Origin: a virus
Length of the DNA stretch: 34,593 bases
IMG/VR virus record: IMGVR_UViG_3300032242_000189
Span: 1-34,593 of that record
Reading direction: 5' to 3' (one strand)
Shown: piece by piece, positions 1 to 34,593 of the stretch
How positions within the stretch are numbered: position 1 is the first letter of the stretch
Layout of the letters: every line of letters starts with the position of its first letter
Made by a program: the position numbers and the translations under genes
The notes under the pieces: model-generated
What the model was told of the DNA's origin: nothing
Databases searched by the model: none
Seen by the model: only the letters and a program-made list of their open reading frames with translations

Positions 1-45
1 CCACGTTGTTGGACTCAAGAAATGAATGATGCTTGGAACAAATCA
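1..45. repeat. Terminal overlap, left copy (circular contig join)
   Basis: These 45 bases are identical to the last 45 bases of the window (34549-34593). The frame of the gene at the right end continues without interruption into this end when one copy is removed. This is what a circular or circularly permuted phage genome gives after assembly. It could instead be a short true direct terminal repeat, but P22-type phages package headfuls and have permuted ends, so an assembly overlap is more likely. Confidence 0.9.
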
Positions 46-102
46 ATTCCTGATTTGACGCTGGCTTTTGATGAGCTGATGCAAGCAAGGGGACAAGCAT
101 GA
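1..102 (+). CDS. 3' part of small phage protein that spans the genome join
   Basis: Frame 1 is open from the first base to a TGA at 100-102. Joined to the 5' part at 34411-34593 (with the 45-base overlap counted once), it makes a 79-residue protein beginning MTGWRKQQILEMA and ending DELMQARGQA. It has a hydrophobic patch near the start and an acidic, helical C-terminal half. The stop overlaps the next start as ATGA at 99-102, showing translational coupling. No function is recognised. Similar small proteins occur in the accessory early regions of related phages, but no role can be assigned from sequence. Confidence 0.75.
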   Translation, partial: PRCWTQEMNDAWNKSIPDLTLAFDELMQARGQA

Positions 103-503
103 CTAAAGACGAAGCATTGAAGCTGGCGCTGGATGACCTGATGATCGAATACGACATGGAGCGAACATCGTTTGCGAAACGGGTTGACGAGATATTTAAG
201 CAAGCCCTTGCAGCACCTGTGCAGGAGCCTGTGGCGTGGGTTGATCTGCTCAAGCAAGCCAAAGAAATCATCCAAAGTAAACCACTGTGGAACAGATTTA
301 TTAAGGGAACACCGCTGGGAAACGACATCGCTGTTTGTATGGCCAGCTTCGCGCAGGAACACACCACCCCACCCGCACAGCGCACATGGGTAGGGCTGAC
401 AGATGAGGAGATTTGGTCTGTATTGCAGTTTAGAGGATACAACATGGAAACCATTGAAATTGCAAAAGCCATCGAAGCCAAACTCAAGGAGAAGAACACA
501 TGA
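99..503 (+). CDS. Small acidic phage protein, unknown function
   Basis: This 134-residue protein has no domain I can assign. The N-terminal 45 residues are predicted helical (MTKDEALKLALDDLMIEYDM) and include several acidic residues. A middle part carries the phrase EPVAWVDLL, and residues around 90-105 read PPAQRTWVGLTDEEI. The phrase PAQRTWVGLTDEEI recurs in many unrelated small proteins of betaproteobacterial phages, so it may be a mobile C-terminal module rather than a family signature. It starts inside the ATGA overlap with the upstream gene and ends in another ATGA overlap with the gene at 500. It therefore lies inside a coupled rightward operon. Confidence 0.75.
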   Translation: MTKDEALKLALDDLMIEYDMERTSFAKRVDEIFKQALAAPVQEPVAWVDLLKQAKEIIQSKPLWNRFIKGTPLGNDIAVCMASFAQEHTTPPAQRTWVGLTDEEIWSVLQFRGYNMETIEIAKAIEAKLKEKNT

Positions 504-748
504 ACACTTGTACAAGTTGCGGAAAAATAAAATTAGGCAACAGTGTGATGCAGGGATGTGCGTGCCAAAATTCAATGCAAGCACCACCCGCACAACCAGC
601 ATCTGTGCAAAAAAAATCTCAGCAATTCACTTCAGAAATGAATTACTCAAATAATTTTAAACAGGGTGAGCGCAACTTTTGCCCCCGATGCGGTAAACGG
701 GCAGGCGACTACATCCACACTTGTACACCACCACAGGAGCAAAAATGA
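500..748 (+). CDS. Small cysteine-rich zinc-ribbon-like protein
   Basis: The 82-residue protein has two cysteine clusters. The first is N-terminal (CTSCGK at residues 4-9, then CAC near 20-22). The second is C-terminal (CPRCGKRAGDYIHTC). The CxxC pairs and nearby histidine suggest one or two structural zinc sites, as in zinc-ribbon proteins. The linker between them is rich in Gln, Pro and Ala. It is coupled by ATGA overlaps at both ends. A nucleic-acid or protein-binding role is plausible but not shown. Confidence 0.7.
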   Translation: MNTCTSCGKIKLGNSVMQGCACQNSMQAPPAQPASVQKKSQQFTSEMNYSNNFKQGERNFCPRCGKRAGDYIHTCTPPQEQK

Positions 749-885
749 AAACTTATGAAGACGATGAATTTGAGCGCATTGAGCGTGAGATGAAATGGCG
801 GCAGATACCAGATGATCTACCAAAGGCCATACCCTTTATTACCGAAGAAGAATGGCAAGCGTTAAATGAAATTTCCGAAGCATGA
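745..885 (+). CDS. 46-residue acidic phage protein
   Basis: This short reading frame starts in an ATGA overlap with the gene before it and ends at TGA 883-885, inside the start of the next gene. The product (MKTYEDDEFERIEREMKWRQ at the N-terminus) is very acidic and predicted helical, with two tryptophans. The coupled start and the lack of any gap between its neighbours support it as real. No family is recognised. Its stop lies 17 bases past the ATG at 866, so the two genes overlap by 20 bases. Confidence 0.6.
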   Translation: MKTYEDDEFERIEREMKWRQIPDDLPKAIPFITEEEWQALNEISEA

Positions 886-1213
886 CTATGTGCGGTCGCC
901 CACATTGTTGCGTAACGCAAGGGAGATACCTTGCCAGCATTGTGGGGCAGATGATGGCACTGTTGTAGCTGCACACGCCAATTGGGGCGGCGGGCGCGGC
1001 AGATCAATTAAGGCTGACGATAATCTAATAGCCAGTCTTTGTTTTGCTTGCCATGCAGAACTAGATCAAGGCAAGAATCTGTCAAAAGACGACCGCCAGG
1101 CTTTGTGGACAGCCGCCCATTTAAAGACCGTCCACAAACTTAGGGCATTAGGCCTGTGGCCTGACAAAGTGCCTATTTCCGCATTGATGGCAGCGGAGCC
1201 GACTTCTGATTAG
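866..1213 (+). CDS. YbcO-like (DUF1364) HNH-fold putative nuclease
   Basis: The 115-residue protein matches the DUF1364/YbcO family, which is found in nin-type regions of lambdoid phages and prophages and has an HNH-like treble-clef fold. Visible motifs are CQHC at residues 23-26, a histidine in AAHAN at about 37, and CFACH at 59-63 followed by ELDQG. These supply the expected zinc ligands and candidate catalytic histidine. The N-terminal KFPKHDYVRSPTLL is typical of the family and supports the ATG at 866. The family is thought to act in recombination or DNA processing alongside NinB, which this phage also carries (33531). Its 3' end overlaps the convergent gene at 1173-1391 by 41 bases. Nuclease activity is inferred from the fold, not shown. 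Confidence 0.85.
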   Translation: MKFPKHDYVRSPTLLRNAREIPCQHCGADDGTVVAAHANWGGGRGRSIKADDNLIASLCFACHAELDQGKNLSKDDRQALWTAAHLKTVHKLRALGLWPDKVPISALMAAEPTSD

Positions 1214-1391
1214 CCTCATGTGAACGGTGCATAGGGTGCGCGTGAGCCATGTCAGTACGTTCATGCTTTTTCAATTCTTTTTCCAACTCAGCAACTTTGC
1301 GAGCTTCTTTTTTGTGTTCGCGTTCAAAAACGTACTCTTTTGCTTCTGAGTGTTTTGGTTTTTCGCGGGTCAATACCATATTTGTAGCCAT
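1173..1391 (-). CDS. Small charged coiled-coil protein, unknown function
   Basis: The 72-residue product (MATNMVLTREKPKHSEAKEY at the start) is rich in Lys and Glu and predicted to form a coiled coil around residues 20-45. A histidine-rich stretch follows (MAHAHPMHRSHE). I chose the ATG at 1389-1391 over an in-frame one nine codons upstream because AAGGAAAATC directly precedes it, a ribosome site of the same form used by many genes here. It lies alone on the minus strand between two plus-strand genes and overlaps the end of the YbcO-like gene. No function is recognised. Confidence 0.6.
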   Translation of the reverse strand: MATNMVLTREKPKHSEAKEYVFEREHKKEARKVAELEKELKKHERTDMAHAHPMHRSHEANQKSAPLPSMRK

Positions 1392-1441
1392 GATTTTCCT
1401 TGGTCTTGCAAATGTCATTTAATGCAATTACGATGATTATG

Positions 1442-1455
1442 CAGCAATTTTGCTG
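1442..1455. promoter_or_regulatory. Inverted repeat in the 1392-1457 divergent intergenic gap
   Basis: CAGCAA-TT-TTGCTG is a perfect inverted repeat in the 66-bp gap between a leftward gene starting at 1391 and a rightward gene starting at about 1458. Such a position suits an operator acting on divergent promoters. No convincing -35/-10 pair could be assigned on either strand, so this is only a candidate site. Confidence 0.3.
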
Positions 1456-1457
1456 TT

Positions 1458-1670
1458 ATGAATATTGGGTGTGTTATGTTTAAATTTGAAATGACGCTTG
1501 GTTGGATGGGCAACGGCAAAATGACTGTTGAAACCCATGACTTTGACATGATCGAAGCCCTCAAGGAATTTGTTGAATTTCAAGAAGAGGCTGGCTGGAT
1601 TGGCAATTGGGATGAAGTTCCGGTTGAAGATGAAGAAGGCGAAGAAGTCGCTGAAGAAGTTACTGAGTAA
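1458..1670 (+). CDS. Small acidic phage protein, unknown function
   Basis: The 70-residue product contains a short beta-rich start (MFKFEMTLGWMGNGKMTVET) and a very acidic tail made mostly of Glu, Asp and Val. Translation could begin at 1458 or at the in-frame ATG at 1476. Neither has a clear ribosome site, and MFKFEMTL looks like a natural start. The 3' end overlaps the convergent phosphoesterase gene by 11 bases, marking where the two transcription arms meet. The strongly acidic tail resembles small DNA-mimic or inhibitor proteins in general character only. No function is assigned. Confidence 0.6.
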   Translation: MNIGCVMFKFEMTLGWMGNGKMTVETHDFDMIEALKEFVEFQEEAGWIGNWDEVPVEDEEGEEVAEEVTE

Positions 1671-2640
1671 TAACTTTAATCACACGGCCTCGAAACTCAA
1701 TGGAATCGTGGCTGTGTGTCGTTACCAACTCAGGCAGCAACAGCTTGCCATTCACAAAGGTAAGCACCGCAAAGCCCGACCGCCAGTTGAGTGGGCCGTG
1801 TTCGGTGTAATCTTCAAACTGTGGGCCGTAGGGTTCTGCCAGCGTACCCGTGTCAATACCATATCGCACCCCGTTATAGTCCGAAAATGGCGTAACCTTT
1901 AGACTATGAAGGTGGCCTGTAACAATGTTCTTGCCTGACCACACGGTGTTATTGTGGGTAGCATGGATTCCACCTTTAAACCGGTGCTTAACTACTGTGT
2001 CTTCGTTCATCCAAACCGCCCAACATGGCTCCCAAAGTGGGAAATGGTCGCGTAGGGTAAACCCTTTAACGTGTTCATACTGAGGCGCATTGGCGGCAAG
2101 AAACGTTTCAAACCTTGCGTCATGGTTACCCAAGGGCCAGATTAATTTGACGTTGTGACGAGCCTCTTTAGCGGCTTCCTCAATGTAACCCATCGAGATG
2201 GTGCAGGCTTTGAGTTCCTCCATGACTGTAGGCGATTTTGTCCACCCGATGCGTGGATGTCTGCTTATCCCAGATCCGTCAAAAATATCTCCGTTAGCTA
2301 TCACTGCATTGGGTTTGAGTTCTTTGATAGCCCATAACAGACCGTGAAATGCTGTGCTGTAGACTCCAGGCCAAAAGTGTGCGTCACTGAAAACAATCAC
2401 AGTACCATTCAAGATGCCAAGATCTTTTCTAGTTGGATGGGTATGCGCTGTTTGCAGATGTTTGTATTGGTCAGTCGATTGCGGCGCTTTGATTTCTATT
2501 TTTTCACGCTGTTCAATTCGCCTGCGTCTTTTGTGTAGGCCAGACAAGTCCATGCCCAGGTTGATGCTGGCTTGACGGATTGAACTACTATTCTCAATTG
2601 CGCTGATAACTTGCTGGTCAGAAAATTTTTGGGAAGGCAT
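1660..2640 (-). CDS. Calcineurin-like metallophosphoesterase with N-terminal helix-turn-helix-like region
   Basis: The 326-residue protein carries all the signature motifs of the calcineurin-like phosphoesterase superfamily: SDAHF (85-89, Asp and His ligands), NGDIFD (116-121), GNHD (171-174), GGIHATH (223-229) and TGHLHS (241-246). These bind two metal ions and hydrolyse phosphomonoesters or phosphodiesters; the substrate here is unknown. Residues 1-45 (FSDQQVISAIENSSSIRQAS and following, then a basic run HKRRRR) resemble a helix-turn-helix and could bring the enzyme to DNA. The chosen ATG at 2638-2640 forms a TAATG overlap with the GNAT gene stop, so an in-frame start 14 codons upstream is unlikely. 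It is the last gene of the leftward arm. Confidence 0.88.
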   Translation of the reverse strand: MPSQKFSDQQVISAIENSSSIRQASINLGMDLSGLHKRRRRIEQREKIEIKAPQSTDQYKHLQTAHTHPTRKDLGILNGTVIVFSDAHFWPGVYSTAFHGLLWAIKELKPNAVIANGDIFDGSGISRHPRIGWTKSPTVMEELKACTISMGYIEEAAKEARHNVKLIWPLGNHDARFETFLAANAPQYEHVKGFTLRDHFPLWEPCWAVWMNEDTVVKHRFKGGIHATHNNTVWSGKNIVTGHLHSLKVTPFSDYNGVRYGIDTGTLAEPYGPQFEDYTEHGPLNWRSGFAVLTFVNGKLLLPELVTTHSHDSIEFRGRVIKVITQ

Positions 2641-3077
2641 TACGTTTTCTTTCGCCAATAAAGGGTATCTTTGCAACCCCACGGGTTAGAAGGCTCAAAC
2701 ATTTTGAACCCACATGAAATTAAACTGTTTGCCGAAGCGGGGTTATGGCGGGTGTCAGTTATGACCCATTTCCACCCAAGAGTTTTTGCTTGTCGTACTC
2801 TGACATTGATAAACTTTTTCTGTAATCCCTGTCCACGAGCAACAGGAACAACACCTGCACGACACAAATACCCGCAATCAGTCCAACTAACAGTACGCAC
2901 AAGCCCCGCAAAACCAATATCCACGCCATCTTGAGTAGCAATCCACCAAGATCCAAAATTAGTGTCATACGGCGTATCAAAAGGCAGGCACTTGTTTTGA
3001 AGTACCGACAGTTTCAACTGAACAGATTCTTTGCGAATGTCAACACGTTTAATCATGAGCGTATTGAAATCGCTCAC
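2640..3077 (-). CDS. GNAT-family N-acetyltransferase
   Basis: The 145-residue protein has the acetyl-CoA binding signature of GNAT enzymes, VVPVARGQGLQKKFI at about residues 76-90 (the R/QxxGxG/A loop), then a C-terminal NPASANSLISCGF in which the Asn and the second half of the fold are typical. It would transfer an acetyl group to an amine on an unknown target. The start shown is GTG at 3075-3077, ten bases after the lysozyme stop; an in-frame ATG at 3056 would give 138 residues. Neither has a strong ribosome site. The stop overlaps the phosphoesterase start (TAATG). Lying after the lysis genes, it may be a host- or virion-modifying accessory enzyme. Confidence 0.8.
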   Translation of the reverse strand: MSDFNTLMIKRVDIRKESVQLKLSVLQNKCLPFDTPYDTNFGSWWIATQDGVDIGFAGLVRTVSWTDCGYLCRAGVVPVARGQGLQKKFINVRVRQAKTLGWKWVITDTRHNPASANSLISCGFKMFEPSNPWGCKDTLYWRKKT

Positions 3078-3087
3078 TATTACGCCG

Positions 3088-3597
3088 TTATGACATTAAT
3101 AACGCTGTTGCGTTTACTTCTTTGACCCTGCGTTCCCATCCCCTGCCAAATGTGTCCCATGTTTGAAGCATTTTGAGATACGCTAAACGGTATGCACAGT
3201 AATCGTTGATGAGTTCTTTGGGGTCTTTATTTCGTACAGCTTGGATTGTCTTGTCGCCAATAACGCCATCTGCGTACACGTTTACACAAGCCTGCAACCA
3301 CTTTGCGGCACGACCTGGGCCTGAGTTGATGGCAGCATCAAAGACTACATAATCCACACCAGAAGGCAAGTCATCACCTTTTACCTTGTCCCAATACTTT
3401 GCTTTGTACAGCGGCCCAACATCAGCAGGGGTAAGGGCTTTCATTGTTTTTGTATCTACCATGTGACCACAATGTTCTTCCCAAACGGCTTTAGTGCAAC
3501 CTAAATTTGTTTCCCCGCCAGGATCTTTTGGGTTAAAAACGTAGCCACCTTCGTGGACAAGAACAGCCGCCAATGCTTTATCAAAGTTTTGATTCAT
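3088..3597 (-). CDS. Endolysin: GH108 N-acetylmuramidase with peptidoglycan-binding domain
   Basis: The 169-residue protein matches glycoside hydrolase family 108. The catalytic region is N-terminal: VHEGGYVFNPKDPGGETNLG at residues 14-33 contains the family's EGGY motif (catalytic Glu16) and the DPGG turn. The C-terminal half, from about residue 90, fits a PG_binding_3-type domain (ACVNVYADGVIGDKTIQAV). The enzyme would cleave the glycan backbone of peptidoglycan at lysis. There is no signal peptide, so it needs the holin. Its ATG overlaps the holin stop as ATGA, giving a coupled holin-lysin pair. Confidence 0.92.
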   Translation of the reverse strand: MNQNFDKALAAVLVHEGGYVFNPKDPGGETNLGCTKAVWEEHCGHMVDTKTMKALTPADVGPLYKAKYWDKVKGDDLPSGVDYVVFDAAINSGPGRAAKWLQACVNVYADGVIGDKTIQAVRNKDPKELINDYCAYRLAYLKMLQTWDTFGRGWERRVKEVNATALLMS

Positions 3598-4088
3598 GAT
3601 GTTGGAGTGGATTGGTGAAGAAGGTTGTCTTTGTTTTGGCTTGATGCGCTGCTACCAAAGTAAAAACCAATGATGCCCGTCCAGGCTGTGCCAAGGCTAC
3701 CCAACATAATATCTATCTGAGGAGCGTGTTGGATCTGACCGTACATAAGACCGCCTAGAATGCCAAAGAAGCCAGCAGTAACGCCTATAGCAAGGGCAGG
3801 GGGCAAGTAGCTGCGTGTTGCCACTTGCATATCACGGGCTGATTTGCGGTCATCATTAGCAAGTTTGGCAAAGTCTAAGCCAAGTTCTTGAGCGCGGGCT
3901 TTGATGGCAATTTCAGCTTGCTGAATGGATGCAATTTGTTCAGAAGTAAGTTTTCCTGATTCAATGGTTTTTTGCGCTTCTTCTGGAGATACGCCGAGCG
4001 CAGTTGCTGCTAACCCGTAAGCCATTGTTCCAAATGGGCCTGCAATGGCTGTAGCCAAAGTCGGTGCTATTGCTTTTAACCAATCCAT
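3594..4088 (-). CDS. Putative holin, three-transmembrane GTA-type
   Basis: The 164-residue protein has a hydrophobic N-terminal segment (about 8-30), a charged amphipathic middle containing LDFAKLANDDRKSARDMQ (71-88), and two further membrane helices (about 95-117 and 127-147). This layout, including the NDDRxSAR phrase, fits the GTA_holin_3TM family. It would form membrane lesions releasing the endolysin encoded directly downstream. It is the best holin candidate of the three membrane proteins between 3594 and 4799. The short charged, polar tail (SSQNKDNLLHQ) is also usual for holins. Confidence 0.8.
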   Translation of the reverse strand: MDWLKAIAPTLATAIAGPFGTMAYGLAATALGVSPEEAQKTIESGKLTSEQIASIQQAEIAIKARAQELGLDFAKLANDDRKSARDMQVATRSYLPPALAIGVTAGFFGILGGLMYGQIQHAPQIDIMLGSLGTAWTGIIGFYFGSSASSQNKDNLLHQSTPTS

Positions 4089-4089
4089 A

Positions 4090-4578
4090 TCAGTTCCTTA
4101 GTTTGTACATAATAAATTCAAACGTACCCCACCCAATAAAACCAGCAGCAAGCACAGACACAAACCCAATTAACAAAATGTTTACTGTCTCTGCCATATT
4201 TTCTCTGCGCTGCTTTGCTTTGGCCTCTGCCTCACGTTCCTCACGTTTTCGGTTAGCCACAATCATGTTGTATTCGGCTTGGATGGCTTCCCACACATCA
4301 CCCTGACCAGACCAAATCAACTTTTCTTTTAGTTCCTTTTCCGCATCACGCAAGGCTTTGGCCTGCATTACGATGTCTAAAGCCTGCCCCATGTCAGACT
4401 TTGATTTTTTCTTATCGTGTACCGCAGCCTTGGCTACTGTATCCCTATGCTCAAAAAACTTTATTAAGTCACCACTACATTCCTGTAGGTCTTTACCCAT
4501 CTGAATGGCTTCTTTGACCCCTGCAATAGTGCTTTTTGCTATTGCAAACGCAGCACTAATGGTAATTGGATCAATCAT
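4090..4578 (-). CDS. Membrane-anchored helical protein of lysis region
   Basis: The 162-residue protein begins with a hydrophobic Ala/Ile-rich helix (MIDPITISAAFAIAKSTIAG). A long charged helical region follows (residues 40-128, many Lys/Glu/Arg), then a clear C-terminal transmembrane helix at about 132-157. Proteins of this type sit beside lysis genes in many aquatic podoviruses, but their function is not known to me. A spanin-like or holin-accessory role would suit the single membrane anchor and coiled-coil body. It overlaps the gene before it by ATGA and lies one base from the holin gene. Confidence 0.7.
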   Translation of the reverse strand: MIDPITISAAFAIAKSTIAGVKEAIQMGKDLQECSGDLIKFFEHRDTVAKAAVHDKKKSKSDMGQALDIVMQAKALRDAEKELKEKLIWSGQGDVWEAIQAEYNMIVANRKREEREAEAKAKQRRENMAETVNILLIGFVSVLAAGFIGWGTFEFIMYKLRN

Positions 4579-4799
4579 TTATCCGCTTTAGTGTCTAACT
4601 TATCAAATATTTTTGACAGCATTTCTTTGACTTCATGAATGTCGCGCCTGTAATCGTCTTTGGAAACGTAATTTGCAGGCAATGATCTCACATCAGTATC
4701 TAGCCGTTCAATGGCTTTGGTAATGTTGTTCAGTACCCATCCACCAAAAAAAGCAGCTAATCCCACGGCTATGTTAAATAGTTGTTGGGTTTCCATCAT
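4575..4799 (-). CDS. Small single-pass membrane protein of lysis region
   Basis: The 74-residue protein has one N-terminal transmembrane helix (about residues 8-25, NIAVGLAAFFGGWVL) and a charged helical tail (YRRDIHEVKEMLSKIFDKLD). This layout resembles XhlA-type haemolysin/holin-accessory proteins and small phage membrane proteins generally. It is coupled by ATGA overlaps to the ejection protein gene upstream and to the 4090 gene downstream. A role in lysis is inferred from position. Confidence 0.7.
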   Translation of the reverse strand: MMETQQLFNIAVGLAAFFGGWVLNNITKAIERLDTDVRSLPANYVSKDDYRRDIHEVKEMLSKIFDKLDTKADK

Positions 4800-7051
4800 T
4801 CTTTTCCTACATCAGAAAGTTTGGTTTTGCCAGATCCAATGCCAGCGCCTGTTTCTAAGGATTTTTTTGTTTGTGCAGCCGCTTTGACTTCTTGAGCTTT
4901 GCCGCGAACCATTGAGCCTAAAGGCAGTCCAAATTTACCGCCTCCAACAATGTTACCGCCATATTCAAGCAGACTTGCGCCCTTTTCAGCCAAACTGCCA
5001 ACCAAGGTGTTTGAATTGTTAATGAAGTGACCTTTAGGTTGAGCTTGCGTATATCGAGCCACGTTACCCAAGGTTTTAAGTTTCATGTTTGATTCAGGAT
5101 CAAAAATCAAATTGAGTTTTTTGTTTTTGTCCAACTCTTGCAGAGCTTTGTTGTATCCAGCTTGGGTAAAGTTTCCGGTTTCATCAACGATACCCGCTTT
5201 GTCTTTAAGCCAGTTAACTGTGCCAGCAGCCATGTGCTGTTGAGCTTCAGAGCCACGGCCCAAGTGGTCAACCATTGTCTCAAGATTTTTGTTAACGCCC
5301 TTGATAACAAACTTGTCAATAAACTTATCAGCGGGAACAGTATCATCAACTGCCGCCCGATAAGCAGGGTCTTTTTTCAGCATATCAAAACGCTGCTTGG
5401 CTAGGCTTCTTGCTTTGTCTGCAATTGGTTTGAGATTGGCGGCAGCACCAGGCTGCAAAGGCAAATCTTCTAAAGACTGCAAAACAAGGCTAGATGCCAT
5501 TTTTGCGTTACCGTCTCCTGTGCGTTCTGCTTTACGGACTTCAGCCGCAAGGTTAGTACGCATAGCCTCAAACTGCTCAAACGTCATTGGTTCGCCAGCT
5601 TTGAACCGATCCAATTGCGATTTGATAGAAGAAGGCAAAAATTCAGTTTTAAGTTTTTTGCCCAACAAACTTTCTGCATTGCTAGCCAAAGTTACGCCAT
5701 CAACAGGAAATTGCCCACCGTTTGCGTCTTCCAATGCTTTGTAGGCATCACGAATAACAGTGGTTTTTTCTTTGTCCAAAGCCTTGTAAGCATCAATCAC
5801 GCCCTGGCTATTTTCAATGGTCTTAGTGCCATAGACATCAGGGGCAGCAGCCTGACGGATTTCGCCAATCTTTTCAACCAGTTGATCGTTTTGTTCTTTA
5901 AAACGATTAGCCAATTCTGGATCACGGCCCCTACGGTTCATTTCGTTTGAGAGCTTAACAATATCTCCAGTTGCTTGACCTTCAGTCAAACGGATGCCCA
6001 AAGAATCAGCCTCAATGTGACGTTGTAAAGTTGGAAGATTAACTTTATCAACCGGAATGTTTTTAACTACTGCCTGTAGTTCAGGGCTAGATGCTGCAAT
6101 AGCCGCTTGAATTGTAGATTCATTAGTAGCCGCCGCCGCGCCGCCTGAACGCATACCGCCTTTGGCCTCAAACTGAGTTTGCATTTGTGGTTGCAATTCA
6201 GCAGCCGCAGATTTTACGCTACGAACAACTTTAGGGGCGACCGCACCGCCAGCCATCATTGCCGCATTAATTGCGTTTTCAACGTCAGCAACAGGAACGC
6301 CAAACTTTTGGGCAATAGATTGAGCGCCTTCGCCAATGTTCTTGCCAATGTAATCCATAATTTGCGTTGGCAAGGCTTGTTTATAGGCTTGCGTTTCAGC
6401 CAAACCAGTTGCCCGACCAATGGGTTGAGCCAAAGGTTGTGCGACTTTTTGAGATGCGGCAGTAGCTTCTTCAGGCGATAAACCAAACAAACGACCAGCA
6501 CCATAACCGATGGTTCCCGCAATAGCAGAAGGCGCACTAGCAACAACATCAGCCGCAGAAGCCAAAAAGCCTGGAACGTCTTTTTTGGCTTGGAATACGC
6601 GCTGAAGAACGCCAAGCGATTCCGGTTGTTTGATTTCTGTTGGTTGTGCCGTTGGTTGCGTTACTTGTGTTGTATCCCACAGATCAGCCAAAGTGTTGCC
6701 TTGAGCCTTTTGAGGCATCAAAGTAACGTGAACGGGATCTTTTTTTCCCAATGGACGATGCAAACCAAATCTAGCCAAAAAATCGTCTGGGACTTTTGCA
6801 GAAATATCAATTGCATCACCAGTTTCATGCAAACTAGTTCCTGGAGCTGCTACTGGATTAGGGTTTGACTTGCGAGCATCAAACAAACGTTGTTGCTCAG
6901 CAGTTGATCGAAAACCGCTTGTAATTGGCAATTCTTTACCAAACTCTTTTTTATAGGCGGCTTTTGCTTCTTCCAATTTAGTGGATAGATCCGCATTTAA
7001 GCCGCCCTTAGCAGGGGCTTGAGTGTCCCAAAGTTCAGCTAGTGTCGCCAT
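4796..7051 (-). CDS. Large internal virion/ejection protein with N-terminal M15 peptidase domain
   Basis: The 751-residue protein starts with a D-Ala-D-Ala carboxypeptidase/M15-like domain (about residues 20-112). TSGFRS is at 44-49, SLHETGDAID at 73-82 gives His75 and Asp82, and DPVHVTL at 106-112 gives His108, which together are the expected zinc ligands. The rest is a long Ala/Gln/Lys-rich helical protein typical of podovirus internal virion proteins. The likely job is local peptidoglycan cutting during DNA entry, comparable in role to the transglycosylase of T7 gp16. A phrase LA(E/D)LWDT occurs on both sides of the domain (residues 4-10 and 121-127). It overlaps the upstream gene as TAATG and belongs to the three-gene ejection set 4796-9188. 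Confidence 0.85.
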   Translation of the reverse strand: MATLAELWDTQAPAKGGLNADLSTKLEEAKAAYKKEFGKELPITSGFRSTAEQQRLFDARKSNPNPVAAPGTSLHETGDAIDISAKVPDDFLARFGLHRPLGKKDPVHVTLMPQKAQGNTLADLWDTTQVTQPTAQPTEIKQPESLGVLQRVFQAKKDVPGFLASAADVVASAPSAIAGTIGYGAGRLFGLSPEEATAASQKVAQPLAQPIGRATGLAETQAYKQALPTQIMDYIGKNIGEGAQSIAQKFGVPVADVENAINAAMMAGGAVAPKVVRSVKSAAAELQPQMQTQFEAKGGMRSGGAAAATNESTIQAAIAASSPELQAVVKNIPVDKVNLPTLQRHIEADSLGIRLTEGQATGDIVKLSNEMNRRGRDPELANRFKEQNDQLVEKIGEIRQAAAPDVYGTKTIENSQGVIDAYKALDKEKTTVIRDAYKALEDANGGQFPVDGVTLASNAESLLGKKLKTEFLPSSIKSQLDRFKAGEPMTFEQFEAMRTNLAAEVRKAERTGDGNAKMASSLVLQSLEDLPLQPGAAANLKPIADKARSLAKQRFDMLKKDPAYRAAVDDTVPADKFIDKFVIKGVNKNLETMVDHLGRGSEAQQHMAAGTVNWLKDKAGIVDETGNFTQAGYNKALQELDKNKKLNLIFDPESNMKLKTLGNVARYTQAQPKGHFINNSNTLVGSLAEKGASLLEYGGNIVGGGKFGLPLGSMVRGKAQEVKAAAQTKKSLETGAGIGSGKTKLSDVGKE

Positions 7052-8475
7052 TAGAGAATCCCCAATTGTCGCGCCCGTTGAATTTTCGCACTAATTTCTG
7101 CGCGTTGTTCAGCAGACATAGAAGATTTTAATTTTTTGACATCTTCTGCTGTCATTTCTTGATACAAACGCGAATCCATAAATGGAATAAATTCTTGCAT
7201 CTTTTGCTGATATGCCATTGGATTGTCCCGAGCAGAAGCCAAATACTTTTGTCTTGCAAGGTTCATCTTTTCAACACCAATCATCATGTCTGCAATGTTT
7301 TTAATTGCAGGCACATTCATTTTGTTGTTTGGATTAGCCGCTTCAGCCAATTGGCGAGCCGCATCCGTATTGCCGCCAGCAATCGCAAGCAATTTGGTAT
7401 TTTTAATCAACTCTTGAGTGGCGGTGTTTTCAGCTTCATAAGCAGAAATGCCAAGCGCGTTAGCAATACCAGACGCTAATGCTTTTCTTTCGCCGCCTAC
7501 AGCCGTAAAACTGTCTGGGGCTAATTTTTTAATGTTTTGGAATGTCGCAATACGTTGGGGCGCCGTCTTAGCCAATTCTGTAGTTTGCTTCCAATCCTCA
7601 TTAGCAATTCCTGTATTGGCTGCAATGGTAGATGCCACTTGAGGAGCTAAAGCGCCCATTGCAGGGCCAGCATTTTGCGGTGTTTGTGAAACTGGTGGTT
7701 TAAGAATTTGAGTGCCAACAGGCAAACCGTAAGGATTGCCTTCACCCAAAGTGATAGGAGTTCCAGTTGGAATTTTAGATTCGATAAATTTTCCTGGTTG
7801 CCCTTGTTGAAATGGTGATGTGGGTTGAAGCAATGTTCCCTCACCAGTAGCAAATGCAGATGGAGCGCGAGCTAACAATGCACCTTGTTCTGAAGGAGCT
7901 TGTGTTTGGAATATGCCGTTCGCAATAGTTTGAATTGCCTCTTTAGGGTTTGTCTTAACTAATTGCAAAAGTTGATCGTGCGAAGCGTTTTCATGTTTTG
8001 GGATATTAAATCCTTTAGTCAAAACGTGTTGTGCCGCATCCAATTTTTCAATCATTTTTGCCGGATTAGGATTTTCAGGATTAAAAGCCGGATCAGCCAA
8101 CAGACCGCCATAAACGTTGCGTGAAAGATCAACGTAATATTTGTTTAAATCGACACCAGCTTTTTCAGCAGCAATTTCATTTGTTTTTGATGTTGCCTCG
8201 GCAGACTTTGCAGCGGCTTCGCTAGAACGAATTTCAAATGGCAATTTAGCCTCAGCGCCAGTGGTCAATGCTTGTTGTTGTCGCAATTGCAAAGGCTGAA
8301 CTTGTTTTTCTTGTTCGGCAAGTTGTTGTAACCTTTGGAGGTTTAACGGGTTAACTTGTTGTGCTTGTTGATATTCTTGAACGCCTCGCGCCATTCCCAA
8401 CATATCAGCAAGGCTTGTTTGTGGGACTGGCTTGATACCAGCAGCCGCAGCAGGGGCAAATGTTAAGTCAGCCAT
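7051..8475 (-). CDS. Internal virion/ejection protein candidate
   Basis: The 474-residue protein is rich in Ala, Gln and Asn. It has a long Gln-rich helical part near the N-terminus (about residues 32-75: VQEYQQAQQ, RLQQLAEQEKQ) and a helical C-terminus. I do not recognise a named family. Its position between a DNA-transfer protein (8484) and the M15 ejection protein (4796) suggests it is one of the usual three podovirus ejection proteins, which form a channel across the host envelope. AAGGACAAAT precedes the ATG. Its stop overlaps the next start (TAATG). Confidence 0.75.
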   Translation of the reverse strand: MADLTFAPAAAAGIKPVPQTSLADMLGMARGVQEYQQAQQVNPLNLQRLQQLAEQEKQVQPLQLRQQQALTTGAEAKLPFEIRSSEAAAKSAEATSKTNEIAAEKAGVDLNKYYVDLSRNVYGGLLADPAFNPENPNPAKMIEKLDAAQHVLTKGFNIPKHENASHDQLLQLVKTNPKEAIQTIANGIFQTQAPSEQGALLARAPSAFATGEGTLLQPTSPFQQGQPGKFIESKIPTGTPITLGEGNPYGLPVGTQILKPPVSQTPQNAGPAMGALAPQVASTIAANTGIANEDWKQTTELAKTAPQRIATFQNIKKLAPDSFTAVGGERKALASGIANALGISAYEAENTATQELIKNTKLLAIAGGNTDAARQLAEAANPNNKMNVPAIKNIADMMIGVEKMNLARQKYLASARDNPMAYQQKMQEFIPFMDSRLYQEMTAEDVKKLKSSMSAEQRAEISAKIQRARQLGIL

Positions 8476-8483
8476 ATTTGTCC

Positions 8484-9188
8484 TTAAAACTGCACTTGCG
8501 AAGGATCATAGAAGCTAGCATTAGTTCCCACTGTGCCAATACTTCCACCGCTTTGTGGCCTTAACAAGTTATACATATAACCAGCATTGCCAAGGTTACT
8601 CAAAGCACCACTGTATGCGTTAGCACCAGCCACTTGACCAGCACCCTGATATCCCGCAGCCGCAACATTAGATGCGCCAATGTTGGAAGCCGTGTTCATA
8701 CCCGCTTGGTTGACTTGCGTTTGTCCGGTTTGACCGATACCCGCAATGCCTGCCAAGGTGTTGTAGATGCCTTGACGTTGGCTAATATACTGAGGCAGTC
8801 CAACATTTGTGGCGTAGTCTTCAGCAAACTTTTGAGCGCCACGGGTAATGTTGCTTCCACCACCGCCCACGTTCATTTGTTGCTTATTAGCACCCACGCC
8901 TTGTTCCAAGCCAAAGCTAAAACCTGGCATTGCCTTCAAATCTTCAGCCGTAACTTGATGGGTAAAGTAAGGCATTTGATTGCCAATTTCATTTAAAGCA
9001 GAGTAACCAGCTTGCCGATATGGTGCTTGTTGCTCATTGATTAAATTAAATTGTTTTTGCTGAAGGTCAGCCGCATATCGAGCAGCATCTGATTGTGTAT
9101 TCGCCGCTTTAGATGCGGCATTAGCTTGCATGTTAGCGCCCAACAACCCCGCTACGGCTGATCCGGCTAGTGCCCATCCTATTGGCAT
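8484..9188 (-). CDS. DNA transfer/ejection protein, N-terminal membrane-active type
   Basis: The 234-residue protein opens with a hydrophobic Ala/Gly helix (WALAGSAVAGLLGANMQANA), then a helical Ala/Gln-rich stretch ending in QQAPYRQAGYSALNEIGNQM (about 54-73). This layout is common to the P22 gp7-like and other podovirus DNA-transfer proteins. The C-terminal half is Gly/Ala/Gln-rich and low in charge. It would leave the virion early and help build the DNA conduit through the envelope. A ribosome site AAAGGAAATGAT precedes the ATG. Confidence 0.8.
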   Translation of the reverse strand: MPIGWALAGSAVAGLLGANMQANAASKAANTQSDAARYAADLQQKQFNLINEQQAPYRQAGYSALNEIGNQMPYFTHQVTAEDLKAMPGFSFGLEQGVGANKQQMNVGGGGSNITRGAQKFAEDYATNVGLPQYISQRQGIYNTLAGIAGIGQTGQTQVNQAGMNTASNIGASNVAAAGYQGAGQVAGANAYSGALSNLGNAGYMYNLLRPQSGGSIGTVGTNASFYDPSQVQF

Positions 9189-9189
9189 A

Positions 9190-9540
9190 TCATTTCCTTT
9201 GAATTAAAATTTCATCAACTTTGGAAACATCAGTTTCGTTCGTTGCGTGAATGCAGAACCAGTGACAATCTTCAAGCGCTTCAATGGAATGCAATATGCT
9301 TGATTTTATTTCAATACAAGCAGGGGCGCTATATTCTTTTTCCTCAAAATCTGTCCTCACAATGACCCGACCTTGAGCCAAGATAGACAGATGGCTGTAC
9401 ACATGAGAATGCATTCCAGCAATGAAGCCTTTTTTTATCACCATCTGTTTGGCATAAAGACCGTCTGAGAAGTGATGCACAATGCCAAGATCAGTCTCAA
9501 TCTTGCTATTGTTTTGTTTAAAAATTTCAATATGGTTCAT
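9190..9540 (-). CDS. Cupin-fold small protein
   Basis: The 116-residue protein fits a single-domain cupin (RmlC-like) fold. HSHVYSH at 44-50 gives the first metal-binding histidine cluster, LAQGRVIVRTD at 54-64 is the conserved glycine turn, and SSILHSIEA at 80-88 places the second-motif histidine. Cupins bind metal ions or small ligands, and some isomerise or modify sugars. The gene sits between a fibre gene and the ejection genes and is coupled to the fibre gene by ATGA, so a link to the virion or to host surface sugars is possible. Enzymatic function is not evident. Confidence 0.7.
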   Translation of the reverse strand: MNHIEIFKQNNSKIETDLGIVHHFSDGLYAKQMVIKKGFIAGMHSHVYSHLSILAQGRVIVRTDFEEKEYSAPACIEIKSSILHSIEALEDCHWFCIHATNETDVSKVDEILIQRK

Positions 9541-10916
9541 ACAATTGAGGTAATGATGCCGTAAGTCACAGTAACTGTTTTACCAGTAGCAACAAAAGTG
9601 CCAGAAGCACCAATTGTGCCATTCCAGTAAAAAGCCCCGCCAGAGGTAATTCTCAGTTTTGCTGTGCCGCTAGTACCAATGTAAAGGTCATTTTGGGCGG
9701 TAAGAAATGAATTGTTAAAAGCGTCCACACCCATAGCGGTAAGCGCCCCAGGGTTCACCACTACAAATGATTGATACGTTCCCGAACTTGTTGTGACGTT
9801 TTGTAGCGTAGTTGTGGAGGTGTCAAAGTAGAGGCTTTGTTGCCAAATAGGGGAAGCATTGCCACCAGACATCAAAAGTTGTCCAGAAACCCCGTAATTT
9901 GTTCCAGAACTGCCAAAAGATACCGCACCATTGGCGTTAATTCTTAATTTTTCGGTTGTGACATTGTTGGCGCTGTTATCTGAGCCGCCATAACCTACGT
10001 TCAAAGACAGAAATTCTGTTCCCCATGTGCCACCATTGAAACCAGAAATGATGTCTGCTGAACGATAAGGACTGTAATCAGTGCCGCTGCCGAATTGCGT
10101 AAAAAACGTGTATCCGGCTTTTGTGGAATTGGCGGCTATGTTACCAATGGCGTAGAAATTGGCTTGGTTTGTTGCCATGTACCCAAGACCAGCAATTTTC
10201 CCGTTGACAGTCAATCTGGCTACTCTGTCAGGACTTGTCCAATTTATGCCGACATTTCCTAATGGGTCTATTCGCATGGATTCTGTGCCGCCAGTGTAAA
10301 AAACTTCACTAGTCAAAGAATAAACAAAACCGTTGTTGGCAGAGTCCACACCCATACTTAAACCAGCAGTTGCGCTGATTGCAGAAAATGATCGCGTGGA
10401 ATTAGGATTAATTGTAACAACCTGAAGATTCTTGGAGGTGCTACTCCAATAAAGATCAGTATCGTAGGCCAATTTAGATGACGTACTACCAAAAACCAAG
10501 TTTCCTGTTGGCACAGCACTGATACCAGTTCCACCGTTACCAACTTGCAACGTTCCAGCTAGAGTTATGTCACCAGTTGCTTTTCCAGTAGGTGTTAACC
10601 CTGTTGTGCCAGAATTAAATGAAGTAACGCCTGTGTTTTTGATGGTGATCGTGCCAGGCCCATTTGTAATGCCAATTCCCGTGTCAGGTGTGATGTTGGC
10701 TGTTACATAAACAGAACCATTACCGATCAATGTTTGTCCATTGGCAGGGATCGCAGTTGATCCAGTACCGCCAGAAGTCACAGGAAGGGCGTTTGCAAGG
10801 TTAATACTGACTACACTAGGGTATTGCAACCATACCAGCCATTCACGCGCTGGACGGTTTGTAGTCGGGTCTAGAAAAGGTGACTGAGGAATAGTGATAT
10901 TGGTATTGACCGCCAT
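9537..10916 (-). CDS. Tail fibre/appendage protein
   Basis: The 459-residue protein starts with a short conserved segment (about residues 1-40, PFLDPTTNRPAREWLVWLQY) that probably docks on the particle. Ser/Thr/Gly/Asn-rich repeats typical of trimeric phage fibres follow, including ALPVTSGGTGSTAIPANGQ and TLQVGNGGTGISAVPTGNL. The middle contains SMRIDPLGNVGIN, similar to knob-like fibre modules. There is no S74 chaperone domain. The start is ATG at 10914-10916 with GGAG seven bases upstream; the codon before it is TTG. It lies right after the gp10-like gene, so it may attach to the tail hub. Confidence 0.8.
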   Translation of the reverse strand: MAVNTNITIPQSPFLDPTTNRPAREWLVWLQYPSVVSINLANALPVTSGGTGSTAIPANGQTLIGNGSVYVTANITPDTGIGITNGPGTITIKNTGVTSFNSGTTGLTPTGKATGDITLAGTLQVGNGGTGISAVPTGNLVFGSTSSKLAYDTDLYWSSTSKNLQVVTINPNSTRSFSAISATAGLSMGVDSANNGFVYSLTSEVFYTGGTESMRIDPLGNVGINWTSPDRVARLTVNGKIAGLGYMATNQANFYAIGNIAANSTKAGYTFFTQFGSGTDYSPYRSADIISGFNGGTWGTEFLSLNVGYGGSDNSANNVTTEKLRINANGAVSFGSSGTNYGVSGQLLMSGGNASPIWQQSLYFDTSTTTLQNVTTSSGTYQSFVVVNPGALTAMGVDAFNNSFLTAQNDLYIGTSGTAKLRITSGGAFYWNGTIGASGTFVATGKTVTVTYGIITSIV

Positions 10917-12505
10917 CAATTTTCTCCAACTGAGCTTTTCAAGTTAGCCGACACAATCACAGCTTTTACTGGAGAGCTAATTGCCACCTCAAAGATACGA
11001 TCCCGAGCCATGCCCAAACGCCTCCAGATCGCACGATTTTTGTATTTGCCTTGCTGTCCAATGCTTACCCAATGTTCGTTTGACCAAGTAGAGCCGCCAT
11101 CATTTGACCAGCGAAGCATAGCCTCGGGATTGGTGATTGCATCTGATGGAGTGACGTACAAGGTATTGATTGGGCCAATGTAGACAATAGAATCCGCACC
11201 GATTTTTAAAGTGCCGTTAGAGGGTATGTAGTAAGGATCGGAAATGACTTCACCACTTTTGACGGAGAAGCCGCCTATACCCACGCCTGGCTGAAACTGG
11301 ATTTGCAGTTCATCAAAGTACTCACGTTGTAAATCTAGAACAAGGTGAGGCGCTCTGCGAAGCCTGCGGATTGTGTTCCCATCTTCGGTGTACACATCCC
11401 GTTCAACACTGTAAATCTTGCCGTTTGCATAATCCCCAACAATGTTCATGTTGTTGAAGAAAGCACCACAGTTAGAACGATGGCGATGGTATTCACCATT
11501 TGAGTATGAAAGCCATTTGTGCCATTGTTGAGTTGCCAAGTCATAAACCCATGTCAAGTCAATGCTTGGAAATGTGACTACATAGAACTCATGACCCTCT
11601 ACCCGATAGGTATAGGCGACAGCATCAGAAATAACTTTTCCAGCCAAAGTGTTTTCAACTGCATGAGTAGAAATCTTTTGGTAGGTATATCCAGCCATTA
11701 CGCCAATAGTTGCCGTTCCCCTAGTGTCCTTAGAGACAAATGCAAAACTCTCGCCAAATCGAGCAATAGACCCCTTGGCGGCACATCCGTGTTGCATGGT
11801 CGTGCCGGAGATACGTTGGAAAGGAAAACTAATAATCCCAGTGATTTGGTTGCCTACATCAACCCAAACCTCTGTCGTGACTTCACCCAACAAATAAACT
11901 TGTCGGTGATCCACAATAAGAGCGACCAAGTTATCTGGCGCACCGTCTTTAGTTCCGTAATAACCCGTAGTGCTGACAGCTAATCCAAGGTCAGTGGCTG
12001 CCCAATTTTGGGTATCAGGCTGGTTGTAAATGATGTAGTTATCTACCACATCACAAGAACTTGCTCCTGTCCAAGGCCCATCAGAAGCAGGCAAAGTTGC
12101 AAATGTATTTGAGCTTGCAACCCATGTGTATCGGGCTATACCATCAACAATGTACGCAGTTAATCCGTTGTCAGTTGTTTGGTTGTCGGTAATCTCAACA
12201 TAACCTGTTGATGTGCTGAGTGTTCCAATTTGAGTCGCTGTAAATGAGTTGTCAATTTTGTAGACAAACCGATTTGAAACAGCAATTAAGTATTGACCAC
12301 CAGACATGGTGTGCAAAGCGCGAACTTGACCAGCATACAGTTGAGCTTTGGTAACCAAGCCGCCTGTCGGATAAAGCGCAACAATTCCCCTGTCGCCTTG
12401 ACCTTTTGTGGGATCAATCTCAGGAAAAAAGTTAATGCACTCTTGCGCGTCTTGATAAATCGAGGGCGCTGTGTAACTTGCTCCAACAAAACCGAAATCT
12501 GGCAT
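10916..12505 (-). CDS. P22 gp10-like tail accessory / packaged DNA stabilisation protein
   Basis: The 529-residue protein fits the phage stabilisation family of P22 gp10, which closes the portal channel after packaging. Family-like features are the N-terminal SIYQDAQECINFFPE, the internal beta-propeller-type repeats (around 150-400) and the C-terminal segment EAMLRWSNDGGSTWSNEHWV followed by KNRAIWRRLGMARDRIFEV. P22 gp10 is about 470 residues, so this version is slightly longer. It follows the gp4-like gene, the same order as in P22-type tails. Confidence 0.88.
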   Translation of the reverse strand: MPDFGFVGASYTAPSIYQDAQECINFFPEIDPTKGQGDRGIVALYPTGGLVTKAQLYAGQVRALHTMSGGQYLIAVSNRFVYKIDNSFTATQIGTLSTSTGYVEITDNQTTDNGLTAYIVDGIARYTWVASSNTFATLPASDGPWTGASSCDVVDNYIIYNQPDTQNWAATDLGLAVSTTGYYGTKDGAPDNLVALIVDHRQVYLLGEVTTEVWVDVGNQITGIISFPFQRISGTTMQHGCAAKGSIARFGESFAFVSKDTRGTATIGVMAGYTYQKISTHAVENTLAGKVISDAVAYTYRVEGHEFYVVTFPSIDLTWVYDLATQQWHKWLSYSNGEYHRHRSNCGAFFNNMNIVGDYANGKIYSVERDVYTEDGNTIRRLRRAPHLVLDLQREYFDELQIQFQPGVGIGGFSVKSGEVISDPYYIPSNGTLKIGADSIVYIGPINTLYVTPSDAITNPEAMLRWSNDGGSTWSNEHWVSIGQQGKYKNRAIWRRLGMARDRIFEVAISSPVKAVIVSANLKSSVGEN

Positions 12506-12514
12506 ATCGAGTCC

Positions 12515-13498
12515 TTAACGTAGGAAGCCACCGGACAAAATCCAACCAGCATCTTTTGCCCGACCAACCAAAAGCGCGTCCGCATACTGAGCGACCTGTT
12601 GCGGCCCCATGTTTGTACGCTTCAATGTGGCCTTACCCTGTGCAGCAAACTTCATAATCATAGCAATTTGGGTTTGTGAAGCTTTGCCGTACATAGGCAT
12701 CAAACGTTCAGCCAAACACCAACGTACCGCCATTGAATAGCCTTGAGGCAAAACAACAGGAGTTGTGAGGCTTTCATATCGGCTAAACAACGTGTCAGCA
12801 AACAAGTGCATTTCACCCTGGGAAGGATTGGGCCACACAAAAAGGTTACCCGAATCTTCGCCTGGGTTAAAGTAAAGCGCTTTAGGCCAAGGGCCGTTTA
12901 GCGTCTTCAAACCAATCATTTCATATTCTTGCAGCGATAGAACGGAAACAGGGTAATCTAAGCCACCACCATAAATAGGCTGACCGTTAGACGTTGTGTT
13001 GATCCGCACAAAAGCAGAATTGATGGTTAAAGGTTTTTGGTAATAAGCCGTAATAGTTGTAGACGCTACGGTTTGTTGGGTGTTTAGCAAGTATGTTCCT
13101 TGCTCGTTTACGTTACCACCTGCACCCGTCAAAAATTGGGTTATCTTTGTTCCCGCCGTTATGCCTAGCGCACTCAAAGTTTGGCCTTGAGCTACAGCGC
13201 CGGAAGTAATTCCGCTGACGGTTAAAACGTTACCAGCAATGGATCCCGTAAAAGATGCGCCAATAAAGTTTTGTGTAGATGGGTTAGGGCCAATCGTGTA
13301 TTGCGTTTGGCCTTGAATGATTGGAAAAATGATTTCTGTAAAGTTATAAACGATCATGTCTTCGTTAGACCATTGATCGAGCATATCATTGAGCATATCA
13401 AGCGCATCTTGCGCTGCGTCAGCCGATGGAGCTTCACCCGCCTCCAATGCGCCAATGTCTTTAAGGGCGCGACTAATGATGTCTAAAGGCGTTGTCAT
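12515..13498 (-). CDS. P22 gp4-like tail accessory factor with inserted beta-rich domain
   Basis: The N-terminus ([20 protein letters not shown], then [18 protein letters not shown]) and the C-terminal half ([20 protein letters not shown], then [17 protein letters not shown]) match the gp4 tail accessory family, which bolts the portal to the tail hub. At about residues 80-153 there is an extra Gly/Thr/Ser-rich stretch ([19 protein letters not shown] and [12 protein letters not shown]) of the kind found as an add-on beta domain in many phage structural proteins. This makes the protein 327 residues, against about 166 in P22. AAGGATTAAAAA precedes the ATG. Confidence 0.82.
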
Positions 13499-13508
13499 TT
13501 TTTAATCC

Positions 13509-13817
13509 TTAAACAGTGAATGTCTTTGGCATCCACGGCAACCCTGTGCGTTGAGGTGTTTTAAGCGCATTTAGTTGTTTTTCTAGGTTTGATTTTATGC
13601 TACTAACCCCATCAACGATAGAAGAATCTTCTATCCATTGAACAATCATTTCTTTGGTCACTTGGTCGTAAGGCGTTTGCATTATTGGACAGTCAAACAC
13701 CCAATGACCTTCTGAGGAAACAGAATACTGGTCATCATTCAAGGTCACTGAGTAGCTTGCAGAAGTGATTAGCCCATCCGTAGATGGGGCATCAGTGATT
13801 TCCCAAACGTAGTTCAT
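13509..13817 (-). CDS. Small tail-associated protein, DUF7936-like (copy B)
   Basis: The 102-residue protein has a beta-rich first half (VWEITDAPSTDGLITSASYS) and the phrase YDQVTKEMIVQWIEDSSIVDG, followed by a helix with NLEKQLNALKTPQ. This layout matches small proteins (DUF7936-like) found directly after fibre or tailspike genes in many phages. It resembles the protein at 15935-16249, which follows the other fibre. It may be a fibre chaperone or assembly partner, but the role is unknown. Confidence 0.65.
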   Translation of the reverse strand: MNYVWEITDAPSTDGLITSASYSVTLNDDQYSVSSEGHWVFDCPIMQTPYDQVTKEMIVQWIEDSSIVDGVSSIKSNLEKQLNALKTPQRTGLPWMPKTFTV

Positions 13818-13827
13818 GATTTAACCT

Positions 13828-15924
13828 TTAGCAACGCAAAGTAAACAAAGCACTATCGCCAGTACCGTATGAGACACTTGGGAATGTCCCTGGCAATGCA
13901 CCATAAGTGGCTGAACCTTTTATGATTGTGTCTGCTATTCCAATCGAAGATGTGCCTACTGTTGCAACCGCTGCCGCACTCAAAGTGCCTGCCTTAACTA
14001 CTGCTCCACCGTTATTGGCAAGCAAAACCAAGGCATACATACCAGCAGGCAAAACTTGCGAAATGGTGTTTTCTTTTGTGCCAGTTGAGTCTAAATTGAT
14101 TGTGCCAGCGTCCAAAACTAATGTAGTTGGGATGCCATTTTCCATGCGGTAAATGCCAAGATAGGCAAAAGTGCTGGCTGCTGCCGTAGTCACATTGATG
14201 GCAATTTTGTTCCACAGTTTTTGTTGACGCACAGCAAATGGTGTAGCGTACAAAGTATTGGCAGAAACCGCCATAGTTCCACTTGCAGCAGGCGAAAGAG
14301 CTTCACCAGCATAGTAGCGACCAGAAACATAACCACCGTAGTCAAAAATATCAAATGCACCAATGTTGTCGCGGTAGACATTTGTAATTGAGGCTTGGTT
14401 TGAAGGAACCACAATTGCTTGACCTGATGACCAAGAATTTTGGTTCATTTGGTTGTCGCTAACAGTGATGTACTCAGGTGGCGAAGTAGTCCCGTAAAAA
14501 CGAACCGCAGCGTAAGCGTTGTTTGATGGCGAGGCCATGTTGTTGCCAACAATTAAAACGTTTCGCGTATTATTTGGGCTTGCAGTCAGCGTATTAAAAC
14601 CAATGCAACTACCTTGCGCGTAATATGAAGCATCACCCCTTGGGTTTATCAATGAATTGCCTGTAACAGTGGCAAATTGAGTGTCTGTCAGTGAGATGCA
14701 GTCAGCTTGTACGTTAGCAATAAAGTTGCCAGTGATGGTCAGTTGATCCCCACCAGCCTCAATGCCCGATGCAGAGATGTATTTTCTAGTAACATCGCTG
14801 ATCCAATTACCTGTAATAACGCAAACATTACCAGTTAGAAAAATGCCAGACTCTTTGTTGCTTTGAAAGTAATTTCCAGAGATTATGGTTCGGTCAGCAG
14901 TTGCGTAAATACCAGCCCAATTGTTACTTAAAAAACTACAATTTGTGACGTTGACATCGTAAGATGGAGTGCCATCAGCAAAAGAATTGCCAATGAACAA
15001 CGCAGGCCCACCTTCAGCGCTTACGGTTTGATTGCCGCAAAGAACAAAAGAACTGTTAAACACAGTCGTATACAAACAACCATTCAACGCTGCGCCAATG
15101 TATTGGACATTGTAAATTTGGCAATTTGTAATTTTGAGGTGTTGAACCTTGACAAAATCCAACAGTCCGGCTGTTCGTGTGCCTAAGTTGTTTCCATCAA
15201 ATCTAATGTTTTCAATACTGATGCCCGCGTCAGTGTAAACATTGGGCGCACTATTTTGAGTGTAGTTCCTGAACAGCGGTGTGCTAGAACCTAATGTATT
15301 TGCGGCTTTGATGATTGTTGTAGATGGTGAATCACCATAAACAAACGTACCACTAGAGACAACGATTTGGTTGCAAAGATATGTACCCGCTGGAATGTAC
15401 AGAGATTTGCCTGCCGCTGCTGTCAAAGCGTTCTGAATGGCAGTTGTGTCGTTTGTAGTACCGTCACCAACTGCACCAAAGTCTTTGACAGAAATGCTTT
15501 CACGCAGTTTGGTTTGGACAGTAGTGGATACAGCGCCTGTTCCTTGCTGAAGAAAACCAATCAAATTAGAACCTGTGGCAGCAGCGTAAGAAGCCGCCAA
15601 AGCCGCAATTTGAGCAGATACAGCAGAATTGTCGTTGATGCCAGAAATATCATCATAGGAACCCAATTGAGTTCCTGATGTGTCTTTAACAACAAATTTG
15701 TAAACAGCGCCTGCCGTTAACCAAATCTCATTTGGAACACGACCAGCAGAATCCAGAATAATTGGATTAGAGTTGGCGACAGTTCCTGTTGATGATGTGT
15801 ATGTCGTTTGGGCGGTAGTAGTACCCGCCACATACGAATAAATTAATCCACCAGCTAGCGGGACACCGTTATTGTTAAATAACTGCCAACCAGCGCCAGC
15901 AAATGAAGAAATGTTAACAGTCAT
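13828..15924 (-). CDS. Tailspike with right-handed beta-helix (pectate-lyase-like)
   Basis: The 698-residue protein has an N-terminal attachment domain (residues 1-98, FAGAGWQLFNNNGVPLAGG through GSYDDISGIND). A linker leads to SISVKDFGAVGDGTTNDTTA (143-162), the classic start of a parallel beta-helix in phage depolymerases. About 400 residues of beta-helix repeats rich in Asn, Gly and Thr (many ITGN, VTGN phrases) follow, then a C-terminal beta-sandwich. It probably binds and cleaves host surface polysaccharide. I rejected the longer frame starting at 16029 because AAGGATACAAAA lies before the ATG at 15924 and the fibre domain starts there. Confidence 0.88.
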   Translation of the reverse strand: MTVNISSFAGAGWQLFNNNGVPLAGGLIYSYVAGTTTAQTTYTSSTGTVANSNPIILDSAGRVPNEIWLTAGAVYKFVVKDTSGTQLGSYDDISGINDNSAVSAQIAALAASYAAATGSNLIGFLQQGTGAVSTTVQTKLRESISVKDFGAVGDGTTNDTTAIQNALTAAAGKSLYIPAGTYLCNQIVVSSGTFVYGDSPSTTIIKAANTLGSSTPLFRNYTQNSAPNVYTDAGISIENIRFDGNNLGTRTAGLLDFVKVQHLKITNCQIYNVQYIGAALNGCLYTTVFNSSFVLCGNQTVSAEGGPALFIGNSFADGTPSYDVNVTNCSFLSNNWAGIYATADRTIISGNYFQSNKESGIFLTGNVCVITGNWISDVTRKYISASGIEAGGDQLTITGNFIANVQADCISLTDTQFATVTGNSLINPRGDASYYAQGSCIGFNTLTASPNNTRNVLIVGNNMASPSNNAYAAVRFYGTTSPPEYITVSDNQMNQNSWSSGQAIVVPSNQASITNVYRDNIGAFDIFDYGGYVSGRYYAGEALSPAASGTMAVSANTLYATPFAVRQQKLWNKIAINVTTAAASTFAYLGIYRMENGIPTTLVLDAGTINLDSTGTKENTISQVLPAGMYALVLLANNGGAVVKAGTLSAAAVATVGTSSIGIADTIIKGSATYGALPGTFPSVSYGTGDSALFTLRC

Positions 15925-15934
15925 TTTTGTATCC

Positions 15935-16249
15935 TTACCAAGGGAGGGGAGGGGTGATAACGGGCGGGTTAATTTGATAAGCCAATTGACCAGCAATGTT
16001 AGCTTCTGCTGAAGTTTTGTCCACACCATTGTTCCACGCCCATCCTAAAACTTGATCTTGGGTTAATTGAGCATACGGTGTGAATACACCGTTTACTTCA
16101 GGTTCGGGAAATGATACTGTGCCATATACCGTTGCGCTATAAGCGCCGTCTGTGCCGTTACAGCGCCAACCAGCGGTTAAAACCACTTCAGGGTATCCGT
16201 TGATGGTTTGTGTGGATGCGTTCATCCATTCAATGATCCAAGTAGTCAT
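15935..16249 (-). CDS. Small tail-associated protein, DUF7936-like (copy A)
   Basis: The 104-residue protein (TTWIIEWMNASTQTINGYPE near the start) has a beta-rich first half, the segment PYAQLTQDQVLGWAWNNGVD and a short C-terminal helix ending in a proline-rich tail. It has the same design as the protein at 13509-13817: beta strands, a PYxxLTxxxVxxW-type phrase, then a helix. It sits between two receptor-binding genes. AAAGGAAAAAC precedes its ATG. A chaperone or assembly role is inferred from position only. Confidence 0.65.
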   Translation of the reverse strand: MTTWIIEWMNASTQTINGYPEVVLTAGWRCNGTDGAYSATVYGTVSFPEPEVNGVFTPYAQLTQDQVLGWAWNNGVDKTSAEANIAGQLAYQINPPVITPPLPW

Positions 16250-16258
16250 GTTTTTCCT

Positions 16259-17848
16259 TTAGATGCCTGCGGCTGCAAGGCGTTTACGTAATGATTGAAT
16301 TTCAGCTACAAGGTCAGCAATAACCTCAGATGTGCTTGCTTGCATTGCTTGATAAACAGGTTTACCTTTTGCGTCCACATCGTCTTTTTTTCCGGTAACG
16401 CTATCAGCATAAACCTCTTGAAACTTGTGCGCCAAGAAACCACGGGTTTGTTTGCCATCTGAATTCCATGTGTACTCAACAGGCTCAAGTGCGTCAATAC
16501 GTTCACCTGAACCGGACACTGCGCCAATAACTGTTTTTAAACGGTAATCAGAAGTTACGTTGTACAAAACCGCTGTTGTACCGTTTAATGAAATTGAACC
16601 AGTTTCAGTTGTTCCGTTATAAAAGAATCTTTGGTATTTAGCCCCGTTGATAGGAGAATTTCTAAAGTTAAAAAGAAAAAAGGCATTACCAACTGAACCC
16701 GCAGGGTCGCTTGCCATTTGTATTGTGGGAGAAGTACCAGGACTAATGCCAAAACCACTTATTGTATTTTGGTTATATAACGTAGCTGATGTACATCCAA
16801 CTAAAAAATCTCCGGCTGTTGTGATTCGGGCGGCTTCTGCTGCATTGGTTGTAAATGTAATTACACCACCAGATGAGGCAACTGTTACATTAGAAGTTCC
16901 ATTAGAAATGCTTGAGCTTGAACCAGAAACGGCTGACCAAGTACCATCTCCCCTCCAGTAAGTGGAAGAAGATGCGTTAGTCCCGCTATTTAGGTTAGTA
17001 ACGGGCAAATTGCCTGTAACACCAGTAGTTAATGGCAAACCAGTTGCGTTGGTCAACGTCACAGATGTTGGTGTTCCTAAAACTGGCGTAACCAATGTGG
17101 GTGATGTTGATAAGACATTATTGCCTGACCCTGTAGATGTTGTAACTCCAGTTCCACCGTTTGCCACAGGCAAAGTACCTGTAACACCCGTAGATAGAGG
17201 CAAACCAGTTGCGTTTGTCAAAGTTCCCGAAGTGGGTGTCCCCAAAATGGGTGTTACCAAAGTTGGCGATGTTGACAGGACATTACTTCCAGAACCCGTA
17301 GAAGTTGTAACACCCGTGCCTCCGTTTGCAACAGGCAAAGTGCCAGTAACACCTGTGGACAAAGGTAAGCCAGTGCCATTAGTCAAAGTTACTGATGTAG
17401 GCGTACCCAAAACAGGAGTTACCAAAGTTGGCGATGTTGACAATACATTATTGCCTGATCCTGTATTGGTTATGCTTACTACGTTTTTGCTTGCATCCAA
17501 TGCCAATGCAGTAGAAACAGTCAATCCAGACAATGTTACTGCGCCCGATGCCGCCAATGTTGTAAAAGCACCCGTTCCGGCGGTAGTGGCTCCAATGTTT
17601 ACGCCATCCAAAGTGGTAGACGTAGCGCCCAAGGCAACTGATGTGGAGCCAATTGTTACGCTAGAATTTAGCAACTTGGCGTTAGCAATAGATCCCGCCA
17701 ACATTGTGTTGGTCACTGTCCCCGTATCGCCAGAAGTAATCATGTTTCCCGTTACTGCCGGAACGGTAATCGTGAAAGTTGACGCAGTGTTTGGGCCTGT
17801 CAGGTTGACTTGACCGCCGAGCGCTGCTTGAAAGACTAAAGTTCCCAT
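16259..17848 (-). CDS. Tail fibre with tandem repeats and C-terminal S74 self-cleaving chaperone
   Basis: The 529-residue fibre has an N-terminal Thr/Ser/Gly-rich shaft, three tandem 55-residue repeats (residues 129-293) and a C-terminal intramolecular chaperone of the peptidase S74 type (433-529). The cleavage motif SDYRLK is at 433-438. Ser433 and Lys438 match the spacing of the Ser-Lys pair in the endosialidase tail spike. The end has [15 protein letters not shown] and a helical coil ([17 protein letters not shown]) expected of a trimerising chaperone. The fibre would fold as a trimer, then release the chaperone by self-cleavage. AAGGAAAAATC precedes the ATG. Confidence 0.9.
16970..17464 (-). 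repeat. Three tandem copies of a 165-nt repeat in fibre gene
   Basis: The same 165-base unit (55 residues) occurs three times back to back within the fibre gene. For example, GATGTTGA on the plus strand recurs at 17103, 17268 and 17433. At the protein level each copy runs from [20 protein letters not shown] or a close variant through [18 protein letters not shown]. The third copy diverges at its end. Copies differ mostly at silent positions, so the repeat is not recent or is under protein-level selection. Confidence 0.9.
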
Positions 17849-17857
17849 GATTTTTCC

Positions 17858-19999
17858 TTATGGTGCTATGACAAGTTGTGAGGCTGTCAAAGCCCCTGTG
17901 CTTGGGTTAAATTTTAACTTTGTGGACGATACATATTCAGGCAAATTACCTGACGAACCAGTTTTCCAAACAGGATACATAACCGCATTTGTGGTTGTGT
18001 CATCCGTTGTTCCAGTGTTTGTGGCGTTCGTTGCCGTTGTCGCTGAAGTCGCCGTACTAGCGTTGCCCGTTAAGGCCCCTACAAAGGTCGTAGAGGTCAC
18101 CGAAGTGAGTCCGGCAAAGGTAGTGACGGTAGCGCCCAAAGCGACCGCTGTGGATCCTATAGTGACGCTTGAGTTAACTAAGGCCGCATTAGGAATGCTT
18201 GTCAGACTAGCGCCAGATCCGCTAAACCCCGTAGCTGTCAAAACTCCAGTGGACGGATTGAATTGGTATTTAGTTGATGCAACGTATTCTGTCGCCAATG
18301 TTCCAGACGTAGACGCAGCGAACAAAGGATAACGCACTGCGTTAGTAGTTGTATCGTCTGTTACGGTAATTCCGGCAGTTGGTGTTGTCCAGCTAGGTGC
18401 GCTTGTGCCGTTAGAAGTTAAAACCTGTCCAGTAGTGCCGTTAGCAACAAAAGAAGTTGCGCCTGCTCCGGTCTGGTAAGGGATTTGACTTGCAATTCCA
18501 CCCGCCAGATTGGTTGCGGTAGTCGCTGAACTGACGGAAAGAGTCGCGGGGTTTGTCCATGTTGGCGTTGCCGCTGCGTTTGTGGTCAACAAATAACCAG
18601 CAGTTCCCGCAGCCAGATAAGCAGTTACGCCTGCCGATGACTGATAAGGAAATGAATATGCCGTTCCAGCCGATAGATTTGTGGCGTTCGTGGCGTTTGT
18701 TGCGTTTGTAGCTGATGCCACTGCACCGCTGACAATAGACCCCAAAATTGAAGTCAACCAAGTGGGGTTTGAGTATGAACCAGTGGAGTAAAGACCGTTC
18801 GTTACCGTGGCGGCATTACCTGTGATGCTGATTCCCCATGTACCCGAGGCGTTTGTGCCAGTGGTTGAAGGTGCACCAATCGTGTTGTAGCTGACAGTTA
18901 AAGCCGCAGCACCGTTAAAGGTTGATCCGGTTACACCGCCTGCGCCTCCATTATTAAAGGTGACGCTATTGGTTACGCTTCCGGCAGTTGTCGCACTTGC
19001 CGCGCTACCACCAATCGACAAACCGCTTGCAGTGCCTGTTAAACCAGTGCCAGGGCCGCTAAACTGACTTGATGCAGTGATAGTAGTGCCGCCGACAGTA
19101 GATCCGCTGATGGGCGTTCCTGTAATTGTGCCGCCCGTAATCGCAACGTTGTTTGCGTTCTGGGTGGACATTGTGCCCAAACCCGTAACCTGAGTGTTAG
19201 CGATTGAAATGGCAACAGTTGACGCAACAATCAGTTGTCCTTGGGCGTTGACAGTAAATGTAGCAACAGATCCGGCAGCGCCGTAGGAGTTAGCCGTAAC
19301 CCCTGTGTTTGTGATACTGAATGCGTTGCCAGTAAGTGTTAACCCTGTGCCTGCGGTGTATGCGCCAGCATTGGAAAACTGCACAAAGTTGATGGGGGTG
19401 ACGTTGATTGTCCCGCCTGCATCCGATGTACAAACCCATCCTGTGTCCGCCTGGGTTGTGCCTTGCTGGATAAAAGTAAATGCGCTCGGGACTTCTGCCC
19501 AAACATCCATATCTGTAGAACGCGACCAAGCAGTCGCAGAGGCCACATAAATGCCGTTCTGAGACGCTGTGCTTTGATTCTTGACCAATACCCTGTCACC
19601 CGCCGCAACGGTCACTCCGTCAATGGTCTGAAGGGCTGAAAGGGTAATGTTTGCTGTCGTGGCGACCACACAAGGCGCTTTGACAATCAAGCCCTGTGCG
19701 ATATTGTCCACATATGACTTGTTGACCAGATCGAGTGATCCGGTCGGGGTGCTGGAGATCGTTCCCGTTGTTGTTGCTATGTTTGTGAACGTCCCCGTGG
19801 ATGGAGAAATGCCGCCTATTACGCTACTGTCAATTGTGCTGCCCGTAATAGTTAACCCTGACTGAACAGGATTGATATTCGGATAGAACGGAGTTCCGGC
19901 AGGGCCAATTAGGTTAACCAGCGTGAATGTTGGTTGAGGCCCAAAGATGCCCTGTACTGGAACTATGTTAATGGTAGACGTAGAGGCGGCATTGGTCAT
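17858..19999 (-). CDS. Tail fibre, long Thr/Ser/Ala-rich
   Basis: The 713-residue protein has a conserved N-terminal region (1-110, with SLDLVNKSYVDNIAQGL), a small globular module containing DGVTVAAGDRVLVKNQSTAS, then a long low-charge Thr/Ser/Ala/Gly-rich shaft. Near the C-terminus a module beginning DDTTTNAV and ending FNPSTG(V/A)LTA occurs twice. Another phrase, [20 protein letters not shown], matches residues 61-80 of the neighbouring fibre, showing the two fibres share shaft modules. There is no S74 domain. Its stop lies just before the S74 fibre, so the two genes are read together and their products may assemble together. Confidence 0.85.
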   Translation of the reverse strand: MTNAASTSTINIVPVQGIFGPQPTFTLVNLIGPAGTPFYPNINPVQSGLTITGSTIDSSVIGGISPSTGTFTNIATTTGTISSTPTGSLDLVNKSYVDNIAQGLIVKAPCVVATTANITLSALQTIDGVTVAAGDRVLVKNQSTASQNGIYVASATAWSRSTDMDVWAEVPSAFTFIQQGTTQADTGWVCTSDAGGTINVTPINFVQFSNAGAYTAGTGLTLTGNAFSITNTGVTANSYGAAGSVATFTVNAQGQLIVASTVAISIANTQVTGLGTMSTQNANNVAITGGTITGTPISGSTVGGTTITASSQFSGPGTGLTGTASGLSIGGSAASATTAGSVTNSVTFNNGGAGGVTGSTFNGAAALTVSYNTIGAPSTTGTNASGTWGISITGNAATVTNGLYSTGSYSNPTWLTSILGSIVSGAVASATNATNATNATNLSAGTAYSFPYQSSAGVTAYLAAGTAGYLLTTNAAATPTWTNPATLSVSSATTATNLAGGIASQIPYQTGAGATSFVANGTTGQVLTSNGTSAPSWTTPTAGITVTDDTTTNAVRYPLFAASTSGTLATEYVASTKYQFNPSTGVLTATGFSGSGASLTSIPNAALVNSSVTIGSTAVALGATVTTFAGLTSVTSTTFVGALTGNASTATSATTATNATNTGTTDDTTTNAVMYPVWKTGSSGNLPEYVSSTKLKFNPSTGALTASQLVIAP

Positions 20000-20355
20000 T
20001 ACGATTGATCCACAGCGGGAGTCAAGTAAACAAGGCTAGGGCCAGCGCTTGCACCAATCGCGGTCACATAGCAGGGATTCTGCATATTGATCGGAGGACA
20101 AGCAAGCACAATCGGGAATTCCATCAAGCCAGGCAAGATGAAATCACCAGGAGTGCCATCAACGGGCAATGTAGCCGCATCAGTGGACAGTTGGCTAAAC
20201 CGAATCGCCACGTTAACTGAGCCTGTATTCAGGCAAGCAACGTAGTTAATTTGGTCATTAGTCGTGGCTGTCAACTGCACCGCAGAGTGAGCAGAGCCTG
20301 TAACGCTCAACGCTACAGTCTTGCCACCAGTTCGGATTACAGAGGTGTTAGCCAT
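19999..20355 (-). CDS. Small structural protein candidate, unknown
   Basis: The 118-residue product (NTSVIRTGGKTVALSVTGSA near the start) is beta-rich with few charged residues, as expected of a decoration or appendage protein. It is rich in Thr, Ala and Val and has a hydrophobic core pattern (CLNTGSVNVAIRFSQLSTDA). It lies between the coat region and the fibre genes and overlaps the fibre start as TAATG. No family is recognised; virion location is inferred from position. Confidence 0.65.
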   Translation of the reverse strand: MANTSVIRTGGKTVALSVTGSAHSAVQLTATTNDQINYVACLNTGSVNVAIRFSQLSTDAATLPVDGTPGDFILPGLMEFPIVLACPPINMQNPCYVTAIGASAGPSLVYLTPAVDQS

Positions 20356-20357
20356 GA

Positions 20358-20684
20358 TTAAGAAGCCGTAGTAGGCAATGGGCCTTCAACACGGGTCACT
20401 TGAATAGCATAAGCACCTTGTGCGGGTGTTGCGCTGGCGTTAGTCACGTTCAAGAATTGAATAGACAAAACACCGTTTGTGTAGCAATCAGCCTCGCCAG
20501 GCAAGATGCCAGCAGTTTGAACGCCAATAGCGCCAATAACCATAACCAAATCGGTTGTCAGCAAGCCAGGTACGTTAAACGTTTGAACGGCACTTGTGTA
20601 AGCGGCAACTGCCGAAGGAGCCAAAGAAGGGCCAATGTAGAAAGTTTCGTGGCTATTACCACGGGTCACGGTCGTAGAAGACAT
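20358..20684 (-). CDS. Small structural protein candidate, unknown
   Basis: The 108-residue protein is beta-rich and nearly uncharged (YIGPSLAPSAVAAYTSAVQT, then GLLTTDLVMVIGAIGVQTAG). Its composition and size resemble head decoration or fibre-base proteins. AAAGGAATACATC precedes the ATG. It begins the transcription unit downstream of the terminator at 20727-20760, so its expression probably depends on read-through or on a promoter in the same gap (a TATAAT on the minus strand at 20711-20716). No family is recognised. Confidence 0.65.
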   Translation of the reverse strand: MSSTTVTRGNSHETFYIGPSLAPSAVAAYTSAVQTFNVPGLLTTDLVMVIGAIGVQTAGILPGEADCYTNGVLSIQFLNVTNASATPAQGAYAIQVTRVEGPLPTTAS

Positions 20685-20726
20685 GATGTATTCCTTTAGA
20701 GAATGATTAAATTATAACGGTAAATG

Positions 20727-20760
20727 AAAAAAAGCCATCCCTTTTGAGGACGGCCTTTTC
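20727..20760 (-). terminator. Rho-independent terminator, leftward
   Basis: On the minus strand GCCGTCC (20754-20748) pairs with GGATGGC (20740-20734), with one G-U wobble, and a run of seven T residues follows at 20733-20727. This is a good intrinsic terminator for the leftward transcript after the small head gene at 20779. In the other direction the stem ends in TTTT, so weak activity both ways is possible. It would lower expression of everything from the fibre genes down relative to coat. Confidence 0.75.
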
Positions 20761-20778
20761 CATTTTGGCGTCCTACTT

Positions 20779-21222
20779 TTAGAATGGAACGCTGAAGTCG
20801 TATCCGTAAACGTAAACGTCAAACGTAGCGCCTGGAACAGCGGTAGTCAAAGCAGCAGTCACGTTCAAGAAGATGTTCTGAACAGTGTTTGCAGTGGTTT
20901 GAGCAGTAGGAGCCACCAAAGACGCGCCTTGAGGAGTACTCAAGTTTGCGGCAGTGATAGAACCGTACAAGCTAGAACCGCCAGAAGTTGCAGCAATACC
21001 CATAGCCAAACCTGTAGGAGTCACAGATGCGCCGTTGTTGTTCAGGTTAGTAACAATCAAAGATTGCAACAAAAACACTGAAGAATTAACGACTTGGATG
21101 GGGTAGTTAGCAACTGCGTTAGCTGGAACGTTCTTGATGGTTGCGATTACGCGCAATGCTTGGTTAGTCAAGACATTATTAGGATGCGCGTTGATGGTTG
21201 ATGCTGGGCCTGGATTTGCCAT
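20779..21222 (-). CDS. Small head protein candidate (decoration-like), unknown
   Basis: The 147-residue protein (ANPGPASTINAHPNNVLTNQ near the start) is beta-rich, with many Ala, Thr, Asn and Val residues and very few charges. AAAGGAAAAATATC precedes the ATG. It lies 25 bases after the coat gene and before a strong terminator, so it belongs to the portal-scaffold-coat transcript and should be made at high level. That fits a capsid decoration or auxiliary head protein. No named family is recognised. Confidence 0.7.
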   Translation of the reverse strand: MANPGPASTINAHPNNVLTNQALRVIATIKNVPANAVANYPIQVVNSSVFLLQSLIVTNLNNNGASVTPTGLAMGIAATSGGSSLYGSITAANLSTPQGASLVAPTAQTTANTVQNIFLNVTAALTTAVPGATFDVYVYGYDFSVPF

Positions 21223-21247
21223 GATATTTTTCCTTTAAAAATGATGA

Positions 21248-22480
21248 TTAGGCAGCGATACGGCAAGCCAACTCAGGATAGAGAGGCGCCCAACCGTACA
21301 ACACATCCAAACGAGTTGGAATAGAATCGTTATTTATTGTATACTGGCGTACTACACGGAGAGACAAACCGATTTCTTTATCACTAGCACGACCAGCGAA
21401 GTGAACGCCATCAGGCAACTCAAGGTCAGCCACTGCCAAAGTAAAGGCATTGCGGTGCATCATGATGTTCTGGGGGCTAGAAACACCAGTGTTGTTAAAC
21501 GCTGTGATGTTTTGTGCGCCAGTTGTTGTGATGCTCACGTTCTGGAATTGACCGCCAGTGATGATGGCAGGGCTAACAACAACAGAAGTTGCGCTAGTGC
21601 CAACAGCAGTGGTGGACTGAACCACGAAGTTACGCAGCTTGCCGTAAGACTGACGGTTCTGTGGGTTAACAGCAAACACACCAGGGATTGTGAAAACGTC
21701 ACCAGCATTCAGGGTAGAAGCCGAAGAAGCAGTCAAGGCAATGGTGGAGTACTGTGCCCAACCGGAAGTCAGGAAGCCAGTAGCGGTGGTCACGTTCACA
21801 GCGATTGTGTTAGCAGACCAAGAACCGAATGTTTGAGACACAACGTTCTGATCCAACTTCCAGTTCACGCCAGCAGAGTCACGGCCCATCAAGCCCTTAC
21901 GATACTGTTCACCGATGGCTTCTTGAGGAACAAACAAGCCCTTCAAAGAATCAACGATGGTGGCAGATGTAAAGGGTTCAACGATGCACGAACGGCGACC
22001 GTCACGAGGAGCGCCTTCGGAGTCAAGGTAAGCGCCAGCAGTCAGATAAGTAATCAGACCAGTTGGAGGAGTACCAGCAACACCAACAATGTTGGCAGTC
22101 TGCGATGCAGCCAAAGACAAACCATCACGGTCAATTTTGTTTGCGATAGCAGCCACAGCAGGCTTCAACACACGGTCAGAGAACATATCCAAAGACAGAG
22201 CCAAATCTTGTGTAGTGAATTGGGTATCAACGTGGAATTGAGTCGACAGGGTAACAGGCACGCTTGTCTCGTTGAAGTCTTCAACGTTCAAAGCAGGGCC
22301 AGTAGTACCGATGAAACGACCAGGGCGGCGAACGTTAACGGTGTTACCAATCTTGCCGCCAACGACAGCGAATTGGTCATCATAGTTACGGTCAACTTCC
22401 GAAGTGAAAGTCAATTCGTTTTCCAAGACCATCAATGCTTCATTGGTGATCTTGCTAATGGTAAGCAGAGTATTGCTCAT
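21248..22480 (-). CDS. Major capsid (coat) protein, P22 gp5-like
   Basis: The 410-residue protein matches the P22 coat family. It has the N-terminal NTLLTISKITNEALMVLENE, then VGGKIGNTVNVRRPGRFIG (about residues 40-58), and LSTQFHVDTQFTTQDLALSL (about 78-97). P22 coat is 430 residues, so the length fits an HK97-type fold with a coat-specific insertion. AAGGAAATGAA precedes the ATG. It lies directly after the scaffold gene, the usual order, and before the head auxiliary gene at 20779. Confidence 0.93.
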   Translation of the reverse strand: MSNTLLTISKITNEALMVLENELTFTSEVDRNYDDQFAVVGGKIGNTVNVRRPGRFIGTTGPALNVEDFNETSVPVTLSTQFHVDTQFTTQDLALSLDMFSDRVLKPAVAAIANKIDRDGLSLAASQTANIVGVAGTPPTGLITYLTAGAYLDSEGAPRDGRRSCIVEPFTSATIVDSLKGLFVPQEAIGEQYRKGLMGRDSAGVNWKLDQNVVSQTFGSWSANTIAVNVTTATGFLTSGWAQYSTIALTASSASTLNAGDVFTIPGVFAVNPQNRQSYGKLRNFVVQSTTAVGTSATSVVVSPAIITGGQFQNVSITTTGAQNITAFNNTGVSSPQNIMMHRNAFTLAVADLELPDGVHFAGRASDKEIGLSLRVVRQYTINNDSIPTRLDVLYGWAPLYPELACRIAA

Positions 22481-22508
22481 TTCATTTCCTTAAATTAAAA
22501 AAACTGAT

Positions 22509-23411
22509 TTACCGAATCTTTCCGGCTTTACGGGCTTCTTTCCATGCTTGGTATGTACCATGAAACGCTCCATTTGCGTCTATCTGTACACCCATAGAAT
22601 TTCCAGATGCCCTAATCGGATTGATCGGGGGTGGTGCTTTACTTTTACCCACAGGATTACTAGGCGCATTTTCAGTTTTCCTCTCAAAACGCGCTTCTAA
22701 CTTTCCAATCTCGCGCAATGAAGCACTTAGCGACATTCCGGTGATCTTTTTAGCCAGTTCTGCGTTATCAGCCAATTCATAAAGAATTCTTGGCCCCACA
22801 TCGCTTTCTAAAATCGCATCCCGTACATGGTCAGGAACGACCACATCGCTAGATGCCACCATGTCATCAAAATCGGGTAGTTCGGATTTCGCTGCTGTTA
22901 CTTTGGTAGCCCAAGTCTGAATGACTTTTTGGCGTTCCTCGTCAACCCTACGATCCTTTTCCTCTCGATCTCGCTTTACTAACGCTTGCTCAGTTGACCA
23001 TTCTGCGAGTGCTTCTGCATATTCAAAAGCATCCTCAAATTGGCTCGGCTGAGGCTTTGCGTCTACATTCGTTGCTTTTGGCGCTGACTGCTGGCGCAAA
23101 GCCATTACTTCGGCTTCCAGTTTCTCTCTCGCTTCACGTTCCTGTTGCGCTTCTTTACGCGCTTCTTCACGTTGGCGGGTTATGTCTGAAAACCTTTTTT
23201 CGAGCTTTGGATTCGGTTTACGTTCCTCTGTCGGTTTTGCTTCATTTTCTTCGCTAGGCTCACTCTGAGAACTTTCTGTGTCCGGCTCCGTAGGAGTTTC
23301 CTCTACTACGGCCTCGGGTGCTTGTTTATCAGCTATGCCTAATTTTGCGAAATAAAAATCTGCTGCATTCTCACTAGTCAATACCTGACCAGCTTCTTTT
23401 TCACTTTGCAT
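22509..23411 (-). CDS. Scaffolding protein
   Basis: The 300-residue protein is highly charged and helical. A Glu/Pro-rich N-terminal third is followed by a long coiled coil (QREEARKEAQQEREAREKLE) and a basic C-terminus ending in Lys/Arg-rich residues. Composition, position between portal and coat, and the charged C-terminal tail fit the P22-type scaffold, which copolymerises with coat and exits through the shell. The ATG at 23409-23411 has TTGAGG six bases upstream. An in-frame TTG four codons earlier overlaps that ribosome site and is unlikely to be the start. Confidence 0.85.
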   Translation of the reverse strand: MQSEKEAGQVLTSENAADFYFAKLGIADKQAPEAVVEETPTEPDTESSQSEPSEENEAKPTEERKPNPKLEKRFSDITRQREEARKEAQQEREAREKLEAEVMALRQQSAPKATNVDAKPQPSQFEDAFEYAEALAEWSTEQALVKRDREEKDRRVDEERQKVIQTWATKVTAAKSELPDFDDMVASSDVVVPDHVRDAILESDVGPRILYELADNAELAKKITGMSLSASLREIGKLEARFERKTENAPSNPVGKSKAPPPINPIRASGNSMGVQIDANGAFHGTYQAWKEARKAGKIR

Positions 23412-23431
23412 GAGTTGCCTCAAGGGTTTTC

Positions 23432-23472
23432 CCCGTCTACCTGACGGGTAAGGTTTGTGATTAATCTATCAC
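23432..23472 (-). other. Two hairpins between portal and scaffold genes
   Basis: In the 65-base gap, CCCGTC-TACCT-GACGGG (23432-23448) is a perfect 6-bp stem and GTGAT-N6-ATCAC (23457-23472) a 5-bp stem. Neither has a T run, so they are not simple terminators. They may adjust mRNA stability or processing between portal (few copies) and scaffold (many copies). Confidence 0.45.
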
Positions 23473-23476
23473 GAAT

Positions 23477-25612
23477 TTATTGTTGCGTCAATGGATTTGA
23501 ACCTGATTCAATATCTTGTGTTGCTGTATTCATAGCGCCGTATTGTTCTGCATTACGCGATTCAATCTCTTTTTGTAATCTGCCTGTATCCATATGATGC
23601 AACAGTAACTGCACAATTGCATCAATCTCAGTCTTGTTTTGGCTTGTAATAGCGCGGGTATTTTGATCGTTAACCTTAACTTCAGCCATTGTTTCAGTGT
23701 TATGTGCCTTGGCAGTCTGGCGTAACAACTCACGTTTAATTTCATTGTCTTGTTTGACTTGCTCAATATCTTGACGCTGCTTCATTGCCATTTGCATAGC
23801 CTGAATCTGCTGATTAAGTTGGTCAACTTGCTGTTTACCTTGAGCCAATTGCATTTGAACCTGTGGCGAAATATCTGATTTTTCGTCAATCTGGGCTAAC
23901 GGGTTAGCCGCAGCCAATCGGTCTGCAATAGTTTCAGCGCCAGGGAATTCCATGTTTCTGAACAACAAATCTCCAGCAACGTGGAACAACTCTTGATTGC
24001 CAGTAAACAGCGGCATCATTGATTCAACGGCTTCTTGGCGCTTAGAGTTGTAGCCTGGGCCTGTTTCCATTACTACGTCATATTGACCGATGGTCATGTC
24101 GTGCAATACTTCAAACACGCCTTCGTCATTTTGCTTGGCTTCGTTAATTGTCACCAAATCCGGCTTGCCATCAGTGCCAATAATCCGCATTACACGTTGT
24201 GTGTCGTAAATCTTGGGGATCAAGTCAAGAATAATCTTACCCACATGAGCAATTGATTTAGTTAAGTTGTCATAGAAATCAAAGTTAGTCAGATCAACCT
24301 GTTGCTGCTGACCGTTCAGCGCCTTACCAGAAATATTGCCAGGCATTTGCTGCGACGGGTCGTAAATGCCCATCAGAGTGGCAATGTCTTGGTTAATCAA
24401 TGCAGAAGCCGCCATAACGCCTGCTGGAGGCGGTTCAGGCTGAAGGCGAGTTGGTGCAGGCGCTGCGTTACCGTCAATGTCGGTTTGCTTGTATCTCAGC
24501 AACGGGAACGATTTGACGTTAGCTGCTGCCCATTCACCTTCGTGACCCTCATCTTGGCCTTCTGCCATCAGCCATTTGGCCTTTGGAGCAAGTGCGACCG
24601 ATTCGGTGATGGTTGTCTGCCAGAAGTTGTACATCCGCTGCGCGTCTTTGGCATGGCGAACAATACCAAACTTGTGGCGCTTGTCACCCACGACCACATG
24701 GCGACCATAAACAGGCACGATTGGAATGTAACGGCTAGGCCAATCACGCTCCTCAATCACCTCGATGGCGGTTAGTTTCTTATATTTGACTGTGCGCTTG
24801 TAACTGTCACGTTCATTCTCAATGGTCAGGCCAGCAGCCTCTACCCTGGCAAAAAAGTCTTTGCCATCAGCATATTGTGTAGTGCCATCGCTTAATTGGT
24901 ACAGTTTGGCTTTCTCATGCACTACATAATAGTATTCAGCGACCCGAATATCTTCTTTGGTGATCCATTCCGACTGAGAATCACCCGTCCCACGTTGGCT
25001 AAATGATGTACCGTTGCCATCATCAAAGCCAGGGTACATAATTTTGAACTTGTCTTTGCTAATCATTGTGGTGATTAAGCAACGTTCAGCGTCATTACCG
25101 TCAATACGGGTAGAGTTTGGATCAAAGTAAACAGTAAACGGGTTTTCTACTGCATCAATGTAGATTTCTTGGTCAAAACTCTCGTCATTAACGTATTTGG
25201 TAATCAGACGGATGTAACCCCATCCCATGCGAACAGCGTAATCAAAGGCGGTGTCGTAAGCGTTATCAGCGTTTGATTGCACTTCAACGTGGCGGCAGAT
25301 GCCTTCAATCACTTGCGCTGTCTTAGCGTCCGATTGGTTGTTCATGCCGTGGACTTTGATCCGTGGGCGCTGCTGGCGTTGCTGGTTCGTTACCTGGCGG
25401 CAATATCCATCCAACTTATTAATGGTCAGGATAGGGCGCGATTCAAGGTTTCGGCTATTTTGGAGTTCAACAGGCCATTGCTCACCAGCGGAGACAAACT
25501 TCAGGTCTTCCAACCCTTGCTGACGGTTCATTGTGTCCGCGTCATTGCACAGTTTGAGGAATTGCTTTGCCTCGTCAATGATTGGATCGTAATCCGATTG
25601 AGAATCGCTCAT
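23477..25612 (-). CDS. Portal protein, P22-like
   Basis: The 711-residue protein matches the P22 portal family, which forms a 12-fold ring at the packaging vertex. Recognisable parts are DEAKQFLKLCNDADTMNRQQ and LEDLKFVSAGEQWP near the start, the conserved RPILTINKL and a long C-terminal helical barrel (KQQVDQLNQQIQAMQMAMKQ and onward). P22 portal is 725 residues. The start at 25612 lies two bases after the terminase stop. An in-frame ATG at 25627 would overlap terminase by 13 bases, and neither has a strong ribosome site, so coupling is likely. The order TerS-TerL-portal-scaffold-coat is complete. Confidence 0.9.
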   Translation of the reverse strand: MSDSQSDYDPIIDEAKQFLKLCNDADTMNRQQGLEDLKFVSAGEQWPVELQNSRNLESRPILTINKLDGYCRQVTNQQRQQRPRIKVHGMNNQSDAKTAQVIEGICRHVEVQSNADNAYDTAFDYAVRMGWGYIRLITKYVNDESFDQEIYIDAVENPFTVYFDPNSTRIDGNDAERCLITTMISKDKFKIMYPGFDDGNGTSFSQRGTGDSQSEWITKEDIRVAEYYYVVHEKAKLYQLSDGTTQYADGKDFFARVEAAGLTIENERDSYKRTVKYKKLTAIEVIEERDWPSRYIPIVPVYGRHVVVGDKRHKFGIVRHAKDAQRMYNFWQTTITESVALAPKAKWLMAEGQDEGHEGEWAAANVKSFPLLRYKQTDIDGNAAPAPTRLQPEPPPAGVMAASALINQDIATLMGIYDPSQQMPGNISGKALNGQQQQVDLTNFDFYDNLTKSIAHVGKIILDLIPKIYDTQRVMRIIGTDGKPDLVTINEAKQNDEGVFEVLHDMTIGQYDVVMETGPGYNSKRQEAVESMMPLFTGNQELFHVAGDLLFRNMEFPGAETIADRLAAANPLAQIDEKSDISPQVQMQLAQGKQQVDQLNQQIQAMQMAMKQRQDIEQVKQDNEIKRELLRQTAKAHNTETMAEVKVNDQNTRAITSQNKTEIDAIVQLLLHHMDTGRLQKEIESRNAEQYGAMNTATQDIESGSNPLTQQ

Positions 25613-25614
25613 AT

Positions 25615-26898
25615 TTAGGCCATCCATGAATTAGGCATTTGATAACTTCGCCTTGGTGGAGCGCGTTTCTTAGGCTCGTTTACCATCAATCCAAGCATAC
25701 GAAAAGCATCTGCGCCGTGGCTGTACTGGTCATGCAACGGGTTTTTGCTGAATTGTTTAGTTTCAGGGTCTACCTCATAGCGATAATGACGTAAACATTG
25801 TAGCCCATCATGGCAGTTTTCCCTATCAAACCAACAGTTACGGAATAATGTACGGGCTGCGTTGATTGAATCTACTACTGGCGTGCGCGGGATAATCTTT
25901 GTTTTATAGCCTGCACTTTTGACAATTTGGTCAATGGATCGGCCTGCCGCTGCCAAGGTTTTGTTTTCAGCATCATGCGGGAGCCAGAGCGTGTCATATA
26001 CATACCCGAAGGTCTGCATCTTAGCAAGGTAATCCGTGATCGTTTTTTGCGAATCCTCGATATACCGAATAAGGCGCGTTTCCATTCCAATGAACTGTAC
26101 AAACCAAATCGCTGTCGCATCCGACCAACCCAAGTCAAATACAGCGTGAACAGGTTTAGACGGGTCATATCCTACCTTTGTAATGCGGTTTTCTAAGTCT
26201 GCTTGCTGAAGTTCTCGGGCAAAGATAGCCCCATCAACAGTCTGGCGGCAAATGCCCTCCCAGACGGTGTTATAGGCTTGCATATCCCTTTGCTTGAGTG
26301 AGTCTTTTTCAAGGCGCAGCGTGTCAGGAAACCAAGGGTTGTCATTCCAGTTGATTTTTGTCACCACCGAGTTGTCAGGTGGATTCAAAACAAACCGCTG
26401 ATAAGTCTCATCTGTCTCAAGTTCAGGGTTAAAGCTAACCCAAATCTCAGACTGTTCTTTACGGATGGTAGGGATCAGCACATCCCACGACCTGGCTGAC
26501 ACGGACTGCGCTTCTTCTACCCAACAAACGTCCACACCCTCAAACGACTTGACGTTGGCAATGTTGTTACGCAGGCCAACAAAGTTAAATTCAGTGCCGT
26601 TCTTGCCCCGTATCGTGTTCTGGGTGATCTCATACATCCCGTTTAGGCTGAGATCCTCAATCTGGTCGCTCAGTAGCTTGTGAACCGAGTCTTTCATTGA
26701 GGTCATGAATTCACGGGCGCAAAGTATGCGTAACGGGTCTTTAGCGCCTTTAATCAATAAAGCCCTGGCAATTCCCCACGACTTAGCCCCACCACGACCA
26801 CCGTATAGGACGCGATAGCGAGACTTAGCTGGCTGAAATAAGCAAGCCAGTTTCTCAGGAAACTCAGCCTTCTTGATTGTTCCACTGACTTCGCTCAT
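25615..26898 (-). CDS. terL: Terminase large subunit
   Basis: The 427-residue packaging motor carries an ATPase and a nuclease. Walker A is GGRGGAKS at 33-40, Walker B VCWVEEA at 124-130, and the coupling motif SFNP at 155-158. The C-terminal nuclease shows FDLGWSD (Asp255), LPHDAE (Asp309) and HGADAFR (Asp397), the expected acidic triad. It belongs to the Terminase_3/Sf6-like group, which cuts and packages concatemers by a headful mechanism, consistent with the permuted ends here. Its start overlaps the small subunit stop (ATGA). Confidence 0.94.
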   Translation of the reverse strand: MSEVSGTIKKAEFPEKLACLFQPAKSRYRVLYGGRGGAKSWGIARALLIKGAKDPLRILCAREFMTSMKDSVHKLLSDQIEDLSLNGMYEITQNTIRGKNGTEFNFVGLRNNIANVKSFEGVDVCWVEEAQSVSARSWDVLIPTIRKEQSEIWVSFNPELETDETYQRFVLNPPDNSVVTKINWNDNPWFPDTLRLEKDSLKQRDMQAYNTVWEGICRQTVDGAIFARELQQADLENRITKVGYDPSKPVHAVFDLGWSDATAIWFVQFIGMETRLIRYIEDSQKTITDYLAKMQTFGYVYDTLWLPHDAENKTLAAAGRSIDQIVKSAGYKTKIIPRTPVVDSINAARTLFRNCWFDRENCHDGLQCLRHYRYEVDPETKQFSKNPLHDQYSHGADAFRMLGLMVNEPKKRAPPRRSYQMPNSWMA

Positions 26899-27308
26899 TC
26901 AGGCTTTACAAAAGTAACTTGGATGCCAGAAATCAATGGAGCGCCATCAGCACCTGTAATTTCAGTCTTTGTACTCTCACGATACTTCTTCGGGAACCTT
27001 GCAGCCATTGAACGCGACCACAAAGAAGTGTTGATTTTGTCGCTTTCTTTGTTCTCAATCAAATAAGCCTGTGCCTGTTCTTCCCACCAATATTGCTCAT
27101 ATTGCTTCGCATCTTCCAAGGCGTGCATAAAATCAGGATATTCATCACGCCATTTATAAAATACTCTAAGGGAAAACCCTAAATGAGAAGCGATTTGTTC
27201 AGTGCTTTTGCCGAGTTTCCCCAACTCTATGACTTGCTCACATATAGCGGGGTCATAAAGGGATGGGCGACCTACTGGACGCTTTTGGGGAGTTTCGGTT
27301 TCAGTCAT
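26895..27308 (-). CDS. terS: Terminase small subunit
   Basis: The 137-residue protein has a basic N-terminus (PQKRPVGRPSLYD), a helix-turn-helix-like core (LGKSTEQIASHLGFSLRVFY, residues about 31-50) and the phrase WRDEYPDFMHALEDAKQYEQ. This matches the small terminase subunits of the Sf6 type, which recognise the packaging start and recruit TerL. It is coupled to terL by ATGA. The basic GRPSLYD piece may contact DNA. Confidence 0.88.
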   Translation of the reverse strand: MTETETPQKRPVGRPSLYDPAICEQVIELGKLGKSTEQIASHLGFSLRVFYKWRDEYPDFMHALEDAKQYEQYWWEEQAQAYLIENKESDKINTSLWSRSMAARFPKKYRESTKTEITGADGAPLISGIQVTFVKPE

Positions 27309-27466
27309 TTTTTCTTTGCAGTCTTGGCTGATTCTTTGAATGCCATAGCTGTAGGCGCACCCTTTGAGCCAGGCTTACGCATCTTTTCTACCTTTTCGCC
27401 AGCAGCCTTTTCAGCCTTGATGCGTTCTTGCTTTGCATGGATATTCGCATAGAGTCCAGGTTTCAT
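27305..27466 (-). CDS. 53-residue lysine-rich phage protein
   Basis: A short gene reads from ATG 27464-27466 to TGA 27305-27307. The product is very basic: residues 1-20 are MKPGLYANIHAKQERIKAEK and the end is KESAKTAKKK. The middle contains MRKPGSKGAPTAMAFK. Small proteins with the same MKPGLYANIHAKQERI opening occur upstream of terminase genes in many phages, but the function is not known to me. It is coupled to both neighbours (TAATG upstream, ATGA to terS). The basic character suggests nucleic-acid binding. Confidence 0.75.
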   Translation of the reverse strand: MKPGLYANIHAKQERIKAEKAAGEKVEKMRKPGSKGAPTAMAFKESAKTAKKK

Positions 27467-27738
27467 TAGCAGTTCCAGTTCTTCAGTGAGGCTTTAGCCC
27501 GTTCAGCAGGGCCTTTGGCGTTTTTTACTACACCTTCCATACGGGCACAGAAAGAAGTCTTGCGGCCTTCATCTTTCTTTGTCTTAGGGTTAGGTGCGGG
27601 GGCTTTTAAATTACTGCCGTTCTTTGCATTGTATTCAGCGCGGCCTTTTGCAGTCATGCCAGCGCCTTTTTCCGTTGGGTTGTAGGTCTTGCCCTTGCCC
27701 GTGGTTTTATGCTCAATTGGTTTGTCGTGCTTTTTCAT
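27466..27738 (-). CDS. 90-residue basic protein, DUF6321-like
   Basis: The protein has the phrases MTAKGRAEYNAKNGSNLKAP (about 28-47) and KTSFCARMEGVV followed by GPAERAKASLKNWNC at the end. These are typical of the DUF6321 family of small phage proteins. The function is unknown. It is very basic with a conserved C-terminal cysteine. It is part of the cluster of small basic proteins preceding terminase and overlaps its neighbours by TAATG and ATGA. Confidence 0.75.
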   Translation of the reverse strand: MKKHDKPIEHKTTGKGKTYNPTEKGAGMTAKGRAEYNAKNGSNLKAPAPNPKTKKDEGRKTSFCARMEGVVKNAKGPAERAKASLKNWNC

Positions 27739-27881
27739 TTCTTTTTAGCTTTGGCTTTTTCAGCCTCACGCTTTTCAGAGTATGCAATTGCAACGGCCTG
27801 CTTGACGGGTTTCCCCGCCTTCATTTCGGCCTTAATGTTTTCTTTAAACGCCTTGGGGCTGGTTGACTTCTTCAGGGGCAT
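27735..27881 (-). CDS. 48-residue lysine-rich phage protein
   Basis: A short gene runs from ATG 27879-27881 to TGA 27735-27737. The product (MPLKKSTSPKAFKENIKAEM at the start, ending in an Ala/Lys-rich tail) matches a common small phage protein type with a KAGKPVKQAVAIAY core. The function is unknown. The stop overlaps the DUF6321-like start as ATGA. The first 38 bases overlap the end of the gene at 27844-28014, which is read in another frame. Confidence 0.72.
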   Translation of the reverse strand: MPLKKSTSPKAFKENIKAEMKAGKPVKQAVAIAYSEKREAEKAKAKKK

Positions 27882-28014
27882 CTTTGCTCTCCAGTTGGGT
27901 TAACCACCATTGGCAATCTTGAATTGCGCCTTGGATGGCTACTAAGTTGACTTCCATGCTTTTCTGCTGGTTAGTCAGTTCAGCAATACGGTCGGTGATT
28001 TGTTTTTCAGTCAT
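27844..28014 (-). CDS. 56-residue coiled-coil protein
   Basis: The product (TEKQITDRIAELTNQQKSME near the start) is a short predicted coiled coil followed by AIQDCQWWLTQLE. The ATG at 28012-28014 overlaps the stop of the GroES-like gene as ATGA, which decides against an in-frame start ten codons upstream. Its 3' end overlaps the 48-residue gene. No family is recognised; it may be a small oligomerising partner. Confidence 0.65.
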   Translation of the reverse strand: MTEKQITDRIAELTNQQKSMEVNLVAIQGAIQDCQWWLTQLESKDAPEEVNQPQGV

Positions 28015-28289
28015 GATTCTTCCACAAAGCAAATGTCTTGCCAACTCATTTTTAAGTGGCGTTCGTTGTTAATCTTTAATTCCTCAAACTTTAGGTATTC
28101 ATCCCCGTAGTTCTTGGCAAGCGTACCAAAATAAACCTTGTCGCCTATGTTTAAGTGTTTAGCCGCTTCTGGGCCAACAGCTACCACATAGCCAACAGAG
28201 TCAGCTTCCGCTGTCTGTACATACAAACTACTTTGGATTCTTTGTTGCGGTTTGACAATAATCTTGTCTCGCAATGGCATCAGTTTCAT
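28011..28289 (-). CDS. GroES-like co-chaperonin
   Basis: The 92-residue protein fits the GroES/Cpn10 fold. MPLRDKIIVKPQQ at 4-16 is the first strand pair, IQSSLYVQTAEADSVGYVVA covers the mobile-loop region, and VGPEAAKHLNIGDKVYFG carries the conserved glycine turn and GDKV strand. The C-terminus EYLKFEELKIN followed by MSWQDICFVEE completes the barrel. Phage co-chaperonins such as T4 gp31 replace host GroES to fold phage proteins with host GroEL. Coat or fibre proteins would be likely clients here. The mobile loop differs from E. coli GroES, so GroEL binding is not certain. Confidence 0.8.
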   Translation of the reverse strand: MKLMPLRDKIIVKPQQRIQSSLYVQTAEADSVGYVVAVGPEAAKHLNIGDKVYFGTLAKNYGDEYLKFEELKINNERHLKMSWQDICFVEES

Positions 28290-28492
28290 TTTTTTGGCCT
28301 TCCACGTTGTCTTTTTACGGGTTCTTCAGTCATTTCTTTAACTGGCAAAACCAATATTTCAACGGGTAAAGCAAAAAATTCGCCGCATATTTCACTATGG
28401 TGGCGGTTTTGGTATGTTGGATAACGCCTACAAACTCCCATTTGACCGTGGTCTTGGAAATGCTTGCAGGCTTTACAATTGTCTAAGGCCAT
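28286..28492 (-). CDS. Small cysteine-rich protein with AT-hook-like tail
   Basis: The 68-residue protein has cysteines at NCKACKHF (residues 5-12), CRRYP and CGEFF, in a spacing that suggests one metal site. It ends in KRQRGRPKK, which contains the RGRP core of AT-hook DNA-binding motifs. GGAG lies four bases before the ATG. It is coupled to the GroES-like gene by ATGA. A DNA-binding role is suggested by the tail but not proven. Confidence 0.65.
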   Translation of the reverse strand: MALDNCKACKHFQDHGQMGVCRRYPTYQNRHHSEICGEFFALPVEILVLPVKEMTEEPVKRQRGRPKK

Positions 28493-28519
28493 TCAACTCC
28501 TTCATAGTTGCTTGGTTTA

Positions 28520-28552
28520 GAAACCCGCAGTCATGCCGGACTGCGTGGTTTC
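28520..28552. other. 13-bp hairpin after the gene at 28556
   Basis: GAAACC-CGCAGTC-atgccg-GACTGCG-t-GGTTTC forms a 13-bp stem with one bulged base and a 6-base loop, starting three bases after a minus-strand stop codon. On the minus strand no T run follows; on the plus strand TTTATTTTTT follows soon after. On the minus strand its 3' arm can also pair forward as GGTTT-ct-AAACC. It may protect the mRNA end or terminate antisense transcription. Confidence 0.55.
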
Positions 28553-28555
28553 GCT

Positions 28556-28885
28556 TTATTTTTTGTATTCAGCGCGTTCGTGCGAATAACACTCGTGTTC
28601 ACGGCTACCGCCCTTGAACTCGCCCAAACGACCGTCAACCTTGCCCATGTGACCATCAACACGGTCGCCCATGCCATCAGCCTTGCCCATAGCAACACCG
28701 CCGACCAGTTTAGCTTTACGCTCACCAGACATATCGGATGCGTTCACGCCCTTTGGAATCTTTTCGCCAGAAGCGCCAGGCATGAACTTAGTGCTGTTAA
28801 CACCTTTTTCACTACCCATCTTCTCGCCAGTGCGATCCGAAGCGGCTACACCCTTAGGTGTCTTTTCTTTGCCGTAGTAACCCAT
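28556..28885 (-). CDS. Gly/Lys-rich repeat protein, unknown
   Basis: The 109-residue protein contains an imperfect internal repeat, TPKGVAASDRTGEK (about 8-21) and IPKGVNASDMSGER (about 43-56). A Gly/Asp/Met-rich part with KADGMGDRVDGHMGKVDGRL and a C-terminal SREHECYSHERAEYKK follow. Its low complexity suggests a flexible protein. The ATG at 28883-28885 is preceded by AAGGAAAAATC, so the longer in-frame start 18 codons upstream is rejected. No family or function is recognised. Confidence 0.7.
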   Translation of the reverse strand: MGYYGKEKTPKGVAASDRTGEKMGSEKGVNSTKFMPGASGEKIPKGVNASDMSGERKAKLVGGVAMGKADGMGDRVDGHMGKVDGRLGEFKGGSREHECYSHERAEYKK

Positions 28886-28917
28886 GATTTTTCCTTGAAA
28901 TAGGCGAAATGCCTGTC

Positions 28918-29238
28918 TTATTTTACACTGATTTGCCATTCACGTTCATTTCTGCCCGTGTTTGACTTTACTTTATTTCCCGTTTGCTCAATTAAACCAA
29001 GACGTTCCATCTCGCTTAACCGCCTAGCAACTTGGTTAGGATCCAGCGTTGTATTGCTAGAAATCCCGTCCTTGCCAAGCGCCCCGTGTTTAACTAAACA
29101 ATTCGTGATTTCGCTCCAGTGGTCTGAGGCTTTGTCTTTTATGCTTTCCGCTGCTTCATGACTCGTCACTGGATCATCTTTTCTTACCCTTGGAAAAAGG
29201 TTAAGAGGGTGACCGCCAAAAATATCTGATAGTTTCAT
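28918..29238 (-). CDS. Winged-helix-like regulatory protein candidate
   Basis: The 106-residue protein starts MKLSDIFGGHPLNLFPRVRK. A middle part (SHEAAESIKDKASDHWSEIT) leads to a winged-helix-like stretch, TTLDPNQVARRLSEMERLGL followed by IEQTGNKVKSN (about residues 63-94). The RRLSEMERLGLIE phrase is typical of winged-helix recognition regions. It may act as a small transcription factor on phage or host promoters. AAGGACGAATC precedes the ATG. The upstream gap 29239-29408 has notable secondary structure. Confidence 0.7.
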   Translation of the reverse strand: MKLSDIFGGHPLNLFPRVRKDDPVTSHEAAESIKDKASDHWSEITNCLVKHGALGKDGISSNTTLDPNQVARRLSEMERLGLIEQTGNKVKSNTGRNEREWQISVK

Positions 29239-29408
29239 GATTCGTCCTTAATTTAATGGGGTACTCGCTGCGTCTGTGGCTGTCATAGAGGACAGCGCCT
29301 CATTTCCTATTCACAGCATCCGCTTTTCCCCGAATTAGTGGCAGACATTGACCTATGCGGACGGCCTGCCAGCGCCCGACTTTCTGGAGGAGGATCCCAG
29401 TTAGGTCA
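29239..29408 (-). promoter_or_regulatory. 170-bp non-coding region with strong secondary structure
   Basis: No gene fits this stretch. GGCTGTC-atagag-GACAGC near 29278-29296 forms a hairpin. TGACCTA (29349-29355) is complementary to TAGGTCA (29402-29408), closing a 46-base loop that contains smaller stems such as CCAG/CTGG. TCCGC and GCGGA also pair across the middle. It follows the stop of the SSB-like gene directly and precedes the 28918 gene. It may be a structured leader, a small RNA or a processing region. No promoter with good -35 and -10 boxes was found. Confidence 0.5.
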
Positions 29409-29633
29409 TTAAAAAGAAATATCTTCGTCTTTTGGTTCTTTAGGACGAGGATCATTGACATAAGCCCACCCCGACCATGAACCTTCCATCACTGGAATTA
29501 CGTCAATTTTAAGCATTTCTCCATTCTTTGTGTCAATGATAGACCCGATTCGTGTATATCGGTTCTTTTCTTTGCCTGTAGCGTCAGTGTATTTGCCTGT
29601 GATAACGCTAAGTTCTTTAAGTACTGTGGCCAT
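29409..29633 (-). CDS. Small protein with SSB-like acidic tail
   Basis: The 74-residue protein is beta-rich in its first 50 residues (VLKELSVITGKYTDATGKEK, then RYTRIGSIIDTKNGEMLKID). It ends PKDEDISF, closely resembling the acidic tip DDDIPF of bacterial single-stranded DNA-binding protein. In SSB that tip recruits recombination and replication proteins. The gene lies beside an exonuclease and an Erf annealing gene, overlapping the exonuclease by 17 bases. A small OB-fold SSB-like function is inferred from the tail and the neighbours; no OB-fold residue pattern is certain. Confidence 0.6.
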   Translation of the reverse strand: MATVLKELSVITGKYTDATGKEKNRYTRIGSIIDTKNGEMLKIDVIPVMEGSWSGWAYVNDPRPKEPKDEDISF

Positions 29634-30240
29634 TTTTTCTTTCGTTTAGGTTCTTTATTTTTGTTTCTAGTTCATCTAAAAACTCTTGGATTTCGAATTC
29701 CAACATCTTTACATACATTGAATCAAATTCAACCCGTTTAATGAATAACTGTAGTCCATCAGGCATTCTAGGGTCAAAACTTACAAAGTCGCACCAATCC
29801 CTTTCAGTACACGCCATTTGCCACTGCATTTGCGTAATGTACTTGGTTGGCACTTTCCCCAATAAGACAGTCTCAATATGCGTTGCAGTGTTAGGACATT
29901 TGATCTCAATCAGACCGTTGTAGTCAACAAGCCCATCAGGAGACGCACCAGCCTCTGAAATGCGCGGGTGAATGACAAAGCCTGTCTCAGCCACCAAAAC
30001 GTCTTTAATCGCTTCGTATGCGGCCCTGGCTAAAGGTTCTTGATCTGTACCCCACTGCATTGCAGCATTCGTAAATCCTTCGGCTTGCACTCCTGTCATG
30101 CGTTCGCAAACAAGTTGGGCCATGTAGTTGTCACGCGATGCTGAATAACCCGTTTTGGTTTTGGCGATAACGTCAGCTACCTTAGAGGCGGTTACCTTGC
30201 CCAATCGGGCGGCAAACCATTCTGGTGATCTTTGTTCCAT
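29617..30240 (-). CDS. YqaJ-type recombination exonuclease
   Basis: The 207-residue protein fits the YqaJ/lambda exonuclease PD-(D/E)XK family. The N-terminus is EQRSPEWFAARLGKVTASKV. GTDQEPLARAAYE (65-77) carries a family acidic residue, and SPDGL (Asp102) with IEIKCP (Glu112, Lys114) forms the catalytic centre. It would resect one strand of double-stranded ends in the 5'-to-3' direction, making single strands for the Erf protein encoded next to it. The ATG at 30238-30240 overlaps the erf stop as TAATG, so an in-frame start 17 codons upstream is rejected. Confidence 0.9.
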   Translation of the reverse strand: MEQRSPEWFAARLGKVTASKVADVIAKTKTGYSASRDNYMAQLVCERMTGVQAEGFTNAAMQWGTDQEPLARAAYEAIKDVLVAETGFVIHPRISEAGASPDGLVDYNGLIEIKCPNTATHIETVLLGKVPTKYITQMQWQMACTERDWCDFVSFDPRMPDGLQLFIKRVEFDSMYVKMLEFEIQEFLDELETKIKNLNERKNGHST

Positions 30241-30800
30241 TACAGTTTTCCTTTCATTTTGTCTTTGATGGCAATAACTCGCTTCTGCCAAGTCGGTTCA
30301 CCATTAGCGTAAGCGTAGGCGGCGATATAGGCTTTCTTTAAATCTTCTTCTGTCATTGTTGCTTCTATGGCGGCTAACAAGTCAGCCATTTTTGCTTCAT
30401 CAACTTCAGACTTTTTGATCTCAGTTTTGCGGCTGGCAGCGTTGCCATCATCATCTTCAGGTGCAATACCGCAAGCAGCCATCAATGAATAACGGCGAGC
30501 ATAGGTTAAAGCAGATCCGTAACCTTGTGGGTCGTGCTTGACAGCGGGAACATGAAGTTTGCCGCAATTCAGCATTTCGCCAGATTCGTGGATAAACACT
30601 GTTTCCACCACTACGCCAGTGTCAGACTCTGAGCATTGCTGGATCATTGCTATGCCATTGCGGTTTAAACCGTCCATAACGGCTTCTACGCAAGCGGACA
30701 GGTCAGCGTAGCGTGAACGGAAATGCGGGTTTGTAGCGGTCTTTAAAGCAGGCCCAAAGGCCATTTGTGCTTTGACAAGTGCAGAAGCTAAATTTTTCAT
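30240..30800 (-). CDS. erf: ERF-family single-strand annealing recombinase
   Basis: The 186-residue protein matches the ERF family. Its conserved core is NPHFRSRYADLSACVEAVMD (residues 23-42), then NRNGIAMIQQ and GSALTYARRYSLMAACGIAP (about 95-114), followed by EDDDGNAAS. It anneals complementary single strands and works with the exonuclease downstream. It also helps circularise or repair replicating phage DNA, as Erf does in P22. It is coupled to the exonuclease by TAATG and to the small gene upstream by ATGA. Confidence 0.92.
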   Translation of the reverse strand: MKNLASALVKAQMAFGPALKTATNPHFRSRYADLSACVEAVMDGLNRNGIAMIQQCSESDTGVVVETVFIHESGEMLNCGKLHVPAVKHDPQGYGSALTYARRYSLMAACGIAPEDDDGNAASRKTEIKKSEVDEAKMADLLAAIEATMTEEDLKKAYIAAYAYANGEPTWQKRVIAIKDKMKGKL

Positions 30801-30958
30801 GATTCGTCTTTCTTTGTGATCTTAATTGCTAGGATGTGTTTGTCGCCAAGATTGCGGACTGAGCGAACCCATGCGCGGATGTTGTGGCGTTGGGTTGTTA
30901 CTGGTGTCATGTCGTTGCACCAAAGTTCACGGGCGCGTTTAAGGATAATTGTGTTCAT
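30797..30958 (-). CDS. 53-residue basic protein
   Basis: A short gene runs from ATG 30956-30958 to TGA 30797-30799. The product (MNTIILKRARELWCNDMTPV at the start) is basic with several Arg and Asn residues and an RHNIRAWVRSVRN stretch, suggesting nucleic-acid binding. Its stop overlaps the erf ATG (ATGA) and its start overlaps the upstream small gene stop (TAATG), so it sits inside the recombination operon. No family is recognised. Confidence 0.65.
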   Translation of the reverse strand: MNTIILKRARELWCNDMTPVTTQRHNIRAWVRSVRNLGDKHILAIKITKKDES

Positions 30959-31038
30959 TAGCCCCGCCATGCCAAAAGAATGGCAAACATTACGCCAATG
31001 GCGATAGCGGCTAAACAGTCAAGGATTTGTTCTTTCAT
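30958..31038 (-). CDS. 26-residue hydrophobic peptide
   Basis: A very short gene starts at ATG 31036-31038 with AGAAAGACAAATT upstream and ends at TAA 30958-30960. The product begins MKEQILDCLAAIAIGVMFA and is one probable transmembrane helix with a short basic end. It overlaps the 30797 gene as TAATG. The ribosome site and coupling support it, but so short a frame could be accidental. Function unknown. Confidence 0.45.
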   Translation of the reverse strand: MKEQILDCLAAIAIGVMFAILLAWRG

Positions 31039-31052
31039 AATTTGTCTTTCTA

Positions 31053-31066
31053 GGGGCCGAAGCCCC
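31053..31066 (-). other. GC-rich hairpin with TTCG loop
   Basis: On the minus strand GGGGC-TTCG-GCCCC forms a very stable 5-bp stem capped by a UUCG-type loop. It lies between the stop of the gene at 31074 and the start at 31038. No T run follows, so it is probably an mRNA stabiliser or partial terminator rather than a full one. Confidence 0.6.
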
Positions 31067-31073
31067 GTTTGGT

Positions 31074-31277
31074 TTATTGTGTGCAGCTAGTGCAATTGCA
31101 AGGAATGATGTCGGTCTTGGCGGCTTGGCGCAATTCCATCATGGTGTCATAGCCCCGTGTATGAACCAAGTCATCATCAAAGCGGAAGCCATTTGGCAAG
31201 TTGAGGATGTAGCTCATTTCATCTTCGCTGTGACCGTCTACATCTACGTCACGCGCAACATTCAATTTGTATTTCAT
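31074..31277 (-). CDS. Small early leftward protein, unknown
   Basis: The 67-residue protein (MKYKLNVARDVDVDGHSEDE at the start) is acidic in its first half and ends IPCNCTSCTQ, a CxCxxC cluster that may bind metal. It is the first gene of the leftward arm, 44 bases downstream of the promoter's predicted start, so it should be made early. AAGAAAGTAAGTT precedes the ATG. No family is recognised. Confidence 0.65.
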   Translation of the reverse strand: MKYKLNVARDVDVDGHSEDEMSYILNLPNGFRFDDDLVHTRGYDTMMELRQAAKTDIIPCNCTSCTQ

Positions 31278-31326
31278 AACTTACTTTCTTAAAAGACCCC
31301 TGCGGAATTGCTTGGGGCATGAATGA

Positions 31327-31354
31327 ATTATAAGGCAACTTATACATCATGCAA
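31327..31354 (-). promoter_or_regulatory. Leftward early promoter
   Basis: On the minus strand TTGCAT (31354-31349) and TATAAT (31332-31327) lie 16 bases apart, a strong sigma-70 type promoter directed toward the recombination operon. Transcription would begin near 31320. The 14-bp palindrome 31330-31343 overlaps the -10 box, so binding there would block it. The 5' leader also has a weak CCCC/GGGG hairpin (31297-31317) followed by TCTTTT, which could attenuate early transcripts. Confidence 0.75.
31330..31343. promoter_or_regulatory. Candidate operator O1 (ATAAG-N4-CTTAT)
   Basis: Perfect 14-bp inverted repeat ATAAGGCAACTTAT. Read on the minus strand it is ATAAGTTGCCTTAT followed by AAT, which completes the -10 box TATAAT. 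The same arrangement recurs at O2 (31408) and O3 (33950), pointing to one DNA-binding protein, most simply the Cro-like product of 31431. Confidence 0.65.
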
Positions 31355-31392
31355 GTCTTTTTTTAAATTATTTTGTCAGGACAAACCCTAAG

Positions 31393-31424
31393 TTGCATGA
31401 ATACAACATAAGTCAGGTTATACT
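31393..31424 (+). promoter_or_regulatory. Rightward promoter for the Cro-like gene
   Basis: TTGCAT (31393-31398) and TATACT (31419-31424) face right. The gap is 20 bases, longer than ideal, so this promoter is likely weaker than the leftward one or needs help. TATACT ends only six bases before the ATG at 31431, so transcription would start at or next to the start codon and the mRNA would be nearly leaderless. Confidence 0.55.
31408..31421. promoter_or_regulatory. Candidate operator O2 (ATAAG-N4-GTTAT)
   Basis: ATAAGTCAGGTTAT is a near-palindrome with eight of its ten arm bases symmetric. It overlaps the -10 box of the rightward promoter exactly as O1 overlaps the leftward one. A nearby CTAAGTTGCATGAA (31389-31402) shares TAAGTTGC with O1 and may be a weaker third contact in the same region. 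Confidence 0.55.
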
Positions 31425-31430
31425 TGTCTC

Positions 31431-31640
31431 ATGGAAAAATCTACCGCCATCAGGCTTGCAGGGTCACAAACCAAGTTAGCCGCCATTCTTGGCATCAGCC
31501 AGGCAGCAATTGCACAATGGGGCAATGACGTTCCCGTTATGCGTATCTATCAACTCAAAACACTCAAACCCAAATGGTTCAAACTAGAGAAAACATCTTT
31601 GCCGCCCTTGCCCACGGCCCCAGAACAACAGCACAATTGA
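31431..31640 (+). CDS. Cro-like helix-turn-helix repressor
   Basis: The 69-residue protein has the size and layout of lambdoid Cro. A helix-turn-helix lies at about residues 12-31 (SQTKLAAILGISQAAIAQWG), followed by VPVMRIYQLKTLKP typical of Cro-like proteins. It would bind as a dimer to short palindromes and repress early promoters; ATAAG-N4-(C/G)TTAT sites flank it. There is no CI-type gene nearby, so it may be the main early regulator. No Shine-Dalgarno sequence lies before the ATG, consistent with a leaderless message. Its last 67 bases overlap the next gene. Confidence 0.82.
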   Translation: MEKSTAIRLAGSQTKLAAILGISQAAIAQWGNDVPVMRIYQLKTLKPKWFKLEKTSLPPLPTAPEQQHN

Positions 31641-31915
31641 TGGAAGAATTAGGCGTATCAAAAAGTGCCGCCAACTACTACAGGCGACAGCTAGAAAAAG
31701 ATGGATTGATAGAGGAAAAAGGCACTAAAGCACTGGATCGTGGATTTGGCTGCGAAACCATCTGGGGTCTGGTTGTGGCTAAAAAGGCGGTCAATGCTTT
31801 TGATTGGCGAAATTGGGAAACTCAATGCCACCAGAGCGCCAGAGAAATTGCGTTCAACAACAGAAATCATGTTCCAAGAACAGATGGACGGATTATTGTG
31901 TACAGCAAAGCGTGA
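31574..31915 (+). CDS. Winged-helix protein (MarR/ArsR-like), putative regulator
   Basis: The 113-residue protein opens with a winged-helix motif: RENIFAALAHGPRTTAQLME (about 5-24), ELGVSKSAANYYRRQLEKDG (about 25-44, recognition helix), then LIEEKGTKALDRGF for the wing. Such proteins bind DNA and regulate phage or host genes. It starts inside the Cro-like gene in another frame (67-base overlap) with no Shine-Dalgarno sequence, so it is probably translated by coupling. Its C-terminal half has no recognised family. Confidence 0.75.
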   Translation: MVQTRENIFAALAHGPRTTAQLMEELGVSKSAANYYRRQLEKDGLIEEKGTKALDRGFGCETIWGLVVAKKAVNAFDWRNWETQCHQSAREIAFNNRNHVPRTDGRIIVYSKA

Positions 31916-31938
31916 TATGATATTTTGAAACACGGCTA

Positions 31939-32013
31939 GGTACGAAGTCATGAGCGTACCGAAAAGCGAACTCCCCGCCTGCCGAGGTTTCTTTCAGGGA
32001 GATTTGCGGAGTT
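31939..32013 (+). promoter_or_regulatory. Structured leader of the replication gene, two alternative folds
   Basis: The leader first forms a hairpin, GGTACG (31939-31944) with CGTACC (31955-31960). Then CTCC at 31971-31974 can pair in two ways. AACTCC (31969-31974) pairs with GGAGTT (32008-32013), which contains the GGAG ribosome site of the ATG at 32020 and hides it. Alternatively CTCCC (31971-31975) pairs with GGGAG (31997-32001), leaving the ribosome site free. Mutually exclusive helices of this kind mark translational switches. No ligand-binding motif known to me is present. Confidence 0.6.
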
Positions 32014-32019
32014 GCTTTA

Positions 32020-32772
32020 ATGCACTATTACCAGTTCAACATTGGTGACTATGTTAGTCACACACGGCATTTGTCGCCTATTGAAGACATTGCCTATCGC
32101 CGACTTCTTGATGCTTACTATCTTAGCGAACGCCCGTTGAACTCTGGTTTAACGTCCGTTGCTCGTCAGATAGGAATGCGAGAGCATGAAGACGAAGTGG
32201 GTTTGGTTCTAAACGAATTTTTTGTTTTGGGCGAAGATGGTTGGACAAGCAATCGTGCAGACAAAGAAATTGCACATTTTCATTCCAAAATAGAGCAGGC
32301 TTCACGCGCTGGCAAGGCATCCGCTGAACGCAGGTCTAACGCCCGTTCAACGGACGTTCAACCAACCAATAACCAAGAACCAATAACCAATAACCAAGAA
32401 CCAATTATTAAAGAAGGTAAACCTTCTATGTCGGGAAGTACCTTCCCTCCTTGCCCTTACAAGGAACTTTTAAACCTTTGGGGAAAGCATTTGCCCCATT
32501 TGACTCAACCAAGGTCATGGGAGGGTACAAGGCAGGCTAACATGAGACAGCGTTGGCATCAAGCAGGCAGGCCATCAGCGTATTCGCCTGAGGGCTACAC
32601 AACAACCGAAGCGGGAATCAAATGGTGGGATTCGTTTTTTAACTACATTGCAAACGACACATCATTGGCTAACGGTTTTGAAACCAAAGGCCGGACATGG
32701 CGACCAGATCTTGAATGGATAGTAAACGCAACAAATTTTCAAAAAATCATTGATGGGAAATATTCAAAATGA
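32020..32772 (+). CDS. DUF1376 (YdaU-like) phage replication protein
   Basis: The 250-residue protein starts HYYQFNIGDYVSHTRHLSPI and EDIAYRRLLDAYYLSERPLN, the characteristic opening of the DUF1376 family, found at the position of the replication initiator O in lambdoid phages. A linker made of TNNQEPI repeats (about residues 116-129) separates it from a C-terminal part (FPPCPYKELLNLWGKHLPHL). In lambda O the comparable linker region holds the origin, and tandem 7-bp repeats lie here too (32366-32407). The start is set by GGAG eight bases upstream. No helicase, primase or polymerase gene is present, so the protein probably recruits host replication machinery. Confidence 0.85.
   Translation: MHYYQFNIGDYVSHTRHLSPIEDIAYRRLLDAYYLSERPLNSGLTSVARQIGMREHEDEVGLVLNEFFVLGEDGWTSNRADKEIAHFHSKIEQASRAGKASAERRSNARSTDVQPTNNQEPITNNQEPIIKEGKPSMSGSTFPPCPYKELLNLWGKHLPHLTQPRSWEGTRQANMRQRWHQAGRPSAYSPEGYTTTEAGIKWWDSFFNYIANDTSLANGFETKGRTWRPDLEWIVNATNFQKIIDGKYSK
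32366..32407 (+). repeat. Six tandem 7-bp repeats (iteron-like), candidate origin
   Basis: The repeats read CCAATAA, CCAAGAA, CCAATAA, CCAATAA, CCAAGAA and CCAATTA without gaps. Three heptamers equal seven codons, so the protein shows a TNNQEPI repeat. A 19-base stretch, CCAATAACCAAGAACCAAT, occurs twice 21 bases apart. The following sequence is AT-rich. Position inside the replication gene matches lambdoid origins, where initiator-binding iterons lie within O. It could also be only a repeated linker peptide. Confidence 0.6.
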
Positions 32773-32993
32773 CATTTGCTAAACCTAATCAAAAACCTGA
32801 AGAAAAAGAAGTTTATTCGTCTTATTGCTCAGTGCCTGGTTGTCCAAACTTGTGGGCCGTACAAATTGACAGACCTATGTGCAGCCATCATCAATGGTCA
32901 AATACTGAAAAGCCAAGAAAACCACCAATCTTAGCAAATTACCCAAGAAAAGTTAAAACTATTACCGCATGGTATGACGAGGTGAAATTTTGA
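32769..32993 (+). CDS. Small zinc-finger-like phage protein
   Basis: The 74-residue protein has a zinc-binding pattern, YCSVPGCPNLWAVQIDRPMC (Cys20, Cys25, Cys38) then SHHQW (His40/41). Small proteins of this type are common in the replication/nin regions of phages. Function unknown, but nucleic-acid binding is plausible. It overlaps the replication gene (ATGA) and the next gene (TTGA). Confidence 0.7.
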   Translation: MTFAKPNQKPEEKEVYSSYCSVPGCPNLWAVQIDRPMCSHHQWSNTEKPRKPPILANYPRKVKTITAWYDEVKF

Positions 32994-33190
32994 CTTATGA
33001 ACAAGCCCAAAGAATCCTTGACCGCACCCAAGAAGGTTGGCAATTTAGCGAATTTGTCATTCTCAGAGCGCTTGAACTTACGGGAGACTATGAGCCAAAT
33101 GGAAGCGGTGGAGTGGAAGAAACGTTACCGCAAGAAAGCAATGGAGGAGGGCAACGGCGAAGCCTACCATTGGTGGCTAACCGTGATTGA
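32990..33190 (+). CDS. Small phage protein of nin-like region, TTG start
   Basis: The 66-residue product (MTYEQAQRILDRTQEGWQFS at the start, then EFVILRALELTGDYEP) matches the general form of small phage proteins found between replication and recombination genes. The start is TTG in a TTGA overlap with the upstream stop. The last third, after GDYEP, is Gly/Gln-rich and less like the first part. It overlaps the 33090 gene by 101 bases in another frame, so part of its 3' end may be read-through of what was once a shorter gene. Confidence 0.55.
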   Translation: MTYEQAQRILDRTQEGWQFSEFVILRALELTGDYEPNGSGGVEETLPQESNGGGQRRSLPLVANRD

Positions 33191-33272
33191 AGACATTGGT
33201 AAGCGCAGAAGCTTGAAAGCCGCACAGAACTTGCGTGATCGCATGAACAATTTAAAGGAAACAAATGATTAG
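33090..33272 (+). CDS. 60-residue basic phage protein
   Basis: The product (MSQMEAVEWKKRYRKKAMEE at the start) is basic and helical and contains GEAYHWWLTVIEDIGKRRSL and a C-terminal AQNLRDRMNNLK. Small proteins with this EWKxRYRKKAM ... WWLTVIxDI layout recur in nin-type regions. GGGAG lies three bases before the ATG at 33090, which I prefer over an in-frame ATG 31 codons upstream that lacks family-like sequence. It overlaps the next gene by 8 bases. Function unknown. Confidence 0.6.
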   Translation: MSQMEAVEWKKRYRKKAMEEGNGEAYHWWLTVIEDIGKRRSLKAAQNLRDRMNNLKETND

Positions 33273-33534
33273 ACGCGCCGCCCGAGTGGATGCTAACCAA
33301 GCCCAGGTTGTTTCAGCGCTTAGAGCCGCTGGCGCTTACGTTTGGATTATTGGCCTGCCAGTTGACCTTTTGGTCGGCTACAAGAACCACAGTTGGTTAA
33401 TGGAAGTTAAAGATGGGCCTAGAAAGCGTTTAACGGCCCTACAAGAGGACTTTTTTAAGAATTGGTGCGGAGGTACGTTGTGCCGTGTTGACGGCCCTGA
33501 AGCGGCTTTAAGAATGATTGGGGTAGTTGAATGA
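33265..33534 (+). CDS. PD-(D/E)XK nuclease, Holliday-junction-resolvase-like
   Basis: The 89-residue protein has the short PD-(D/E)XK core: VDLLVGYKNHSWLMEVKDG (about residues 33-51), with Asp34, Glu47 and Lys49 as the expected active site. The N-terminal RRAARVDANQAQVVSALRAA is typical of small resolvase- and VRR-NUC-like phage enzymes. It probably resolves or trims branched DNA during recombination and packaging. It is coupled to NinB by a TGATGA-type junction (4-base overlap, 33531-33534). Confidence 0.78.
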   Translation: MIRRAARVDANQAQVVSALRAAGAYVWIIGLPVDLLVGYKNHSWLMEVKDGPRKRLTALQEDFFKNWCGGTLCRVDGPEAALRMIGVVE

Positions 33535-33953
33535 TTTTCCACCTACAAAACCCCGAACAAGCCAGCGCAGTTATGGCAAAGATCTGGCCTAAGGTAAAGG
33601 ACACTTTGAGAGCCGGAAAAGCCTTGCGGATGGAGATTAAAGCGGAATCCCGTAGTGACGAGCAGAACGCAAAGTATCACGCCATGTTGTCAGAGATTGC
33701 TGTCCAAGCGCAACACTTGGGTGCTAAATGGGATGCGGAATCTTGGAAACGCTTTCTTGTCTATGAATTTTGCAAACAGCTAGGCCTGCCGCAGGGTCAG
33801 ATTGTGCCCTCGCTTGATGGCAGTGGCATTGTACAACTTGGCTTGCAAACACGCGATTTCTCTAAAGAGCGAGCAGCAGAGTTCATAGAGTTCCTTGAGG
33901 CCTGGGCAGCAGACAAAGAAATTATTTTTAAAAATGTTGCACAAAACCTATAA
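33531..33953 (+). CDS. ninB: NinB-like recombination mediator (Orf family)
   Basis: The 140-residue protein fits NinB, which in lambda (146 residues) binds single-stranded DNA and helps RecA-type or Red recombination past SSB. Family phrases are EIKAESRSDEQNAKYHAMLS (about 46-65), then GAKWDAESWKRFLVYEFCKQ and SGIVQLGLQTRDFSKERAAE. It overlaps the resolvase-like gene and lies directly before promoter 33937-33966, so it ends the first part of the rightward operon. Confidence 0.88.
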   Translation: MIFHLQNPEQASAVMAKIWPKVKDTLRAGKALRMEIKAESRSDEQNAKYHAMLSEIAVQAQHLGAKWDAESWKRFLVYEFCKQLGLPQGQIVPSLDGSGIVQLGLQTRDFSKERAAEFIEFLEAWAADKEIIFKNVAQNL

Positions 33954-33966
33954 GTCTGCTTATAAT
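33937..33966 (+). promoter_or_regulatory. Internal rightward promoter with operator O3
   Basis: TTGCAC (33937-33942) and TATAAT (33961-33966) are 18 bases apart, a good sigma-70 type promoter pointing into the small genes at 34002 and, after the join, 99-1213. The 14-bp palindrome ATAAGTCTGCTTAT at 33950-33963 overlaps the -10 box exactly as at the two promoters of the control region. Transcription should start near 33973, and the first gene has its own GGAG ribosome site. Confidence 0.72.
33950..33963. promoter_or_regulatory. Candidate operator O3 (ATAAG-N4-CTTAT)
   Basis: Perfect inverted repeat ATAAG-TCTG-CTTAT. It shares ATAAGT and TTAT with the minus-strand reading of O1 and with O2, and like them is followed by A(A/C)T to complete the -10 box. 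Its distance from the control region, about 2.5 kb, makes chance agreement in sequence and placement unlikely. Confidence 0.65.
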
Positions 33967-34001
33967 TCAACCATGCCCATTTGGGTCTTTTTGGAGAAAT
34001 C

Positions 34002-34199
34002 ATGATCTTTAACGCGCAACTTGAACAAAAAATCGTATCAGTGCATTGGCTGTACGAAGAAGATAAAACAGGCATCTACAACTCGTTTGTTGACAAGGTA
34101 ATTTACGAAGGCGTTGACGTAGCGCCAATCTTGCCAGATGAGGTGTTAGATATGCTTGATTCTGAGGGGCATAGTCGTTTGGAGCAATCCAATGACTAA
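34002..34199 (+). CDS. Small acidic phage protein, unknown
   Basis: The 65-residue protein (MIFNAQLEQKIVSVHWLYEE at the start) is acidic with a C-terminal ILPDEVLDMLDSEG helix. GGAGAAATC precedes the ATG at 34002; the longer in-frame TTG start is rejected for this reason. It is the first gene after the internal promoter. Its last bases overlap the next gene by 8. No function is recognised. Confidence 0.65.
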   Translation: MIFNAQLEQKIVSVHWLYEEDKTGIYNSFVDKVIYEGVDVAPILPDEVLDMLDSEGHSRLEQSND

Positions 34200-34362
34200 A
34201 CTTTTTGCTGCCATAGCTTTTTTTGGCTTGGCCTACTTTATCCCGCCAATCAGCCAAATGATTGACTTACATCCCGAATGTTCAGTGGCTACTTTTAGCC
34301 CTGACTTGACGCAAAAACAAAAGGCATTTTGCCGTGGATGGAACAAAAATGGACAAAAATAA
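34192..34362 (+). CDS. Small membrane or secreted protein
   Basis: The 56-residue protein starts MTKLFAAIAFFGLAYFIPPI, a hydrophobic N-terminal helix with a basic residue before it, consistent with a membrane anchor or signal peptide. The rest (HPECSVATFSPDLTQ and KAFCRGWNKN) has two cysteines that could form a disulfide outside the membrane. GGAG lies eight bases before the ATG. The start overlaps the previous stop. Function unknown; an exported accessory protein is possible. Confidence 0.6.
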   Translation: MTKLFAAIAFFGLAYFIPPISQMIDLHPECSVATFSPDLTQKQKAFCRGWNKNGQK

Positions 34363-34414
34363 TTGGCCTGACAACTGGCCTTTCCCACCTTATCCTTTGA
34401 GGAGTAAAGCATGA
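34349..34414 (+). CDS. 21-residue Pro/Trp-rich peptide (tentative)
   Basis: A very short frame starts at ATG 34349, inside the end of the previous gene, and ends at TGA 34412-34414 overlapping the next ATG (ATGA). The product starts MDKNNWPDNWPFPPYP and is unusually rich in Pro and Trp. The coupling at both ends suggests a real gene, but the ribosome site (GGATGG) is weak and the length is too short to judge. Confidence 0.35.
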   Translation: MDKNNWPDNWPFPPYPLRSKA

Positions 34415-34593
34415 CTGGATGGCGTAAACAACAAATTCTTGAAATGGCGGCAATGGCTGGCATCCCATTCTGGGGATCTAGTGAATTGCTAGAAAATTTT
34501 GAAGCCTTTGCCAAGCTGGTGCGTGAAGATGAGCGTGAGGCGCTTACCCCACGTTGTTGGACTCAAGAAATGAATGATGCTTGGAACAAATCA
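34411..34593 (+). CDS. 5' part of small phage protein that spans the genome join
   Basis: Translation starts at ATG 34411 with TTGAGGAGTAAAGC upstream, a strong ribosome site. The frame runs off the end at residue 61. Once the 45-base overlap is removed it continues from base 46 to the TGA at 100-102, giving 79 residues. The N-terminal part (TGWRKQQILEMAAMAGIPFW) has an amphipathic helix, and EAFAKLVREDEREALTPRCW follows. Function unknown. Confidence 0.78.
   Translation, partial: MTGWRKQQILEMAAMAGIPFWGSSELLENFEAFAKLVREDEREALTPRCWTQEMNDAWNKS
34549..34593. repeat. Terminal overlap, right copy (circular contig join)
   Basis: These 45 bases equal bases 1-45. Removing one copy closes the genome into a circle of about 34,548 bases with one intact gene across the join. 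Confidence 0.9.

Follow-up and report, generated by a model that had tools for sequence, protein, structure and literature searches.

What reads a palindrome that recurs at three early promoters, two of them divergent and the third 2.5 kb away, and could one protein govern all three? The question is raised by a 34,593-nt stretch of DNA from a freshwater phage, referred to throughout in its entirety as the window. A preliminary description of this sequence proposed a single DNA-binding protein for the three promoters, with a Cro-like protein as the candidate. Our comparisons support that proposal, as all of the sites switch together with the recognition helix of Cro. Judging from sequence comparison, we consider it very likely that the locus is a Cro-only, negatively autoregulated early regulon covering the left early promoter PL, the cro promoter PR and a distal promoter PD.

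Operators and promoters in the window

31327..31354, minus strand: left early promoter PL (-35 TTGCAT at 31349-31354, 16-bp spacer, -10 TATAAT at 31327-31332)
31330..31343, minus strand: operator 1 (OL), ATAAGTTGCCTTAT, overlapping the PL -10
31393..31424, plus strand: cro promoter PR (TTGCAT at 31393-31398, 20-bp spacer, -10 TATACT at 31419-31424)
31408..31421, plus strand: operator 2 (OR), ATAAGTCAGGTTAT, overlapping the cro -10
33937..33966, plus strand: distal promoter PD (-35 TTGCAC at 33937-33942, 18-bp spacer, -10 TATAAT at 33961-33966)
33950..33963, plus strand: operator 3 (distal, OD), ATAAGTCTGCTTAT, containing the ninB stop codon

The window holds exactly three matches to ATAAGTNNNNTTAT, each overlapping a -10 box, compared with a mean of 0.08 in dinucleotide shuffles, which gave at most two and never three. 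The three 14-mers of the preliminary description were all recovered at the operator positions listed above, and each is indeed followed by the AAT or ACT that completes TATAAT or TATACT. The 5+5 palindrome ATAAG-N4-CTTAT is perfect in sites 1 and 3 and has one mismatch in site 2, ATAAG-N4-GTTAT. There is one matching site per promoter in the window, and no tandem operators were found at the divergent promoters.

The TTGCA(T/C) -35 boxes that had been claimed are present before each site, but the one at PR is separated from its -10 by 20 bp and is not conserved in relatives; because the usual spacer is 16-18 bp, this -35 is doubtful. A second palindrome at the PR -35, GTTGTATGAATACAAC, is perfect in the relative L001 and is not conserved. 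PD is the top-scoring promoter-like site in a promoter scan, and the layout of PL is identical in L001-L008, L015 and L016. The cro ATG lies only 6 nt past the -10 (window 31419-31433), from which we infer that the cro mRNA is probably leaderless in the window; a distance of 5-7 nt in most relatives suggests that this holds family-wide.

The cro gene and its neighbors

29617..31277, minus strand: left early genes (31074-31277, 30797-30970, ERF annealing protein 30240-30800, YqaJ/RecE-like exonuclease 29617-30291)
31431..31640, plus strand: Cro-like repressor, 69 aa, recognition helix SQAAIAQW (Pfam P22_Cro, 9.4e-12)
31574..31915, plus strand: winged-helix (ArsR-like) gene adjoining cro (HTH_5 match)
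33531..33953, plus strand: ninB, recombination mediator (Pfam NinB, 8.5e-24)
34002..34199, plus strand: small gene, 65 aa, downstream of PD (alignment and hmmsearch; a homologue follows the distal promoter in relatives)

The product of the 31431 gene scores 45.0 bits against Pfam P22_Cro (PF14549), above the curated cut-off of 30.2, and the closest PDB match of the Cro profile is P22 Cro (1rzs_A, residues 1-47, the HTH; E 1.3e-6). The gene does not lie between the first two sites, as had been described: its start is to the right of both divergent sites, and it follows immediately to the right of site 2. The rightward genes comprise a DUF1376 replication gene, ninB and the small gene. No Pfam match was found for the left gene at 31074-31277, and no divergent cI was found opposite cro in the window.

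Conservation of the sites with Cro

Conservation of the motif together with the Cro-like gene had been suggested as a check, and it passed strongly. Relatives were fetched by protein similarity, without use of the motif. Eight genomes combine this Cro with a complete ninB (the window, L001, L002, L004, L005, L006, L007 and L008). They are related and so do not represent eight independent events; in all of them the distal site covers the ninB stop codon and precedes a homologous small gene. The homologues of this gene are 35-97% identical to that of the window, and the genes between the divergent and distal sites are mosaic across the same-Cro genomes. Wherever the locus of a window-type Cro is intact, except in L007, the distance from the beginning of the PR site to the Cro start codon is exactly 23 bp, and the PL site lies 90-103 bp ahead of that codon.

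In the window the ninB stop codon TAA (33951-33953) falls inside the distal site, and coding constraint on the NinB C-terminus was tried as the cause of that site. It was rejected because the position and type of the stop codon vary: TAA in the ATAAG operator, TAG in the TCTAG operator of L036-L038, and upstream of the operator in L103.

Two groups with other Cro helices, L039 (SPPAVYKW) and L030/L031 (RREAIYQW), possess the homologous distal promoter, but nothing in it clearly matches the PL/PR sites of the same genome; there the distal site may be lost, weak or different. A megablast search of the right 14.6 kb of the window against isolated phages gave no match, and the cassette described below is not visible in the cultured or complete ERF/terminase relatives MEP301, P19250A, MW202674 and MW202520, which are too diverged.

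Operator class switches with the Cro recognition helix

The most informative comparison is between L103 and its near-twin L008, the same stretch of which is also found in L104. Across ~1 kb surrounding the distal site, L104 and L103 share 95% identity, and their 52 mismatches are most tightly clustered on the distal operator and -10, where 12 fall within 24 bp; the maximum in 20,000 permutations was 9. The recognition helix is AQSAVAQW in L008/L104 and SRGAVWLW in L103, and the Cro C-terminal tail is common to both. All three sites change from the ATAAG-N4-CTTAT type in L008/L104 to TCTA-N5-CTATA in L103. At each of the three promoters the upstream half-site goes from ATAAG to TCTAG or TCTAA, and the positions of the -10 and -35 boxes are unchanged. 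The TCTA-N5-CTATAC sites of L103, at 7555-7569 (minus strand), 7619-7633 (plus strand) and 11006-11020 (plus strand), are the only three in its 15.6-kb record, in which control patterns had no matches.

A second genome with an SRGAVWLW-type Cro, L119, contains three TCTA-class sites and no more in its 33 kb, one each at PL, at PR and after ninB; no such site occurs in the window or in L006. The counterpart of operator 1 is TCTAGATAGCTATA in L103 and TCTAGATGGCTATA in L119, the counterpart of operator 2 is TCTAACAGGCTATA in both, and the distal operator is class-switched in both. L007 has gained an SRGAVWLW Cro along with TCTA/TATAG-class PL and PR sites, and its window-type Cro comes second, with the ATAAG distal site kept. 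The presence of two Cros with two site classes indicates that each class has its cognate Cro. Taken together, these comparisons are strong evidence that one small protein, Cro, would control all three early promoters. The distal sites of L036-L038, TCTAGGTTGCTATAC, are also TCTA-type next to a ninB 96-98% identical to that of the window, and constitute a prediction rather than evidence because these contigs end before cro.

Two loci show more than one Cro sequence in tandem or in part. In L007 (5822-6198), two tandem Cro genes differ in specificity, and the second lacks a separate promoter, its cognate site being the distal one only. In L083 (~8428-8560), the C-terminal part of a window-type Cro is found downstream of an SRGAVWLW Cro, beside a CxxC-containing, HNH-like-looking fragment; this remnant is apparent debris of Cro replacement.

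A repeated promoter cassette with a leader hairpin

31296..31318, minus strand: PL transcript 5' leader hairpin (GCCCC...GGGGT, then CTTTT)
33975..33986, plus strand: PD transcript 5' leader hairpin (GCCC-ATTT-GGGT, then CTTTTT)

The PL and PD transcripts, in the window and in relatives, begin with a hairpin, UGCC...GGUCUUUU, at a near-fixed distance from the -10; the cro transcript has no such leader. Every one of the 71 distinct leaders forms the pair beside the GCC/GGT clamp; with shuffled partners, 46.6 would be expected to do so, and the maximum was 57. Because this shuffling ignores relatedness, the count was repeated on distinct combinations, where the pair is formed in 46 of 46 (mean 27.5, maximum 36). 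Its composition varies (C-G 53, G-C 10, U-A 4, A-U 2 and two wobbles), and the next stem pair is formed in 63 of 71 leaders, against 54.4 expected. An Rfam scan of 30500-34593 returned no family; possible roles of the hairpin are in mRNA stability, attenuation or translation.

A single cassette, with the order -35, operator over the -10, 5' hairpin leader and Shine-Dalgarno, has evidently been copied to give PL and PD. The distal site, which the preliminary description had considered less usual, is thus real and one instance of this repeated unit. In L030 (5365-5892), tandem PL promoter-operator-leader cassettes flank an inserted 130-aa gene. L135 has four cassettes in the leftward operon and one distal cassette upstream of a small-gene homologue, and L138 and L141 each have three leftward and one distal; these genomes belong to a set (L112-L144) fetched with the motif itself and therefore show arrangement, not frequency. 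The same operator accordingly occurs at several separated sites per genome, three in the window and five in L135. In L010 and L011, where Cro has the helix SRPAIYQW, there are several copies of this promoter-hairpin cassette, of the GTAA class.

The divergent intergenic region of the window also contains an inverted repeat, TAGGG-N5-CCCTA (..TTGTAGGGACAAACCCTAA.., 31373-31391). It recurs in L001, L002, L004, L006, L016, L030 (twice, one copy lying beside the second PL cassette), L042, L054 and others, with different Cro types, and is a possible binding site of another factor.

Alternative explanations

Instead of acting as a Cro in the lytic phase, the protein could maintain a dormant (phage-plasmid or pseudolysogenic) state by repression in the manner of CI, as it is the sole repressor seen and its sites lie at all of the early promoters, including its own. 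We consider this improbable. A search for tyrosine integrases (PF00589) found none in the window and six relatives, seven records whose completeness is not certified. No HTH_3 protein besides Cro, and no second, CI-like repressor, was found in these same records, which leaves no second repressor to flip a switch. A Cro profile search of 84,980 bacterial and archaeal genomes found no relative. Together these three results point to virulent phages, within records not certified as complete. Strict autorepression, moreover, sets a level and not a stable off state.

We give very little credence to the idea that the sites share no more than a promoter feature, such as an extended -10, a host sigma preference or a recent cassette duplication, and that no repressor reads it. 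The site does always overlap a -10, and PL and PD share one cassette with the same hairpin leader. However, the upstream half-site in L103 changes with the Cro helix at three promoters while the -10 and -35 stay put, and PR shares the palindrome though, lacking the hairpin leader, it is not a cassette copy.

Still less credible is a reading of the sites by another protein such as the ArsR-like winged-helix product of 31574-31915, which adjoins cro and has a DNA-binding fold, since site class tracks Cro type, L007 pairs two Cros with two site classes, and the gene is excluded as the conserved binder by its absence from L002 and L008, both of which keep all three ATAAG sites. Cro is the only regulator seen to be common to all relatives with the sites; in principle, another regulator that switches together with Cro could use sites over the -10.

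Comparison with known control systems

The protein is a member of the P22-type Cro family; the locus, as read from the sequence, does not have the layout of a lambdoid switch, for neither cI nor tandem operators nor an integrase was found in the window. P22 Cro is a relative in Pfam family and fold and likewise a small repressor with divergent PL/PR operators. The P22 operator core is AAG-N4-CTT, and in P22 the operators are arranged in tandem at both OL and OR and serve the C2 repressor as well, whereas the window has one operator per promoter, no C2/CI that we could find and a third operator at a distance of 2.5 kb. In lambda, too, Cro turns down the two early promoters, one of which is its own, as is proposed here for the window. 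Lambda has its operators in tandem, three per side, a CI that competes with Cro and no known distal Cro promoter, and its Cro belongs to a different dimer fold class. In the L5 stoperator, phiC31 CIR and P1 C1 systems, one maintenance repressor of a temperate phage has many scattered sites. In the window, by contrast, Cro is the only regulator seen, and the sites are part of a cassette with a promoter and a hairpin leader.

The Pseudomonas phage vB_PaeP_YA3 (MK819239, L111) resembles the window in having a P22-type Cro (helix SYAAVQQW), with AAG-N4-CTT sites both ahead of cro and to the left of cI; it differs in encoding CI, as temperate phages do, and in having its sites clustered at the immunity region. 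The Cro proteins of PY54 and phiKO2 are all-helical, Cro-type proteins that bind palindromes overlapping promoters (PMC4488713, PMC4997575). OR3 is the only operator that they bind, and neither protein represses its own synthesis (PMC4997575), an arrangement opposite to that of the window, where the site is present at three promoters including that of cro itself. A literature search on distal Cro operators found no description of the arrangement in the window. The failure to find CI or tandem operators, together with the contrast to PY54 and phiKO2, indicates a variant of Cro/operator control in which a repeatable cassette brings dispersed promoters under the same regulator.

Proposed mechanism and implications

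In the proposed Cro-only regulon, host RNA polymerase would fire PL, PR and PD on entry. The 69-aa P22-Cro-type protein would bind as a dimer to the ATAAG-N4-CTTAT-type palindrome and, because the right half of the palindrome is the first half of each -10, would block RNA polymerase, most likely by competing with it at the -10 boxes of PL, PR and PD. As Cro accumulates it would lower all three promoters together, as one negative-feedback regulon whose controlled units are the leftward recombination operon from PL, cro itself from PR and the rightward unit from PD after ninB. Coordinate feedback would thereby act on recombination genes, replication genes and distal small genes, and a cassette of the PL/PD type could be added in front of other genes. 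No bistable switch is indicated, since no CI partner was found. We infer physical binding, dimerisation, repression and timing; for dimer binding and repression by Cro, it is the co-switching of sites and helix that points to them. On balance, we also think it probable that the broader pattern is one of a portable, repeatable Cro promoter cassette placed before successive early genes, with the specificity of the regulon shifting in concert with the Cro helix and CI-less, Cro-only control supplemented by an RNA-level layer, of which the covarying 5' hairpin would be the additional element.

In these phages, repressors and operators come as matched sets (ATAAG, GTAA and TCTA classes, with several helices) in near-identical backgrounds. 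This natural series makes the rules of Cro-DNA recognition directly testable, as well as the way in which a regulator and its scattered sites co-evolve. The series fits the helix/half-site approach of Hall et al. 2005 (cited in PMC4997575), who reportedly correlated Cro recognition helices with operator half-sites. For phages without a detectable CI, the arrangement would extend Cro control from the classical divergent operator pair to an early regulon on the scale of the genome.
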